Origin: Olegusella massiliensis
GTDB lineage: Bacteria > Actinomycetota > Coriobacteriia > Coriobacteriales > Atopobiaceae
Length of the DNA: 64,000 nt
Direction: 5' to 3'
Assembly: GCF_900078545.1 (NCBI RefSeq)
Contig: NZ_FLLS01000002.1
Span: 1 to 64,000 of the forward strand
This document shows positions 1-64,000 of the stretch, piece after piece. The notes below the pieces were generated by a model. The model searched no databases. It saw only the letters and a program-made list of their open reading frames with translations, and was not told where the DNA came from. The first letter of the stretch is position 1. Every line of letters starts with the position of its first letter. The position numbers and the translations under genes were made by a program.

Positions 1-2
1 TA

Positions 3-19
3 ATATGAGAGAAGCATTG
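3..19 (+). repeat. Subterminal inverted repeat, transposase-distal end
   Basis: Sequence ATATGAGAGAAGCATTG, an exact reverse complement of 1580-1596. Only two bases of the window lie outside it, so neither the outer end of the element nor the flanking chromosome can be seen here. Confidence 0.9.
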
Positions 20-355
20 TCAAGTGGCATGACGTAGCAGGTCCTAAAGTTTCCTTGGGACCTGCTACTACTTTCAACCGGGGATGGTCTGTACTGAGCA
101 TTCCTTAGTCGGCGCTTGCTTGGCAAGCTAATATTCGCGGGCTTTGATTTGTGCTCCTGTTGGTTATGAGATCCAACAGCTGGTAAGAGCACGGTACCGC
201 AGTTCGATTCTTCGTCTGGGATCTTCATTGCGAATATCAGTCTTTAATGGCGGACGCGGCCCTTATGGGCTGTCCAAAAAAGGTCTCGTGAGCAGATCCC
301 AGCACTGCGTCGATGCACAGGCATCCCTGGCAAAAGTCTTATGAAGGGTAGGCCC
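20..355 (-). ncRNA. Putative IS1111 guide (bridge/seek) RNA region
   Basis: No gene fits this 336-nt stretch, but it is full of nested complementarity. Seen: an 11-bp perfect stem 34-44/58-68; a hairpin 157-163/173-179 extended by 151-156/187-192; an 8-bp pairing 130-137/230-237; an 8-bp pairing 216-223/295-302 that encloses a two-step hairpin 252-255/272-275 and 259-262/267-270. Known: IS1111-group elements encode their recombinase guide RNA in the non-coding segment after the transposase, on the same strand. Inferred: this region is that RNA. The exact 5' and 3' ends and the guide loops cannot be fixed without aligning related copies and their empty sites. Confidence 0.55.
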
Positions 356-1468
356 CTATCTTTCTTGATAGGTTCCTTCCACTCGCCGTCCTATCTCCCA
401 GACCCAGCAGGCAAGCTCGCGGGCGACCGCGACATTGGCGATACAGCGGTTGTGCGTGGCTTTCGAGAGTTGGGCATGCCTTTGAGTAAGACGTTTAGTG
501 CAGACATTGCCTCGTAAGCGTATGGAGGTGGGTACGCACCATTCGTCAGGAATCTGCTTGGGCTTTGCCGAACAGCTTGCGAAATGCCAAGCGCTCTCAA
601 CGAGGATGCGCCTGGAAGCGTTGTTTCCTGTCTTGGTAATGTGTCCTGTTGATTCTTTTTCTCCTGATGAGTGCTCGGAAGGAATGAGTCCACACCAGCT
701 GGCATACTCTTCAGCAGATCCAAACCTGGAGAAGAGTCCGGCCTCTGCAGCAAGGCAAAAGGCACTCACCTCGTCTATTCCTTTGATAGTCGAAAGTGCT
801 CTTACCGTTGGTGCCCACCTGTCTGTCCTTGCTTCTGTCTTTACGGCCTTTTCTAGAGATCTCTTGTCAGTCTCGGCGCATCTTACGCAGGTCACATAGT
901 GGACAAAGGTCACCCTAGCGGGGCCTGTGAAGGTCATGGACTCAAGCCATTTTCTGTGATCTCTTGTCCAGGCGCTCTTCCTCTGGTTAAGCGCATTCTT
1001 TTCATCGAAGACATAACCTCTTCTCAACAGGAATTTCGAGAGCCTCTGGCGTGCTCTTTGCAGGTCGATTCTTGCATCGTCTAGGGCTCTTGAGAGGTCA
1101 CGGACCGCCTCGATTTCTTCTGTGGGGATGAAGACCTCGACGATGTTGTGGCAAGCAAGCATGCGGGCAAGAAATGCAGCATCGCGCTTGTCATTCTTGC
1201 GTCTCTTGTCAGCTGAAGGCTTTTGCATCTTGGATACGGCAGCAACGCTGCAATCAACGCCGAGCGCCTTGAGCTCACGTGCCAGATGCCATCCGGTTGG
1301 TCCCGACTCATAGACGCACTTGGGACTTTCGAACTGCTTAGCCCATTTAGCTATTGGCTCGGCTTGTGCTGGAAACTCTGCTTGCGTTATCTCTCCTGTA
1401 AAGGGATTAAAAGCAGCAGCCGAGATTGAGCGGGCATGGACATCAAGGCCAATGGAGGTAACATACAT
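356..1468 (-). CDS. IS110-family RNA-guided transposase (DEDD recombinase)
   Basis: A 370-residue recombinase that would cut and join element ends and target DNA. Seen: the N-terminal RuvC-like DEDD residues fall at D9 (GLDVH), E54 (YESGPTGW), D93 and D96 (KNDKRDA). A C-terminal transposase_20 domain spans about 222-305 and contains P-x4-SSG and KTGNNASRR, where the family's serine nucleophile lies. No frameshift or stop interrupts it, so it may be active. The longest frame begins at 1513, but ATG at 1468 is preceded by AAGGGGG with 8-nt spacing, and GLDVH then sits at the usual distance from the N-terminus. The ribosome-binding site lies inside a potential stem with 1570-1580. Confidence 0.9.
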   Translation of the reverse strand: MYVTSIGLDVHARSISAAAFNPFTGEITQAEFPAQAEPIAKWAKQFESPKCVYESGPTGWHLARELKALGVDCSVAAVSKMQKPSADKRRKNDKRDAAFLARMLACHNIVEVFIPTEEIEAVRDLSRALDDARIDLQRARQRLSKFLLRRGYVFDEKNALNQRKSAWTRDHRKWLESMTFTGPARVTFVHYVTCVRCAETDKRSLEKAVKTEARTDRWAPTVRALSTIKGIDEVSAFCLAAEAGLFSRFGSAEEYASWCGLIPSEHSSGEKESTGHITKTGNNASRRILVESAWHFASCSAKPKQIPDEWCVPTSIRLRGNVCTKRLTQRHAQLSKATHNRCIANVAVARELACWVWEIGRRVEGTYQER

Positions 1469-1472
1469 AAGA

Positions 1473-1580
1473 GAAGCCCCCTTCCATGTGTGCGGTATGA
1501 GATTGCCGCACAAGCCAATATATCTAGCTCACATTGTGGCAGTCCTCTAGCCCGCGAGATGACATGAGCAAGGGGGCTTC
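1473..1580 (-). promoter_or_regulatory. Inverted repeat able to sequester the transposase RBS
   Basis: The 11 bases at 1473-1483, which contain the transposase ribosome-binding site on the minus strand (1477-1483), are the exact reverse complement of 1570-1580, next to the terminal repeat. A transcript entering from outside would contain both arms and could hide the site. One starting inside 1484-1569 would contain only the RBS arm. This resembles the protection against read-through described for other IS families; its use here is inference. Confidence 0.5.
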
Positions 1581-1596
1581 AATGCTTCTCTCATAT
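1580..1596 (-). repeat. Subterminal inverted repeat, transposase-proximal end
   Basis: Exact 17-bp reverse complement of 3-19. Chromosomal sequence leading to the rpoD terminator starts within a few bases beyond 1596. Confidence 0.9.
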
Positions 1597-1630
1597 CGTC
1601 TTAAAAAAGTCCAGTTTGATTACAGCTGTT

Positions 1631-1670
1631 ATAAAGAGCAAATCAGCCTAGCAGGATTGCTAGGCTGATT
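1631..1670 (-). terminator. Intrinsic terminator of the rpoD operon
   Basis: A perfect 13-bp stem (1641-1653 with 1658-1670) and GGAT loop lie 22 bp past the rpoD stop. In the minus-strand transcript it is followed by TGCTCTTTATAA, a modest U tract. The position at the end of a long operon supports the call. Confidence 0.7.
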
Positions 1671-1692
1671 GGGATGCTAGGGAAAAATAAAA

Positions 1693-3063
1693 CTACTCTT
1701 CCATGAAGTCTTTAAGCTTGCTCGAGCGACTAGGATGACGGAGTTTTGCGAGGGTCTTTGACTCAATCTGACGAATGCGTTCACGCGTTACACCAAATTC
1801 GCGGCCAACTTCCTCGAGAGTGCGAGGGTGACCATCTTCCAAGCCAAAACGGAACTTAATAACCTTACGCTCACGATCAGCAAGTCCATCAAGCACTTGT
1901 TCAAGCTGCTCACGAAGCATGGAATCAGACGCAGCCTCAGGAGGAGCAACGGCCGTAGAATCCTCAATGAAATCACCTAATTGAGAATCCTCTTCTTCGC
2001 CAATAGGTGTCTCAAGAGAGACAGGCTCCTGGCTAATTTTTTGAATCTCGCGCACACGATCGGCAGACATGCCCATCTCGGCACCAACCTCCTCGGGGGT
2101 TGGATCACGACCAAGCTCCTGCAAAAGCTGCCTCTGCACGCGAACAAGTTTATTGATAGTCTCAACCATATGAACTGGGATGCGAATGGTACGCGCCTGA
2201 TCGGCAATGGCGCGGGTAATTGCTTGGCGAATCCACCAAGTCGCATAGGTGGAGAACTTAAAGCCCTTGGTGTAGTCAAACTTCTCAACCGCGCGAATCA
2301 AACCAAGGTTGCCTTCCTGAATCAAATCCAAGAAGAGCATGCCACGGCCAACATAACGTTTAGCAATAGAGACGGTGAGACGAAGGTTTGCAGAAATCAG
2401 CTGCTGTTTTGCATCAAGCCCCACCTGCTCAATACGGGTTAAACGACGTAGCTCAGTACGAGTGAGTTCAGCATCGCCGTACTCCGCCGCCTCAAGACGC
2501 TCCGCAGCATCGTTGCCTGCCTGAATTTTCATGGCAAGATGTACCTCTTCGGAGGCAGTAAGCAAATCAACCTTACCAATTTCCTTAAGATACATGCGCA
2601 CAGGATCACCCGTCAGCATCACTGTGGAACCATCCTGGCGACGGGAACGAGCGCGGCTAGAACGTTTACGAGTGTGATTTTTAGGGGTAGAACGAAGAAC
2701 CTCATTAGCTACACGAGCTTCTGCACGAGCCTCGCGCTCTTCTTTTTCTTCCTCGTCAAGACCCTCTTCATCATCATCTTCTTCAACGGTATCATCGATG
2801 TCGTCTTCGACATCAGATTCAAGTGCAACAGCAGCCACATCGGGGATATCGCCCGAACCAGAAATCGTGACACCTTTCGCACGTACGGCATCATAGACAT
2901 CAGTCAGCTCATCATCATCAACATCGACATCCACAAGAGCTATTTGGATATCATCTTCGCTAATGGCACCCGTCTTGCCTGCTTTCTTAACAAGCTTCGT
3001 CACTACAGAAGCAAGCTCAGGAGTAAGTTTTGCAGTCTGAGCATCAGTCTTTTTCGTTGCCAC
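1693..3063 (-). CDS. rpoD: Primary RNA polymerase sigma factor (sigma-70/SigA)
   Basis: The housekeeping sigma factor, directing core polymerase to vegetative promoters. Seen: 456 residues. An acidic N-terminal part with region 1.1-like character and a Glu/Asp-rich linker (about 85-115) precedes region 1.2 ([12 protein letters not shown]). Region 2 includes [20 protein letters not shown] and [10 protein letters not shown], region 3 follows, and region 4.2 has the helix-turn-helix [20 protein letters not shown] near the C-terminus. Start is GTG at 3063, with AAAGGA five bases upstream. It is the last gene of the rimP-to-rpoD run, 53 bp after dnaG; the dnaG-rpoD pairing is the classical macromolecular synthesis arrangement. 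Confidence 0.97.
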
Positions 3064-3116
3064 ATGAGTCCTTTCAACGCCATGAACCTACAGGATAATA
3101 CCCGTTTTTAGAAGTC

Positions 3117-4979
3117 TTATACCTCTGTAGGAATAATTTGATTAAGTTCGTGTTCTCGTTTACGCAATTCCACCGCACGACCCAGTAATTCAGCTAAGTT
3201 TTTGTCCTCACGACTCGTAAGCTGAGCCTGAATTGCCTTGATTTCGCGGCGCGTGGAATAAAGTTCAAGTACATCAGCCAAAAAAGCTGCCTTATGATCT
3301 GCATCCATACTCTGCGCCAACGCCAAACCACCACCAGCAAGAATCTGCGGAGCCTCAGGGACTGCTACAGAAGCTGCACGCACTAGCTCGGCAGGAGGAG
3401 TATCCACAGCTGTTGCCAGCATCGCCCATGCCATCGTCTCATGGCGAGAATCCGCCCAGAGCACCGATCCCAATCGCTCGGCATAAGAGCGCACTGCTCC
3501 GGGAGAATTAGCCATTAATGCCAATAGTTCTCGTTCGGCCGCTAACTGACCTCGCGCATCATGCGAAAGGAGCTTATCGATACTTTGATACGTAGGCGCT
3601 ACTGCAACTGATGAGTCTTGCGCAGGAGCTACGGACTCATGCGCTGTTTGATACGTCTCATATTCTTGGCGAAGTTTTGCTTCGCGAGCTACGGCACTGT
3701 GTGCGTATTCGCGTATAACCTGCTTGGTAGCGTCTACGTCCATATCCAGCTGATGAGCTAGATTGGTCGCATAGCCATCAAAGCTCACAGAATCCCTAAG
3801 GGGTGCAAGCACTTGAGCGGCTGCATCTAAAGCTTTTGCTCGTTGTCCAGGAATGCCCAAATCAAAGCCCGCAAGCTTCTTTTCAAGCACAAATTCAACC
3901 AGCGGTCGTGCATCATCAAGCTGCAGCTGAAGCTCCGAAGGCTCATGCAGTGAGAGAAACTCCATCGGATCTAGGTTGTTTGGAAGAACCACACAAAGCA
4001 TTTCTGCATCTGTCTTATCCACATACTGGACAGAGAGCTCTGCCGCTTTTTGACCTGCCGCGTCGCCATCGAACATGCAGATAATACGCTGTGCCCTAAA
4101 ACGCGAGAGCATCTTTATATGGTCAAGCGAAAGGGCCGTTCCTAACGCTGCCACGGCATTGGAAAAACCATGTTCATGTAAGGAGATAACGTCAGTATAA
4201 CCTTCCACCACGAGCGCTGTACCCGTAGCAGTAATCTGCGTCTTGGCATGATCTAGCCCAAAAAGATGCTTTGATTTGTGAAAGACAGGAGTTTCTTTTG
4301 TATTGAGATATTTTGGCTTAGCATCACCCAAAACACGTCCACCAAAACCAATAGGACGACCTTGTTCATCGTGAATGGGAAACATCACGCGCTCATAAAA
4401 ACGATCTTGCGTACGACCGTTACGATCGACAACTAAGTCTGCAGCTAAAAGTTCATCTCGAGAAAAGCCTTTTTGGGTCAGCGTTGATGCCAAGCTGCCA
4501 TGACCAGGAGCAAAACCGAGCCCCCAGCGACGGCATACGGCAGAACCAAAACCACGACTCGCAAGATATTTTCGTGCAGACGCCGGACCTGTTCCCCTGC
4601 CACGCATCAGCATGGTCGAGTAAAGCTTTTCGGCTTCACCGAGAGCCTGCTGAAGCCTATTGCGCTTTGGTCCTCGCTGCGCTCCACGCTCCTCAATAAG
4701 CTCTATTCCAGCACGATCTGCCAAAAAACGAATTGCATCGGGAAACTCCAGATGTTCTCGTTCCATAACGTAGTTAAAAACATCGCCACCGCGTTGACAA
4801 CCAAAACATTTCCACAGTCCTGTTGCCGGATCTATATGAAAAGAAGGGCTCTTCTCATGGTGAAAAGGACAACAACCCCAGAGGTCTTTGCCACGGCGAT
4901 GCAGCTCAACGGTCTCAGACACTAAGCTGACAAAGTCAGTAGCCTGACGCACGCGCTCTTTATCCCCATCACTAATCAT
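3117..4979 (-). CDS. dnaG: DNA primase
   Basis: Synthesises RNA primers for the replication fork. Seen in the 620-residue product: an N-terminal CHC2 zinc motif with C37, H40, C58 and C61; a TOPRIM core with VVEGYTDVISLHEHGF and FDGDAAGQKAA; and a C-terminal DnaB-interacting part that is poorly conserved. The longest open frame starts at 5048, but ATG at 4979 follows a strong GGAGGGGAGGG-like ribosome-binding site and places the zinc finger where the family has it; the extra 23 residues look non-native. It overlaps the end of ribF by 8 bp, so the two are probably translationally coupled. Confidence 0.96.
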   Translation of the reverse strand: MISDGDKERVRQATDFVSLVSETVELHRRGKDLWGCCPFHHEKSPSFHIDPATGLWKCFGCQRGGDVFNYVMEREHLEFPDAIRFLADRAGIELIEERGAQRGPKRNRLQQALGEAEKLYSTMLMRGRGTGPASARKYLASRGFGSAVCRRWGLGFAPGHGSLASTLTQKGFSRDELLAADLVVDRNGRTQDRFYERVMFPIHDEQGRPIGFGGRVLGDAKPKYLNTKETPVFHKSKHLFGLDHAKTQITATGTALVVEGYTDVISLHEHGFSNAVAALGTALSLDHIKMLSRFRAQRIICMFDGDAAGQKAAELSVQYVDKTDAEMLCVVLPNNLDPMEFLSLHEPSELQLQLDDARPLVEFVLEKKLAGFDLGIPGQRAKALDAAAQVLAPLRDSVSFDGYATNLAHQLDMDVDATKQVIREYAHSAVAREAKLRQEYETYQTAHESVAPAQDSSVAVAPTYQSIDKLLSHDARGQLAAERELLALMANSPGAVRSYAERLGSVLWADSRHETMAWAMLATAVDTPPAELVRAASVAVPEAPQILAGGGLALAQSMDADHKAAFLADVLELYSTRREIKAIQAQLTSREDKNLAELLGRAVELRKREHELNQIIPTEV

Positions 4980-6045
4980 GCAGCCCTCCCCTCCACAGTT
5001 TGCGCTCAAGCACTTTAAGGTTATAGATACCCCCGCGCGCAAGCTCAATACGCTTGGCGGCTAAGTGATTTTTGACCCAGTCAATATTGTCTAACACAGT
5101 TTGCTCAAGCTCATCAAGGGAATCAAACTTACGCGAAGCGCGTAGCCAAGAAGCAAAACTTACTGCTAAATCTGCTCCATACAAATCACCCGTAAAGCCG
5201 ATAAGGTTGGCTTCCAAAAATGAGGGAGTATCTCCATCGTTAAAGCTGGGAGGCAGGCCCACATTAATAGCAGCTGGCCAAGCAGAACAATCCATTACCA
5301 CCCAGCCCGCATAGACCCCCTGTGCCGGCACACAATCCATTCGATCTAACTGAACATTTGCGGTAGGAAATCCAAAAGAATTGCCTTCCCCGCGCCCATG
5401 TTGTACGGTCCCGCGCACAAAGTGCTGACGACCTAATAAATTACCAGCTTGTTCGACCTGTCCTTGGCGCAATAGCTCGCGAATATGCGTCGCTGACACC
5501 ACAACATCTGCAATCCGCATCAATTCATGGTCAAAAAGCTCAAAGCCAAGCTCAGGGGCAAGTCGTTTGAGTTCAGGAATGCCACCCTTGCCTCCACAAC
5601 CAAAATGAAAATTTTGACCAACGTGAAGACTGTGGGGGCGCAGATACGCCCAAAATGTACAAGAGAGAAAGTCTTGCCAGCTGGTAGTTGCGAGCTCAAA
5701 GGTAAAGTCCAGGCATAAAATACCATCAACGCCACAAGACGCCAGCAAAGCAAGACGATCTTCTTGACGAAGAAGATGGCTTAAGGACTGAGGTTCAAAA
5801 ACGACATCAGCAGGATCAGGACAAAAGCTCACCACAATACAGGGCAGCTTGCGTCGACGGGCATCTTGACAGGCAGCCTTGATTAAACTCTGATGCCCAC
5901 GATGCACTCCATCAAAGACACCCAGTACACAGACCGCTGCAATCTCTGGCCTATAGTTCAGCTCTGAGCGCAGATACAGACAAGCCTTTGCAAAGTCGTA
6001 ACGCCTCATGCCTTCAAGCGCAATCTGGGGACTTTGCGCACTCAT
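4972..6045 (-). CDS. ribF: Bifunctional riboflavin kinase / FMN adenylyltransferase
   Basis: Converts riboflavin to FMN and then FAD. Seen: a nucleotidyltransferase N-half with GVFDGVHRGHQSLI near residue 42, then the flavokinase half with GRGEGNSFGFPTANV near 220. The protein has 357 residues, somewhat longer than the common 310-320, mainly through a longer C-terminal tail (after about 335) and a short N-terminal lead. The ATG overlaps the truB stop in an ATGA arrangement, and the 3' end overlaps dnaG. The truB-ribF order is conserved in many Gram-positives. Confidence 0.95.
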   Translation of the reverse strand: MSAQSPQIALEGMRRYDFAKACLYLRSELNYRPEIAAVCVLGVFDGVHRGHQSLIKAACQDARRRKLPCIVVSFCPDPADVVFEPQSLSHLLRQEDRLALLASCGVDGILCLDFTFELATTSWQDFLSCTFWAYLRPHSLHVGQNFHFGCGGKGGIPELKRLAPELGFELFDHELMRIADVVVSATHIRELLRQGQVEQAGNLLGRQHFVRGTVQHGRGEGNSFGFPTANVQLDRMDCVPAQGVYAGWVVMDCSAWPAAINVGLPPSFNDGDTPSFLEANLIGFTGDLYGADLAVSFASWLRASRKFDSLDELEQTVLDNIDWVKNHLAAKRIELARGGIYNLKVLERKLWRGGLHD

Positions 6046-7013
6046 GCACGTACCCCTGTCACGCCCTGAGGAAAATTTGTATCACAAAGCAAATAAGAGC
6101 CACGACACTCCCAGACACCATACAGTTTGTTTTTCCATACCAAAGAGATGCGCTCGGAAAACTTTGGTGCACGCAGAGCATTTTGTGCTGTGTCTTCGTC
6201 AAGATCGAGCACAAGGCCTGCAGGAATCTTTCTACCACAAACAATATCTTCAAGTTCTGCTTGCTCGAGAAGACGCACGGGCAACCCAAGAGTACGCGCG
6301 GGGTCAAGCTCGTTATCTGCTAAAAGTTCTTTGCCCTGACAAGACAGCTCGTCTAAAGATACGCAGTTCTTAAGAGAAATAAGTCCCGATGCCGTGCGTA
6401 TCAATCCACTGAGATGAGCGGCACTATCCAAGCTACGTCCTAAATCACGAGCGAGAGCACGAATATAGCTACCCTTGGAAACACGGAAGTGACAGCGCCA
6501 AACAGGCTGGTTATCCTCGTTTTCAATCGACAAGAGTTCTGCTTCATAAATATGGATATGCCGGGGAGCAAGTACAACTTTTTCGCCTGCGCGCGCACGT
6601 GCATAGGCACGTTTGCCGTCAAGCGAAATAGCAGAATAAGCAGGTGGCACCTGCAGGCAATCTCCCACCAAATCTGCAAGAGTTTGGCGGGCAAAATCAG
6701 CATCAAAAAGGCGCTCATCGGGCTCGACACGATGTGTTATTTCGCCTTCTGCATCATCAGTTTTGGTTTCATAACCAAAACTGATGCGAGCCTCATAGCA
6801 TTTTTCATCGAGAGTCAGCAGGCCCATCAACCTCGTTGCCTGACCTACCCCCAACACAAGCACCCCACTGGCAAGCGGATCGAGTGTGCCTGCATGCCCT
6901 ACTCGTGTCTCGCCTAAAACATGACGGACACGAGAAACCACATCATGACTCGACAAACCAAGAGGTTTATCTATGGCAACAAGGCAACAAAGTCCACTCG
7001 ACTTTCGTTTCAA
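6042..7013 (-). CDS. truB: tRNA pseudouridine(55) synthase
   Basis: Makes the universal pseudouridine 55 in the T-loop of tRNAs. Seen: KPLGLSSHDVV motif I and RVGHAGTLDPLASGVLVLG carrying the catalytic Asp of GTLDP near residue 44. The 323 residues include a C-terminal PUA-like extension. Both ends overlap neighbours by 4 bp (ATGA with nrnA upstream and ribF downstream), a tightly coupled block. Confidence 0.96.
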   Translation of the reverse strand: MKRKSSGLCCLVAIDKPLGLSSHDVVSRVRHVLGETRVGHAGTLDPLASGVLVLGVGQATRLMGLLTLDEKCYEARISFGYETKTDDAEGEITHRVEPDERLFDADFARQTLADLVGDCLQVPPAYSAISLDGKRAYARARAGEKVVLAPRHIHIYEAELLSIENEDNQPVWRCHFRVSKGSYIRALARDLGRSLDSAAHLSGLIRTASGLISLKNCVSLDELSCQGKELLADNELDPARTLGLPVRLLEQAELEDIVCGRKIPAGLVLDLDEDTAQNALRAPKFSERISLVWKNKLYGVWECRGSYLLCDTNFPQGVTGVRA

Positions 7014-8095
7014 AGCAGTGCACCCCCATCTCCCGCTATGTTGATGCGGGGAAATGAAGTGGTACCTCCAAAGGCAACATCATCGGGAAAAAGTGCACGC
7101 AGACGGGGCAGGGCGAGGGAAAGCACCTCGTCAATATCGCCATCATAAGAAAATCCTGAAGCAGCCGCATGTCCGCCGCCACCAAAAGAGCGAGCAACCC
7201 CTGAAATATCAAGATTGGTCTTGGAGCGTAGGTTGCCGCGTACTTGACCGCCAGGCACTTCTTTGAGAAAAAGCGCTACTTCCGAACCAGAAACTGAACG
7301 AACAACATCTACGAGTCCATCAGCCTCATCAAGATTGGCACCTGTACGCTCTAGATCGGCTTTCGTGGCATAGCTATAGGCAATACGACCATGCGCAAAA
7401 GTCACAATACGTGACATTACTGCTGCTTTAAGATGCAAAAACTCAAGACGGAAGTTTTGATAGACGTTGAGCGACACCTCAGAAGGAGATGCGCCTGCGT
7501 CCACCAAAAGTGCCGTCGCAGCAAGCGCTTCCGAATTGGTATTTTGATACTGAAAACGTCCTGTATCGGTAATGATGGCGCAGAGCAAACACAGACTTAT
7601 CTCAGTATCGATCGGCATTCCCAAATAGAGTGCATACTCCAAAATAGGTACCGCAGCAGCGGCAGCATCAGTGCGAATAAGCGACACCTCAGCAAAAGGA
7701 TCACTGCAGGGATGATGATCGATGATGGCACAATGGTGTGAGCGCTTAAGTACGGCCTCGCCATCATTCATACGTGACGGAACTGAGAGATCCACCGAGA
7801 TAAAGAGATCGGGAGTTCTGTGATAGTCGGCTGCGCACACCAAACTCTTACTACCTGGCAAAAATTCATAGATGCGGGGGATGGGCTTGGGATCGGCAAG
7901 CAATCCGGTAATTTGCTTGGATGGCCAACGCCACTGAAGGAGTTTGAGCAGACCCAAGGTTGAGCCCAAGGCATCTCCATCGGGATTGGTATGTGCACAA
8001 ATAACAATCTCGTGGGCTGCTTCAATAAGTTGAGTAAGGCGTCCAAACAGGGCAGCCTGCTTGGGGCTCACCTCTAGGGAATGAGAAATGTCCAT
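7010..8095 (-). CDS. nrnA: DHH-family phosphoesterase (NrnA-like oligoribonuclease)
   Basis: Known members degrade short oligoribonucleotides and hydrolyse pAp to AMP. Seen: DHH motifs AHTNPDGDALGSTLG near residue 34 and IIDHHPCSDPF near 125, and the DHHA1 glycine motif GGGGHAAASGF near 305, in 361 residues. It lies between rbfA (8-bp gap) and truB (ATGA overlap), the standard nrnA position in Gram-positive infB operons. The symbol rests on family and synteny; substrate specificity is not visible. Confidence 0.88.
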   Translation of the reverse strand: MDISHSLEVSPKQAALFGRLTQLIEAAHEIVICAHTNPDGDALGSTLGLLKLLQWRWPSKQITGLLADPKPIPRIYEFLPGSKSLVCAADYHRTPDLFISVDLSVPSRMNDGEAVLKRSHHCAIIDHHPCSDPFAEVSLIRTDAAAAAVPILEYALYLGMPIDTEISLCLLCAIITDTGRFQYQNTNSEALAATALLVDAGASPSEVSLNVYQNFRLEFLHLKAAVMSRIVTFAHGRIAYSYATKADLERTGANLDEADGLVDVVRSVSGSEVALFLKEVPGGQVRGNLRSKTNLDISGVARSFGGGGHAAASGFSYDGDIDEVLSLALPRLRALFPDDVAFGGTTSFPRINIAGDGGALL

Positions 8096-8103
8096 TGCGA
8101 AAA

Positions 8104-8502
8104 CTAGGCCTCCTCAGCCGAGTGATCAACGGGATAACCCTCGTCGTTTTTCTCAATTTCCATGGTAGGAGGAACATCTTGGAGCGCACGTTCGATACGT
8201 TCTGCTTCATCAACGGTCGTATCAATTTGCCAAATAATCTCAGGCGTCACGCGCCAACCAAGAGCGCGTCCTAAAAGCGACCGTACTCGACCACGAGCGC
8301 GGGCAAGCGCAGCAGAAACTTCATCATAGCGCTCGGACTCGCAGCTAATGTAGGCGCGAAGCACAGACTTATCAACAGACACCTCAACACCAGTAAGCGT
8401 TACGAGCATAAGGGCGGGGTCAGAAATTTCAAAGAGCAGAATTTGAGCGAGCTTTTCGCGAGCTTGGGCATTAATCCTGCGAGAATTATGATTTTGTTTC
8501 AT
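8104..8502 (-). CDS. rbfA: 30S ribosome-binding factor A
   Basis: A small KH-fold factor for 16S rRNA 5'-end maturation and cold adaptation. Seen: 132 residues with INAQAREKLAQILLFEISDPAL at the start and LGRALGWRVTPEIIWQID in the second half, both typical. The open frame extends to 8547, but ATG at 8502 has GGAG at 8512-8515 with 9-nt spacing and matches the family's N-terminus, so the 15 extra residues are rejected. It lies between infB and nrnA. Confidence 0.95.
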   Translation of the reverse strand: MKQNHNSRRINAQAREKLAQILLFEISDPALMLVTLTGVEVSVDKSVLRAYISCESERYDEVSAALARARGRVRSLLGRALGWRVTPEIIWQIDTTVDEAERIERALQDVPPTMEIEKNDEGYPVDHSAEEA

Positions 8503-8566
8503 TGTTCTCATCTCCGTAGTGCGGCAGGAGATCTTCTCCCCTGCCACAACTAGGGTTTACTAACTA

Positions 8567-11197
8567 TTACTCAGTACGGGCAACCTGCTCGATGCGATAG
8601 CATTCAATAATATCGCCTACATGAATATCCTGATAGCCGTCAAGGCCGATACCACATTCATAACCTGCCTTGACCGATTTGACATCATCTTTATAGCGAC
8701 GCAGAGAGGCAAGCGAACCTTCCCAAACCACAACACTATCGCGTACAAGGCGAGCCGAGTCATCGCTTGAAATCTCGCCTTCCTCAACCATGCAGCCAGC
8801 AGCAATGCCAACCTTGGGTACCTTAAAGGTGCTACGAACCTCAGCGGTACCTGTTTGGACTTCCTGCTCGGTAGGCTTGAGCATGCCAATACGGGCAGCA
8901 TCTATCTCTTCAATTGCCTTGTAGATAACACTGTAGGTACGAATTTCAACGCCTGCCTGCTCGGCCGCATTACGTGCCTTTGCCTCGGGTCGCACGCCAA
9001 AGCCAATGATGATTGCGTTGGAAGCATCTGCAAGCGTGACGTCAGTTTCATTGATGGCACCAACTGCCGAGTGAATCGTATTGATACGAACCTCGCTTTG
9101 GTCCATCTTGTCCAGCGAGTCTTGGAGAGCCTCGATAGAGCCTTGAACATCGGCTTTGATGATGAGGTTAAGCTCCTTGACCTCGGCATCTGCCATCGTG
9201 TCAAAGAGGTTTTCAAGGGTAATATGCTTGACCTTATTTTGTTCTTCGATACGAGCTTTGAGAGCGCGCTCATCAGCAAGCGCACGTGCATCGCGATCAT
9301 CCGTAAAGACACGGAACTCATCGCCTGCCATAGGTACACTTTGCAGACCCAAAATCTCTACAGGATCGGAAGGCCCTGCTTGCTTGACGCTCTTGCCCTT
9401 GGGATTGAGCATGGCACGCACATGACCATACGCTGTACCTGCGACTAAAGCATCACCTACGCGTAAGGTACCACGGTTGACCAACACTGTTGCGACAGAT
9501 CCACGACCACGATCAAGTTTTGCCTCAAGAACATAACCAGATGCAAAGGTATCGGGATTGGCCTTAAGCTCCAAAACATCAGCTTCAAGCAATACGGACT
9601 CAAGCAGGTTGTCGATACCTTGATTCTTCTTTGCAGAAATATCGCAGAAGATAGTCTGACCACCCCACTCCTCAGGAATCAAACCGTACTCGGTCAGCTC
9701 CTGACGAACACGCTGGGGGTCGGCACCAGGCTTATCGACCTTATTGACCGCAACAACAATAGGCACGCCTGCTGCCTTTGCATGATTTATAGACTCAATG
9801 GTCTGGGGCATGACACCGTCATCAGCAGCAACAATCAAAATAACAACGTCGGTAACTTTTGCACCACGAGCACGCATTGCAGTAAACGTCGCATGGCCAG
9901 GGGTGTCGATAAAAGTAATCACACGACCGTTGATGTGCACCTGTGATGCACCAATAGCCTGGGTAATACCACCAGCTTCGCCCTCAGCAACACCAGTATG
10001 GCGGATAGCATCAAGCAAGCTAGTCTTACCATGGTCAACGTGGCCCATGACGGTAACAACGGGCGAGCGTGGTTTGAGCAAAGCAGGATCATCATAGAAG
10101 GTGAAGCTATTTTCTTCTTCCTTAGTCATGATCTTAATATCAGCACCGAGATCCTCAGCAACAAGCTCAATTAGCTCATCAGACATTGACTGAGTCATCG
10201 TTAAAGCGGTACCCAGCAAGAAAAGACGCTTAATAATCTCATTGGGTTCAACACCAATGAGTTCAGCAAGCTGTGCCACCGTTGCACCTTGAGGTACAGA
10301 GATGGTATCCAGCTGGGAGAGGTCTTGATCGTTGAGGCGTGCCTCTTCGATGCGCTGCTCACGCTCAGCTTCTGCCTGCTGCTGGCGACGGCGCTCCTTG
10401 CGGCGCTTACGACGGCCTTGTGACTCTTCAGCTGCCTCAGCTACCGCCTGACGAGCTTGCTCAAGAACATGATCACGGTTGTACTCTTCGGCCTGGCGAG
10501 CCATACGGCTATAGCGGTCATCGGAGTCGTTCTCAACACTATTGCGCTTGTTTTTGCGAGCACGGCCCCGTCCAGAGCTCTTGGGCTTCTCATCATCGTC
10601 TCTATCAATATTGGCTCGACGATCTTGTTGAGGAGCAGCAGAGCGCCTCGAGCGTCCACCATCACGAGCGGCACGCGCCTCTTCCTTGCGCTGGACCGCT
10701 TCTTCAGCTTGCTGGGCAAGAACCTGCTCTTGCTGAGCAATTTGATCGAGCAAGCTATTAAAAGTCGGCAGAGATTTGGGGGCTGTATCCTTGGGACGAG
10801 CAGCCTCCTCTTCCGCCTTGCGACGGGCTTCTTCAGCAGCTTTTTCTTCTTCTGCCTTCTTGCGAGCGGCTTCTGCTGCAGCGCGGCGTTCTTCTTCCTC
10901 ACGACGCTCGCGTTCACGGCGCTCCTCAGCAGCAATACGCTCGGCCTCTGCCTTGGCAGCAGCCTCTGCTTCTGCAGCTGCCTTCGCCTCGGCTTCTGCC
11001 TTCTTTTGAGCCTCAATCTCTGCAGCACGAGCCTCAAGGATGGGCTTGAGCTTTTTACGCACCATCGATACGTAGGCGTCTTCAAGCGTAGAGGACGGAG
11101 ACTTTGCAGGGATGAGCATATCTTTTAAATGACCAAGCATTTCTTTGCTGGTCATGCCATATTCTTTGGCAAGATCATGTACGCGCGTTTTTGCCAT
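8567..11197 (-). CDS. infB: Translation initiation factor IF-2
   Basis: GTPase that delivers initiator tRNA to the 30S subunit. Seen: an IF2_N helix domain at residues 1-55, then a long Ala/Glu/Lys/Arg-rich low-complexity linker (about 55-295) typical of Gram-positive IF-2. A second IF2_N module follows near 300-350 ([17 protein letters not shown]). The G domain has [16 protein letters not shown] near 383, DTPGHATF and NKVDK, followed by domains II-IV. Total 876 residues. The frame opens with GTG-CAC-ATG; the ATG at 11197 is chosen because GGAAGG lies 8 nt upstream of it. The gene follows nusA directly. Confidence 0.96.
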
Positions 11198-11246
11198 GTG
11201 CACTACCTTCCAGTGAAAGTTGCGGACCTATCAAAAAGTCACCAAC

Positions 11247-12506
11247 TTAAATCAACGAATCAGGGTCATCAGAAACGGGAGCATCCATAATTTCTGCAAG
11301 GTTTTCGTGGATACCGCAGTAACGTGCGCCGGGACGTGCCATGTTGCGACACTGAATACCGGTAGGACCCACATATTCGCAACGATGTGCACCGTCTTCC
11401 GTCTCTTCGTCAACCAACTCGTCACGGACGGGCAATGACTCAAGTACCTGAGCTGCCAAAGATTCGTTCTTAATGTCGATATGATAACCCGTCAGACGTG
11501 CAGCAAGACGAGCATTCTGGCCCTCCTTGCCAATAGCCAAAGAAAGCTGGTCATCAGGGACGATAACGGTAGCGTAATTATTCGCATTATCGTGATCAAT
11601 AATCACACGGCTCACGCGTGCAGGAGAAAGCGCTGCAGCGATACAGCGAGCGGGGTCATCAGACCAAGCAACAACATCAACACGCTCACCGCTGAGCTCG
11701 GAGACGACGGTACGCACACGGCTACCCTTAGGACCAACACAAGCGCCAACAGGATCAAGACGATCGTCTACAGAAGAAACTGCGACTTTGGACCTCACGC
11801 CAGGATCGCGGGCAATAGAACGAACCTCAACAATTCCATCGTAGACCTCAGGAACTTCAATCTCAAAGAGACGCTTAATGAGGTCAGGATGAGTGCGGGA
11901 AATCACGATACTAGGGCGCGAACGCTCGCCACGCACGGGAGGCTCGCTCGAATTGGGATCGCGTACATCAACGATGATTGCCTTGATACGCTTATTGTGC
12001 ATATAGCGCTCACCAGCAGGGCGTTCATTGCGCTCATCAGGATGCGTACGCAAATCAAAGTGTGGCAGCTCAGCCTCAACACCCTCACGAATCTTAACGA
12101 TAGTAAAGTCGGGTGTGGTCTGAAGGACGGTACCTGTGATGATATCGCCGATACGATCCGAAAACTCTTCGTAAATCTGCTCGCGGGCAGCATTGCGCAC
12201 CATAGCATTAATCTCAGCTTTGGCATGTTGAGCAGCAATACGGCTGGTGCCTTTGGGGGTCACATCCTCTTCGTCAAATTCGGTGTACTCGCCAGTTTCT
12301 GGATCGGGCTCACCTTTGGGAATAAGCTTATAGACATAAACCCTGCCGGTCTGAGGGTCAATCGTAACGCGTGCACCATAATCAAGATGCAGCACGTTGG
12401 CATAGCTTTCTGCCAAAGACTTCTCAAGCCTACCAATAAGATACAGTTGGTCGATATGACGCTCTTCGCAAAGCGCCATAAGCGCTTCCATCATCTCAGA
12501 TGCCAT
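11247..12506 (-). CDS. nusA: Transcription termination/antitermination factor NusA with Cys3His tail
   Basis: Binds RNA polymerase and RNA to control pausing, termination and antitermination. Seen: an N-terminal domain to about residue 125, an S1 domain (GTVLQTTPDFTIVKI, about 135-200), KH1 with DPVGACVGPKGSRVRTV near 260 and KH2 with LSLAIGKEGQNARLAARLTG near 330. The unusual part is the tail: C376, C386, C397 and H400 form C-x9-C-x10-C-x2-H, which looks like a small zinc-binding knuckle. The rnpM (ylxR) gene that commonly follows nusA is absent here; infB starts 49 bp later. The function of the tail is unknown. Confidence 0.95.
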   Translation of the reverse strand: MASEMMEALMALCEERHIDQLYLIGRLEKSLAESYANVLHLDYGARVTIDPQTGRVYVYKLIPKGEPDPETGEYTEFDEEDVTPKGTSRIAAQHAKAEINAMVRNAAREQIYEEFSDRIGDIITGTVLQTTPDFTIVKIREGVEAELPHFDLRTHPDERNERPAGERYMHNKRIKAIIVDVRDPNSSEPPVRGERSRPSIVISRTHPDLIKRLFEIEVPEVYDGIVEVRSIARDPGVRSKVAVSSVDDRLDPVGACVGPKGSRVRTVVSELSGERVDVVAWSDDPARCIAAALSPARVSRVIIDHDNANNYATVIVPDDQLSLAIGKEGQNARLAARLTGYHIDIKNESLAAQVLESLPVRDELVDEETEDGAHRCEYVGPTGIQCRNMARPGARYCGIHENLAEIMDAPVSDDPDSLI

Positions 12507-12584
12507 CTATGTGTCTCCCTTTTCCCAAGGACGCCATGCGCCCATTCCCATTTCTATCAATCACCGTAAAAGTGCTCGTATCCC

Positions 12585-13079
12585 CTACTTCTTTTTGCCT
12601 TTGCCTGCATCATAGTCAGGTTTGATATGAGCAGATTTAATATCTGCAAAAGCGATACGCTGCTCGCCTTCGTCGGAGACGATAACGACTTCATCGCCAT
12701 CTATCCCCAAAAGTTTGCCACTAAAGCGACGTCTGCCCTCAGTAGCAGTTGTTGTCACTTGCACATTCTCAGCTGCAAAGCGCTCAAAGTCATGGGCTCG
12801 ACGCAGGGGACGAGCCATACCAGGAGAAGAAACCTCAAGGGTATAGCTTGAAGACAGAGGATCTAACGCATCAAGCGCATCACCAATCCATGCAGTCTGC
12901 GCGGCTACCTCATCAAGAGTTATGGTAGGAGCAGCTTCATCGACATGATCTATACGAACGCGCACAACAGGAGTTGCCTTAGCACCAGTAATCTCGACAT
13001 CAACAATATCAATGTCATGACTCGGCGCTAATGCCTCAAGGGCATCAAGGATTTGCTGCCTTATATCCTGAACAGCCAC
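12585..13079 (-). CDS. rimP: Ribosome maturation factor RimP
   Basis: Assists 30S subunit assembly. Seen: 164 residues with the conserved VRVRIDH and YTLEVSSPGMARPLRRAHDFERF motifs. Although an open frame continues to 13127, GTG at 13079 is preceded by AGGAGGGGAG with ideal spacing and gives the family's usual N-terminus (VAVQDIRQQILDAL). It is the first gene of the rimP-nusA-infB operon, and a leader hairpin lies just upstream. Confidence 0.94.
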   Translation of the reverse strand: MAVQDIRQQILDALEALAPSHDIDIVDVEITGAKATPVVRVRIDHVDEAAPTITLDEVAAQTAWIGDALDALDPLSSSYTLEVSSPGMARPLRRAHDFERFAAENVQVTTTATEGRRRFSGKLLGIDGDEVVIVSDEGEQRIAFADIKSAHIKPDYDAGKGKKK

Positions 13080-13097
13080 GAAAGACTCCCCTCCTTC

Positions 13098-13138
13098 AAA
13101 CAAAAGGAAGCGGGGCAAAAAATCCACCCCACTTCCTT
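13098..13138 (-). terminator. Leader hairpin before rimP: terminator or attenuator
   Basis: Arms 13104-13115 and 13127-13138 pair over 12 positions. The single mismatch (C13111/A13131) becomes a G-U pair only in minus-strand RNA, which fixes the orientation. It is followed by a UUUUGUUUG tract at 13098-13106. It lies between the rimP start and the upstream promoter-like sequence at 13163-13191, so it could attenuate the nusA operon. If that promoter is not real, it simply ends the upstream transpeptidase transcript. Confidence 0.6.
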
Positions 13139-13162
13139 CTACCGTGCAACTTTAGTTTTTCC

Positions 13163-13191
13163 ATTAAAACACAAATGAACGCGCAGGTCAA
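13163..13191 (-). promoter_or_regulatory. Candidate promoter of the rimP-nusA-infB operon
   Basis: On the minus strand TTGACC (13186-13191) and TTTAAT (13163-13168) are separated by exactly 17 bp, close to the vegetative sigma consensus. It lies after the stop of the upstream transpeptidase gene and about 85 bp before the rimP start. Confidence 0.5.
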
Positions 13192-13214
13192 ACCTTATAG
13201 ACAATACACAGAAG

Positions 13215-14618
13215 CTACCAATGTACCACGACAGGATCCCCAATCACCACCAGGTTATAAAGAGTTTCTGCCTTAAGTGGTGGCAAATTAAGACAACCAT
13301 GGCTGCCAGCATACTGATATATATCTCCACCAAAATATGCACGCCAAGGCGCGTCATGCAAACCATACCCACCCGAACGGAATGGCATCCAATAACTTAC
13401 AAACGTTTTGTAATCGGGCTTGCCATCTTTATCTTCATCATCACCTATCAGGGTCTGATTACGTTGCTTTGCCTGTATTGCAAATTCACCTGTAGGCGTA
13501 CCATGGCTAGTTGCAAGGTCACCAGAAACGAGGTAAGTCTCCCATATAACCTTGCCCGAAGCGTTGTAGAAGCGAGCATACTGGGTCGAAAGATTGATAT
13601 CGAGATGACGACCGCGCTTTGAGGCACCAGGGGTTATTGCAGGCTTGGTCGCGATGGTTGTCGTAGGTACCTCAATCTCTGTTGCCTTACCTTTATCAAA
13701 AGCAGCAACAATCGCATCTACCATAGCCTTTTGATCAAGCGCATAAACACCTTCATCATCTTCAAAAGATGCCTCATCACCAATGTTTTCGACATTCCAC
13801 TTGTCAATTGCAGCACGGTCATAGTTAATTTTGTTCTTGCTATCGATTGAAATCCAGCTTGCAATCTGCTTTTTTTCAATTTTAGCAAGTATTTTGTCGC
13901 CCTTTACAAGCGGAAAGCTTTGCTCCAAGAGCTTATTTGCAACATCACAGGAAGCAAGCAATTCTTTGTTATCAGAGCTAATGGAAGGTGCGAGCAGCTC
14001 GTCTTTTCCTAGCTCCAGCTCAGATGACAATGAGCTAAGGGCGACGGTAATACGTTCATAGGACTTTGTACTATCAAGAGCGGTACCTTTAGCGTCAGCA
14101 GATACCACAAAGGCATGTTTGTCCATGTCATAGCTTGCCGCTGCGTTGGTGGGCGCTTCTGCCTTTTTATTAAAGCTATCAATGGCAGAACTGACACATG
14201 CCTTAAGCGCTTCTTCGTCATAACTAATAGAGTCATCAGTCACAATTGCCTGAGGATGCAACAGGTCAAGCGGCCAGGTATAAGCGGTGCGCTGGGAAAA
14301 GGCTGCCTTGGATACCCTGATACCATCAGCTGAAAGTTTAATATCTGCACCTGACAGTTCGAGCAAAAACCCACCTTTACTCTGTACCTTACAAGACCAA
14401 TTCTTTGCTTCATTTTCGACCCGTGTAGCAAAATCGCTTGTACTCAACAACGACACGTCTCGACCATTGACCGTGGTCCCTGGTACAAAATGAGTCGTGA
14501 AATAAAAGCATGCAGCGAGATAACAAATGAGTAATACGCCAACGACAACGCCAAGACCCACTATAAAGTTACGGCCGTGATGCGTTTGAGGCTGCATTTG
14601 TACATCTTCGGTTTGCAC
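13215..14618 (-). CDS. Membrane-anchored L,D-transpeptidase (YkuD)
   Basis: Predicted to form 3-3 peptidoglycan cross-links or attach proteins outside the membrane. Seen: a short cytoplasmic N-terminus, one hydrophobic anchor (about 18-40), a PG_binding_4-like region in the middle, and a C-terminal YkuD domain. The YkuD domain has HGTPTGEFAI and YGLHDAPWR, and a catalytic SHGCLNLP with the nucleophile at C442. Total 467 residues. A second protein of the same architecture is encoded at 28886-30427; the C-terminal halves are clearly related and the middle regions diverged. It stands between leuS and the nusA operon with gaps on both sides. Confidence 0.9.
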   Translation of the reverse strand: MQTEDVQMQPQTHHGRNFIVGLGVVVGVLLICYLAACFYFTTHFVPGTTVNGRDVSLLSTSDFATRVENEAKNWSCKVQSKGGFLLELSGADIKLSADGIRVSKAAFSQRTAYTWPLDLLHPQAIVTDDSISYDEEALKACVSSAIDSFNKKAEAPTNAAASYDMDKHAFVVSADAKGTALDSTKSYERITVALSSLSSELELGKDELLAPSISSDNKELLASCDVANKLLEQSFPLVKGDKILAKIEKKQIASWISIDSKNKINYDRAAIDKWNVENIGDEASFEDDEGVYALDQKAMVDAIVAAFDKGKATEIEVPTTTIATKPAITPGASKRGRHLDINLSTQYARFYNASGKVIWETYLVSGDLATSHGTPTGEFAIQAKQRNQTLIGDDEDKDGKPDYKTFVSYWMPFRSGGYGLHDAPWRAYFGGDIYQYAGSHGCLNLPPLKAETLYNLVVIGDPVVVHW

Positions 14619-14648
14619 GAGGCCCTACTTCCTTCTTTTATATCTAAG

Positions 14649-14679
14649 CATCCCTGCACTGCTGCGCACTGCAGGGATG
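14649..14679. repeat. Inverted repeat between leuS and the transpeptidase gene
   Basis: A perfect 10-bp stem (14649-14658 with 14670-14679) begins 20 bp past the leuS stop. No run of T follows on the minus strand, so it is at best a weak or factor-assisted terminator. Confidence 0.45.
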
Positions 14680-14699
14680 ACAAGGTGGTCACAGCTTGT

Positions 14700-17249
14700 T
14701 TATGAAGCAACAATATTTACAAGACGCCCTGGCACAACAATAACCTTGCGTATCTGCTTGCCCGCAAGCTGTTCGGCAAGGGCGTTCTTTGCCGCTACTT
14801 CCATATCCTCACGACTTGCATTAGTGGCAACCAAAATATGTCCGCGAACTTTGCCCATAATTTGAACAGCAAGCTCTACGGTATCGCTCACCGCCAAAGC
14901 CTCATCAAACTCAGGCCAAGGCTCATCGTAGGCAGACCCCTCAAGTCCTAGTGCCTCGTGATAAAGTTCTTCTGCCCAATGCGGAGCAATAGGTGCCATC
15001 ATGGCCACAATATCATGAGCCACACGCTGGCAGAGCTTGAGGTTTCGAGCACCTTCGGGTTCGTCAAGTAGATACTTACTTGCAGCGTTTACCAGCTCCA
15101 TAATTGAAGAAATCGCCGTATTGAACTGCTGACGATCAAAGTCTGCTGTACACCTCAGACCCAAACGATGAAGTTCGTGCATGAGTGTTTTTGCGTTGCT
15201 GCTCAGCTCACCAGTCATACCTGCAGTCTTGTCAGAAAGCTGCCAAACAATACGCCATGCACGCTTGAGGAAGCGATTGGCACCCTCAACTGCCTTAGGA
15301 TCCCAGTCAAAATCCTTTTCGGGGGGAGCAATAAACAGAATAGCGAGACGCATGGTATCAGCACCATAGGGCTCAATAACTGAACTTGGGGGCACCACAT
15401 TGCCCTTGGATTTGCTCATAACATCGCCATGTTCGTCTTTGACCATACCTTGGCAAAGTAGGTTGGCAAAAGGCTCATCGACATCAATCATGCCCAAATC
15501 ACGGAGAACCTTGGTCCAAAAACGCGAGTAAAGCAAGTGCAAAATTGCATGCTCAATACCGCCAATGTAGTTATCAACAGGCATCCAACGGTCAACGCTT
15601 TTTTTGGAGAAAGGCAGCGTATCGTTATGAGGATCACAATAGCGAAGGTAGTACCAACTTGAACAAGTAAAGGTATCCATCGTATCGGTAATACGACGAG
15701 CAGGACGTCCACACTGAGGACAGGTGGTCTCATAGAAGGGTGCATATTCAGCAAGTGTCTGACCAGCACCAAGATCCAAATCTTCAGGAAGCATCACAGG
15801 CAAATCTTCCTCAGGCACAGCTACATCACCGCAGCAGTCACAGTGGATCATGGGAATGGGATTTCCCCAATAACGCTGCCGACTAATAAGCCAGTCGCGC
15901 AGACGGAACTGAACCGTCTTACGCCCTACACCATGCTCAGACAGCCACGACACGATAGCATCTACTGCCTCAGAGTGCTTACCACCCAAAAGACCAGTAA
16001 ACTCACCAGACTGTACAAGGTAGCCCTCGGCATCCATTGCGTGATCCCAATTCACGGAACGCATACGCAACTCACGTTCATCTTTAAGCTCTTCATACAG
16101 CGGGTCATCTTTGGTGCAAATGATAGGTGCAATTTCTAGGCCATACTTCTTGGCAAAGTCAAAGTCACGCTGGTCACCACAAGGAACACCCATGACAGCG
16201 CCCGTACCATAATCCATCAAAACATAGTCGGCAACCCAAATAGGAACCAGGCGACCATTGATGGGATTGATGGCATAACGGCCCGTAAATACGCCATTTT
16301 TCTCTCGCGCAGAACCCTGGCGATCAACGCTCGATACCTTTTCGGTAGCATGCTTGAGCCCAAGGAAGGCTTCTTCATATGCACTGCCTTCGACAAGTTC
16401 GGCTGCAACTTTTGACTCAGGGGGCAGTACCAGGAAAGACACACCAAAAAGCGTGTCTGCACGCGTGGTAAAGCAGGTCAGTTTGCGTCCAGTGGGCGTG
16501 CTACCATCGGCATCTACCAACTCAAAGTCAATTTCTGCACCTTCAGAACGACCAATCCAGTTTTTCTGCTGAGCGCGCACATTGTCAGGCCAGCCCTCAA
16601 GCTTATCAATATCATCAAGAAGCTCCTGGGCATAGTCGGTAATCTTGAGATACCACTGAGAGAGCTCGCGCTTTTCCGGCACGCTACCACAACGCCAGCA
16701 ACGACCATCCACAACCTGCTCGTTTGCCAAAACGGTTTGGCAATGAGGACACCAGTTAACCGGAGAGGTGGCTCGATAAGCCAAACCCTTTTCCCACATC
16801 TTGATAAACATCCACTGACCCCAGCGATAATACTCCGGGTCACAGGTGTTAAACATGCGGTCATAGTCATAAGCAAAACCCATGCGCTTCATAGTTTTGA
16901 CTGCTTGAGTGATGTTTTGATGGGTCCACTGAGCAGCCTGAGTATGGTGTTTGATGGCTGCATTTTCTGCAGGCAAACCAAAGGCATCAAAACCCATGGG
17001 ATGCAACACGTCATAACCCCTCATACGTGCTTGACGAGCCAAAGCATCACCAATGGTGTAATTGCGCGCATGACCCATATGCAAATCACCCGAAGGATAG
17101 GGAAACATTTCGAGTACATATTTTTTGGGTTTAGCAGGGTCCTCATCAGTCGTATAGAGACTAGTTTTTCCCCAAGCCTTTTGCCACTTTTCTTCTATCG
17201 CCTGAGCGTCATAGGCAGGGATTGTACCTGCGTTGTTCTCTTCAGCCAT
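14700..17249 (-). CDS. leuS: Leucyl-tRNA synthetase
   Basis: Charges tRNA-Leu. Seen: 849 residues with the class I HIGH signature in YPSGDLHMGHARNYTIGD near residue 52, the zinc ribbon CPHCQTVLANEQVVDGRC, the editing domain, and MSKSKGNVVPP near 630 as the KMSKS loop. The C-terminal anticodon-binding and tail domains are present (VQIMGKVRGHI). Full length for the bacterial type. It is transcribed alone between terminator-like hairpins. Confidence 0.97.
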   Translation of the reverse strand: MAEENNAGTIPAYDAQAIEEKWQKAWGKTSLYTTDEDPAKPKKYVLEMFPYPSGDLHMGHARNYTIGDALARQARMRGYDVLHPMGFDAFGLPAENAAIKHHTQAAQWTHQNITQAVKTMKRMGFAYDYDRMFNTCDPEYYRWGQWMFIKMWEKGLAYRATSPVNWCPHCQTVLANEQVVDGRCWRCGSVPEKRELSQWYLKITDYAQELLDDIDKLEGWPDNVRAQQKNWIGRSEGAEIDFELVDADGSTPTGRKLTCFTTRADTLFGVSFLVLPPESKVAAELVEGSAYEEAFLGLKHATEKVSSVDRQGSAREKNGVFTGRYAINPINGRLVPIWVADYVLMDYGTGAVMGVPCGDQRDFDFAKKYGLEIAPIICTKDDPLYEELKDERELRMRSVNWDHAMDAEGYLVQSGEFTGLLGGKHSEAVDAIVSWLSEHGVGRKTVQFRLRDWLISRQRYWGNPIPMIHCDCCGDVAVPEEDLPVMLPEDLDLGAGQTLAEYAPFYETTCPQCGRPARRITDTMDTFTCSSWYYLRYCDPHNDTLPFSKKSVDRWMPVDNYIGGIEHAILHLLYSRFWTKVLRDLGMIDVDEPFANLLCQGMVKDEHGDVMSKSKGNVVPPSSVIEPYGADTMRLAILFIAPPEKDFDWDPKAVEGANRFLKRAWRIVWQLSDKTAGMTGELSSNAKTLMHELHRLGLRCTADFDRQQFNTAISSIMELVNAASKYLLDEPEGARNLKLCQRVAHDIVAMMAPIAPHWAEELYHEALGLEGSAYDEPWPEFDEALAVSDTVELAVQIMGKVRGHILVATNASREDMEVAAKNALAEQLAGKQIRKVIVVPGRLVNIVAS

Positions 17250-17289
17250 GTATATCCTCTCAGCAGCTATATTGTGCAGTCAAAAAGTA

Positions 17290-17332
17290 TAACCAAACAG
17301 GACGCCTGGGTACCAAACCACGCCAGACGTCC
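17290..17332 (-). terminator. Terminator downstream of guaB
   Basis: A 10-bp stem, 17300-17309 with 17323-17332. Its one C/A mismatch becomes G-U in minus-strand RNA. It is followed by UGUUUGGUU and further U-rich sequence and lies 35 bp past the guaB stop. Confidence 0.55.
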
Positions 17333-17366
17333 CGTCAATAAAGTCAAAGCATGCAACAAACCAAAC

Positions 17367-18887
17367 TTAGGAACGGAAGTTCACGTTTTCCTTGTTTGCA
17401 TCCTTGAGTACGACGTCATGAGCGCCACCCTCAACCAAAGAGGTAGAAGAGACAAGTGTAATCTTTGCCTTATCACGCAGTTCCTCCAAGGTCAGAGCGC
17501 CGCAATTGCACATCGTTGAACGAACCTTAAGCAACGAATTATCAACATTTTCCTTGAGCGGACCCGCATAAGGCACATAGGAGTCAACGCCTTCGACAAA
17601 AGATAAGTTCTTTTTATTACCGCCTAGGTCATAGCGAGCCCAGTTGCGCGCACGGGCAGAACCCTCACCCCAATATTCCTTCATATACGAGCCATTGATA
17701 TTAACGCGACGCGTAGGACTCTCATCAAAGCGAGCAAAGTAACGACCCAGCATTAAGAAATCTGCGCCCATAGCGAGAGCTAAGGTCATGTGATAGTCAT
17801 ATACAATGCCGCCATCAGAGCAAACAGGAATATAGACACCCGTCTTTTCGAAGTATTCGTCACGGGCACGACAGACATCAATCAAAGCAGATGCTTGGCC
17901 ACGTCCAATGCCCTTTTGCTCACGCGTAATGCAAATGGAACCTCCACCGATGCCAACCTTGATGAAATCTGCACCTGCATCTGCAAGGAAGCGGAAACCT
18001 TCGCTATCAACGACGTTGCCAGCGCCTACCTTGACGCTATCTCCGTAGTGTTCACGAACCCACTCAAGCGTAATCTTTTGCCACTCAGAAAAACCTTCCG
18101 AAGAGTCGATGCAAAGCACATCAGCACCAGCATCTACTAACAGAGGCACCCGTTCGGCATAATCGCGCGTATTGATACCAGCGCCTACGATATAACGCTT
18201 CTGCGAATCAAGTAGCTCACCAGGATTGCCCTTATGAGAGTCGTAATCCTTACGGAATACAAGCGCAATAAGATGACCATCCGCATCAACAATAGGTAGC
18301 TGATTGAGCTTGTTATCCCAAATGATATCGTTTGCCGTTTTGAGCGTGGTATTTTCATCGCCCACAATAACGCGCTCACGAGGAGTCATGAAATCGCGCA
18401 CCAGCGTGTCGCGAGAATCACGAGAGGGACGATAATCACGAGAGGTCACAATACCTAACAAGTGACCATGAGCTGTGCCATCGTCGGTAACAGGCATGGT
18501 GGAGTGACCAGTCTGTTCACGCATATCCATAACTTCTTGCAAAGTCATATCAGGCAGCAACGTAGAATCAGAAATAACAAAACCCGCCTTGTATTCCTTG
18601 ACCTCGCGCACCATAGCTGCCTCAGACTCAGCGGACTGAGACCCGTAAATAAAGGAGACACCACCCTGCTGAGCTAAAGCTATAGCAAGTCGAGTACCTG
18701 AGACTGACTGCATAATGGCAGAAGTCATAGGTATATTCATAGATATAGCGGGCTCTTCACCACGGCGATATTTAACAAGAGGAGTTTTAAGGCTTACTCT
18801 ATTGGGCACATTCTCACAAGAAGAGTAACCAGGTACCAAGAGGTACTCAGAAAAGGTATGCGATACACCCTCAATAAAAGTTGCCAT
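17367..18887 (-). CDS. guaB: IMP dehydrogenase
   Basis: Oxidises IMP to XMP, the first committed step of GMP synthesis. Seen: a TIM-barrel enzyme of 506 residues with the CBS pair inserted at about 105-225. The active-site loop reads [17 protein letters not shown], with the nucleophilic Cys near residue 318, and [11 protein letters not shown] is the phosphate-binding strand. Common bacterial enzymes have GSICTTR followed by a different flap. From memory, the [12 protein letters not shown] form resembles that of trypanosomatids and a minority of bacteria. The gene stands alone, with non-coding gaps on both sides. Confidence 0.93.
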
Positions 18888-19020
18888 GCTCTATGCTCCT
18901 CTTTCTACCTTTTACCGATGAAACGAATGCGTTGGCGGTATTGTAATGCACTTGTCAGCGATAAACACCCACAGCTTTATGACTCGCAAAATGCGTACTA
19001 TAAATGGATAGTGAGAAAAT

Positions 19021-20340
19021 TTAATCCGAACCATGAGAAATGTCTTGAGTGCTTCCAACCACCTGGTCAAAGTTGATAGCAATATCATGCTTGGTGGGCA
19101 CCCACTCAACCTTCTTAAAGAGAGCTACCACTGCAATGGGAATGTAGCTCGCCATAAAAATCGGAAACATTATGACACCCCACGCGATGCGCCAAATATT
19201 ACGCGCATGAATATGCGAGCGCTCAACTATGACGGTAAGCAACGCCATCATAAAGAAAATCACATACCCTGACTCAAATACGGCAACCAATGAACCCATG
19301 CACATACTAAGCTCTGCTTCTGTGGCAACAAACCCATGACTTAAGCCGCCAACAATAAGATAGGTGCCATTCACAAAGACTGAAAGAATCGTCAATATCG
19401 AAGCGGGGGCGAGCACCATCAGCATGTCATAGGCAGCAAAGCGCCCTCGTGCGATACCACGAAATAAATCCCATCCATATGAGAAAAATACCTGATAAAT
19501 ACCCTTAGTCCAGCGAAGACGTTGAATCCACGATGCATGAAAGGTAACAGGTTGTTCGTCAAAAAATTCTGCAGGCACATATCCAATTTGAATATTGTTT
19601 GCGCAGCAAAAGGCTGAGAATTGAATATCTTCGGTCAAGGTGTGGAAATCCCAACCATGCATGCCTCGAACAACGGAGGAAGCCACCATCCAGCCCGAAC
19701 CAGAGATGGCAGCACTGGTATGAGCCATCATGCGTGGATTATTAAGAAAGCGCGCTTCTCGAATAAACCAAATAGCATATGAAGCGCTCACCCAGCTAGA
19801 ATCAAAGTTCTTAGAATTGCGGTAACTCGTACATACCAGATAACCTGCATCATAGGCATCATTCATGAGGCGTACATAGTCTGGTGAAACGATATTATCG
19901 GCATCGAAAATGAAAAAAGCTTCGTAACGATCGCCATATTCATTGAGGATGCGATTAAACCCATAATCCATAACCCAACTTTTGCCCTTACGAGCAAGGT
20001 CATGACGGTCCCAAACAATAGCACCTGCACGCTGGGCTTCTTCGTGAGTATTATCGGTACAGGCATCGCAAACAACAAAAACATCAATGAGCTCACGAGG
20101 ATAATCTTGTGCAAGGATTGAGCGAACAAGATTCCCGATAACGGGCTCTTCATTGTGTGCTGCGATAAAAAACGCATAGCGATGCAGCTCTTTTGCCTTG
20201 GGCAGACGAACGGTACCCCTGAGGAGGGCCATAATCATATATACAAATTGATACAGATAAGCCACGGTAAAGAAAAGCGCAATCAGGACATTAAAGATAA
20301 CAATTGGCGTTAAGTTATTGAAATTAAGCGTAAACTGCAC
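19021..20340 (-). CDS. Membrane glycosyltransferase, family 2 (processive type)
   Basis: Predicted to polymerise or transfer a sugar at the cytoplasmic face of the membrane. Seen: an N-terminal membrane segment (about 12-40), then a GT2 domain with AAHNEEPVIGNLV, FDADN (DxD), LTEDIQFSAF (general base Asp) and QRLRW, which together mark the processive cellulose-synthase/N-acetylglucosaminyltransferase type. Three or four C-terminal membrane segments follow (about 300-415). 439 residues. No polysaccharide operon accompanies it, so the product is unknown. The glycolipid synthases that share these motifs are an alternative. Confidence 0.85.
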   Translation of the reverse strand: MQFTLNFNNLTPIVIFNVLIALFFTVAYLYQFVYMIMALLRGTVRLPKAKELHRYAFFIAAHNEEPVIGNLVRSILAQDYPRELIDVFVVCDACTDNTHEEAQRAGAIVWDRHDLARKGKSWVMDYGFNRILNEYGDRYEAFFIFDADNIVSPDYVRLMNDAYDAGYLVCTSYRNSKNFDSSWVSASYAIWFIREARFLNNPRMMAHTSAAISGSGWMVASSVVRGMHGWDFHTLTEDIQFSAFCCANNIQIGYVPAEFFDEQPVTFHASWIQRLRWTKGIYQVFFSYGWDLFRGIARGRFAAYDMLMVLAPASILTILSVFVNGTYLIVGGLSHGFVATEAELSMCMGSLVAVFESGYVIFFMMALLTVIVERSHIHARNIWRIAWGVIMFPIFMASYIPIAVVALFKKVEWVPTKHDIAINFDQVVGSTQDISHGSD

Positions 20341-20387
20341 CCCTTGCCCCCTTGCAAGAATATAGGATCTGCTCCCTTTAGCGTTCC

Positions 20388-21431
20388 TTATACCTGTTGT
20401 CCCAACAACTGCGGAACAATACGCTGGCCCTCCGCAGTCCGACCCATAGAACGTGATTCTAACTTCTCTAGTATATCGCGGAGATCTTCAGGTAGGGCAT
20501 CTGCCATAACAAGGGACTCTCCCGTCACAGGATGGTCAAAGGCAATATGCCACGAATGTAAAAATTGGCGGGTGAGACCTAGATTTTGTCTGAGATCTCC
20601 ACGCCCATAAAGTGGATCACCTATGACACAGTGACCTATATGACGCATGTGCACGCGGATTTGGTGTGTGCGCCCTGTATAAAGATGACACTCCAGTAGG
20701 GCATATCCTTCATCACGCAATCCTGCTTCAAATCGTTCAAGCACGCGAAACGTGGTAATTGCCTCTCGAGCGTCAGGATCATTACTCACGCTCATTCGCA
20801 GGCGATCACGGCGACTACGAGCAATACCGGTAGTCACCTGTCCTTCATCTAAGGCAACAGGGCCATAAACCAAAGTCACATAGCGTCTGTCAAGCACACG
20901 CAAGCGTATCAAATCCTGCAGTGCTTTTTGAGTTGCGTCATCTTTGGCTGCAACCATCAAGCCTGAGGTATCGCGATCAAGTCGATGAACTATACCTGGC
21001 CTATCGTCTCCTTGAAGCAGACCTAGATGCTCATAGCCACAATGTGCCACCAACGCATTTGCCAACGTATCATCATAATGTCCAGGTGCTGGATGACAAA
21101 CAAGGTCAGCTTGCTTTGAAAGAACCATGAGATATTCATCCTCAAAACGAATATCGAGAGGAATCTCTGGATTAGCAACGAGAGTTCCCGAGACAGGTTC
21201 CAAAACGGGTAGCTCTACACTGATCCTGTCACCTAGTCTTACGACTTCACTTTTTGAGTCTGCCAAGGTAGCGTTGATATGCACTTTTGCAGACTCAATG
21301 AGCTTTGCTACGGCACTACGCGAAGGCATGTTGGGGCAAGAAGCTATATATGTATCAAGTCTGCTGCCATCATCATCAGGACCTACAAGAAGTTCATGTA
21401 GAGAAGAGCTAAAACTGGAGTTCTCAGGCAT
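20388..21431 (-). CDS. rluD: Ribosomal large subunit pseudouridine synthase, RluA family
   Basis: Makes pseudouridines in 23S rRNA. Seen: an N-terminal S4 domain (RLDTYIASCPNMPSRSAVAK) and the catalytic HRLDRDTSGLMVAAK near residue 150, followed by YTGRTHQIRVHMRHIGH. 347 residues. It overlaps the lspA stop by 8 bp; this lspA-rluD pairing is conserved in Gram-positives. RluA-family subgroups differ in target, so the symbol follows synteny. Confidence 0.9.
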   Translation of the reverse strand: MPENSSFSSSLHELLVGPDDDGSRLDTYIASCPNMPSRSAVAKLIESAKVHINATLADSKSEVVRLGDRISVELPVLEPVSGTLVANPEIPLDIRFEDEYLMVLSKQADLVCHPAPGHYDDTLANALVAHCGYEHLGLLQGDDRPGIVHRLDRDTSGLMVAAKDDATQKALQDLIRLRVLDRRYVTLVYGPVALDEGQVTTGIARSRRDRLRMSVSNDPDAREAITTFRVLERFEAGLRDEGYALLECHLYTGRTHQIRVHMRHIGHCVIGDPLYGRGDLRQNLGLTRQFLHSWHIAFDHPVTGESLVMADALPEDLRDILEKLESRSMGRTAEGQRIVPQLLGQQV

Positions 21432-22008
21432 TGTTCTGCCTCAAATCCGACTTTGCCACTTCCTTATGAGGCTCGGTTGCCGTGTCTACAATGTCGAGAT
21501 CCTCTTTAAAGCTCGTGCTCGTCCTTTGGCCATCCCAAGTGATATAGAGGATAAACGCCACAAGCACACCGAGCGTCACACAGATATCCGCAACATTAAA
21601 GACAGGAAAATCAATAAAGTGCAGTGACAAAAAATCGGTAACAGAGCCCGTCGAAAGACGGTCAACCATATTGCCGACTCCCCCACCTGCAACACTCGCA
21701 ACACTGACAACGAGGCGCAATGGTAGACGTTCGCACATGACCCACCAAGCAGAGCCAATCAAAACGGCCAATGCAAACATAATGAACACGACACTCGCAC
21801 CTTGACCAATACTAAAAGCAGCGCCCGTATTCTCTACGTGCCACAGGTCCAACAAGCCCGGGACGAGCGGACGAGCGGGAGAGCCCAGCGGCGCAACAAA
21901 ACGCACTGCAGCCTTTGTTGACTGATCTACAAGAACCACAAGGCTCACGACTGTCAAAAAGGTAGCAAGGCGTCCTGCACGCTTTGAGAGAATACGGACA
22001 ACGTTCAA
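21424..22008 (-). CDS. lspA: Lipoprotein signal peptidase II
   Basis: Cleaves signal peptides from prolipoproteins. Seen: four hydrophobic segments in 194 residues and the two catalytic aspartates in GNMVDRLSTGSVTDF and FPVFNVADICVTLG; the VENTGAAFSI motif is also present. Slightly long, with a charged C-terminal tail of about 35 residues. It starts 3 bp after the ileS stop, and the ileS-lspA-rluD order suggests one transcript. Confidence 0.96.
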   Translation of the reverse strand: MNVVRILSKRAGRLATFLTVVSLVVLVDQSTKAAVRFVAPLGSPARPLVPGLLDLWHVENTGAAFSIGQGASVVFIMFALAVLIGSAWWVMCERLPLRLVVSVASVAGGGVGNMVDRLSTGSVTDFLSLHFIDFPVFNVADICVTLGVLVAFILYITWDGQRTSTSFKEDLDIVDTATEPHKEVAKSDLRQNNA

Positions 22009-22011
22009 GCG

Positions 22012-24831
22012 CTATTCCTCCTCTGGCTTGCCAACCACATTGTGGCAGCGCTGACACAATCCCGCTTCGTCAACAGGCTCACGCCAGTTCCAGCAACGAG
22101 GGCATTTCTGACCATTTGCGGGCAAAACCTCACACACAAGCTCTGCGCCCTCATGGATGCAAACTTCAGAGCACACAAAGACCTCTGCCATATCAGGTGC
22201 AGCAGGTCCCATCAAAAGCTGCGCAGTCTCCACCGGAAGGGTCAACTCAGCACGAGCAGCCTGTGTCGTCTTTTCGCTAATGATACCAGCGCCAAGAGCC
22301 TCCTCATATGCCTTGGTAAAGGCGCCACGTGCCTCATTCATAGCTTCATAGGCGGGCAACAACTTACTATAACTTTCCTTCTTAAGCGGTGCCTGATACC
22401 AGTCAAGCAAAGCCGCATAGCTTTGTCCGTCACGAAGGCACGCCGGCATGTGAGCCAAAGCCTCATCGCAGGTAAAGGGCAAAATTGGCTGCAGATCATG
22501 AACTAACATTGAGAGTACGTGACTCCACACCGTCTGGGCGCTACGGCGCTCAAACGAATCAGCGGCTCCGCAATAGGTGCGGTCTTTGGTTGCATTGAGA
22601 TACCCGCCAGATAGCTCGGTGATGATGTAATCGTACAAGGTGCGGTAAACCATGTTAAAACGATATGTCTCATAGGCATGGTTAACCTCATCATGCACCT
22701 GACACATACGTGCCAAAGCCAGACGGTCGTAAGGAAGCAAATCCTCAATTGCTACACCCTGAGTCTCTAGATCAAACTGGTCTTCAATCTCACCCATCAA
22801 GAAACGTAGAGTATTGCGAATCTTACGGTATGCATCGCCAACGTGAGACAAGATATCGTTGTCGCAAGGCACATCGGTAGACGTATCTACAGAGGCAACC
22901 CACAAACGCAAGATATCGGCACCAATAGTGCTACATACCTTATTGGGGTCGATGACATTACCCAAAGACTTGCTCATCTTGCGACCTTGACCGTCGAGAG
23001 TAAAGCCTTGAGAAATTACTGCCTTATAGGGAGCTTTTCCATAGGCACCCACCGAGGTTATGAGACTACTCATAAACCAACCACGGTGCTGATCAGAACC
23101 CTCAAGATAGATATCAGCAGGAAAAGTCAGGTTGTCGCGATGCTTACACACTGCAGTATGAGACACACCAGAGTCCCACCATACATCCAAAATGTCTGAA
23201 TTGGCTTTAAGATGGTGACCCCCACATTTGGGGCAGACGCAGGCATCGCCTAGATACTCTGCAGGATCATCGGTAAACCAAGCGTCAGAGCCCTTCTTAC
23301 GGAAAAGCTCAATAACAGCATCAAGCGTCTTGTCATTGATAACCGTCTCACCGCAGTCTTGACACGTAAATGCAGGAATAGGTACACCCCAGTTGCGCTG
23401 ACGACTGATGCACCAATCAGGACGACCTTCAACCATCGAGCCAATACGTTTGATGGCATGGCTGGGATAGAAGTTTACGTGAGAGAGTGCCTCAAGTGCC
23501 TGCTTGCGCAAACCCGTCTCATCCATAGAGACAAACCACTGACTTGTGGCACGGAAAATAACAGGGTTCTTGCAACGCCAGCAGTGCGGATAGCTGTGGG
23601 TAATATCTTCATGCAAAATGAGCATGTTACGCTCACGCAGCCACTCAATAATTTTTGGGTTGGCTTCGTTGACCTCCATACCACTCCAAGGGCCGCCAGT
23701 GCCTATACCGTCTCCCTTAAAGAAGTGCCCATCATCATCAACAGGCATAACAACGGGAATATTAAATTTCATACCAGCGTTGTAGTCATCCACGCCGTGT
23801 CCAGGCGCAGAATGAACGATACCCGTACCATCATCAAGCGTGACATAATCCGCAAAGATGAACTCGCCCTCTTCTCCCTGCTCCCCAAAAATGGGTTGCT
23901 TGTAGCGGTTATGAGCAAGTTCGGTGCCTGTTTTGCGCCAAACCTCTCCGTCTGCGCCAACAATCAGCTCGTAGCTCTCATAGCCAAACTTGATACAGCA
24001 CTTCTCTACTAACGCTTCAGCGAGAATCTCAACGCGGTCCTCAAGCTGGATGGCAACATAGTTGGCATCGGGATGCAGAATAACTGCATCGTCGGCAGGT
24101 AACGTCCAAGGAGTTGTAGTCCAGATATCCACAAAGGTCTTGCCCGCATAGGCCTCAAGACCCTCTGGCACTGAGGTCAACTCAAAGCGAACAAAAATTG
24201 CAGGACTAACTTCGTCACCATACTCAATTTCTGCCTCAGCAAGAGCTGTATGACAATGAGAACACCAGTGCACAGGCTTGCGACCGCGATAGACGGCACC
24301 CTTGTCATAGATAGCCTTAAAGATTTCTATATCGGTCGCATCGTAGTCATCGGTATAGGTGAGATAGGGATTATCCCACTCACCCAACACGCCCAAACGC
24401 TTGAAACCCTGGCGCTGAGTGTCAACCTGCTCCACCGCCATCTTACGGCAAAGCTCGCGAATTTTGGCTGTCGGCAGCTGGTTGAACTTATCGATGCCTA
24501 GCATCTCCTCAACCTTGTGCTCAATGGGCTGACCATGGCAGTCCCAACCGGGCACATACGGCGTCTGATAGCCTCTCATTGACCAATAACGATTAATAAA
24601 ATCCTTGGAGATTTTGTTCTGAGCATGACCTAAATGGATGGGACCATTTGCATAAGGAGGGCCATCATGAAGGATAAACTTTTCATGTCCTTCATTTTTG
24701 GCAATCATCTGTTCATAGACGTGATTTTGTTCCCAATCAGCAAGCCTCTTAGGCTCGTTGGTCGCTAGACCAGCGCGCATCGAAAAACTTGTTTTGGGAA
24801 GGTTTGTCGTCTGCTTATATGAATTCGCCAC
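22012..24831 (-). CDS. ileS: Isoleucyl-tRNA synthetase
   Basis: Charges tRNA-Ile. Seen: 939 residues; HIGH signature in PPYANGPIHLGHAQNKI near residue 60, the KMSKS loop in QGRKMSKSLGNVI near 605, and a C-terminal zinc finger CPRCWNW...CQRCHNVV. Bacterial (type 1) architecture, with a bacterial-type editing domain. No T-box leader is visible in the 168 bp upstream. Confidence 0.97.
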   Translation of the reverse strand: MANSYKQTTNLPKTSFSMRAGLATNEPKRLADWEQNHVYEQMIAKNEGHEKFILHDGPPYANGPIHLGHAQNKISKDFINRYWSMRGYQTPYVPGWDCHGQPIEHKVEEMLGIDKFNQLPTAKIRELCRKMAVEQVDTQRQGFKRLGVLGEWDNPYLTYTDDYDATDIEIFKAIYDKGAVYRGRKPVHWCSHCHTALAEAEIEYGDEVSPAIFVRFELTSVPEGLEAYAGKTFVDIWTTTPWTLPADDAVILHPDANYVAIQLEDRVEILAEALVEKCCIKFGYESYELIVGADGEVWRKTGTELAHNRYKQPIFGEQGEEGEFIFADYVTLDDGTGIVHSAPGHGVDDYNAGMKFNIPVVMPVDDDGHFFKGDGIGTGGPWSGMEVNEANPKIIEWLRERNMLILHEDITHSYPHCWRCKNPVIFRATSQWFVSMDETGLRKQALEALSHVNFYPSHAIKRIGSMVEGRPDWCISRQRNWGVPIPAFTCQDCGETVINDKTLDAVIELFRKKGSDAWFTDDPAEYLGDACVCPKCGGHHLKANSDILDVWWDSGVSHTAVCKHRDNLTFPADIYLEGSDQHRGWFMSSLITSVGAYGKAPYKAVISQGFTLDGQGRKMSKSLGNVIDPNKVCSTIGADILRLWVASVDTSTDVPCDNDILSHVGDAYRKIRNTLRFLMGEIEDQFDLETQGVAIEDLLPYDRLALARMCQVHDEVNHAYETYRFNMVYRTLYDYIITELSGGYLNATKDRTYCGAADSFERRSAQTVWSHVLSMLVHDLQPILPFTCDEALAHMPACLRDGQSYAALLDWYQAPLKKESYSKLLPAYEAMNEARGAFTKAYEEALGAGIISEKTTQAARAELTLPVETAQLLMGPAAPDMAEVFVCSEVCIHEGAELVCEVLPANGQKCPRCWNWREPVDEAGLCQRCHNVVGKPEEE

Positions 24832-24999
24832 GATGAGTCCCCTCCATGTGTGTCATGTCCTTGTATGCCTTATGAGACAAACTATAATTTTAGCACGCTC
24901 GCAGCGTAAATAATACCGTTCACCGCGGCTTACCTCTGCAGTCCTCACACAGACAGCAGTTATACTTCAGGCATTGATGCTTTTAAATGAGGAGGCGTT

Positions 25000-26910
25000 G
25001 TGGATAAAGCGGTAGAGTGTGTTTCCACAAGCAAACAAAAGTATCTCAAATTGCTTGGAGAAAAATTTCCTACAACGCAATCGGTGTTTACCGAAATCAT
25101 TAATCTTGAAGCCATCTTAAACTTACCGGCTGCAACCGAACACTTTATGAGCGACGTACATGGCGAATACGAGGCGTTCGTTCACATCCTTAATAACTGT
25201 TCGGGTGCTATTCGTGAACAGATAACAAAGCTCTTCTCCGCTGAATTGGACAAGCAAGAACTGGCAGATTTTTGTACCCTCATCTACTACTCACAAGAAA
25301 AACTCCGCCGCCTTCATGGTACAGGTGACATTACTTCTGAATGGTACCTACGTACGCTCAAACGCCTCATTGTGCTAGCACGTACCCTTGCAAGCAATTA
25401 CACTCAATCAAAAGTTCGAAAAGCTATGCCTGTTGAATATGCTTATATCATCGATGAGCTACTACATGCCAATGCCGAAGACGAGCAGCGTCGTCAGGAC
25501 TACCATGCCCGCATTTTCCAATCGGTAGTAGACACAGGCGCGGCAGACGATTTCATAGTATCGCTCTCTTCCCTAATCAAGCGTCTCGCGGTCGACCACC
25601 TGCATTTGGTGGGTGATATTTTTGATCGTGGACCACATGCCGATCGTATCCTTGACCACTTAATGAACTATCAATCTTTGGATGTGCAGTGGGGCAACCA
25701 CGACATTGTATGGATGGGAGCTGCAGCGGGTTCTAGTTTGTGCCAGATAGCAGTCATACGCACGAATATCCACTACAACTCACTTGATATGCTTGAGAGC
25801 GCCTACGGTATTTCTCTGCGTGAGCTCGAAAATTTTGCGCGAAGAAACTACACCACCTATGACAATCTCACGCCACTCTACAAGGCTATCTCTGTCATAT
25901 TATTCAAGCTCGAAGGTCAGGCAATCGCACGCCACCCCAATTGGAAAACTACTGCCAAGCGTCGTTTACTTGACAAGATTGATGTTACCCATGCAGTTGT
26001 CACTATTGATGGGTACAAATATCCCTTGCGCACGCGTGACTTCCCTACCGTTGATTTCACAGGCGATCCTTTTGCTCTTTCAAAAGAAGAGCAAGACATC
26101 GTCGATAAACTTGCGAACGCCTTTAGCCAAAGTGACCGACTACGCCGTCACGTGGGTTTCTTATACGAGACAGGATCGATATATCTTGTGCACAACGGCA
26201 ATTTGCTATTCCACGGCTGTCTACCACTGACACCAGAGGGTAAATTTGCCCACGTTGCTTGTGATGATGGGGTTAAAAGATCAGGTAAAGACTATCTCGA
26301 TTTCTGTGACCGAATTGCACGTCGCGCTTGGAAAACAGGAGAGCAAGAAGCATTGGATTGGATGTATTACCTCTGGTGTGGAGCACACTCGCCTTTATCT
26401 GGACGCGTAGTCAAAACCTTCGAACGTACTTTTGTTGAAGATGAAAGTTGCTGGAAAGAGCCCAACGACCCTTACTTCAGTCTGACCCAAGATCCTGCTA
26501 TTTGTGACGCTATTCTTCAGGAATTTGGTTTGGGACCTGAAGGGCATATCATCAACGGGCATACACCCGTCAAAGTACGAGCAGGACAAAGTCCTGTGCG
26601 CGCAGGTGGAAAGTTACTGGTAATTGATGGAGGATTTGCTCAAGCCTACCACGCAAGAACAGGTATTGCAGGTTATACCTTGGTTCAGAGCGCACATCAT
26701 CTACGTATAAAAGCACATCGACCCTTCCGTAATCTCGACGCTGCACTTGATACCAACGCCGACATCATGAGTGAGACCGATGTGCTAGAACGCTATGACA
26801 TTCCTCATCTCGTGGGTGATACAGACAAGGGTATCGAACTAAGAGAACAAATCGCCGACCTCAATGAACTACTTCGTTGCTATCGCTCAGGTGAATTAGC
26901 TGAAGGCTAA
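25000..26910 (+). CDS. fbp: Fructose-1,6-bisphosphatase, class III
   Basis: Gluconeogenic hydrolysis of fructose-1,6-bisphosphate. Seen: a 636-residue protein of the calcineurin-like phosphoesterase fold with metal motifs MSDVHGEYEAF near residue 48, GDIFDRGPHADRIL near 205, WGNHDIVWMG near 230 and INGHTPVKV near 520. This is the Firmicutes-type enzyme, unrelated to E. coli Fbp. It begins with GTG, four bases after GGAGG. It is divergent from ileS and ends only 2 bp before the convergent ftsH stop, leaving no room for a terminator. Confidence 0.95.
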   Translation: MDKAVECVSTSKQKYLKLLGEKFPTTQSVFTEIINLEAILNLPAATEHFMSDVHGEYEAFVHILNNCSGAIREQITKLFSAELDKQELADFCTLIYYSQEKLRRLHGTGDITSEWYLRTLKRLIVLARTLASNYTQSKVRKAMPVEYAYIIDELLHANAEDEQRRQDYHARIFQSVVDTGAADDFIVSLSSLIKRLAVDHLHLVGDIFDRGPHADRILDHLMNYQSLDVQWGNHDIVWMGAAAGSSLCQIAVIRTNIHYNSLDMLESAYGISLRELENFARRNYTTYDNLTPLYKAISVILFKLEGQAIARHPNWKTTAKRRLLDKIDVTHAVVTIDGYKYPLRTRDFPTVDFTGDPFALSKEEQDIVDKLANAFSQSDRLRRHVGFLYETGSIYLVHNGNLLFHGCLPLTPEGKFAHVACDDGVKRSGKDYLDFCDRIARRAWKTGEQEALDWMYYLWCGAHSPLSGRVVKTFERTFVEDESCWKEPNDPYFSLTQDPAICDAILQEFGLGPEGHIINGHTPVKVRAGQSPVRAGGKLLVIDGGFAQAYHARTGIAGYTLVQSAHHLRIKAHRPFRNLDAALDTNADIMSETDVLERYDIPHLVGDTDKGIELREQIADLNELLRCYRSGELAEG

Positions 26911-26912
26911 CC

Positions 26913-28808
26913 CTAGTTAGAACGAGCCTCACTCACAATTGCAGGAGCAAAACCATCGTTACGGGAGAGAATGTTCATAAACTCTTCGCCCGTAATGGTT
27001 TCTTTTCGCTGCAGATAGTGAGCGATCTCATGAAGCTTAAAGCGATTCTCTCGAAGGGTAGCCAATGCAGTCTGATGACCTTCTTCGACCAAGCGACGGA
27101 CCTCATCATCAACTTCTCGTGCAGTGCCTTCAGAGCAGGTCAATTCGCTGCCACCACCAAGATACATATTGCGACGTTCGCCCAGCGCCATCATGCCAAA
27201 CTTATCAGACATACCCAACTGCGTTACCATAGCGCGAGCAATCTTGGTGGCTTTTTCAATATCGTTTGCAGCACCTGAACTCATATGACCGAAGATGAGT
27301 TCCTCTGCTGCACGACCACCACAAAGCACTGCAATACGTTGCTTAAACTCCTCACGTGTCGTGAGATAGCGCTCATCTTCTTCAGCTTGCATCGTAAAGC
27401 CCAAAGCACCCGAAGTACGAGGAACGATTGTAATTTTGGATACGGGGGTTTTGCCATCTTGGACTGCTGCGACAATAGCATGGCCCGTTTCGTGATAGGC
27501 AACAATTTCCTTTTCGTGCTCGGATAGCACGGTAGACTTCTTCTTCTCACCTGCGATAACCGTATCAACCGACTCTTCGATGTCTTCTTGGGTGACATAC
27601 TTTCGGCCTTGACGAACAGCACGTAAAGCCGCCTCATTAATCATATTAGCGAGATCTGCACCAGAAGCACCCGGGGTCGTACGTGCGATTTGAGCAAAGT
27701 CGACACCGGATTCCATCTTTACATCATGAGAATGCAACTTGAGAATGGACTCACGGCCAGTAAGGTCTGGCAGCTCTACAGGAATTCGACGGTCAAAACG
27801 ACCAGGGCGTAAAAGTGCAGGATCGAGCACATCAGGCTGGTTGGTCGCTGCAAGCACCACAATACCTTTGTGATTGTCAAAACCGTCCATCTCGGTCAGC
27901 AGCTGATTTAAAGTCTGCTCACGTTCATCATTAGAGTTAAGCGAGACGCCACGTTTTTTACCGATGGTATCAATCTCGTCAATAAAGACAATACAAGGTG
28001 CTTTTTCGTTGGCCTGCTTGAAAAGATCGCGCACACGAGCAGCACCACGACCAACAAACATCTCAACAAACTCAGAGCCTGCAATTTGGAAGAAGGGCAC
28101 CTTTGCTTCACCAGCCACGGCCTTGGCAAGCAGGGTTTTACCTGTTCCTGGAGGACCTACCAGCAGGGCACCACGAGGACAACGGGCGCCAATCGCAGCA
28201 TATTTTTCGGGATGTTCAAGGAAGTTGACAATTTCTGCCAAAGACTCTTTAGCCTCATCCTGGCCGGCGACATCTCGAAAAGTAGTGTCATTATCCTTGT
28301 CTGCCACAATTTTTGCGCCGGACTTACCAACACCACCAAAACCAAGACCACCACCAAAATTCATCGAGGGGCCATCATCACCCATTTGCTTACTCAAACG
28401 ACGACGGAGGAACCAAAAGCCCAACCAAACCAAGGCAATAGGAATAAGATAGCTGGCTACGAGGTACATCCACATTCCAGAAGACTTGTCATCTACCGTG
28501 GAAGCAAAGGTAACTTTGTGCTGCTTGAGCAACGAAGTTAAAGCAATATCATTAGGCCATGCAGTGGTGACATAGCTAATGTCTTTGTTATCAGTTTTAA
28601 AGCTAATTTCGTTATTTGATTGATTGAGGTTTACAGAGTTTACCTTGCCATCTTCAACCATTGAAACAAACTTGCTATAAGTCACCTGCTCTACCTTTGC
28701 AGCTGAAATATTGGTAAAGAGCGCCCTTTGCAACGCAAAAGCGAGCACAAGACCAGCAATGAAATACATAATCATTGTTTGGCGTCGGCGCTTATTGTTC
28801 ATTTCCAT
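26913..28808 (-). CDS. ftsH: ATP-dependent zinc metalloprotease FtsH
   Basis: Membrane-bound AAA+ protease that degrades misfolded and regulatory membrane proteins. Seen: two membrane segments (about 12-30 and 112-133), Walker A GPPGTGKT at 218-225, Walker B IVFIDEID near 273-280, an SRH region, and the zinc site HETGH at 439-443. 631 residues. The usual tilS-hpt neighbours are missing; an L,D-transpeptidase gene lies upstream. Start ATG at 28808 has GGGAG 6 nt upstream; an ATG two codons later is an alternative. Confidence 0.97.
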
Positions 28809-28885
28809 CTAAAGCTCCCATCAGCAAAGACAAGTCGTGCGAGAGTTTCTATATTCTTCCCATTGATACCCATAGCAGATAAAAA

Positions 28886-30427
28886 TTAGTCGTGAACCAC
28901 AACAACATCGCCCACTGAGACTAATTTATAGAGAGCTTTTGCCTTATCAGGAGGAAGGTTAATGCAGCCGTGACTGCCATTGGACTTGTAGGTGTCACCG
29001 CCAAATTCACTAGACTTGCGCCAAGAGGCATCGTGGAAAGCATATTGGTTGTCAATAAAAGGAACCCACCAGTCTACATAGCTCGTATAGGTGGGCTTGC
29101 CCTTAGAATCTTTAAAGGGCGAGACAAGTTTTACTGGAGAACCTGAAGATGCCTTAGAAGTCATATTGGAGTTGATTGAGTAAACTCCCGTCGGGGTGCT
29201 GTAACCCTTGTTGCTATTTCCAGAAACAAAACTAGACTCCCAAAGCGTTTTGCCCTTGTCATACAACACGGCATGTTGCGTGCTGAGATTGACATCAACC
29301 CAGCGGTCCCCCCAGTCTGCTCCCCCATCAGCATGCTTGACGGCTTTTTGTTTCATCGAAACTTCAATGCTTGCTGATTTGCCTGCTTTAACATTACTCA
29401 CAATACTGTCAGCTACATCAGCACCATCAATAACCCAGCCATAACGACCACCACTAACACTAACTTTGCCGCCATCAGGCAACGAATAGGTACGGGTAGA
29501 GCCCACGGTATCGAGTTGCTTTGATAGATCCCCTTGAGTCCATTTCTTGATTGCATCAGCATTAATAGTGGCTTCATTTTTATCAGAAATAGAAACCCAA
29601 CTGCCAAGCTTATCTACATCGACTTTTGCTACTTCTTTGCCCTCAATCGTCAAAGACTGGGTTGCTTTGAGCATAGAATTTGCCTTTTCAACCGCTTTTT
29701 TGAGCGTCTCATCATCGTCTTTGACGGTAGGTTGGATATACGCATCTTTGGTAAGTTCAAGAGTTTCTTTGAGATCGGTAAAGGCTTTTGCAACCTCAGT
29801 CTCAACATAATCTGTGTTGAGCGTGGTGCCTTCTTCAGCTGGAATAATCTGGAAGTTTTTCGACTTATCATCAAAGCGAGCACTGGCATTTTTGGGCTGC
29901 TTTGCCCCAGAGTTATGCTCTTCTACAAGCTTAGCTACAACCTCTTTCAGTTTGCTCTGATCAAAATTTGCTGAAAGGGGAAGTTTAACCACATGAGAAC
30001 CCCAAGCACGCACTGGCCAAAACCAGGGTTGCTGAGTGGTCATGGCACTACGAGCGTAGGCATCGCCATCGATTTTTAGTGACACATCAGAACCATTAAG
30101 CTCAAGCGTCTGACCATCAGGAATGCTGACCGTAAGATGCGAACGCTCTCCTGTTTCAACTTGAGCTTGGGCGATTTCTTTAGCAAATTTCAGCGACACA
30201 TCTTTGCCGTCTAAAGTGGTCGAAGGATAAAACGCATTACTAAAGAGAAAGACTCCGCCAAAATACACCACAAGCAAAACTCCAAGTACCACCAAAAGGG
30301 GAACCAAAGAGCTTTTCTTTTTTGGTTTGTCATCCAAAGTGGGTGTAGGAGATGGACTAACACTTGTCTGTTCAACACCCAAATGTGCATATGCCGCACT
30401 GTGGCGCGGGTAATTATTTTGAGCCAT
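28886..30427 (-). CDS. Second membrane-anchored L,D-transpeptidase (YkuD)
   Basis: Same architecture as the protein at 13215-14618. Seen: a cytoplasmic N-terminus of about 50 residues, one hydrophobic anchor, a PG_binding_4-like middle part, and a YkuD domain with YSTPTGVYSI and YAFHDASWR. The active site is SHGCINLP, with the nucleophile at C488 of 513. The frame is open to 30475, but ATG at 30427 has a GGGGGAA site upstream and gives a sensible N-terminus. Two such enzymes within 17 kb suggest that 3-3 cross-linking matters in this cell wall. It is divergent from the SpoU-type methyltransferase gene. Confidence 0.9.
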   Translation of the reverse strand: MAQNNYPRHSAAYAHLGVEQTSVSPSPTPTLDDKPKKKSSLVPLLVVLGVLLVVYFGGVFLFSNAFYPSTTLDGKDVSLKFAKEIAQAQVETGERSHLTVSIPDGQTLELNGSDVSLKIDGDAYARSAMTTQQPWFWPVRAWGSHVVKLPLSANFDQSKLKEVVAKLVEEHNSGAKQPKNASARFDDKSKNFQIIPAEEGTTLNTDYVETEVAKAFTDLKETLELTKDAYIQPTVKDDDETLKKAVEKANSMLKATQSLTIEGKEVAKVDVDKLGSWVSISDKNEATINADAIKKWTQGDLSKQLDTVGSTRTYSLPDGGKVSVSGGRYGWVIDGADVADSIVSNVKAGKSASIEVSMKQKAVKHADGGADWGDRWVDVNLSTQHAVLYDKGKTLWESSFVSGNSNKGYSTPTGVYSINSNMTSKASSGSPVKLVSPFKDSKGKPTYTSYVDWWVPFIDNQYAFHDASWRKSSEFGGDTYKSNGSHGCINLPPDKAKALYKLVSVGDVVVVHD

Positions 30428-30563
30428 ATCAACATTCCCCCGGCGACGCAGCTTATATGCTGCGCTGAAAAACACCTCTGAACTCTTAGATACAAGAAAT
30501 TGTTCCCATTGTTAGATAATGGTAACGCTCTCTGAGAAGATTTTACGGAAGCAAGAGGTTTTC

Positions 30564-31382
30564 ATGCAGCGCATAGATATTTCCAATCTTGACGACCCTC
30601 GTCTTGCAGCATACCTATCTTTAAGCGGCAGACAGCTCAAACATGTACTCAATCCCGACGCTGCAGTCATGATTGCAGAATCACGTTTAGTAATTGAGGT
30701 TGCCCTTAAGGAGGGATTTTCTCCTCGTTCGCTTTTTATTGATCAGCGCCGTTTTGAGAGCTGTGCTGATATCTTTGCCCAGCTTGACCGTGATGTACCT
30801 GTTTTTGTCGCTCCAACTGAGCTCATGAGCAAGGTGGTGGGCTATACCGTTACCCGTGGTATTCTGGGCTGTTTTTCTCGGCCAAAGCTACGCGATGCAC
30901 AAGAGGTATTAGCGGGTGCAAAAAGGATTGCCGTACTTGAAGATATTGTTGACGTAAGCAATGTAGGTGCGATTTTTCGCTCAGCAGCAGCACTTGGTGC
31001 CGATGCAGTGCTCCTTGCTCCCACCTGCGCTGACCCGCTCAATCGTCGCTCCTTGCGCGTTTCTATGGGGACCGTACTGCAGGTGCCCTGGGCATATCTT
31101 TCCGCGCCTTGGCCGCAGGAGGGCCTGGGGCTCCTACATAAGGAAGGGTTTTTCTGTGCTGCACTTGCTTTAGATGAGCACGCACTACGCCTTGACGATC
31201 CCGCACTAGTTCAACATGAAAAGCTTGCGCTTTTCTTGGGCACTGAAGGCAGCGGACTTGCGCCTGAGGTATTAGCTGGTTGCGATGCCAGCGTTATCAT
31301 CCCCATGAGTCATGGGGTCGACTCTCTCAACGTTGCTGCTGCGAGTGCTGTTACCTTTTGGCAGCTCTGCCAAAAGGAGTAA
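30564..31382 (+). CDS. SpoU-family RNA 2'-O-methyltransferase
   Basis: Predicted to methylate a ribose in rRNA or tRNA. Seen: an N-terminal substrate-binding part (1-100), then SPOUT motifs: motif 1 VLEDIVDVSNVGAIFRSAAALG near residue 120, motif 2 FLGTEGSGLAPEVL near 222 and motif 3 IIPMSHGVDSLNVAAASAV near 245. 272 residues. ATG at 30564 has AGAGG five bases upstream, which decides against the start 45 bp earlier. The 3' end converges on ffh with 8 bp between. The exact target nucleotide cannot be told from sequence. Confidence 0.88.
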   Translation: MQRIDISNLDDPRLAAYLSLSGRQLKHVLNPDAAVMIAESRLVIEVALKEGFSPRSLFIDQRRFESCADIFAQLDRDVPVFVAPTELMSKVVGYTVTRGILGCFSRPKLRDAQEVLAGAKRIAVLEDIVDVSNVGAIFRSAAALGADAVLLAPTCADPLNRRSLRVSMGTVLQVPWAYLSAPWPQEGLGLLHKEGFFCAALALDEHALRLDDPALVQHEKLALFLGTEGSGLAPEVLAGCDASVIIPMSHGVDSLNVAAASAVTFWQLCQKE

Positions 31383-31390
31383 AGAGAACA

Positions 31391-32809
31391 CTAGAAGCGG
31401 CGCCCACGCTTGCCACCAAAGCCGGGCATACCACCCATACCAGGCATGCCGCCCATACCGCGCATCATCTGCTGCATCTGGCGCTTTGCTTGTTTGGAAT
31501 TACCACCCATAGTGCCCGTCATTTGACGCATCTTGCCCATCATCTTGTTCATTTCGCCCCACTGCTTGAGCAGTTGGTTGACTTCCTGAACGCTGCGACC
31601 AGAACCCGCTGCAATTCGCCGACGACGCTGACCGTTAATCTGCTTGGGGTTGGTGCGCTCCCCCGCTGTCATTGAGTGGATCATGGCCTCAATGCGTGTA
31701 ATCTGCGTATCATCAAGATTTCCACCCGCTTGAGCCATCATGTGTTCGCCACCAGGAATCATGCCGATCAGCTTGCCCAGACCTCCCATTTTGCGGATCT
31801 GTTGCATCTGCGAGAGCATGTCATCCATCGTAAAGCCAGACTTGAGCATGCGCTCAGCATCAGCAATATCCTGCTCAGAAGCAAGCTTTTCAGCCTGTTC
31901 GATAATGCCAATAACATCACCCATACCAAGAATACGCTTGGCCATGCGGTCAGGATGAAACACCTCGAGCGAGTCGGGTTTCTCACCCATAGAAACAAAC
32001 TTAATAGGCTTACCCGTAACGGCACGTACCGAAAGAGCTCCACCACCGCGCGCATCACCATCAAGCTTGGACATGATGACACCATCAAAGTCGGTACGCT
32101 CGGCAAAGGTAGACACAACATTGACGATATCCTGACCACCCATAGCGTCAACTACCATGAGGATCTGATCGGGCTTGACAGCCTGCTTGATTGCAATTGC
32201 TTCTTGCATCATAAGCTCATCGATTTGCAGACGGCCTGCAGTATCGACAATAACGATGTCACACATGCGATCAACAGCGTTTTGAACGGAGCCACGTGCG
32301 ACCTCAACTGCATCTTTGCCCTCCCCGCGCCAAACAGGCACACCAATCTCTCCGCCAAGGGTCTCAAGCTGATCAGCTGCGGCGGGACGGTGAGTATCGC
32401 AGGCAGCAAGCAAAGGACTGTGGCCTTGCTTCTTGAGCAAATAGGCAAGCTTAGAAGCCGCAGTGGTCTTACCAGAACCCTGTAGACCCACCAGCATAAT
32501 GACATTAGGTGTGCGATTCTGGGCAAGTGCAAGCTTGGAATCAGTGGTACCCAAAAGCTCAGTCAGACGGTCAAGAACAATGCGCACAACATTTTGAGCA
32601 GGACTTAACGAACCTAAAACCTCAGCAGTCATGCAGCGTTCCTTGCAAGCTGCCACAAAATCCTTGACGACACGATAATTAACATCAGCTTCAAGCAGAG
32701 CCATGCGAATCTCACGCATAGCTGCATTAATGTCGTCCTCAGTCAAGCGGCCTTTGCCGCGCAGCTTGGAAAAAGTATCTTGCAAGCGATCAGAGAGACT
32801 GTTGAACAT
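31391..32809 (-). CDS. ffh: Signal recognition particle GTPase Ffh
   Basis: Binds signal peptides and SRP RNA and targets ribosomes to FtsY. Seen: an N domain, a G domain with LQGSGKTTAASKLAYLL near residue 100, DTAGRLQIDELM and SKLDGDARGG, and a C-terminal methionine-rich M domain ending in MRGMGGMPGMGGMPGFGG. 472 residues. ATG at 32809 follows AAGGGATATAT; the longer frame to 32830 lacks a site. It is the last gene of the smc-ftsY-ffh segment. Confidence 0.97.
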   Translation of the reverse strand: MFNSLSDRLQDTFSKLRGKGRLTEDDINAAMREIRMALLEADVNYRVVKDFVAACKERCMTAEVLGSLSPAQNVVRIVLDRLTELLGTTDSKLALAQNRTPNVIMLVGLQGSGKTTAASKLAYLLKKQGHSPLLAACDTHRPAAADQLETLGGEIGVPVWRGEGKDAVEVARGSVQNAVDRMCDIVIVDTAGRLQIDELMMQEAIAIKQAVKPDQILMVVDAMGGQDIVNVVSTFAERTDFDGVIMSKLDGDARGGGALSVRAVTGKPIKFVSMGEKPDSLEVFHPDRMAKRILGMGDVIGIIEQAEKLASEQDIADAERMLKSGFTMDDMLSQMQQIRKMGGLGKLIGMIPGGEHMMAQAGGNLDDTQITRIEAMIHSMTAGERTNPKQINGQRRRRIAAGSGRSVQEVNQLLKQWGEMNKMMGKMRQMTGTMGGNSKQAKRQMQQMMRGMGGMPGMGGMPGFGGKRGRRF

Positions 32810-32863
32810 ATATATCCCTTCTAGGGTCATACGCTAAAAGACCTACGCAAAGTCATAGCTAAG

Positions 32864-33772
32864 CTATGCCGTGACATCTCCCACCAATGCTGTCGTATAA
32901 GAAAGCGCATCAAAGGACTGTAAATCCTCAATACCCTCACCGACGCCTATACGATAAATCGGCAGTTTTAGCTCATGTGAGATAGCAATAGCAATACCGC
33001 CCTTGGCTGTACCGTCAAGTTTGGTAACAATCAGACCATCAATATCAAGCGCATCATTAAACTCACGCGCCTGAGCAAGACCATTTTGCCCAGTTGTAGC
33101 ATCAATCACCAAAACTACCGATACGGGAAATACACCATCGGCACGTTTGCGCGTGACGCGCACGACCTTTTCAAGCTCACGCATAAGTTCAGGCGAGGTA
33201 TGTAGACGACCTGCTGTATCGATAAGCACGAGCTGACTGTCATTTTTCTCAGCAGCATCTAGAACGTCATAGCAAACGCTCGCAGGGTCTCCTCCACGCT
33301 CGCGCGTAATGACAGGCACATCGGCTCGATTACCCCAAATTTGCAGCTGCTCGATAGCAGCGGCGCGAAAAGTATCCGCACCACCAATCACAACAGCTTG
33401 ACCAGCAGATTTTGCTGCGCCAGCTAGTTTTCCTACCGTGGTAGTCTTGCCCGCACCATTGATACCAACAAAGAGCACACAGCTCGGCAAATCAGAAAAT
33501 GGGTCACATTCAGCGGGTGTAAATGCCTGTGCGAGACGCTTTGCCAAAGCAGAACGCAACTGATCAGGACGAACAAGATTTTCACGAGCAGCCTGCGCAC
33601 GTAAATCATCGGTAACCTGCATTGCTACTTCGCCACCGATATCGCCCATTACCAGACGATCTGTGAGGTCCTCCCAGAAGTCCTCATCAACCTCGCCACC
33701 CATATAAAAAATCTCAGAAAGCGCCTCACGAGAACGAGAAAGACCTTTCTGCAGGCGGTCCATAAAACCCAT
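32864..33772 (-). CDS. ftsY: SRP receptor FtsY
   Basis: Membrane-associated receptor GTPase for Ffh. Seen: 302 residues with the NG domain only: GINGAGKTTTVGKLAGAAK near residue 105, DTAGRLHTSPELM, and TKLDGTAKGGIAI. There is no acidic A domain, as in many Gram-positives. Its ATG shares one base with the smc stop, so translation is coupled. Confidence 0.96.
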   Translation of the reverse strand: MGFMDRLQKGLSRSREALSEIFYMGGEVDEDFWEDLTDRLVMGDIGGEVAMQVTDDLRAQAARENLVRPDQLRSALAKRLAQAFTPAECDPFSDLPSCVLFVGINGAGKTTTVGKLAGAAKSAGQAVVIGGADTFRAAAIEQLQIWGNRADVPVITRERGGDPASVCYDVLDAAEKNDSQLVLIDTAGRLHTSPELMRELEKVVRVTRKRADGVFPVSVVLVIDATTGQNGLAQAREFNDALDIDGLIVTKLDGTAKGGIAIAISHELKLPIYRIGVGEGIEDLQSFDALSYTTALVGDVTA

Positions 33773-36700
33773 TAGGCATCAACTACCTTTCCTGTTGCGC
33801 GATCAAGTCGCTGACTGATCACACGACTGACACCATCAGCACGCATGGATACACCATACAAGACATCCGCTTGTTCCATCGTGCGCCTTTGGTGGCTGAT
33901 AACAATGAGCTGGGTCGTTTCCTTGAGACGTTCAATGGCATCCAAAAGCTTTGTGAGGTTGGCATCGTCTAGCGCGGCTTCAACCTCATCAAAGATATAG
34001 AAAGGTACGGTACGCGTCTTGTATACGGCAAAAAGCAACGCCAAAGCCGTAAGCGATTTTTCTCCACCGCTCATCAGAGTCATTTTTGCAATACGCTTAC
34101 CGCGTGGCTGTGCTGAAATCTCAATACCCGTCTCATCGGGATGATCGGGATCATCCATCTCAAGATGTGCTTTGCCACCAGGGAAAAGCAAAGAAAAAAC
34201 CTCAGAAAAATTGGCGTTAACCTGATCAAAAACGCTAAGGAACCTCTTGCGCATTTTGCGTTCAATAGCCGAGGTAATTTTGCGCAAGGAAGTACGCGCA
34301 CGCTCCAAATCCTCAACCTGAGAGGCTATGTAGTCAGCGCGTTCTTTGAGCTTGCCATACTGATCCATTGCAGCCTCATTAACAGGACCTAAGGATTCCA
34401 GCTGATGAGCAATACGCTCGGCGCGACGTTCGCTCTCCTCACGATTGTCAGGAGCGGGCAGCTCAAGCGCCTCCTCAAGAGGCATTCCAGTCGCTGCAAT
34501 AGCCTCAACAGCGTGCTTGACTTCGACTTGAACTTTACCAATCTCAATTTTAACTGACGCTTCTTCAGCCTTAGCGGCATCCAGCTCTTTTGCTGCAGTA
34601 TCAGCCGCTGAACGTGCCTCCGAAATGGTCTTTTTCAAAGAATCAGAGCTTGCTTCTTCAAGAGAAGCGCGGTCGCGAAGACGCTCTGCCCACTTAAACG
34701 CATATTTTCGTACGGCATCATAACGCTCATGGAGCGGCTCTACACGCAGACGTACCACATCCAGTGATGCAGCAGCTTGACGTGTTGTCTCAAGACGCTC
34801 GGTAAGTTGTTTAACCGAGCGCAAAAGTTCACGCTCACGAGACTCAAGATGAGTGCGGCGCTCAGAGGTTGTCGCAAGACGGAGCTTGGTTTCCGAATAC
34901 CTGTCTTGGGCTTCGCGCTCTGCGCGACTTGCACGACTACGCTCAGCATTGATCTCCTCAAGCTGAACAGCAATTTCTTTTGCACGCGTCTGTGCATCAT
35001 GGGCTGCTTGTTTATGGCGCTGTACCTGTTCGCGAGCCTCAGAAACCTTATCAGCAGCGGCCTGACGAGTACGCTCAACTTGCTGTTTTTCGGACAAGGC
35101 CGAGTCATGCTGAGCTGCAAGGCGACCCAATTCAGAGGTAGTTGAACTCAGCTCACCCTTCATGCGTGCAAGTTCACCACGAGCAGCAGAACTTTCATCC
35201 CGTGCTGTAGCTAAAGCAGCCTCAGCGTCAGCAAGACCTGTGATTGCTGTTTCCAAATTAGTCTGAAGCTGTGGTATAGCTGCGCGGAGAGTACGCAGAC
35301 GACGTTTGCGCTCAAGAGCACCTGCCGAGGCAGAGGCAAGCTTACCTACTGATGTGCGACCATCACCATGAACCACTGCACCATCAGCAGACACAAAGCT
35401 TAGTCCGGGATACTTCTCATGTGCTTGCAAAGCCTGCTCAGCGCTTTCTACATAGCGCACACCATCTAACAGGCGCGCAACTAATGTCTCACAGCCTGCT
35501 TGCGCCACAACTTTACTTGCCAAGGCAATGCCTGGTAGATTGTCTGCATCCTCATGCGAAATCGAGGGATTCTCAAGGAAAAGCAGCGTTGCTGTTCCCT
35601 TGCTATTCATCCCAAGAGCAGTTTGTGCAAGCAGACCTGCTTCCTTGACACTATCGACTACCAGAGCTGCTAGATCGCCGCCAAAAAAAGCTTCAAACGC
35701 CGCCTCAAATTCAGGTGCTGCCTCCATCACATCAGCTAAGCGATAGCGAATCAAATCCTTTTGAGGACCCTGAGCTAGGGCTGCCATCAAGTCACTTTGA
35801 TTTTCTCCTGCACGATCGAGAGCCTCTGTCGCAGCAAGATCTGCTTCTGCGGCAGACAGGGCCTTACGTGCGGATACTTCATGCTCACGTGCCAAAGACA
35901 CCGCCTGGCGGCAGTCAGCAATATGTTGCTCGGCAATATCTTGGTCAGCATGTGCCTGAGCAAGCGATGCCTCAAGCTGAGTTTTACGTGCTTCAGCCTT
36001 TTCTGTGGCGGCATCATTTTGGGTGAGCTGCTCGGAAATGCGAGACAAACGCTGCTCATAGAGTTCGTCTGTTGTCTCAGCAGACTCAATCTGATCACGC
36101 AAGCGCGCATACGCAAGCGTTTCGGTATCAGAATCATGCTGTGCCTGACGCTGCTCATTGTTGAGCTTGTTGACTTGCGCTCCCAATTCACGACGCTGCG
36201 CCGTAGCTTCCTCAAAGCTCTGCTTGAGTTCCTTCACAGAACTACGCAGCTCAGTTTCGGCACCTCGCGCTTCGGCAAGCTCAGATGAAACTGCAGAAAG
36301 CGAATGTTCAGCATCCGCACGCTGCGTCTCTGCAGTCGATAAACTCATACGCATTTCAGAAAGGCGGGCAACCATGTTTTTGCCCTTCTCCTCCAAAAGA
36401 CGTATATCCGAATCCATGCGCCCTAACAAATCTTGAGTACGGCGACGCTGACCATCGAGATCACCAACAAAAATGCCTTTTTGTTCAAGCAGCGACTGAT
36501 ATTTCTCAAGTTCATGATTGCGCTCGTCAAGACGATACTGAGCAAGCTCTACTCGAGCCGCTGCTTCATTGCCAGTACTACTCAGCTCACGATGACGCAG
36601 TTGCAACTGACGCAAGTCATCAACGGCAAGCGAGGTGCGAATGCCTTGAAGCTGCGTTTTTAGATCCTGATGACGGCGTGCTTGATCTACCTGACGTTCG

Positions 36701-37314
36701 AGGGGACGCAATTGACGATTGAGCTCGCGCTGCACATCTTTGGCACGAACTAAATTGACATCCATTGCTTTCAGCTTGCGCTCGGCGCGCTCCTTGCGGC
36801 GACGATGCTTGGAAATGCCTGCTGCCTCCTCGATAAGCTCGCGGCGTTCCTCAGGACGTCCTGACAAAATTGAATCCAGCTTGCCCTGACTAATAATAGA
36901 ATGGGTATCTTTGCCCAATCCTGAATCATGCAGGATGTCTTGAATATCGCGCAAACGCGAAGGGGCACCATTGACCAAATATTCAGACTCTCCAGAGCGA
37001 TACATACGCCGTGTGAGTGCCACTTCAGAAAAATCAATAGGAAGTGTATGGTCCTCATTATCCAAAACAAGGGTAATTTCTGCCACACCCACTGGCTCAC
37101 GAGCAGAGCTACCTGAGAAAATAACATCTTCCATAGCTTGACCACGCAACATACGCGCGCTTTGCTCGCCTAATACCCAAAGCACCGCATCAGATACGTT
37201 TGATTTGCCCGAACCGTTAGGTCCTACGACAACGTTAAGACCAGGGTCAAAAGACATCTGCGTTTTGTCAGCAAAGGATTTGAAACCCTTGAGGGAGAGT
37301 GACTTGAGATACAT
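33772..37314 (-). CDS. smc: Chromosome segregation ATPase SMC
   Basis: Condenses and segregates the chromosome with ScpA/ScpB. Seen: Walker A GPNGSGKSNVSDAVLWVLG near residue 32, coiled coils about 165-500 and 660-1000, a hinge around 510-640, the ABC signature LMSGGEKSLTALALLFA and Walker B YIFDEVEAALDD at the C-terminal end. 1180 residues, the full family length. It is joined to rnc upstream and ftsY downstream by one-base overlaps. scpA/scpB are not in this window. Confidence 0.97.
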   Translation of the reverse strand: MYLKSLSLKGFKSFADKTQMSFDPGLNVVVGPNGSGKSNVSDAVLWVLGEQSARMLRGQAMEDVIFSGSSAREPVGVAEITLVLDNEDHTLPIDFSEVALTRRMYRSGESEYLVNGAPSRLRDIQDILHDSGLGKDTHSIISQGKLDSILSGRPEERRELIEEAAGISKHRRRKERAERKLKAMDVNLVRAKDVQRELNRQLRPLERQVDQARRHQDLKTQLQGIRTSLAVDDLRQLQLRHRELSSTGNEAAARVELAQYRLDERNHELEKYQSLLEQKGIFVGDLDGQRRRTQDLLGRMDSDIRLLEEKGKNMVARLSEMRMSLSTAETQRADAEHSLSAVSSELAEARGAETELRSSVKELKQSFEEATAQRRELGAQVNKLNNEQRQAQHDSDTETLAYARLRDQIESAETTDELYEQRLSRISEQLTQNDAATEKAEARKTQLEASLAQAHADQDIAEQHIADCRQAVSLAREHEVSARKALSAAEADLAATEALDRAGENQSDLMAALAQGPQKDLIRYRLADVMEAAPEFEAAFEAFFGGDLAALVVDSVKEAGLLAQTALGMNSKGTATLLFLENPSISHEDADNLPGIALASKVVAQAGCETLVARLLDGVRYVESAEQALQAHEKYPGLSFVSADGAVVHGDGRTSVGKLASASAGALERKRRLRTLRAAIPQLQTNLETAITGLADAEAALATARDESSAARGELARMKGELSSTTSELGRLAAQHDSALSEKQQVERTRQAAADKVSEAREQVQRHKQAAHDAQTRAKEIAVQLEEINAERSRASRAEREAQDRYSETKLRLATTSERRTHLESRERELLRSVKQLTERLETTRQAAASLDVVRLRVEPLHERYDAVRKYAFKWAERLRDRASLEEASSDSLKKTISEARSAADTAAKELDAAKAEEASVKIEIGKVQVEVKHAVEAIAATGMPLEEALELPAPDNREESERRAERIAHQLESLGPVNEAAMDQYGKLKERADYIASQVEDLERARTSLRKITSAIERKMRKRFLSVFDQVNANFSEVFSLLFPGGKAHLEMDDPDHPDETGIEISAQPRGKRIAKMTLMSGGEKSLTALALLFAVYKTRTVPFYIFDEVEAALDDANLTKLLDAIERLKETTQLIVISHQRRTMEQADVLYGVSMRADGVSRVISQRLDRATGKVVDA

Positions 37315-38081
37315 CAGTCTTCCTCCTGATGTTGGGAAAAATAATGCGAAAGTGTCATGGGGGCTGTGGGGTTGGGGGCTGTAGCATCCTCAATATAGCC
37401 TAGACGCGCAAGAGCATCTTGGGCCGCAGCACTCTCGGCATCTTTTTTTGAGCCACCGCAACCACGGCCAATACGCCTACCCTGTACTAGCACTACAGCA
37501 TTGAAAGTGGGTTGATGAGCAGGGCCACTTTGTCCTACGATTTTATATTCGGGACCCTCATGCAAATCACGCTGGGTTACTTCCTGCAGGCGCGACTTAG
37601 GTGAAATAGGTCGCTCGGCAATTTCAGGGGTAATATGTGGGCCCAAGGTACGGTGCACAAAATCATGTGCTTTTTCGTACCCGGCATCCAAATACAGTGC
37701 ACCAACAACTGCCTCATAAACATTCTCAAGAGCAGATCTCATACCGCGAGCGCCCGTACCACGCTCTGACTCACCAAACACGATAAGTTCGCCGATGCCC
37801 AAATCCTCCGCCACCTCGGCCAACATAGGGCCTGAAACCAGAGAAATTTTGAGACGGGTAAGTTCACCTTCATCCATCTGAGGAAAACGCTCAAATAAAT
37901 CCGTAGCGACAATGGCTCCCATAATGGAATCGCCTAAAAACTCAAGGCGTTCGTAGGAGTCGGAGACAGGATGGCCCTCGACGGCTGAGGGGTGCGTAAT
38001 GGCAGAACTAATCAACCGCTGATTGAGAAAATGATGTCCAAGAATTTCCTCAATAACGGCGATGCGTTGGTGCAATTTCAA
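37314..38081 (-). CDS. rnc: Ribonuclease III
   Basis: Cleaves double-stranded RNA, including rRNA precursors. Seen: 255 residues; the signature ERLEFLGDSIMG near residue 43, NVYEAVVGALYLDAGYEKA with the catalytic Asp/Glu near 115, and a C-terminal dsRNA-binding domain (SRLQEVTQRDL... GGSKKDAESAAAQDALARL). A short tail follows. The stop overlaps the smc start by one base. Confidence 0.97.
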   Translation of the reverse strand: MKLHQRIAVIEEILGHHFLNQRLISSAITHPSAVEGHPVSDSYERLEFLGDSIMGAIVATDLFERFPQMDEGELTRLKISLVSGPMLAEVAEDLGIGELIVFGESERGTGARGMRSALENVYEAVVGALYLDAGYEKAHDFVHRTLGPHITPEIAERPISPKSRLQEVTQRDLHEGPEYKIVGQSGPAHQPTFNAVVLVQGRRIGRGCGGSKKDAESAAAQDALARLGYIEDATAPNPTAPMTLSHYFSQHQEED

Positions 38082-38090
38082 AAGAGCCCC

Positions 38091-38330
38091 TTACTGTGCT
38101 TTCAAAATGACGTCTATCGCGTCGCCAATAGTCTCAATCTCACCCAGGCCATCCTCGTCCACGGTGACTTCAAACTCATCTTCCATGGCAGTTACCAGCT
38201 CAAGCATGTCAAAGGAATCAGCACCCAAATCGTTGAAGCTTGTAGTTTCGGTCAACTCGTCAGCATCAACCTCAAGGGTCTCAGCGATAAGCATGGCGAC
38301 CTTGTCAAAAATTTCGCTGCGATCCATCAT
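38091..38330 (-). CDS. acpP: Acyl carrier protein
   Basis: Carries growing fatty acyl chains on phosphopantetheine. Seen: a small acidic helical protein of 79 residues; the attachment serine lies in GADSFDMLELV, where DSF replaces the common DSL. The open frame extends to 38417, but AGAGGA upstream of the two consecutive ATG codons (38330 and 38327) sets the start; either could be used. It lies between plsX and rnc, the normal Gram-positive plsX-acpP-rnc order. Confidence 0.95.
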   Translation of the reverse strand: MMDRSEIFDKVAMLIAETLEVDADELTETTSFNDLGADSFDMLELVTAMEDEFEVTVDEDGLGEIETIGDAIDVILKAQ

Positions 38331-38394
38331 TGCGTCCTCTCTGAAACAACAAATCAAACAAATACTTCGAGAAGATTGTAACTCCATAAGCACC

Positions 38395-39393
38395 TTATTT
38401 TGTTGCCACAAGCTCATCGGCTATTTTGGCAACAAGTCCAGAATTGACTGCAGCAGCAGCTGCAAGGGTACCGTGCTTAACTGCCTGAACTGAAGTAGCA
38501 CCGTGACCAATAAAAACGGGTGCTTTACAACCCAAAAGTACTGCTCCACCGTATTCGTCACCCGAAAGTGCAAGGGCTACTTTTTTAAGAGGCGATTTAA
38601 TAAGCAGTGCGCCAAGACCAGCTACAGCTGATGTCTTGGCAGCTTTTTTGATTTCAAAACCCAAAAACTTTGCGGTGGCTTCAAGGGTCTTGAGTGCCAC
38701 ATTGCCTGTAAATCCATCGGTCACAATAACGTCAAAGGCATCTCCAAAAAGATCAGATCCCTCACAGTTGCCCGTAAACCAGCCTGTATCAGCTGCAGCC
38801 TCTACCAGCGCTTTATGAGCTGCAAGCGTTGCCTCAGAACCTTTGGTCTGTTCTGTGCCGTTAGAAAGCAGAGCCACTTTGGGGTCTGCTATCCCCAAGG
38901 TTACCTTGGCAAAAGCGCGTCCCATTTGAGCAAACTGCACCATCATTTCGGGACGAGCATCTGCATTGGCTCCAAGATCCACAAAAATCGTCCTATGCGC
39001 GCTGCCACTTGGCAGAGCTGCTGCTAAAGCAGGACGCTTTACGCCGCGAATCCTACCCACGCCAAGAGTTGCTGCTGCAAAAATCGCACCTGTTGCTCCT
39101 GCAGAAAAGAAACCGTCGGCCTTGCCCGCCCTCAGCGCTGCACAAGCGCGAACAATTGAAGAATCCTTTTTGTTGCGAACTGCCTCAGCCGGATGTTCTT
39201 CCATGCCTATGACCTCAGTTGATATCAAAGCCTCAACACGAGGTTGCGCAGCAGCAAACGGCTCCACAAACTCAGCTGCACCAACAGCCAAGATATGTAA
39301 TTGAGGATCCTCAGACAAAGCAGCATCAATTCCATCAAGAACTACCTGAGGCTCTTTGTCTCCGCCCATCACATCAACACAGATGCAGGTCAT
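38395..39393 (-). CDS. plsX: Phosphate acyltransferase PlsX
   Basis: Converts acyl-ACP to acyl-phosphate for phospholipid synthesis. Seen: the N-terminal DVMGGDKEPQVVLDGI, the AVRNKKDSSIVRA region, a glycine-rich FFSAGATGAIFAAATLG and DGFTGNVALKTLEATAKFLG. 332 residues, full length. It follows a terminator after rpmF and precedes acpP, so a separate promoter in the short gap or read-through is needed. Confidence 0.96.
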   Translation of the reverse strand: MTCICVDVMGGDKEPQVVLDGIDAALSEDPQLHILAVGAAEFVEPFAAAQPRVEALISTEVIGMEEHPAEAVRNKKDSSIVRACAALRAGKADGFFSAGATGAIFAAATLGVGRIRGVKRPALAAALPSGSAHRTIFVDLGANADARPEMMVQFAQMGRAFAKVTLGIADPKVALLSNGTEQTKGSEATLAAHKALVEAAADTGWFTGNCEGSDLFGDAFDVIVTDGFTGNVALKTLEATAKFLGFEIKKAAKTSAVAGLGALLIKSPLKKVALALSGDEYGGAVLLGCKAPVFIGHGATSVQAVKHGTLAAAAAVNSGLVAKIADELVATK

Positions 39394-39433
39394 GCGGAAC
39401 TCCTCTCAATTGGCAAACCACGCCTAAACCTAA

Positions 39434-39468
39434 TAAAAAAGGGTCGACCCCGCATGGAGACCGACCCT
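39434..39468 (-). terminator. Terminator between rpmF and plsX
   Basis: A 7-bp G/C-rich stem (39440-39446 with 39462-39468) is followed on the minus strand by TTTTTTATT (39432-39440). GGGTC is repeated three times in the minus strand here, so alternative pairings are possible. Confidence 0.65.
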
Positions 39469-39492
39469 CAGACTGACCCTTGCAGCATGAGG

Positions 39493-39672
39493 CTACTCGG
39501 TGACAATGACCTCGCGGTCCTTGTAGTAGCCACAGTTGGGGCACACATGATGCGGCAGCTTGGGGGCGCCGCAACGGGGGCACACCGAGCGGCTAGGTGC
39601 CGTGAGCTTGCTGTTTGCCGAACGGCGGGTGTGGGTGGCACCGCGACCCTTCTTTTGCTTAGGAACTGCCAT
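39493..39672 (-). CDS. rpmF: 50S ribosomal protein L32
   Basis: Small structural protein of the large subunit. Seen: 59 residues, beginning MAVPKQKKGRGATHTRRSAN, with a four-cysteine zinc ribbon (CPRC and CPNC). The frame is open to 39726, but ATG at 39672 gives the exact family N-terminus. The yceD-rpmF-plsX order is standard. An extended -10 promoter lies 81 bp upstream and a terminator follows. Confidence 0.97.
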   Translation of the reverse strand: MAVPKQKKGRGATHTRRSANSKLTAPSRSVCPRCGAPKLPHHVCPNCGYYKDREVIVTE

Positions 39673-39752
39673 GTTGACCTCTGCTTCCAACTCATCTCGC
39701 ACCGTCTGTAGTCTATGCGACGGCACGGTCCTACCTAATCACACAAAACGAA

Positions 39753-39761
39753 ATTGTAGCA
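39753..39761 (-). promoter_or_regulatory. Candidate extended -10 promoter of rpmF
   Basis: On the minus strand TGC-TACAAT (TG at 39760-39761, hexamer at 39753-39758) is a near-consensus extended -10 element in the 163-bp gap before rpmF. There is no good -35. Confidence 0.4.
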
Positions 39762-39835
39762 CGCATATAGACTGTGTGCCACTATCTGCATATCTTTCTC
39801 TCAAAATGCCGCAGGAGCACGTATGCGACACGATG

Positions 39836-40387
39836 TTAATCCTCCAGTTTAAGCTCCTTGAGCTTGGCAAAAGGACTTGATGACAATCTGTCCTGCTCAA
39901 TTTGAGCTGCATGACCACAATCTTGTTCATTAAGGTTAGCGCCACAGACGGGACAAAGGCCGCGACAGTCAAGCTTACACAAAACGATGAAGGGAGTTTC
40001 CATCAGCAGTGCTGCATTGAGTGCTTCAGATAAGTCTATGGTCATATCAGTCGAGACTAACGAAAAGTCAATCTCATCTTCATCGTCACTCAAGCTAGCA
40101 AGATCAGGCTCATGGAAGAGAAAATACTCGTCTACTTCACCCGTAACATCAAACTCAGCCTTCTCAAGACAGCGATCGCAGGAGCCAACAACATGCGCAT
40201 GGAGCATGCCTGTAGCCAAAATGCCTTCACCAGCATTGGTGAGCATCAAATCATAATCAATACCTGCAGGGAGCGTGAAGTCACGATCGCCGAGGGTATA
40301 GCCTTCTTCATCAAGATGACCCATCAGCGGTAGGGTACTACCAGGATCTGCAAGTCTTGCGTCTAAAGAAATAATCAGCGGCTGCAT
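39836..40387 (-). CDS. yceD: YceD/DUF177 family zinc-binding protein
   Basis: The family is linked by gene order and phylogenetic profiling to 23S rRNA accumulation and ribosome assembly; its biochemical role is not settled. Seen: 183 residues with CDRCLEKAEFDV near 70 and a second cluster CKLDCRGLCPVCGANLNEQDCGH near 140, typical of Gram-positive YceD. ATG at 40387 is preferred for its N-terminus. A TTG at 40399 with AAGAGG upstream is possible and would overlap the preceding gene. It lies just before rpmF. Confidence 0.88.
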   Translation of the reverse strand: MQPLIISLDARLADPGSTLPLMGHLDEEGYTLGDRDFTLPAGIDYDLMLTNAGEGILATGMLHAHVVGSCDRCLEKAEFDVTGEVDEYFLFHEPDLASLSDDEDEIDFSLVSTDMTIDLSEALNAALLMETPFIVLCKLDCRGLCPVCGANLNEQDCGHAAQIEQDRLSSSPFAKLKELKLED

Positions 40388-40392
40388 GCCGT

Positions 40393-40884
40393 CTACCAAC
40401 CTGCCTCTTCACGACGAGAGGAAGAGCCTTCCTCTATCGTCTGACGGACTCGCGTAACTGAGCTCGTCATCGACTTAAGGTTGTCCTCAAGATGAGCAAG
40501 CACAGAGTCTGCATAGGACTCGGCATTGTAGCGTGTATCTCGCTCATACTGAGAAGCTTGGTCACGAATCTGATCGGCTTGATGCTGAGCCAAACGAACT
40601 ACCTCTTGGTCGCCAGCCAAAATCATCGCCTGTTGCTGAGCATCAGCGATGATAGCATCAGCCTGCTGCTGCGCACGATCAAGAGTCTCCTGCTCTTCCT
40701 TGACAATGCGACGTGCGTCGGCGAACTCCTGGGGGAAACGATCACGAATCTCATCCAGGATCTCGTAGATCTCCTGGGCGTCGACAACCTTCTTTTGAGG
40801 ACCGCCAGCAAAGGGTTGCTTTGCCTCACTGATGATCTGCTCGAGCTCGCCGACCAGGCTCTCGATCTCCTCACCTGGCTGCAT
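40393..40884 (-). CDS. SepIVA-like coiled-coil septation protein
   Basis: Seen: 163 residues, no membrane segment, almost entirely helical and charged, with heptad-like runs (EQETLDRAQQQADAIIADAQ, VVRLAQHQADQIRDQA) like DivIVA-family proteins. Known: in mycobacteria the gene beside the YceD gene and rnc encodes SepIVA, a DivIVA-domain septation factor. The position here, directly before yceD in a run that reaches rnc, is the same. Inferred: a divisome or envelope-growth coiled-coil protein. Similar proteins are often mis-annotated as ATP synthase subunit b. ATG at 40884 is set by AGGAG six bases upstream. Confidence 0.7.
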   Translation of the reverse strand: MQPGEEIESLVGELEQIISEAKQPFAGGPQKKVVDAQEIYEILDEIRDRFPQEFADARRIVKEEQETLDRAQQQADAIIADAQQQAMILAGDQEVVRLAQHQADQIRDQASQYERDTRYNAESYADSVLAHLEDNLKSMTSSVTRVRQTIEEGSSSRREEAGW

Positions 40885-40973
40885 CTGGGACTCCTTCCGT
40901 CCTGAGTTCGTTTTGAGCAAGCTTACGTCCAAGCTGCTATATTTCACACTTATTTTAGAATGGTAGCAGAAAC

Positions 40974-41483
40974 TTAAGCACCATAATGCTCAAGCAAGCA
41001 AGACTGCACATTGGGCGGTACCAAAAAAGACACATCGGAGCCCAAAGAGGCCAACTCACGCACAATTGATGACGAAACATAGCCATATTTGCTTGCCGAC
41101 ATAACAAAAATAGACTCAATATCCGAATCAAGACGTGTGTTCAGAGCTGCTTGTTGAAGCTCATACTCAAAATCGGTCATTGCACGCAGACCCTTGACCA
41201 CGCCACGAGCATCGAGCTGCTGACAAAAACTCACCAGCAGACCACTAAAGGGCTTTACGTCCACATCATCAATACCTTCTGCATGAAGCGCATCGACAAT
41301 CATAGATACTCGCTCGTCCAAAGAAAATGCCGTACCTATCCCATTTTTGCCCTGAGAAGCTGCTACTGCTACCGTAACTTTGGGAAAGAGGCGCCGCGCA
41401 CGTTCAATGACATCAAGATGCCCAAAAGTAACGGGATCAAACGTACCAGGCACCACTACATGATTAATTATTTGCGCACTCAT
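40974..41483 (-). CDS. coaD: Phosphopantetheine adenylyltransferase
   Basis: Penultimate step of coenzyme A synthesis. Seen: 169 residues; the nucleotidyltransferase motif GTFDPVTFGHLDVIERA near residue 13, GLRAMTDFEYELQ near 90 and YVSSSIVRELASLG near 125. The frame is open to 41525, but ATG at 41483 with GAGGG nine bases upstream fits the family. The start overlaps rsmD by 20 bp, as expected for the conserved rsmD-coaD pair. Confidence 0.96.
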   Translation of the reverse strand: MSAQIINHVVVPGTFDPVTFGHLDVIERARRLFPKVTVAVAASQGKNGIGTAFSLDERVSMIVDALHAEGIDDVDVKPFSGLLVSFCQQLDARGVVKGLRAMTDFEYELQQAALNTRLDSDIESIFVMSASKYGYVSSSIVRELASLGSDVSFLVPPNVQSCLLEHYGA

Positions 41484-42099
41484 ATACACATCCCTCGTCA
41501 GCTTCATTCGTCTTGTTGACATCATATATCAGCAGATCAACAGTAGTAATTCCTTGCTTTTTTGACTTCATAAGCATTGCGTTAGGCAAAGTAAGACCAG
41601 AATTCTTGGCTTCATGCTCATAGAGTATGCGTGCTGATGGAGCAAGCAGGCCTTGTTGATCAAGATTTATAACCAACTGAGAAATCTGCCCCGCTGAAAT
41701 CGCATAGGGCGGATCAAGCAAAACGAGGTCAAAGGGAGCGCCCCAAAGACCCCCGCGCTTTACGAGCGCCCATACATCACCTGCGACTACTCGTGTCATT
41801 CTTTGTGCCTGTAGCGCTGCGCAATTACATTTGATTACCGTAGCAGAATTACGATTGATATCGACAAAAGAGCAGCTTTCTGCCCCGCGAGATAGCAGCT
41901 CAAGTCCCAACGCTCCGCTTCCCGCAAAGGCATCAAGTATGTGTACACCACTCAAATCCAAAGCAAAAGATGACAAAACCATTGAGGCAATACGTTCACG
42001 TGTGCGGTCTGTTGAGGGACGTGTTACCTCACGACCTTTGGGTGTCTCAAGAGCTTTTCCTTTCCAAATGCCACCTACAATGCGCAGCCGCCCATTCAT
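41464..42099 (-). CDS. rsmD: 16S rRNA (guanine-966-N2)-methyltransferase
   Basis: Methylates G966 of 16S rRNA. Seen: 211 residues with the N-terminal RIVGGIWKGKALETPKG, RPSTDRTRERIASMV, the SAM-binding DAFAGSGALGLELLSRG and the catalytic DPPYAIS. Four-base overlap with recG (ATGA) and overlap with coaD show tight coupling. Confidence 0.94.
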   Translation of the reverse strand: MNGRLRIVGGIWKGKALETPKGREVTRPSTDRTRERIASMVLSSFALDLSGVHILDAFAGSGALGLELLSRGAESCSFVDINRNSATVIKCNCAALQAQRMTRVVAGDVWALVKRGGLWGAPFDLVLLDPPYAISAGQISQLVINLDQQGLLAPSARILYEHEAKNSGLTLPNAMLMKSKKQGITTVDLLIYDVNKTNEADEGCVYECANN

Positions 42100-44267
42100 A
42101 CGCGTTCCACCTCTTCAAAATACACCCCAAAGCGATCGCGCAATTCTATGGCAAGGGGAGCATGCTCAGGTAGCTGAAGTTTTGGGTCTGCTTGCATCAA
42201 AGCAAGTGCATCCTCGTGAGCCCACCCAATCAAATCCTGATCGCTTGCAAGATCAGATAGTTGCAAATTCATGCCGCCGTGTTGGCGATAACCTAACACC
42301 TCTCCCTCATGACGCAATTGAAGGTCGAGCTCTGCCAATTTGAAACCATCGGAGGTTGCTTCTAGCGCATCAATACGCCTCCGAGCAGGGCTATTTTTCT
42401 TTGCTGCACATACCATCCAAGCAGAACCTGCATACTGTCCTCGACCAACACGTCCCCTCAGCTGATGCAAGGTTGCCAAACCAAATCGATCAGAGTCAAA
42501 AACCAGCATGACGGTAGCCTGAGGCACATCAACACCAACCTCAACAACCGTAGTGCACACCAGCACCTGAATCTCGCCACGGCGAAATTGCTCCATCACA
42601 GCATCTTTGTCAGAAGCACTCATGCGGCCAGTCAGCATAGCCACCTGTGCCCCAGGTACCATGCGCTGTACCTCAGACAAGGTAGAAACAACCGAGTGTA
42701 GCTGCTGAGTAGCAGCTTTATTCATCTCGGGAATATCTTCAAGATCGCCACCCTCATCACTCTCGTCAATCAAAGGGCAGACTACATAAGCAGCTTGACC
42801 TGAGGCGACAGCAGTGCGTATAGCCCCCCAAGCAAGATCTAAATTGGCGGGAACCACCGACCTCGTTGTTACACCAGCGCCTGCGAGGGGACGTTTTTTA
42901 ATGACAGAAGAGTCCATGTCGCCATAGAAAGTCAAAGCAAGAGTACGCGGAATAGGTGTTGCTGTCATGGCCAACAAGTCTGCACCAGGACCTTTTCGCC
43001 GCAACGCTACACGTTGGTCAACACCAAAACGGTGCTGCTCGTCAACCACAACAAGACTGAGCTTATGAAATTGCAGCGTATCTGAGAGCAAAGCCGTCGT
43101 ACCAAATACAATGCTGCATTTTCCTGCTGCTATAGCTTCTGTCATATCAGCGCGCTCAGAGCTCGAAGTTGCACTCGTCAACAAAGCCCAGCTAATGTTT
43201 GCTCTATCGAGCAGAGGCCCCAGTTTTTCAGCATATTGACGAGCCAAAACTGAAGTCGGTGCCATCATAGCCGCCTGAGTACGACTATCCGCACAAGCCG
43301 CCAAAGCCAAGGCAGCAACGACAGTCTTGCCTGTACCTACATCACCAAGAAGCAGACGATTCATCACTTGGGGAGCCGCCATATCTTGCAGGATCTCTCG
43401 ACTGGCACAGCTCTGCTCGTCTGAAAGCTTAAAAGGTAAAGCAGCAGTGAGAGCATGCAGATGCTCTCCATGTATACAGTGTTGCACAGGCTGCACGCCC
43501 GCATCTTGTAGACGCTGTCGCACGCGTAGAGTTAATTGCAAACAGAGCAACTCATCATAAGCAAGACGCCGACGGGCTTGTTCGGCCTCCGTTTTGCTAT
43601 CAGGGTAATGAATTGCACGCAAGGCAGGGGCAAGGCCCATGAGCTGACGGTGCGCCAGAAGAGTTGCCGGCAAGAGATCGCAAACGTCTCCAATATCTGC
43701 AAGGGCTGCTGAGGTTAAACGCCTCATCCAGCCCGCACCCAAACCCTCCGTTAACGCATAGTGGGGAATCAAACGAGCGAGATGCGCTTGGTCATTATCA
43801 CGGTCAAGCTTTTCCCAAAAAGCAGGATTCATGCGTCTAAAACCATAGCCAAAGCGCACCTTGCCCGAAAGCATAATGCAATCCCCCGGCTGTATCTGAT
43901 CGGCGACCCAAGGCTGACGAAAAAACGTTGCCAACATAATGCCCGAGTCGTCTACCAGTGCAAGTTCAACCAATTGCAGACGAGGTTTAGGGTGCTTAAG
44001 CTCAACCTTATCTACAGTCGCAATAATCGTTGCATCGCTTCCCACCTGCGCGAGCGCAATGGGAACTACGCGAGAATAGTCACTGTAGCGCGTAGGAATA
44101 TGCAGTAGCAGATCTCGAGCACGCTCGATATCCAACCTTGCCAAAGCTCCGCCGCCCGCAGCGCCAGAAAAACGAGATGCATACCTCAATCTGGACACCC
44201 CGGCTGCAAGCAAAGCTGTCCTTTGCAGGCGACCTGCCGCCTCACTAATACTGGGAGCATGCCCCAT
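42096..44267 (-). CDS. recG: ATP-dependent DNA helicase RecG
   Basis: Remodels stalled forks and Holliday junctions. Seen: a wedge/OB domain in the first 250 residues, Walker A LLGDVGTGKTVVAALAL near 315, the DEQH box VVDEQHRFGVDQR, TATPIPRTLALTFYGDMD, and the C-terminal QLRGRVGRGQYAGSAWMV. 723 residues from ATG 44267, chosen because GGGAG lies five bases upstream. GTG/ATG codons at 44282/44279, abutting the fakA stop, are the alternative. Confidence 0.95.
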   Translation of the reverse strand: MGHAPSISEAAGRLQRTALLAAGVSRLRYASRFSGAAGGGALARLDIERARDLLLHIPTRYSDYSRVVPIALAQVGSDATIIATVDKVELKHPKPRLQLVELALVDDSGIMLATFFRQPWVADQIQPGDCIMLSGKVRFGYGFRRMNPAFWEKLDRDNDQAHLARLIPHYALTEGLGAGWMRRLTSAALADIGDVCDLLPATLLAHRQLMGLAPALRAIHYPDSKTEAEQARRRLAYDELLCLQLTLRVRQRLQDAGVQPVQHCIHGEHLHALTAALPFKLSDEQSCASREILQDMAAPQVMNRLLLGDVGTGKTVVAALALAACADSRTQAAMMAPTSVLARQYAEKLGPLLDRANISWALLTSATSSSERADMTEAIAAGKCSIVFGTTALLSDTLQFHKLSLVVVDEQHRFGVDQRVALRRKGPGADLLAMTATPIPRTLALTFYGDMDSSVIKKRPLAGAGVTTRSVVPANLDLAWGAIRTAVASGQAAYVVCPLIDESDEGGDLEDIPEMNKAATQQLHSVVSTLSEVQRMVPGAQVAMLTGRMSASDKDAVMEQFRRGEIQVLVCTTVVEVGVDVPQATVMLVFDSDRFGLATLHQLRGRVGRGQYAGSAWMVCAAKKNSPARRRIDALEATSDGFKLAELDLQLRHEGEVLGYRQHGGMNLQLSDLASDQDLIGWAHEDALALMQADPKLQLPEHAPLAIELRDRFGVYFEEVERV

Positions 44268-44282
44268 AGGGACTCCCATCAC

Positions 44283-45947
44283 CTACTCGATAGAAAAAAT
44301 CACAGGGTACAGAGGTTGCTCACCGCGCTGGGCATCAATTTCGAGATCAGGCTGTGCTTCCTCAATACGCTCTTGGAGCTGCTCAAAAGCCTCATCATGC
44401 ATTTCAGAACCAGCAAGCAGCGTGAGCGTATCGCCTTCCTCCTCATCCATCATTTTGGCGATAAGGTCAAGTGTAACCTGAGCTATATCGCTACCAACAA
44501 CGGTAATTTTGCCGCCCTCAATACCCATAATGTCACCGGAGTGGATGGGGCTGCCATCAGCTGCCTGTGAATCGCGAACCGCGGTAGTAACCTCACCATC
44601 ACGAACATCAGCAATTGCAGCGCGCATCTCTTCAATGTTGTCCTCAAGACTTGCCTCGTAATCAACAGCAAACATGGCAGCAAATGCCTGAGGAACCGTC
44701 TTGGTAGGAACAACCGCTGCTTTCACATCTTCGCAGGCGCTTACCGCTGCTTCGGAAGCCATACGAATATTGCCATTATTGGGAAGCACAATAACCTGCT
44801 CCGCATGAGCACTTTCAATAGCCTCAAGAATATCGGCAGTTGACGGGTTCATCGTCTGACCACCAGAAACTACCACATCAACACCCAAAGACTTCAAAAT
44901 CTCTGCTTCACCACTGCCTGCAGCAACAGCGACAAAACCTAAGGGTTTGCGAGGCTCATGGGAAGCTGATTTTGCATCCTTATCAGCAGCAATCTTTTCG
45001 GTACGCTCTTGAGCCTCAAGGTCCATATTGTGTACAAAAACATTGTAAATCTGGCCACGATGCAACATATGACGCAGAACATGATCGGGCCTGTTGGTAT
45101 GCACATGAATCTTATAATCAGGGTTGGAGCCAACAAGCAGCTCACAATCGCCCTGAGCAGACAAGTAACCAAGGCACGCTGCCTCATCAAACTGGGCACT
45201 ATCTGCATGGAAGAGGAACTCCGTGCAGTAACGGAACTCAGAACCCTCCCAATCATCGTTAAGCTCAATGTCAACCACATTGGCAACATCTGCTTTGGCA
45301 TCAACGGTTGTCTTGAAGGCAGTAAGCTCGCCTGACTTTCCTTGATAAGCATTAACAAAGGCTTCAAAGAACGTTGCAAGACCAAAGGCACCAGAGTCAA
45401 CAACACCATTTTCTTTGAGAACAGGAAGCAATTCGGGAGTACGTGCTACCGACTCATATGCCTCAACTACTAGTGCATCAAGCATGTCAGGAACCGAAAT
45501 CTTGGTACGAGCAAGTTCATCTGCTTTGGCAGAAGTATCCTTGAGAACAGTCAAAATGGTACCTGCGACTGGTTTGCGCACAGCCTTGAAAGCAACCTTG
45601 ACACCATTGCGTAGAGCAACTGCGATATCGCCAGGAGTTGCATCTGCGCCCTTGGCAAGAGTCAAACCCTCGGCCACACCGCGAAGAATCTGACTGGTAA
45701 TAACACCTGAATTACCGCGGGCACCCATCAGGGAGCCATGAGTAATCGCCTTGGCAATGTCATCTACCGTAGCTGAACTCGGCAGAGACTCAACTTCCTT
45801 GACCACAGTACCCAAGGTTAAAGACATGTTGGTACCCGTATCACCATCGGGCACGGGGAAAACATTGAGTTTATTAATTTCTTCTGCCTTGTCGGCAACG
45901 ACCTGAGCCGCAATCGGAAAGCATGTGCGGATAACTTTGGAAATCAT
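44283..45947 (-). CDS. fakA: DAK2-domain fatty acid kinase subunit (FakA/YloV)
   Basis: Known FakA is the ATP-binding subunit that phosphorylates exogenous fatty acids carried by FakB, feeding PlsX/PlsY. Seen: a DAK2 nucleotide domain with NVFPVPDGDTGTNMSLTLG near residue 30 and GARGNSGVITSQILRG near 75, then the central and C-terminal DAK1-like regions (VVSGGQTMNPSTADILEAI near 340). 554 residues from ATG 45947, with AGAGGA six bases upstream; the longer frame is rejected. asp23 upstream and recG downstream are the family's usual neighbours. No fakB is in the window. Confidence 0.9.
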   Translation of the reverse strand: MISKVIRTCFPIAAQVVADKAEEINKLNVFPVPDGDTGTNMSLTLGTVVKEVESLPSSATVDDIAKAITHGSLMGARGNSGVITSQILRGVAEGLTLAKGADATPGDIAVALRNGVKVAFKAVRKPVAGTILTVLKDTSAKADELARTKISVPDMLDALVVEAYESVARTPELLPVLKENGVVDSGAFGLATFFEAFVNAYQGKSGELTAFKTTVDAKADVANVVDIELNDDWEGSEFRYCTEFLFHADSAQFDEAACLGYLSAQGDCELLVGSNPDYKIHVHTNRPDHVLRHMLHRGQIYNVFVHNMDLEAQERTEKIAADKDAKSASHEPRKPLGFVAVAAGSGEAEILKSLGVDVVVSGGQTMNPSTADILEAIESAHAEQVIVLPNNGNIRMASEAAVSACEDVKAAVVPTKTVPQAFAAMFAVDYEASLEDNIEEMRAAIADVRDGEVTTAVRDSQAADGSPIHSGDIMGIEGGKITVVGSDIAQVTLDLIAKMMDEEEGDTLTLLAGSEMHDEAFEQLQERIEEAQPDLEIDAQRGEQPLYPVIFSIE

Positions 45948-46034
45948 CTTTGATCCTCTTGGCTGTGTGGGCAAAGGCGCAATGCGAATCTGCCGGACGG
46001 ACGTCTCTTGCACGGGGTTGAACGTTTAAGCTGC

Positions 46035-46379
46035 CTAGCTTACGCGCATGCCCTCAATGTGAACTTTGACCTCAACATCATTGAGCTCGGCAATTTGGCT
46101 CAAGATGAATTTGACTGCGCTCACAAGGTTTGAGGAAACCTGGCCAATATTGACACCAGACTCGACTACCACATGCAGGTCAACAACAACCGAAGAACCC
46201 TCGGCGCTCACACCGATGCCCTTGCGCAGACGATAGGTTGGAAGCAGGCGAATAACACCTGTCTGAGACTCAGTGTCGGCCATACCCACGACGCCGTAGC
46301 ATTCGAGGGCAGCGTAACCCGCAAGGTCTGCAATACAATCGTTGGAAACCTTGAGGATACCTGGGGTGGCGTTTGCCAT
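46035..46379 (-). CDS. Asp23/Gls24 family envelope-associated protein
   Basis: Seen: 114 residues with the family pattern GILKVSNDCIADLAGYAALECYGVVGM and VVVDLHVVVESGVNIGQVSSNLVSAVKF, no membrane segment. Known: members are small acidic proteins linked to cell-envelope homeostasis and alkaline stress, and this copy corresponds to YloU, encoded before fakA. ATG at 46379 follows GGAAGGAGAGG; the open frame to 46490 lacks support. Confidence 0.9.
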   Translation of the reverse strand: MANATPGILKVSNDCIADLAGYAALECYGVVGMADTESQTGVIRLLPTYRLRKGIGVSAEGSSVVVDLHVVVESGVNIGQVSSNLVSAVKFILSQIAELNDVEVKVHIEGMRVS

Positions 46380-46490
46380 GACCTCTCCTTCCATACGGTT
46401 GAGATGTCCTCTCAACCCAGAATATTCTTTGGAAAGTATAGCGCACCAATACATGCTAGCGGAGTTTTGGCACAAAAGCTGCTGACACAC

Positions 46491-46514
46491 AAATGGGGCC
46501 CCCGAGGGAGCCCC
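46491..46514 (-). terminator. Terminator downstream of rpmB
   Basis: A very G/C-rich hairpin, 46495-46503 with 46506-46514, whose one mismatch becomes G-U in minus-strand RNA. It is followed by AUUUGUGUGU, so the U tract is weak. It separates rpmB from asp23. Confidence 0.5.
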
Positions 46515-46541
46515 TAAACTTCAGAGTAAATTCCACCGACG

Positions 46542-46730
46542 CTATGCGCGCACGAGATTGCCCTTCTTAAGGCAGCGGGTGCAGACATTAATCTGGACTC
46601 GACGGCCATCCTTGACGACATGAACGCGCTGGATATTGGGCTTAAACGCACGATTGACCGTACGGTGAGAGTGGCTGATTGAACGACCAGCAACGGCATG
46701 CTTGCCGCAGATATCACAAACCTTCGACAT
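46542..46730 (-). CDS. rpmB: 50S ribosomal protein L28
   Basis: Small structural protein of the large subunit. Seen: 62 residues beginning MSKVCDICGKHAVAGRSISH, with CDIC near the start and CTRC near 50 forming a zinc site, the Cys-containing version of L28. The open frame to 46814 is rejected because the family begins at MSKVC. Divergently situated ribosomal protein genes with their own promoter and terminator are common here. Confidence 0.97.
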   Translation of the reverse strand: MSKVCDICGKHAVAGRSISHSHRTVNRAFKPNIQRVHVVKDGRRVQINVCTRCLKKGNLVRA

Positions 46731-46800
46731 ACTTCCTACCTCCAAGGCGGCGCTCCTGCGCCCGTATGGGCTCCGCGCCCGCAAACTGCATAGCCGTATT

Positions 46801-46828
46801 AAAATAGCACACAATGTGCCTCATGCAA
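46801..46828 (-). promoter_or_regulatory. Candidate rpmB promoter
   Basis: On the minus strand TTGCAT (46823-46828) and TATTTT (46801-46806) are separated by 16 bp, about 70 bp before the rpmB start. Confidence 0.35.
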
Positions 46829-46928
46829 GGGAAAACCCCTACTTATTGTGTTGATTGTGAACAAGAAACCCTCAAAGTACACAGTAATTACGACTACTTA
46901 TTCCAAAAACTTTTTTCCCATACGCTCT

Positions 46929-46959
46929 GCTTACGTATTCCTATGGCACATACGTAAGC
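46929..46959. repeat. Inverted repeat between fmdB-type gene and rpmB
   Basis: A perfect 10-bp stem, 46929-46938 with 46950-46959, and an 11-nt loop lie 47 bp past the stop at 47006. No T run follows on the minus strand. It may still end the zinc-ribbon gene transcript. Nothing else is recognisable in the 275 bp between the two genes apart from the rpmB promoter candidate. Confidence 0.4.
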
Positions 46960-47005
46960 TACTTTCATTCTACCTGTAGTCTTACTGCTACAGCGCACAC
47001 AGCAA

Positions 47006-47209
47006 CTATTTGCCTGTGCTCGAAGCTAAACGACCACGTTGATCGGTGTTGTAGTAACCAGAACCTTTGAACTCAATACCATAGGTTTTGAACATACGCT
47101 CCGCGTGCAAGCCGCACTTAGGACAAGAAATCTCAGGATGAGCACTCATAGAATGCTCAATTTCAAAAACATTGCCACAGGAGCTGCATTTGTAGTCATA
47201 GCGTGCCAT
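47006..47209 (-). CDS. FmdB-family putative zinc ribbon protein
   Basis: Seen: 67 residues beginning MARYDYKCSSCGNVFEIEHSM, with two CxxC pairs (CSSC near residue 8 and CPKC near 30) as in the FmdB/CxxC_CxxC_SSSS family. The C-terminal GSGYYNTDQRG is also typical. Known: proposed regulators, with function unproven in most bacteria. It is divergent from the HAD-TPK gene and probably monocistronic. Confidence 0.88.
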   Translation of the reverse strand: MARYDYKCSSCGNVFEIEHSMSAHPEISCPKCGLHAERMFKTYGIEFKGSGYYNTDQRGRLASSTGK

Positions 47210-47265
47210 TATTCCTCCGAGTAAATACCTTTACGATGTGTTTCTCAAAAACACTCTACCCAACC

Positions 47266-47294
47266 TTGGGAAAATTCTCCACGTCACGTATCAT
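47266..47294 (+). promoter_or_regulatory. Candidate promoter of the HAD-TPK gene
   Basis: TTGGGA (47266-47271) and TATCAT (47289-47294) with 17-bp spacing lie 49 bp before the start codon. They are followed by the direct repeat TGACAAAAATATGACAAG and a good GAGGAGAG ribosome-binding site. Confidence 0.35.
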
Positions 47295-47342
47295 CTGACA
47301 AAAATATGACAAGACAACAACAAACCACGAGGAGAGCTCCAT

Positions 47343-48701
47343 ATGAAAATTTCGGGTGCGATTTTTGATTGTGATGGCACGATTCTTGACTCTATGCCCA
47401 TGTGGAACAAGATATTTCCCGATTGGCTGAATAGTCATAATATTCCTCATGCTCACATGCTTGCCGAAAAGTATGAATACATGAATTTTCAAGATGAATG
47501 CTTTTTCTTCCATGATGAGTTTGGCGTGTGTGCTAGTCGTGAAGAGGCTCTTGCTGAAGTGTGCGCACTAGTACGCGTAGCGTACAGGACTGAAGCTGCG
47601 CCATTTGAAGGTATTGACCTATGGCTTAAGACACTTAAGGCGGCAAAAATTCCGATGGTGGTTGCCTCGTCTACCACAACGTCTTTGGTCAAAGAGGCAC
47701 TTGCCTATCATGGCTTGCTCGATTATTTCTTGGACATACTATACACAGGCGATGTTGGTGTCGATAAAACACAACCTGACATCTATTTTGCTGCTCGTGA
47801 GGTACTGGATACACCTATTGATGAAACATGGGTATTTGAAGATGCGCCATTTGGTGTGAGCACTGCTCATAAAGCAGGATTTCCCACCGTATGTCTTTTT
47901 AACGACCATGATGGACGCGATGAGAACTTTATGCGCGCCAACTGTGATGTTTTTGTCCATGGATACCCCGAATTAAGCTTAGATTTGTTAACTGACTATG
48001 CACGTTCACTCACCACAGCACCAACAGGCACCATGAATTGCTTGGTAATAGGAGGTTCTCCCGTACCAAGCTCGACAGATCTTGTTACACGTCTTGCCGC
48101 TGATGCTGACTGGATTGTCGCTGTCGATCGCGGGGCTGAGACACTAAAAGCCGCAGGTATTAAACCCGATGCATTTTGTGGAGACGACGATACGGCAAGT
48201 CCTGCTACCTGCGATTGGGCCCGCTCGGTAGCACGAACTTCTTTGCTGTATCCCACAAAAAAATATGCAACTGATCTTGCCATTGCCCTTAAGAGCGCAA
48301 CGCATGAAGCAGCGCGGCGCAACTCAAATTTGCGCCTGACGCTCAGCTGTATCTCAGGTGGCAGGCAGGACCATCAGTTGGGCGTTTGGGGCAACTTAGC
48401 AGCCTACGTCAATGCCTGCCCGCATATTGTGGAAGACAATGAAGGCTCTGCTTGGGAGTGTCGTCTGCTCTCCCCTGCCGGAAAGACCAGCTGGACACTT
48501 AATGCTGAGGCTGTGGGTAAGACTTTTTCTGCAGTAGCATTGACGCCCAATACCCTTGTCAGCGAAGAAGGATTGCGCTGGGAAGTCAATCATAAAAGCT
48601 TCGCCTTGCTTTCCGATGTGGGCATCTCCAACGAAGTTATCTCTGAAAATGCTTGCATTAGCTGCCACCAAGGCATCCTTGCCTGCTTCTTGCTGTCCTA
48701 G
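47343..48701 (+). CDS. Fusion: HAD-family phosphatase + thiamine pyrophosphokinase
   Basis: Seen: 452 residues in one frame. Residues 1-225 are a HAD hydrolase with cap: FDCDGTILDS (motif I), VASSTTTSLV (II), the Lys of VDKTQPD (III) and FEDAPFG (IV), all catalytic residues kept. From about 231 follows a thiamine pyrophosphokinase: AVDRGAETLKAAGIKPDAF, CGDDDT, YPTKKYATDLAIAL and SGGRQDHQLG. Known: TPK makes thiamine diphosphate from free thiamine, whereas de novo synthesis yields thiamine monophosphate. Inferred: the HAD part may dephosphorylate thiamine monophosphate to feed the TPK; it could instead be a general sugar-phosphate phosphatase. Internal ATG at 48033 lacks a ribosome-binding site. 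Confidence 0.85.
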   Translation: MKISGAIFDCDGTILDSMPMWNKIFPDWLNSHNIPHAHMLAEKYEYMNFQDECFFFHDEFGVCASREEALAEVCALVRVAYRTEAAPFEGIDLWLKTLKAAKIPMVVASSTTTSLVKEALAYHGLLDYFLDILYTGDVGVDKTQPDIYFAAREVLDTPIDETWVFEDAPFGVSTAHKAGFPTVCLFNDHDGRDENFMRANCDVFVHGYPELSLDLLTDYARSLTTAPTGTMNCLVIGGSPVPSSTDLVTRLAADADWIVAVDRGAETLKAAGIKPDAFCGDDDTASPATCDWARSVARTSLLYPTKKYATDLAIALKSATHEAARRNSNLRLTLSCISGGRQDHQLGVWGNLAAYVNACPHIVEDNEGSAWECRLLSPAGKTSWTLNAEAVGKTFSAVALTPNTLVSEEGLRWEVNHKSFALLSDVGISNEVISENACISCHQGILACFLLS

Positions 48702-48757
48702 CGACATTTTTTCTATCTTAACCTGCGATAAAGTATGAATCGCCGACACAAAATGGT

Positions 48758-50194
48758 TTAGACGCGGCGAAGAAGAGCGCAAAAATGACCATCAAAGGAA
48801 GTAATGCGGGGATGCGAGGCAAAGTAGCCCTCAGACGTAACACACGATGCCACAAGTCCGTATGCCGCATCGCTTAAGGAGCGCACGGCAGGAGCCTCGA
48901 GTACAGAGACTTGCTCAAATGAACGACCTTCGGAGCTCTCGAGAAATGCTCGAACTACGCCCGTATTCTCCTGCTCGAGCAAAGAGCAGGTCGCATAGGC
49001 CAAACTACCCCCCGGACGCACGCGCTGAGATGCAGCGCGAAGCATGCGTAGCTGTAAGGCGGGCAGTGAATCTGCTCTATGAGCCATCACCGACGCACGT
49101 GAAAGGCCCCAAACAATTTCTGGATGGCGGCGCAATGTGCCTGTGCCCGAACACGGCGCATCGATAAAGACCATGTCAAAACCGCCACTTAGTGCAGTGG
49201 GCAGTTGCGGCGAGTCGAGTTGGGAAGCGTCAAAACAAAGGTTTTGTGTGTGAGCAGAAACTCCCGCTACGGCCATACGGCTGGATGCAAGCCGCACCTT
49301 GTAATCTTCGGAATCAATACTCACTATTTCAGCAAGACCACCTTGCTCGAGCGCAGCCATTTGCAGTAACAATGTTTTGGTACCTCTGCCCTGACCCACT
49401 TCCAACACATGCTGGCCCGGAAGCGGTCCCGCAATTCGGGCAACCATCTGAGCGGCTAAATCTACGGGAAAGACAAGAGCATTGCGCACCAATCCCGAAG
49501 GCGCCAAGCGAGCAGGATTTGTCACCTGCCAAGAGCCCGGAATTGCTAACGGCTGTACTTCAAGACGAGCCTGTTGCATCCGTCGCATAGCTTCTTCGAG
49601 GCTCAACATCGCCAAGTTAGTTGCAATATACACTGGTGCTGGTTGGAGGTGCGCCAAAGCGCACTCACGACACACTTCTTCACCGCATGAAGCCAACAGT
49701 TGATATACCAACGGCTCGGGCATTCCACAGGCAATCGCAATATCTTTGGCAAGCAAATCTGAACTGCCCTCATATATACGGTGCTCAGCTTCACAGACAG
49801 CTGCAATATCGTGCTCGGACACACGATGCAAGACCGCATTGGCAAGACCTGCCGCACGCGGAACAACACGGCGCACCAACTCAACACCTTGACTTATAAC
49901 CACTGCTGTTGGGGTATCCAACCAACAGAGCTCATAGCAAGAAACGCGCAGTGCATCCCGCACACGTGGCTCAATATGCACTCCATGTCGCAAGTGGGAG
50001 TCAATCATGGTATCAAGTGAGCCGACTGTAGCCGTCACACCCAAAGTCAAACGAGATGCTAAAGCCCTGTCTCGCGGCGCAAGCCCACTCATCGCTCGAG
50101 ATGTGCGCAACAAATCGCGCATATGTGCCCCCCGCCGACGGCGCTCGGACACCATCTCAAAAGCAACTATGCGTGCAGGCGAGAGGACAGACAC
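48758..50194 (-). CDS. rsmB: 16S rRNA (cytosine-967-C5)-methyltransferase
   Basis: Methylates C967 of 16S rRNA. Seen: an N-terminal NusB-like helical RNA-binding domain (1-140), then a methyltransferase domain with LEVGQGRGTKTLLLQ, the motif IV FIDAPCSGTGTLRRHPEI and the catalytic Cys in YATCSLLEQEN. 478 residues. GTG start at 50194 shares its first base with the fmt stop (TAGTG), so it is coupled to fmt as in most bacteria. Confidence 0.94.
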   Translation of the reverse strand: MSVLSPARIVAFEMVSERRRRGAHMRDLLRTSRAMSGLAPRDRALASRLTLGVTATVGSLDTMIDSHLRHGVHIEPRVRDALRVSCYELCWLDTPTAVVISQGVELVRRVVPRAAGLANAVLHRVSEHDIAAVCEAEHRIYEGSSDLLAKDIAIACGMPEPLVYQLLASCGEEVCRECALAHLQPAPVYIATNLAMLSLEEAMRRMQQARLEVQPLAIPGSWQVTNPARLAPSGLVRNALVFPVDLAAQMVARIAGPLPGQHVLEVGQGRGTKTLLLQMAALEQGGLAEIVSIDSEDYKVRLASSRMAVAGVSAHTQNLCFDASQLDSPQLPTALSGGFDMVFIDAPCSGTGTLRRHPEIVWGLSRASVMAHRADSLPALQLRMLRAASQRVRPGGSLAYATCSLLEQENTGVVRAFLESSEGRSFEQVSVLEAPAVRSLSDAAYGLVASCVTSEGYFASHPRITSFDGHFCALLRRV

Positions 50195-51120
50195 TAGCTA
50201 TCACCCCAGACAAGGTCCCCGCGAAGGCCAGCTACCCAAGCTGAGACGGGCATTTCTCGCTTACCATCAGGCTTTACCAACAATAATTCCAACGCACCAT
50301 CGGCACAACCCAAAAAGAGCCTCGCACCATCAATCAATACTTCGCCAGCAGCGATATGTACGGTAGGCGCAGCAAGCGCACGCAAGATGCGCACCCCACG
50401 TCCGCATACCATAGCACGCGCAGGAGCAGCATCAGTAGCCGCTCTAATACGTAACAAATTGGTGTATGCATCATCAGCAGGCGTCAGGCGCATTTCTGCT
50501 TTGCTTATCTTTTTTGCATAACAGACCTGAGCAATGTCCTGCTCAGTCCATCTGTCAGTACCTGCCTCCATCTCATGAATGGCCTCTATCAGCTCAGCAG
50601 CACCAAGTTCAGCTAAGCGCTGGGTAATTTCTACGGCCGATAGCCCTTGAGGGTCGATAGATGCTTGTCGGCACCAAGGTCCCGCATCAAGTTCATGGGC
50701 AATACGCATAATCGAGATACCAATACGATCATCATCAGCGAGGATAGCGCGCTGAATAGGAGCGGCACCGCGCCAGCGCGGTAGCAGCGACCCATGCACG
50801 TTAATCGCACCAAATCGCGCTAAATCAGTCGACAGGATCTCATCTGGCAAAATCGCACCATAAGCAGCAACAGCAATTACATCGGGTACTGCCTCACGAA
50901 TGCGCGCAATCTCAGTTGCACCAATACGTTTTGCTTCGATAACACGAATACCCAGGTCAAGCGCACGCTTTTTAACAGGAGATGCTATGGGATCCTTGCC
51001 TCGCCCACGCACCGCATCAGGCATAGTTAGCACAAGCGCTACATCAAATTCATTTGATAGAGCAGATAGGGAGGGCACAGCAAAATCGGGAGTGCCCATA
51101 AAGACGACTCTCAAAGACAT
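50194..51120 (-). CDS. fmt: Methionyl-tRNA formyltransferase
   Basis: Formylates initiator Met-tRNA. Seen: 308 residues with VVFMGTPDFAVPSLSAL at the start, NVHGSLLPRWRGAAPIQRAIL near 105 (catalytic His and the SLLP loop), and a C-terminal domain. ATG at 51120 with GGAGGA eight bases upstream is chosen; the frame open to 51222 would run into def. One base separates it from the def stop. Confidence 0.96.
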   Translation of the reverse strand: MSLRVVFMGTPDFAVPSLSALSNEFDVALVLTMPDAVRGRGKDPIASPVKKRALDLGIRVIEAKRIGATEIARIREAVPDVIAVAAYGAILPDEILSTDLARFGAINVHGSLLPRWRGAAPIQRAILADDDRIGISIMRIAHELDAGPWCRQASIDPQGLSAVEITQRLAELGAAELIEAIHEMEAGTDRWTEQDIAQVCYAKKISKAEMRLTPADDAYTNLLRIRAATDAAPARAMVCGRGVRILRALAAPTVHIAAGEVLIDGARLFLGCADGALELLLVKPDGKREMPVSAWVAGLRGDLVWGDS

Positions 51121-51121
51121 G

Positions 51122-51673
51122 CTAGTCTTCCTCCCCAACATCTCCAGGCTGAGCACCACGAGCAAGTGCAGCCTCAAAATTGCGCATAGCTGCTGCACGT
51201 GCCAAAGGACGCAGATGGTCAACCATGGTCACACCGTGAATATGGTCAATCTCATGCTGCAAACACACTGCCAATAGATTATCACGAGCCTCATATTGCA
51301 TGAGCTCACCATCAAGATTGAGGGCTTGCACAATAACATGAGAGGGGCGCGTGACCTCACAAGTAATACCAGGATAGGATAGGCAGCCCTCCCCTGTTGT
51401 ACGTTCAGGACCGTCCGCCACAATGATTTTAGGATTGATAAGCACATAAGGGTTCTTACGTCCAGCAGGCTCGGCGTAGTCAACATCAATAACAACCAGC
51501 TGTACCAGTTGACCCACCTGTGGTGCTGCCAATCCAACACCGTCAGTCGCATACATACCCTTAAGCATATGCTTTGCTAATTGCCGCACATCGTCATCAA
51601 TAGTCTTAATCGGCTCACACTCAACATGCAAACGCTCATCAGTACCAAAGACAATATCTTGAGCCGCACTCAT
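51122..51673 (-). CDS. def: Peptide deformylase
   Basis: Removes the formyl group from nascent proteins. Seen: 183 residues with GVGLAAPQVG (motif 1), EGCLSYPG (motif 2, metal Cys) and QHEIDHIHG (motif 3, metal His pair). It has a short extra C-terminal tail of about 20 residues. The priA-def-fmt-rsmB order is the classical one. Confidence 0.97.
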   Translation of the reverse strand: MSAAQDIVFGTDERLHVECEPIKTIDDDVRQLAKHMLKGMYATDGVGLAAPQVGQLVQLVVIDVDYAEPAGRKNPYVLINPKIIVADGPERTTGEGCLSYPGITCEVTRPSHVIVQALNLDGELMQYEARDNLLAVCLQHEIDHIHGVTMVDHLRPLARAAAMRNFEAALARGAQPGDVGEED

Positions 51674-51777
51674 AGTTACTCCTTAGAAAAATGCTACCTA
51701 AAAGTAGCGCTTAGGCAACATAAGTGTTTCCTCACAATCATACCCATAAAACGGCATGAGGTATCGACCCATGAGAC

Positions 51778-54111
51778 TCACATGAGGTCAGCGGCATCCA
51801 CATCAATTGCCACCATAATGCCTCGCGGTAATTTTGCAGCTTTTACACAGGCAGAAAGCATGGGACCAGGTTTTGAATGAAGAGGAGATTTAACTAAGAT
51901 ATGCCGGCGGAAGCGATCCTTAACGCGCGCTTTGATGCATTCAGCGGGACCTAGCACCTCCCAGTTATCTGCATCATCAAAGTTTTTAATGGCAGCACGT
52001 ATTGCCTCGGCAAGCTTTGCGCTACAACGTTTAACCTGAGGCTCGCATGTCCCCCAAAGCAACACATTGGAAAGACGAGTAAAAGGCGGATATGAGGCCT
52101 CAGCGCGCAGATTAAGCTCACTGTCCACAAACAACTCACGGCGATGCAACGCTACCGATGCAATAGCGGGATGGGCCGCCCAATAACTCTGTACAATGAC
52201 ACGCCCTGCTTTATCACCGCGCCCCGCACGACCCGCCACCTGTTCGAGCAAATCATAGGTGCGCTCAGCAGCTCTAAAATCAGGCAGCTTAAGTGTCGTA
52301 TCAGCGTTAATAACGCCCACCAAGGTAACCTCGGGAAAATCGAGACCCTTAGCAATCATTTGCGTGCCCAACAAAATGGCGCAATTTGCATCATCAAAAC
52401 GCTCAAGTAACTTTTGGTGCGCGCCCTTGCTACGCGTTGTATCTGCATCCATACGAATTATTTCGACATCATCCCCAGCTTCCCCCAAATCATTGAGCAA
52501 AATATGTAGTTCATCTTCCACGCGCTGCGTACCTACTCCATACGCCCCCATATAGTGACTCCCGCAATTGGGGCAGCGTGAGGAGGGATCGGGATAACTT
52601 TTTTGTGGCCACGAGCGCCCACAGCTATGACAAACCAGCTCATGGGTGCGTTCGTGATACGTCAGCGCGGTAGAGCAATGCGGACATTCAGGCACACAGC
52701 CACATTCTCGGCACATCAAAAAATGAGCAAAGCCACGTCGATTAAGGAGCAGTACTGCTTTTTCACGATGGCGTATGACATCTTCTAATGCCTGTGTGAG
52801 TGGTAAAGAAAAAAACGTCCGTCTACCTGCAGCAAACTGCTGAGTCATATCCACAATTTCAACTGATGGCAACTCTGTAGTACCTGGTCTCTCGGGCATC
52901 TCAACACGCGTCCAAGATACCCCCGCATAGCTGCCTTGACGGCAACGCTCAAGACTTTCAAGTGACGGTGTCGCAGAACCCAGTACCAAGGCGCAAGCGC
53001 GTTCCTTGGCCATGCGCGCCGCCACCTCACGTGCATGATAGCGTGGCATAGAGTCTTGCTTGTAAGAGCCCTCATGTTCCTCATCAATCACAATAAGACC
53101 CAAATTTGCCACAGGAGCAAACAAAGCAGAGCGAGCACCTACAACCACATGGGCCTGCTCACGGCGCAGCATATCCCATTGATCAAAACGCTCTCCCACT
53201 GAAAGACGGCTATGTAGCACCGCAACATCTTCGCCAAAGCGACTGCGAAAACGCCCGACAGTCTGTGCCGTCAAAGAGATCTCAGGAACAAGCACCAACG
53301 CACCCTGGCCAGCTGCCCGAGCTTGTTCAATAGCCGCAAGATACACTTCGGTTTTGCCTGAACCCGTCACACCATCAACTAAAACCACGTCACCACAAGC
53401 AGCAAGACGTGCCGCCTCAATTGCCTCAAGTGCGTTTTTTTGTCCCACAGTCAGCATGTTGGGTCGTGTTGCGTGAGCGCTTGATAAGCTCGTCGTCTCT
53501 TCACTTCCGCGAATGTGCCGGCGGAGTTCAATACTCACGACACTGCGTTTGGCAAGCGCGTTGACAACCGCACTTGCCCCTGGCACCATCGCCGCAAGCT
53601 CTGCCATGCGCTGAGGGCCCGCGGCAAGCGCAGCAAGTAACTCCCGCTGGCGGGAGGCATTTTTTTGAGGAACAAAAGAAAGCCCCGCTTTGCTCAAAGA
53701 AACCCAGCGGGTATCGATAGGCCCCGCTTTTTCACGCACAAGCTCCCAAGGTGCATCAGGTGTTACCCGATGCGCACGCAACTTTTGCCCTGGTGCCAAA
53801 AAAAGCCGTAGAGCCACCGCAAGCGGACAGGCGTATTCAGCCGCCAACCAAAATGCAACACGTGCTGCAGCTTCATCAAAAGCTGCTTCTGCTAAAACCT
53901 GCTTGATAGGCAAAATTTTATTACGCGGCACATCTGCAGGAGGAGTATCAGACAGCGCCACTACATAACCCACGGCAATTCTGCCAGAAAAGTTCACCAG
54001 AACTGTCACGCCTATCTTTACCTGGGACACAAGCTCAGCTGGAATAGCGTAGTCATAGGGACGATCAAGTTCGCGCGTTGCGATATCAACCACTACTGCC
54101 GCAAAGACCAT
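51778..54111 (-). CDS. priA: Primosomal replication helicase PriA
   Basis: Restarts stalled replication forks by loading the replicative helicase. Seen: an N-terminal DNA-binding domain (DIATRELDRPYDYAIP), Walker A VTGSGKTEVYLAAI near residue 245, VIDEEHEGSYKQDSMPRYHAR, the zinc cluster (CRECGCVPECPHC, CHSCG, CPNCG) near 450-500, and the GLDFPEVTLVGVINAD helicase motif. 777 residues. It starts 14 bp after the tetR stop, so it may be co-transcribed with the upstream envelope genes. Confidence 0.96.
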   Translation of the reverse strand: MVFAAVVVDIATRELDRPYDYAIPAELVSQVKIGVTVLVNFSGRIAVGYVVALSDTPPADVPRNKILPIKQVLAEAAFDEAAARVAFWLAAEYACPLAVALRLFLAPGQKLRAHRVTPDAPWELVREKAGPIDTRWVSLSKAGLSFVPQKNASRQRELLAALAAGPQRMAELAAMVPGASAVVNALAKRSVVSIELRRHIRGSEETTSLSSAHATRPNMLTVGQKNALEAIEAARLAACGDVVLVDGVTGSGKTEVYLAAIEQARAAGQGALVLVPEISLTAQTVGRFRSRFGEDVAVLHSRLSVGERFDQWDMLRREQAHVVVGARSALFAPVANLGLIVIDEEHEGSYKQDSMPRYHAREVAARMAKERACALVLGSATPSLESLERCRQGSYAGVSWTRVEMPERPGTTELPSVEIVDMTQQFAAGRRTFFSLPLTQALEDVIRHREKAVLLLNRRGFAHFLMCRECGCVPECPHCSTALTYHERTHELVCHSCGRSWPQKSYPDPSSRCPNCGSHYMGAYGVGTQRVEDELHILLNDLGEAGDDVEIIRMDADTTRSKGAHQKLLERFDDANCAILLGTQMIAKGLDFPEVTLVGVINADTTLKLPDFRAAERTYDLLEQVAGRAGRGDKAGRVIVQSYWAAHPAIASVALHRRELFVDSELNLRAEASYPPFTRLSNVLLWGTCEPQVKRCSAKLAEAIRAAIKNFDDADNWEVLGPAECIKARVKDRFRRHILVKSPLHSKPGPMLSACVKAAKLPRGIMVAIDVDAADLM

Positions 54112-54125
54112 GAACCCAACTCCCT

Positions 54126-54908
54126 CTATGCATCAGAGCTATGAGAAGCAGAGATACCAAACTCCACCATGCGAATAAGTCGCTCAATCAGCTCGTCCAC
54201 ATTGGTATTGGGTTCGATTTCAATTTGACGTGAAGCCCCAAAAAAAATCATGCCGCAAATACTTGCCGCAACCACTTCGGGATTGCCTTCAAAGTTAACC
54301 AATCCCTCACGTTGCGCGCGTATCAGTTGATGAGAAACCAAATGTGTAACGCGCGTATAGCGATTTTCGAGCCGCGGCAACATAGAAGTGCCATCCTTGA
54401 GTAGTGCTGTGGCCATTGCGGCAATAAAAACTCCACCATCATGCACTGAGTAACACAGCCGTCTTACCATCGCGCGCATGGCTTCGTGAGAGGAGCTCGC
54501 ATGAGCAACATCAATCTCTAGAGAGCTGACAAAATCCTCAACCACTTGTGAAAAGAGTTCCTCCACAATGGCATCGCGATCAGCAAAGTAATAATAGAGC
54601 GCTCCTTTGGAAATGTTGCAACGTTCAGCAACCTCGCCAATCTGAAAATCAATGCCGCCACGCTCCCTGATAATGTCGGAAGCTGCTGCAAGAATACGCG
54701 CACGCGTGCGCTCGGACTTGCTCAATCGATTGGCTTCACGCATCTTTGCTGTTTTTGCTTCAACCGCATTATGAGCAACCTTGCGAGCTGCTGTACGCAC
54801 AGCCTGATGCGCTGCTTCAACACGACCAACTAGTTCTTGGATGCCTGGCGCGTCAACTCCAACCACATGGTTGAGCGATTTGTTATTTTGAGCTTCTTTT
54901 GCAGCCAT
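54126..54908 (-). CDS. TetR-family transcriptional regulator
   Basis: Seen: 260 residues. The TetR helix-turn-helix domain occupies about 72-125 (RTRARILAAASDIIRERGG, IGEVAERCNISKGALYYYFADRD), followed by a helical ligand domain. The roughly 65 residues before the HTH are unusual for the family and rich in Ala/Lys/Arg. ATG at 54908 is a compromise: neither it nor the ATG at 54962 has a strong ribosome-binding site. A start closer to the HTH (M73 in the longest frame) is also possible. It follows the YhgE/Pip gene by 94 bp on the same strand and probably regulates that operon. Its effector is unknown. Confidence 0.88.
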   Translation of the reverse strand: MAAKEAQNNKSLNHVVGVDAPGIQELVGRVEAAHQAVRTAARKVAHNAVEAKTAKMREANRLSKSERTRARILAAASDIIRERGGIDFQIGEVAERCNISKGALYYYFADRDAIVEELFSQVVEDFVSSLEIDVAHASSSHEAMRAMVRRLCYSVHDGGVFIAAMATALLKDGTSMLPRLENRYTRVTHLVSHQLIRAQREGLVNFEGNPEVVAASICGMIFFGASRQIEIEPNTNVDELIERLIRMVEFGISASHSSDA

Positions 54909-55002
54909 ATCTCTCACCACATTTGGTATGTATGCGCCAAGTGCATAAGGCACCTGACGCATGCATTGATTGCGAGCGTTTTCTTAATACTAGCGCATCG
55001 CC

Positions 55003-57480
55003 TTAGAGCTGTACGAGCGGATGCAAGTCTCCCATCGTGACCAGACGCTTACGCGCTGCAATCAAGCAAGTCACCACAAAGGGTAGTGCCGTAAAAGCGA
55101 GTAGCATCCAGACATTTGGCGTAATCAGTGACATATCCAAACCTGTTGTTGCCACACGCAGAGCACGCACCGAATAAGTCATTGGCAGCAACGGGTTGAT
55201 AATCTTGAAGAAATGCGGCACAACCTCAAGCGGAAAGGTGCCAGCAGCTGAAGTCAGCTGTAGCATAAGCAATACAACTGACAAGAACTTGCCGGGGAAG
55301 CCCAAACCTACAACGAGTGCTTGGTTCCACGCTGCAAAGCAAAGCGCAGTCAAGATACAAAGTGCGTAGTACGCTACAGGATGAAGTAAGTCAATTTTGA
55401 GGCCAAACTGCAATACCAAACCCATAAGCAGCGCTTGGATAACGCCTACCATCAGCGCAGGTAACAAGCCTGCCAAAGAGGCCACAATGGGGTTGGCACC
55501 AGAAGCGAGCAAACGCGGATTGAGCGGCTTGATAATAAAGGTTGTCATCAAGGCGCCTACCCAAAGACCCAGCGCAATAAAATAAGGAGCAAAACCTGAG
55601 CCGTAGTTAGATACGGTCGTGTAGTTGGAAGACTGAAGGTTGACAGGCTCGCTCATCATCTCGGACTTAGCATCGGAGTGAGCTGTAGATTCCTGAGCCT
55701 TTTTACAACCATCACTTAAACCATCTGCCAGCTGATCTGCACCATCTTGAGCAGAGCCAATGCCTTCGCTAAGCGTAGTTGCACCATCTGCGAGTTTTTT
55801 GATGCCACCGGCTAGGGAAGCAGAACCTTTCTGTGCATCACCCAAACCATCATTGAGACTTGTCGAGCCCGTATAAAGCCTATCAATGCCACCAAGCAAT
55901 GAGCTTGAACCGTCCTTTGCAGACTGTGTGCCCGTCTTAAGCTGAGAGGCACCTGCAGATAGTGCAGTGGCGCCCGTCTTTGCAAAATCAAGTCCTCCAG
56001 ATAGGTGACTTGCCCCATCTGCAAGCTGGCCAACACCTTGATCAAGCTGAGTGGCACCCGAGGAAAGCTGATTGGCTCCAGCAGAGAGATTAATGACCGC
56101 ATCATAGAGCGTCATTGAAGAGGGATCTGTGCTACCAGTCGATACGGTAAGATTGGTTGCAAGAGCATCAGCACCATTTTTGAGTTGCGCCAAGCTTTCA
56201 GCATCAATACCACTTGCTGCCTCTGCCAAACCAGAGCTTGCTTGTGAAACACCAGAAGCGGCGGCATCAAGCGTACCCATAAGCTGCTGGCATTGTGCGG
56301 CAGTCAAAGTTACCGTTCCATCAGGACTAGCCTTTTGTGCGTCGGCCAAACTATTTTCGACACCTTTTATTGCAGCGTAGGCGCTACTGCCAGATGAAGA
56401 GCTCTCAGAACCCAATTGTGCAGCAGCATCGCTGAGCTTTTGCCCCGTTTGCCCAACGGTTCCCACAAGCTCATTGACACCATTATCCAAAGCCTGGATA
56501 TTTACTTTTTGACCATCAAGGCTCTTTTTAAGCTGTGATGCACCAGCATTGAGTTGGCCCGCGCCCGTTGCAAGTGCTGAAGAACCCTTTTTGGCTTCGT
56601 TGAGTTTGTCGGCGAGAGTATCTGCGCCGTCCTTAACACTAGAAATACCGTCAGAAAGCTGGTCAGCACCATCTTGCACGCTACTTGCACCATCTGAGAG
56701 CTTCCCCAAACCTCCATCCAATGATTTGGCGCCATCTTTAGCAGTAGAAAGACCGTCTTTGAGCTGTTGGGAACCATCTGTTGCACGCACAATACCTGCA
56801 GCAAGCTCATCTGCGCCAGTACCTGCTACCAATAGATTGTCAGCAATCTTTTTTGAGCCATCCGTAGCCGACGCAAGACCATCACTAAGGGCTGCCGAAC
56901 CATCAGCTGCAACCTTAATTTCAGCTGTTGAGTCATCAATGGTGTCAAAAATCTGTACATAGTAGTCCTGGCCAATAGCATAGTTGACCTTGGAAGTAAT
57001 CACGCGAAACGCTGAGGTGCCCATTGTTGTTGCAATTGAATTGGCACTTTGATTAGCGATGAGCTTAAAACTTGCCTGTTGCGGCTTATCAGACTGAGCA
57101 GAGGCGACCTTTTCAGAGAAATCCTCAGGGATAATAAGTTCCATGTAATACGTGCCCGACTCAAGCTGCTGCTGAGCTTTGTCCGCGTCTTTCTCATAGC
57201 TAAAGTCAAGCGCTTGGGCATCACGGAGTTGCTTGACAACATCGTCACCAGCATTGAGCGTTGTACCGTCTTTGGTGGTCGTACCCTTATCTTGGTTGAC
57301 CACCACAACTGGCACTTTGTCAATATTGCCATAGGGATCAAAAAAAGCTGCTAGGTAAAGCGCACCATAAATCAAAGGAATGCAGCAGATAGCCGCAAGT
57401 GCGACCTTCATACCTGCGTTGGCACGAGCGTTATGAAAATCAAGCAGAGAAAAACGCAGTCCACGAAATGGGTTTTTCAT
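55003..57480 (-). CDS. YhgE/Pip family membrane protein (ABC-2 type)
   Basis: Known: family members include the lactococcal phage infection protein Pip and proteins tied to type VII-like secretion or export. Seen: 825 residues. One N-terminal membrane segment (about 25-47) precedes a large extracytoplasmic region. Residues about 195-610 are a run of roughly 7- and 14-residue repeats of the form ADGLxxxxxGAxxLxxG, predicted as long helices. An ABC-2-like block of about five C-terminal membrane segments follows (640-815). Its ATG abuts the stop of the degenerate ABC ATPase gene (TAA-ATG), so the two are translationally coupled. Transport substrate unknown. Confidence 0.9.
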   Translation of the reverse strand: MKNPFRGLRFSLLDFHNARANAGMKVALAAICCIPLIYGALYLAAFFDPYGNIDKVPVVVVNQDKGTTTKDGTTLNAGDDVVKQLRDAQALDFSYEKDADKAQQQLESGTYYMELIIPEDFSEKVASAQSDKPQQASFKLIANQSANSIATTMGTSAFRVITSKVNYAIGQDYYVQIFDTIDDSTAEIKVAADGSAALSDGLASATDGSKKIADNLLVAGTGADELAAGIVRATDGSQQLKDGLSTAKDGAKSLDGGLGKLSDGASSVQDGADQLSDGISSVKDGADTLADKLNEAKKGSSALATGAGQLNAGASQLKKSLDGQKVNIQALDNGVNELVGTVGQTGQKLSDAAAQLGSESSSSGSSAYAAIKGVENSLADAQKASPDGTVTLTAAQCQQLMGTLDAAASGVSQASSGLAEAASGIDAESLAQLKNGADALATNLTVSTGSTDPSSMTLYDAVINLSAGANQLSSGATQLDQGVGQLADGASHLSGGLDFAKTGATALSAGASQLKTGTQSAKDGSSSLLGGIDRLYTGSTSLNDGLGDAQKGSASLAGGIKKLADGATTLSEGIGSAQDGADQLADGLSDGCKKAQESTAHSDAKSEMMSEPVNLQSSNYTTVSNYGSGFAPYFIALGLWVGALMTTFIIKPLNPRLLASGANPIVASLAGLLPALMVGVIQALLMGLVLQFGLKIDLLHPVAYYALCILTALCFAAWNQALVVGLGFPGKFLSVVLLMLQLTSAAGTFPLEVVPHFFKIINPLLPMTYSVRALRVATTGLDMSLITPNVWMLLAFTALPFVVTCLIAARKRLVTMGDLHPLVQL

Positions 57481-58212
57481 TTATGCCACCCCCAGAGGAG
57501 TCGTCTGAGCAGCTTGACCAAGTACTGCATCGCGCTGTGCACGCGCAGCCTCGGTCAGACAGCTGATACTGTCAAACTTGCTTGCAAGGCCGTAATCACA
57601 CATGCCACAAACCACAGTCGCACCGCGACTGTGGGAGATCTCGTAAAGGATATCGATGAGTTGCAGGGTTTGAAGCTCAGTGAGGTCACGTTCGATTTCT
57701 TGTACAACCAAAAGCTTAGGGTTCCCCGCCATACCCAGCGCAATACCTACGAGGTCATAGGTCATACGATCAAGCTCTTCGAGGTTCTTTTCGGCTACAT
57801 CCAAAAGTCCCCACTGCTCAAGATAGGCATCGGTGGCTACTCGGTTAGACTTTTTGCCCATCAGCCCTAATTCAGCTGAAATGCACGTGCGCACTCTCAG
57901 TACTTTTTCGAGCTCGTTGACATGAGAAAACCAGCCCAAACCAGAGAGTTTCTTTATCGTATGAAGTCCCCTGACCGAGCGCGCATTAAGCCCACCTATC
58001 GTAAGCTCACCCGAGCTTGCCAACATATGGCCTGCCAAGGTCAGCAACAATTCGCGTTTACCAGCCTTGTGCTCAGCCAACAAAGCATGCGCCTGGCCTG
58101 CAGCTAAATCCAAATTAATATCTTTGTATGCCGTCATACGTGCGGTTTTCATCGTCAGCGCCTGCGCATGAATGGCAGGTCCCAACAAGCTGAGTTCGGC
58201 TTGTGTACTCAT
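57481..58212 (-). CDS. Degenerate ABC-type ATPase, partner of YhgE/Pip
   Basis: Seen: a 243-residue protein whose strand and helix pattern follows an ABC nucleotide-binding domain (YKDINLDLAAGQAHALL, then a helical part, then PKLLVVQE), but every catalytic motif is altered. The Walker A position reads AEHKAGKRE (46-54), lacking the first Gly and the Ser/Thr. The signature is LEELDR (144-149) instead of LSGGQ. Walker B ends VVQE, with Gln for Asp. The H-loop His is missing (GMCDY, 203-207). Inferred: a pseudo-ATPase acting as scaffold or regulator for the coupled YhgE/Pip protein. ATG 58212 is uncertain: GGGAG lies 13 bases upstream, and TTG at 58218 would be better spaced. Confidence 0.75.
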   Translation of the reverse strand: MSTQAELSLLGPAIHAQALTMKTARMTAYKDINLDLAAGQAHALLAEHKAGKRELLLTLAGHMLASSGELTIGGLNARSVRGLHTIKKLSGLGWFSHVNELEKVLRVRTCISAELGLMGKKSNRVATDAYLEQWGLLDVAEKNLEELDRMTYDLVGIALGMAGNPKLLVVQEIERDLTELQTLQLIDILYEISHSRGATVVCGMCDYGLASKFDSISCLTEAARAQRDAVLGQAAQTTPLGVA

Positions 58213-58536
58213 AGGCAAATTCATCTCCCTACACATGCGCTCGGCAGAGTCAGTAGGAGCTCTGTGTGAGCAGTTCATCAACAGCCGTAGGGCACTCTAC
58301 CCTTTTTTGACTAGTTTTTGACTCTTTTTCAAATATTTTTAATATTTCGAATAAAATCCAAACAACACCTTCACACGCCAGATTTAACCCGCAGCATCCA
58401 AGAAGATTTCCGTTGCTTCTTTGACACTTCGTGATGAGTGCATAACAGCTTTGCTGAGCAGCTATACTGTGCTTCGGCTTTGTTAATACTATTGATTGAC
58501 GCAACGCGCGTCCGATAAGTTCAAAGGAGCATCATT
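58213..58536. promoter_or_regulatory. Divergent intergenic region with candidate operator
   Basis: This A/T-rich region separates the YhgE operon (minus) from gltX (plus). Seen: a perfect palindrome AAATATT-TTT-AATATTT at 58331-58347 and, closer to the minus-strand gene, the direct repeat AGTCAAAAACTAGTCAAAAA (minus strand, 58304-58323). A TTGACA occurs at 58410-58415 on the plus strand but has no good -10 at 17 bp; TATACT near 58465 is a possible -10 for gltX. A TetR binding site at the palindrome is inference. I see no gene here. Confidence 0.4.
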
Positions 58537-60060
58537 TTGGCTTCGCACGACAACAACATACAAACTGATGGCACACCCAAAATTCGTGTGCGTTTTGCCC
58601 CCTCACCTACGGGCAAGCTTCACGTAGGAGGCGCGCGTACGGCAATTTTTAACTGGGCTTTTGCTCGTGCACATGAAGGCACTTTTATTCTACGTATCGA
58701 CGATACCGACCCTACACGCTCCACTGAGGAAAACACTCAGATTATTTTGCGTGCCATGCGTTGGCTAGGACTGGACTGGGATGAGGGTGAAGGTATTGGT
58801 GGTCCTTATGGCCCTTACCGTCAGACCGATCGTATTGAAATCTACCGTAAGGCAGCAGAACGTCTGGTAGCAGAGGGCAAGGCTTATCCTTGCTTCTGCA
58901 CAGCCGAAAAACTTGCTGCTGATAGAGAAGCAGCCCAACAGCGCCACGACTCTTTCCAAGGCTATCAGCGCACCTGTCGTGATATCGACCCGGCTGAGGC
59001 TAAGGCACGTATCGACGCAGGTGAACCATATACCATTCGCATCAAGGTGCCTTTGGATCGTGGCGATGTAGTCATTGACGATGCAGTACATGGTCGCGTA
59101 AGCTTCAATGCGCGTGAGCTGGATGATTTTATCCTCATCCGTACTGACGGCACCCCCACCTACAACTTCACCACTGTTGTTGACGATGCGATGATGGGTA
59201 TTACCCACGTTATCCGTGGTGATGACCATCTCTCCAACACTCCGCGTCAAGTCATGGTATACGAGGCTTTGGGCTATCCCACGCCGACGTTTGCACATAT
59301 TTCTATGATTTTAGGCTCTGATGGCAAGAAGCTCTCCAAGCGTCATGGCGCAACTTCTGTTGAGGAATATCGCGATGCAGGCTATCTGTCCGATGCTTTT
59401 GTAAACTATCTTGCTTTGCTTGGCTGGGCACCTGATGGCGAGACTACTATTGTCCCCCGCGATGTCCTGGCAAAAAGTTTCAGCCTAGACCGTGTCAGCA
59501 AAAACCCCGCTACCTTTGACCCCAAAAAACTCGACTGGATTCAGCAGCAGTATCTGCAGGCAATGAGCAATTCAGAGTTTTCTCGGCAGGTGCTGGTGCC
59601 CCAGCTAGTCGCTGCAGGCCTTGAGAGCGGCGACACTGAGAGTGCGTATGCAGCACGCCCTGCTTGGTTTGATTTGCTCTCGGAACAACTAAAGCCCCGG
59701 ACAACCCACATGCCTGAGGTTGTCGACAAAGCGCGCTTTCTCTATGAGGGGGCTAACGTCACGATGGACGAGAAGTCTGTGACAAAAAACCTTGCCAAGG
59801 AAGGTGCACGCTCCTTTGTTAGCGCAGCTTATGAGGCACTCAGTAAGCTTGATGAGGAGTCGTGGCATGCCAAGCAAATTGATGCCGCTCTCGAGCCGCT
59901 GCCCGAAACCCTTGGAGTCAATAAACGCAAGTTTTATGGTGCGGTCCGGGTAGCTGAATGCGGAAATCAGGTTTCTCCCCCACTGGGCGCTTCCATCGAG
60001 CTTCTGGGTCGTGAGATTGGTCTTGCTCGTTTAGATCGTGCGCTATCTTTTACGCTCTAA
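58537..60060 (+). CDS. gltX: Glutamyl-tRNA synthetase
   Basis: Charges tRNA-Glu, and perhaps tRNA-Gln if a GatCAB pathway exists elsewhere. Seen: 507 residues with the HIGH-type motif FAPSPTGKLHVGGAR near residue 21, RFAPSP context, YPCFCTAEKL in the catalytic core and the KMSKS loop DGKKLSKRHGA near 265. TTG start at 58537 is supported by AGGAG seven bases upstream and the family N-terminus. It is the first of two plus-strand genes, with sdaA 70 bp later. The last bases of the gene lie in a short tandem repeat. Confidence 0.96.
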   Translation: MASHDNNIQTDGTPKIRVRFAPSPTGKLHVGGARTAIFNWAFARAHEGTFILRIDDTDPTRSTEENTQIILRAMRWLGLDWDEGEGIGGPYGPYRQTDRIEIYRKAAERLVAEGKAYPCFCTAEKLAADREAAQQRHDSFQGYQRTCRDIDPAEAKARIDAGEPYTIRIKVPLDRGDVVIDDAVHGRVSFNARELDDFILIRTDGTPTYNFTTVVDDAMMGITHVIRGDDHLSNTPRQVMVYEALGYPTPTFAHISMILGSDGKKLSKRHGATSVEEYRDAGYLSDAFVNYLALLGWAPDGETTIVPRDVLAKSFSLDRVSKNPATFDPKKLDWIQQQYLQAMSNSEFSRQVLVPQLVAAGLESGDTESAYAARPAWFDLLSEQLKPRTTHMPEVVDKARFLYEGANVTMDEKSVTKNLAKEGARSFVSAAYEALSKLDEESWHAKQIDAALEPLPETLGVNKRKFYGAVRVAECGNQVSPPLGASIELLGREIGLARLDRALSFTL

Positions 60061-60105
60061 ATTTTGTCGCACACTGTTTAACGTTCTAAATCTTATCGCA
60101 CACTG
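60052..60105 (+). repeat. Short tandem duplication across the gltX stop codon
   Basis: The 25 bases at 60052-60076, which include the gltX stop, recur at 60081-60105 with 22 matches, a period of 29. The second copy is followed by CACACTGCCCTGTGTG, a small hairpin (60100-60115). There is no run of T, so it is not a standard terminator. Confidence 0.8.
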
Positions 60106-60130
60106 CCCTGTGTGACAGAAAGGTACTATC

Positions 60131-61729
60131 GTGAACATCTCAGCATTCGAGATTCTAGGGCCCATTATGGTAGGTCCTTCAAGCTCGCACACCGCAGGCG
60201 CCTTGCGCATCGCGTTGGTTGCGCGTTCGCTGGGACCTAAACATCTGGCACGTGTGGACTTTACTCTATATAACTCTTTTGCCAAAACCTATCGCGGGCA
60301 CGGTACTGACCGTGCCCTCGTAGCGGGAATGCTGGGCTTTGCTTCCGATGACGAACGAGTGCGCGATTCTTTTGCACAAGCAACCGACGCGGGACTTATC
60401 TTTAGCTTTTCGCCTGCTTCTGATGAAGAAGGAGCAGGTCGCCATCCCAATACAGTGACTTGCGTTATGACTGGTGTTGATGACACTACGGTCTCGGTCA
60501 CCGGCGAATCATTGGGTGGCGGACGCATACGTATCAGCCAGGTAGACGGTGTCAATGTAGAGCTATCGGGCGATTATCCTACCTTATTTATCTCACACCA
60601 TGACCATCCCGGCGTGCTTGCTGCCCTAACAGGTACGCTTGCTACTGCAGGCGTGAATATCGCTACCATCAATACGTTTCGTAAGGAACGCGGTGGTATG
60701 GCATATACCATCATTGAGCTGGACGAATCTGCCTCCAAAAAAGAGCTTGAGGGACTGCGTAAGCTACCTAAGGTTATCAGTGCCTGCGTCGTTGAAATTC
60801 CAGGTACGATGCCTATTTCTGCCGATGCAGAAATGACGCTTGATTATAACAATGGCCATGAACTACTCAAGCTTTGTCAAAATAAAAAACTCTCAATTGG
60901 TGCGTTAACTCGTGCTCGCGAGATTGAGCAGAGTTCAGGCGATGTAAAAGCGGTGGATGCACAAATGGAGCGTGTACTGGTCGCTATGCGTGGCCAAACC
61001 ACAGATCCTATTGACCATCCTCGTCCTTCCTTAGGTGGGCTCATTGGAGGACAAGCTCGTGCCGTCTTTGATAATGCGGATACGCTTGCTGCACCTTTGA
61101 TGGGTAGCACACTTACCCGAGCTTCTGCCTATGCGATGGCTACGCTGGAGCGATCTGCTTCTATGGGTGTCATTGTGGCTGCTCCCACAGCTGGTTCGTC
61201 GGGTATTGTTCCTGGCGCCGTCCTTGCTGTAAGCGAGGCGATTGGTGCAAACGATCAACAGATTAAGGAAGCTTTGTGGTGCGCCGCTGGCATTGGAGCC
61301 ATTATGACCCGCAATGCCACTGTTGCTGGCGCTGAAGGAGGTTGCCAAGCAGAGGTGGGTTCTGCCGCCGCTATGGCTGCTGCTGCAGTTGCTCAACTTT
61401 TGGGAGCAACTCCTTCAGTGGCACTATCAGCTGCTTCCACTGCTATCGACAATCTACTTGGCTTGGTCTGCGATCCTGTACGTGGACTCGTTGAACATCC
61501 TTGCCAAGACCGTAACGTTATTGGTGTGAGCGCTGCGCTTAGCTCTGCTCAGCTAGCGCTATCAGGTGCCCTTGACCCCTTGCCTTTTGATGAAGTCGTC
61601 GAAGCTATGCGTCAGGTGGGTGCAGCTTTGCCTGCGACCCTACGCGAAACTGCACTAGGCGGCCTCGCTGCTGCACCATCTGCACAAAGCGCACGCAGTC
61701 GATGTGCCATCTGTGGTCTTTGCGACTAA
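60131..61729 (+). CDS. sdaA: L-serine ammonia-lyase, single-chain iron-sulfur type
   Basis: Deaminates L-serine to pyruvate and ammonia with a [4Fe-4S] cluster. Seen: 532 residues. An SDH beta domain comes first (FEILGPIMVGPSSSHTAGALR), then an ACT-like regulatory segment at about 150-220 (FISHHDHPGVLAALTGTLA), then the alpha domain with MGVIVAAPTAGSSGIVPGA near 345. Cluster cysteines are in EGGCQAEVGSA and VCDPVRGLVEHPCQDRN. In many Gram-positives the beta and alpha parts are separate genes (sdaAB/sdaAA); here they are fused. GTG start with AAAGG upstream. Confidence 0.93.
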   Translation: MNISAFEILGPIMVGPSSSHTAGALRIALVARSLGPKHLARVDFTLYNSFAKTYRGHGTDRALVAGMLGFASDDERVRDSFAQATDAGLIFSFSPASDEEGAGRHPNTVTCVMTGVDDTTVSVTGESLGGGRIRISQVDGVNVELSGDYPTLFISHHDHPGVLAALTGTLATAGVNIATINTFRKERGGMAYTIIELDESASKKELEGLRKLPKVISACVVEIPGTMPISADAEMTLDYNNGHELLKLCQNKKLSIGALTRAREIEQSSGDVKAVDAQMERVLVAMRGQTTDPIDHPRPSLGGLIGGQARAVFDNADTLAAPLMGSTLTRASAYAMATLERSASMGVIVAAPTAGSSGIVPGAVLAVSEAIGANDQQIKEALWCAAGIGAIMTRNATVAGAEGGCQAEVGSAAAMAAAAVAQLLGATPSVALSAASTAIDNLLGLVCDPVRGLVEHPCQDRNVIGVSAALSSAQLALSGALDPLPFDEVVEAMRQVGAALPATLRETALGGLAAAPSAQSARSRCAICGLCD

Positions 61730-61747
61730 TATTTCCCGCTTCAATAC

Positions 61748-61794
61748 AAAGGTGTTTTCCTCTGCTTCTCAAGTGATTGCAAGAAAACACTTTT
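61748..61794. terminator. Weak bidirectional terminator-like repeat after sdaA
   Basis: Arms 61748-61759 and 61783-61794 pair over 12 positions, with one G-U in plus-strand RNA, around a 23-nt loop; TTTT ends the second arm. It is A/T-rich and weak. A second G/C-rich complementarity (GCGCTCGCGC near 61795, GCGCGC near 61813) lies next to it, before the convergent gene stop at 61826. Confidence 0.4.
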
Positions 61795-61825
61795 GCGCTC
61801 GCGCATACATAACGCGCGCTTGCAG

Positions 61826-63097
61826 CTACTTGTGTTTCTTGTTGAGAGACTTGAGGTCAACCGAAGCTACACCAGGAATCTTGCCGCGCTTTTTTGCAGT
61901 GCCACTTTTCTCATGTGACAGAGAGGTCTTTTTGAAGCGAAAACCACCCTTAACGGTAGCAGTTCCCGACTCACGTCCCACAAGTCGCATCCAGCGGTGG
62001 TAAATACTTACACCCGAATCAGAACGCAAGCCAAGCAAGGGTGCTGCCAACAAAGTCGGTGCAAAAAAGGTCACAATACGCCAGACCAAGTATCCTGCAG
62101 GGGCAGATTCTGCAAAAAGAGGTCCATAAAACAGTGCAAAACCACCCTCAGCACCACCTGTACCTCCCGGCAGAGGTACAGCCGAAGCCACCATTTGCAC
62201 CATCGACCCCGCTGCCATACAGGCAAGAAAGTCTGCATTATGCCCAAAGGCTCGCAAGACAAACCAAGGAATCACATATAAAGATGCCAACTGCGCCATC
62301 GTAACCACCAGCGTTAACAGCATAGAAGGCATATCTTGGGCAGCACGACGAAATGCATCAGCAAACTCTTGCACCTGCACATTAACCAACTCGCGTGCAT
62401 GCTCGGGATTGCGCATCCACTTGTGACGCTCAGCAAAATTAATGCTCCAGTTGCCAATAGTGCGAACAAAAGAGGGGCAAAGGCAAATAACAAAAAGTGC
62501 AACTAACTCAAGAAAATGTACCCCGAAAACAACGAGATTCAGAATAACGATGTCGCCGTAACTCTCAAGAAAAAAGCTAAACTTTGCAACCAGCATAATG
62601 GCTGCAAAAAGTACCACACCCAACTGAAACATGATAAAGCGGGTAAACTGCGTTGCACTTGCTTCACCCGCATCAAGTCCCGTATGCGTAAGTCGCAAAA
62701 TCTGAGACGGCACTGCGCCTGCCATCATGGGCGTGAGATTGCCAAAAAATACACCAGATGCCTCCACACTCATGAGATCACGAATACCTACAGGCGATTC
62801 GTGATCAAGCACAACTGCTATCGCATAGGCGATAACACCAAAGAAGAAATAAAAGGCATAACAAAGAGCTGCCAACCAAACCCATCGCATATCAACTTCG
62901 CGCAGAGCCTCGATAAAACTACTCATCTGCCCAGAAACTATCAGATAAATAATGTAGGCAATCACAGCTCCAACAAGAAAAAGTGCTCCTTTGCGCGCCT
63001 TTGCCTCATTTTCATTATTGGTATTAAGGCTCATTCGTGGCTTGGGCTTGTGCTCAGTAGCAACGCCCTTGTGTGCCTTATTGGCTGTACTTGTCAC
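61826..63097 (-). CDS. Flippase-like membrane protein (UPF0104 / LPG synthase TM family)
   Basis: Seen: 423 residues with a charged N-terminus (1-35), about eight membrane segments (about 37-365) and a basic C-terminal tail rich in Lys. Family motifs include NLTPMMAGAVPSQILRL and VPLPGGTGGAEGGFALF. Known: the domain corresponds to the membrane part of lysyl-phosphatidylglycerol synthase MprF; stand-alone members are putative lipid flippases. The cytosolic aminoacyl-transfer domain of MprF is absent. GTG start at 63097 is set by GGGAG eight bases upstream. The D,D-carboxypeptidase gene lies 76 bp upstream, so an envelope operon is likely. Confidence 0.85.
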   Translation of the reverse strand: MTSTANKAHKGVATEHKPKPRMSLNTNNENEAKARKGALFLVGAVIAYIIYLIVSGQMSSFIEALREVDMRWVWLAALCYAFYFFFGVIAYAIAVVLDHESPVGIRDLMSVEASGVFFGNLTPMMAGAVPSQILRLTHTGLDAGEASATQFTRFIMFQLGVVLFAAIMLVAKFSFFLESYGDIVILNLVVFGVHFLELVALFVICLCPSFVRTIGNWSINFAERHKWMRNPEHARELVNVQVQEFADAFRRAAQDMPSMLLTLVVTMAQLASLYVIPWFVLRAFGHNADFLACMAAGSMVQMVASAVPLPGGTGGAEGGFALFYGPLFAESAPAGYLVWRIVTFFAPTLLAAPLLGLRSDSGVSIYHRWMRLVGRESGTATVKGGFRFKKTSLSHEKSGTAKKRGKIPGVASVDLKSLNKKHK

Positions 63098-63173
63098 GTT
63101 GCCTACTCCCTATACCGCTCACTCATGAGTACAGATATTTTACTGCAGACAGGAAAAACTGCACACATTACAA

Positions 63174-64000
63174 CTATTGCTTTGCCAAATCGTTTGCTTC
63201 TTTTGGACTTTGGCTTTCATCGTGCTTATTGCGTCCAACCATCATGCGTATACCTGAGATAACGAGCACAACAAGCAAAACACTTCCCGCAGCCACACCA
63301 GCCAACACAAGTTTGTCTTCATTGCTAAAGGGCATCATAGTCTGATCCACATACAACGGAGTTTCACTTATCAGTTTGCCCTCACAAAATACCTGCATAG
63401 TTGCAATCTGACTGCCTGCCTTGATAGGAGTTTGCAACTCACACGTATCTTCGGAGCCTTCTTTAACGCAATTCTTGTCCCAGTTAATTTTAGTTTTATA
63501 TTTCAGGGTGGCATCGATAGTTACCGTCTTTGGGGCATCTTTGCGCCGCACTCTCAGTGTGATGTTGTGGTTGAGAAAATCCTGTAAAGAGGGATTGTTG
63601 ATTGTCACCGTATAAGGCAGTACATCTGTACCCCAACTATGGCGTTCATACTCGTTGAGTGCGCTCTCAAGGGCGGCGCCTGTTGTTTTGTAAATAGTAG
63701 GCTTATCAGGTAGGTGCAAGACGACGCCAACAAAAGACATCTTTTTGTTTTTACCCGCAAAGGCAAGACAGCGACCTGCTTCTTCGGTATAGCCCGTCTT
63801 GATACCTTGGCATTCTGCTTTGTAATAAGGATTATCAACACCCGTCTCGCCCGCATCTACCAATGCGTTTTTCTCAATCTTGCCCGCTGTTTTATCTACG
63901 AGCCAGTTGGTGTTGTAAACCGTAACGTTAGCATCCTTTTTATTGACGCATTCATGGGATTGAGTCGAGACTACCTCGCTCAAAAAATTATTTGCGAGTA
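63174..64000 (-). CDS. D-alanyl-D-alanine carboxypeptidase, 3' part (window edge)
   Basis: The frame runs off the window end, so the start and the SxxK and SxN motifs are not visible. Seen: the KTG box in GIKTGYTEEAGRCLAF, the PBP5-type C-terminal beta domain, one hydrophobic segment near the end (VLAGVAAGSVLLVVLVISGI) and a polar tail of about 30 residues. Known: such low-molecular-weight penicillin-binding proteins trim terminal D-Ala from wall peptides. D,D-carboxypeptidase action produces the tetrapeptide donors that L,D-transpeptidases use, so it fits the two YkuD proteins of the window functionally. Confidence 0.85.
   Translation of the reverse strand, partial: LANNFLSEVVSTQSHECVNKKDANVTVYNTNWLVDKTAGKIEKNALVDAGETGVDNPYYKAECQGIKTGYTEEAGRCLAFAGKNKKMSFVGVVLHLPDKPTIYKTTGAALESALNEYERHSWGTDVLPYTVTINNPSLQDFLNHNITLRVRRKDAPKTVTIDATLKYKTKINWDKNCVKEGSEDTCELQTPIKAGSQIATMQVFCEGKLISETPLYVDQTMMPFSNEDKLVLAGVAAGSVLLVVLVISGIRMMVGRNKHDESQSPKEANDLAKQ

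What the first reader, a model, noticed from the sequence alone, without database searches (positions are those of the whole stretch)
1..1596. IS1111-type element with a structured RNA tail: candidate natural RNA-guided recombinase
Seen: DEDD transposase D9/E54/D93/D96, perfect 17-bp subterminal repeats, and 336 nt of dense nested stems between the transposase stop and the distal repeat. Known: IS110/IS1111 recombinases are guided by an RNA from the non-coding end, and IS1111 members keep it downstream. The reading frame is intact. A 6-base string TCGTCT occurs both in the RNA region (212-217) and at the element junction (1596-1601), which could be a donor guide but is short enough to be chance.
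Basis: partly seen in the sequence, partly recalled or inferred. Interest (0 to 1): 0.7.

Follow-up and report, generated by a model that had tools for sequence, protein, structure and literature searches.

The report
RNA-guided transposon aiming at terminators
This is a small bacterial jumping gene that appears to carry its own two-part guide RNA, which steers it to the harmless spot just behind transcription terminators, very often those of tRNA genes, a kind of address not previously reported, as far as I could find, for this family of RNA-guided transposons.

Summary
Window 1-1602 is an intact IS1111-type element: DEDD transposase, perfect 17-bp sTIR and a structured 336-nt tail (fold z -4.66). 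An identical second copy lies at the other contig end. Across 31 relatives in Coriobacteriales the tail has a strongly covarying core, window 196-313(-): 93% of cells paired against 73% in shuffles, and compensatory changes in 13 of 18 pairs. The core is a closing stem, a hairpin, and two hypervariable segments between them. Those segments behave as guides. Across independent insertions, segment 1 matches the right flank (permutation p about 3e-5, the floor) and segment 2 the left junction (p about 2e-5, the floor). Their order and strands follow the published IS1111 seekRNA rule. New here: the clade inserts at the A-tract/stem boundary of intrinsic terminators. A strict hairpin test passes in 24 of 45 insertions against 8.6% of control windows. 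Fifteen of 46 lie just behind a tRNA gene, all in one orientation, including both copies in this genome. Verdict: a known kind (IS1111/seekRNA) with an apparently undescribed target class. RNA expression and transposition are inferred. Whether the hairpin itself is recognised is open.

The parts
1..1602 (-). IS1111-family element as far as visible (right end cut by the contig start)
   Evidence: Identical second copy at G000:C2 end; identity runs to 1602
356..1468 (-). DEDD transposase, 370 aa, D9/E54/D93/D96, GLIPSEHSSG
   Evidence: weak sequence matches to IS621 8wt6 and ISCro4 9t56
1580..1596 (-). left subterminal inverted repeat (tnp side)
   Evidence: perfect 17 bp; present in relatives
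3..19 (-). right subterminal inverted repeat (tail side)
   Evidence: perfect 17 bp
1597..1602 (-). left terminal extension AAGACG
   Evidence: shared by both genome copies; AGACG nearly always present in relatives
1..2 (-). right terminal extension TA (further base, if any, missing)
   Evidence: TA follows the repeat in nearly all relatives
196..313 (-). predicted seekRNA core
   Evidence: covariation in 31 sequences
294..302 (-). closing stem P1, 5' arm
   Evidence: 8 of 9 pairs with changes on both sides
216..224 (-). closing stem P1, 3' arm
251..276 (-). hairpin P2 between the two guides
277..285 (-). guide 1 (RNA 5'-GACCUUUUU), complementary to the top strand of the right flank: A-tract plus first stem bases
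   Evidence: permutation p about 3e-5 over 47 insertions, 28 guides
239..248 (-). guide 2 (RNA AUUAAAGACU), same sequence as the left flank/AAGACG junction, so it would pair with the bottom strand
   Evidence: permutation p about 2e-5 over 41 insertions, 22 guides
34..68 (-). RE-end hairpin; in several relatives followed by a T-run, i.e. terminator-like end of the transcript; no T-run here
18..23 (-). TTGACA, -35-like box pointing out over the right end, TTGAC kept in the relatives aligned; candidate junction promoter
   Evidence: no convincing -10 partner found
1603..1640 (-). left flank (target) between the element and the rpoD terminator
   Evidence: uninterrupted site in same-genus G031

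Best explanation
An active-looking member of the IS1111 family that moves as a circle, using its DEDD transposase with an RNA cut from the 3' tail (seekRNA). One RNA segment pairs with the top strand of the right half of the site (A-tract and first stem bases), the other with the bottom strand of the left half and the element's left end. In this Coriobacteriales clade guide 1 mostly reads A-tract followed by G or C, a string supplied mostly by the U-tract/stem junction of intrinsic terminators. The element therefore lands just behind terminators in one orientation, leaving the hairpin and its T-tract next to it intact: a safe site. Shown here: ends, structure, guide-to-junction matches, site class, empty sites. 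Inferred from tested relatives: RNA processing, transposase binding, circle formation, RNA-directed insertion.
For: Ends, repeats and transposase as in the family. RNA covariation: 93.2% paired against 72.6% shuffled, 13 of 18 pairs with compensatory changes, and register-slid controls fall to 25-45%. Guide 1 against right flank 5.43 vs 4.31 matches (p about 3e-5, the permutation floor), e.g. L010 TAAAAGAGGCC 11 of 11. Guide 2 against left junction 2.54 vs 1.23 (p about 2e-5, floor); positions -3 to -5, which vary between copies of one element, are each significant. Terminators: 24/45 pass a strict hairpin test against 8.6% of control windows; 7/11 in Collinsella G164 against 6/45 AAAAAGS sites (p 0.0015). 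Fifteen of 46 insertions lie 35-115 nt from a tRNA gene, all facing the element, including tRNA-Asn and tRNA-Pro in the window's genome. Empty sites with the A-tract uninterrupted. The sister clade (~46% identity) shows no hairpin preference (1/15 in the lowest 5%).
Against: No expression, RNA-binding or transposition data for any clade member. Guide 1 fits the window copy's own site only partly (TAGAAAAGAAC against AAAAAGGTC), and that flank is joined across a contig break. About half the insertions fail the strict hairpin test; some are plain A-rich sites. Permutation tests do not fully remove relatedness of elements. Restricting the G164 background to intergenic AAAAAGS sites leaves 7/11 vs 3/9, p 0.18, so purging of harmful insertions may add to the terminator bias.
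Confidence: 0.85

Rival explanations
1. A refinement of the same mechanism: the element is RNA-guided, but the terminator bias comes partly from survival. Guides merely match common A-rich strings, and only insertions in non-coding gaps such as terminators persist.
For: Intergenic AAAAAGS sites in G164 already have hairpins in 3/9; 7/11 is not significantly more. Exceptions such as L071 and L070 sit at A-rich sites without hairpins.
Against: The guides themselves encode the A-tract/GC boundary. The shared orientation of all 15 neighbouring tRNA genes is explained by the target sequence, not by survival alone.
Confidence: 0.45
2. A refinement in the other direction: the transposase or RNA also reads the hairpin itself (DNA cruciform or single-stranded stem-loop at replication or transcription), the guides fixing only position and orientation.
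For: Stem sequences are very diverse while the hairpin is kept. Other IS1111 members sit at structured sites (attC, REP: PMC11187229; Coxiella stem-loops: PMC2104537). Group IIC introns use terminator motifs (PMC4424553).
Against: Insertions without a hairpin exist; no significant excess over intergenic AAAAAGS sites.
Confidence: 0.25
3. Protein-directed insertion: the tail is a structured leader or processing signal, and guide/site matches are coincidence or inherited.
For: No RNA data for this clade.
Against: Guide-junction matches beat permutations at the floor p at both ends, and the insertions are at independent sites.
Confidence: 0.04

Closest known systems
IS1111-family elements with seekRNA (ISEc11, ISKpn4, ISPa11, ISPst6)
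   Same: DEDD transposase, sTIR, downstream NCR, top-strand complement 5' of bottom-strand match, short left and right extensions, no added bases (PMC11187229)
   Different: 17-bp sTIR and 6-bp left extension; larger transposase (370 aa against 330-350); target is a class of sequence-diverse intrinsic terminators rather than one conserved sequence or repeat
IS110/IS621 bridge-RNA recombinases
   Same: Related transposase domains, dual guide loops (PMC11208160)
   Different: IS110 group has the RNA upstream, minimal STIR, and the reversed guide order
Group IIC introns
   Same: RNA-containing elements inserting at intrinsic terminators and attC sites (PMC4424553)
   Different: Retroelements with a ribozyme and reverse transcriptase; unrelated mechanism
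IS1111 of Coxiella burnetii and ISPa11
   Same: Stem-loop/REP targets (PMC2104537, PMC11187229)
   Different: Targets are a repeated, sequence-conserved family, not diverse terminators

Membership tests
IS1111 family (seekRNA elements) | DEDD (RuvC-like) transposase with PF02371 C-terminus and GL-P----S(t)G motif | tested here: met
IS1111 family (seekRNA elements) | Perfect or near-perfect subterminal inverted repeats with short asymmetric extensions | tested here: met
   17 bp, AAGACG / TA; 6-bp left extension, which the paper reports as occasional; right extension truncated by the contig end
IS1111 family (seekRNA elements) | Long non-coding region downstream of tnp | tested here: met
   336 nt, 20-355; downstream in the relatives
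IS1111 family (seekRNA elements) | RNA of 70-100 nt with top-strand complement 5' of bottom-strand match | tested here: met
   by sequence only: covarying core with matching segments in that order; RNA length in cells not known
IS1111 family (seekRNA elements) | RNA co-purifies with the transposase and is needed for movement | not testable with these tools
   needs experiment
IS1111 family (seekRNA elements) | Circular intermediate with junction promoter | tested here: inconclusive
   TTGAC(A) box kept at the right end, no convincing -10 in the RE-LE junction
IS1111 family (seekRNA elements) | Insertion without added target bases, fixed orientation | tested here: met
   empty sites in Collinsella relatives and G031, within ambiguity of the A-run; orientation constant
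IS110 group (bridge RNA upstream) | Guide RNA in the left, upstream end; sTIR absent or 2-3 bp | tested here: not met
   RNA downstream, 17-bp sTIR

The most novel reading that the evidence does not exclude
A clade of RNA-guided recombinases that recognises intrinsic terminators as a structural class: guides fix the A-tract/stem boundary, and hairpin shape (not stem sequence) is a required part of the target, giving a general safe-harbour address.
Probability: 0.22. Interest if true: 0.75.

Novelty: new variant of a known kind. Interest (0 to 1): 0.58.

Why it matters
IS1111/IS110 elements are being developed for programmable DNA insertion. Here natural variation gives about 28 distinct guide 1 and 22 distinct guide 2 variants with their sites, a ready data set for learning which guide positions matter. 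The target class suggests how such an element can spread without harm: it lands behind terminators, above all of tRNA genes, and leaves the hairpin and its T-tract in place. It also parallels group IIC introns, which use terminators and attC sites, as IS1111 members now appear to do.

Tried and rejected
Rfam gathering scan: no match anywhere in the window, so nothing reached threshold for any family in that library. TCGTCT as donor guide: rejected, not conserved in the tail. First guide-1 test with mixed registers was weak when A positions were excluded (p 0.09); re-anchored at the P2 hairpin and with more insertions it became strong. First guide-2 run picked the wrong AGACC in the G164 group; corrected. 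Folding energy alone separates terminators poorly in GC-rich hosts, hence the explicit stem test. Junction promoter: no clear -10. Plasmid records hold only relatives below 60% identity. No paper in the held open library was found that describes IS110/IS1111 elements aimed at terminators; subscription journals and preprints were not searched.

Full report
Observation. Window 1-1602 (-) is a near-complete insertion sequence. The transposase (CDS 356-1468, 370 aa) carries D9, E54, D93, D96 and GLIPSEHSSG, conserved in nearly all of 26 aligned relatives, and matches PF01548 and PF02371. The 17-bp inverted repeats are perfect. The tail 20-355 (-) is 336 nt and folds far better than shuffles (z -4.66). 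Rfam has no match.

Genome context. The window starts at base 1 of contig C2, inside the element's right end. C2 ends in a second, inverted copy, identical over the shared 1602 bases. The small contig C1 (50.8 kb) has at both ends an A-tract followed by a hairpin and then a tRNA gene, Asn-GTT and Pro-GGG, pointing at the break. C1 is therefore most simply the segment between the two copies (inference). In same-genus genome G031 a continuous match runs from the last bases of the window copy's left flank into the C1 start (query 210-443), giving the uninterrupted site CTTTAAAGAAAAGAACCCGTGCGA...TCGAACGGGTTCTC. So the window copy most likely lies between rpoD and the tRNA-Asn terminator.

Relatives. 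Protein searches in genomes found the clade with the ATATGAG repeat and roughly 47-75% transposase identity; in the searches run it was seen only in the order of the host, Coriobacteriales by the record titles. In nearly all of them the left extension ends AGACG and the right repeat is followed by TA. A sister clade (~46% identity, GATATG repeat) uses other sites.

RNA. Thirty-one tails align over window 196-313(-). The structure is a 9-bp closing stem P1 and a hairpin P2, with two single-stranded segments between them. It has 93.2% paired cells (shuffles 72.6 +/- 1.3), 99 double-changed cells (shuffles 31.5), 13 of 18 pairs with compensatory changes, and register-slid controls drop to 25-45%. 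RNAalifold predicts the same helices without being given them. P1 covaries, e.g. CUGGGAUCU/AGAUCCCAG here, CCGGCGCGA/UCGCGCCGG in L010.

Guides. Segment 1 lies 5' of P2. Its reverse complement matches the right flank in a fixed register set by the hairpin: 5.43 of 9 positions, against 4.31 +/- 0.20 when guides are permuted (28 guides, 47 insertions, p about 3e-5, the floor), with positions 6 and 7 strongest. L010 matches 11 of 11, TAAAAGAGGCC. Segment 2 lies 3' of P2 and equals the left junction: at positions -2 to -5 before GAC, 2.54 against 1.23 +/- 0.20 (22 guides, 41 insertions, p about 2e-5, floor). Positions -3, -4 and -5, which differ between copies of the same element and so belong to the site, are each significant. 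This is the order published for IS1111 seekRNAs, top-strand complement first and bottom-strand match second (PMC11187229). TCGTCT at 212-217 overlaps the foot of P1, varies in relatives, and does not track the junction.

Target class. Right flanks typically read TA + A-tract + GC-rich hairpin, i.e. an intrinsic terminator read on the opposite strand. A strict stem test passes in 24 of 45 insertions against 8.6% of windows further downstream (binomial about 1e-14). In Collinsella G164, eleven copies all have TAAAAA followed by G or AG; 7 of 11 pass against 6 of 45 AAAAAGS sites sampled in 400 kb (p 0.0015), but against intergenic AAAAAGS sites only (3 of 9) the difference is not significant (p 0.18). 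tRNA genes lie 35-115 nt beyond the right end in 13 of 44 loci plus both copies here, all facing the element; chance per site is about 0.0005-0.0015. Two insertions in different species (L015, L111) are beside what I read as the SRP (4.5S) RNA gene from its sequence (not run against a model). Relatives of L010's host carry the site uninterrupted; no extra bases are seen, within the ambiguity of the A-run. The sister clade shows no such bias.

Mechanism. Shown: anatomy, structure, guide-junction matching, site class. Inferred from tested IS1111 members: RNA processing, transposase-RNA complex, circle, RNA-directed insertion. Because the target's A-tract stays on the right-hand side, the terminator keeps its T-tract, so insertion should be nearly neutral (inference). 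Whether the hairpin is itself recognised, or the terminator bias follows from guide sequence plus survival, cannot be decided here. The first two rivals listed are refinements of the best explanation and not exclusive of it.

Known or new. Membership in IS1111 is met on the anatomical features tested. IS1111 members at structured sites are known (attC, REP, Coxiella stem-loops: PMC11187229, PMC2104537), and group IIC introns use terminators (PMC4424553). I found no report of IS110/IS1111 elements aimed at intrinsic terminators in the held literature, which is incomplete. I rate it a new variant of a known kind.

Noticed in passing
window 1 and G000:C2 end; G000:C1: The assembly breaks at two inverted identical copies flanking a 50.8-kb segment; recombination between them could invert that segment.
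   Followed up: partly
L077, L087, L048, L095: Relatives in genomes of different families share an in-frame TAG in the transposase; L077 and L087 also share nearly the same flanks (one inherited or mobile-element-borne insertion), and L048 and L077 share the left flank.
   Followed up: no
L031-L039, L049-L053, L089-L092: Sister clade with 10-bp GATATGTAGA-type repeats, CTAGAC left ends and AGTC/AGC right flanks, up to 6 copies per genome, targeting different, seemingly genic sites.
   Followed up: partly
L007 and L008 left flanks: Two Collinsella ihumii copies at different loci share about 40 bp of left flank (GGATGGGTTGAAACGAACCCGTCCCCAAACAACCC), a dispersed repeat next to the terminators.
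   Followed up: no
window 34-68: The element's own right-end hairpin has a T-run in several relatives (own terminator) but not here, and is replaced by a different hairpin in Collinsella L010/L013/L014.
   Followed up: no
L111, L112: Two G164 copies carry a changed guide 2 (CCTCAAGACT instead of CCACGAGACT) yet sit at GAGACG junctions, a possible case of guide drift after insertion.
   Followed up: no
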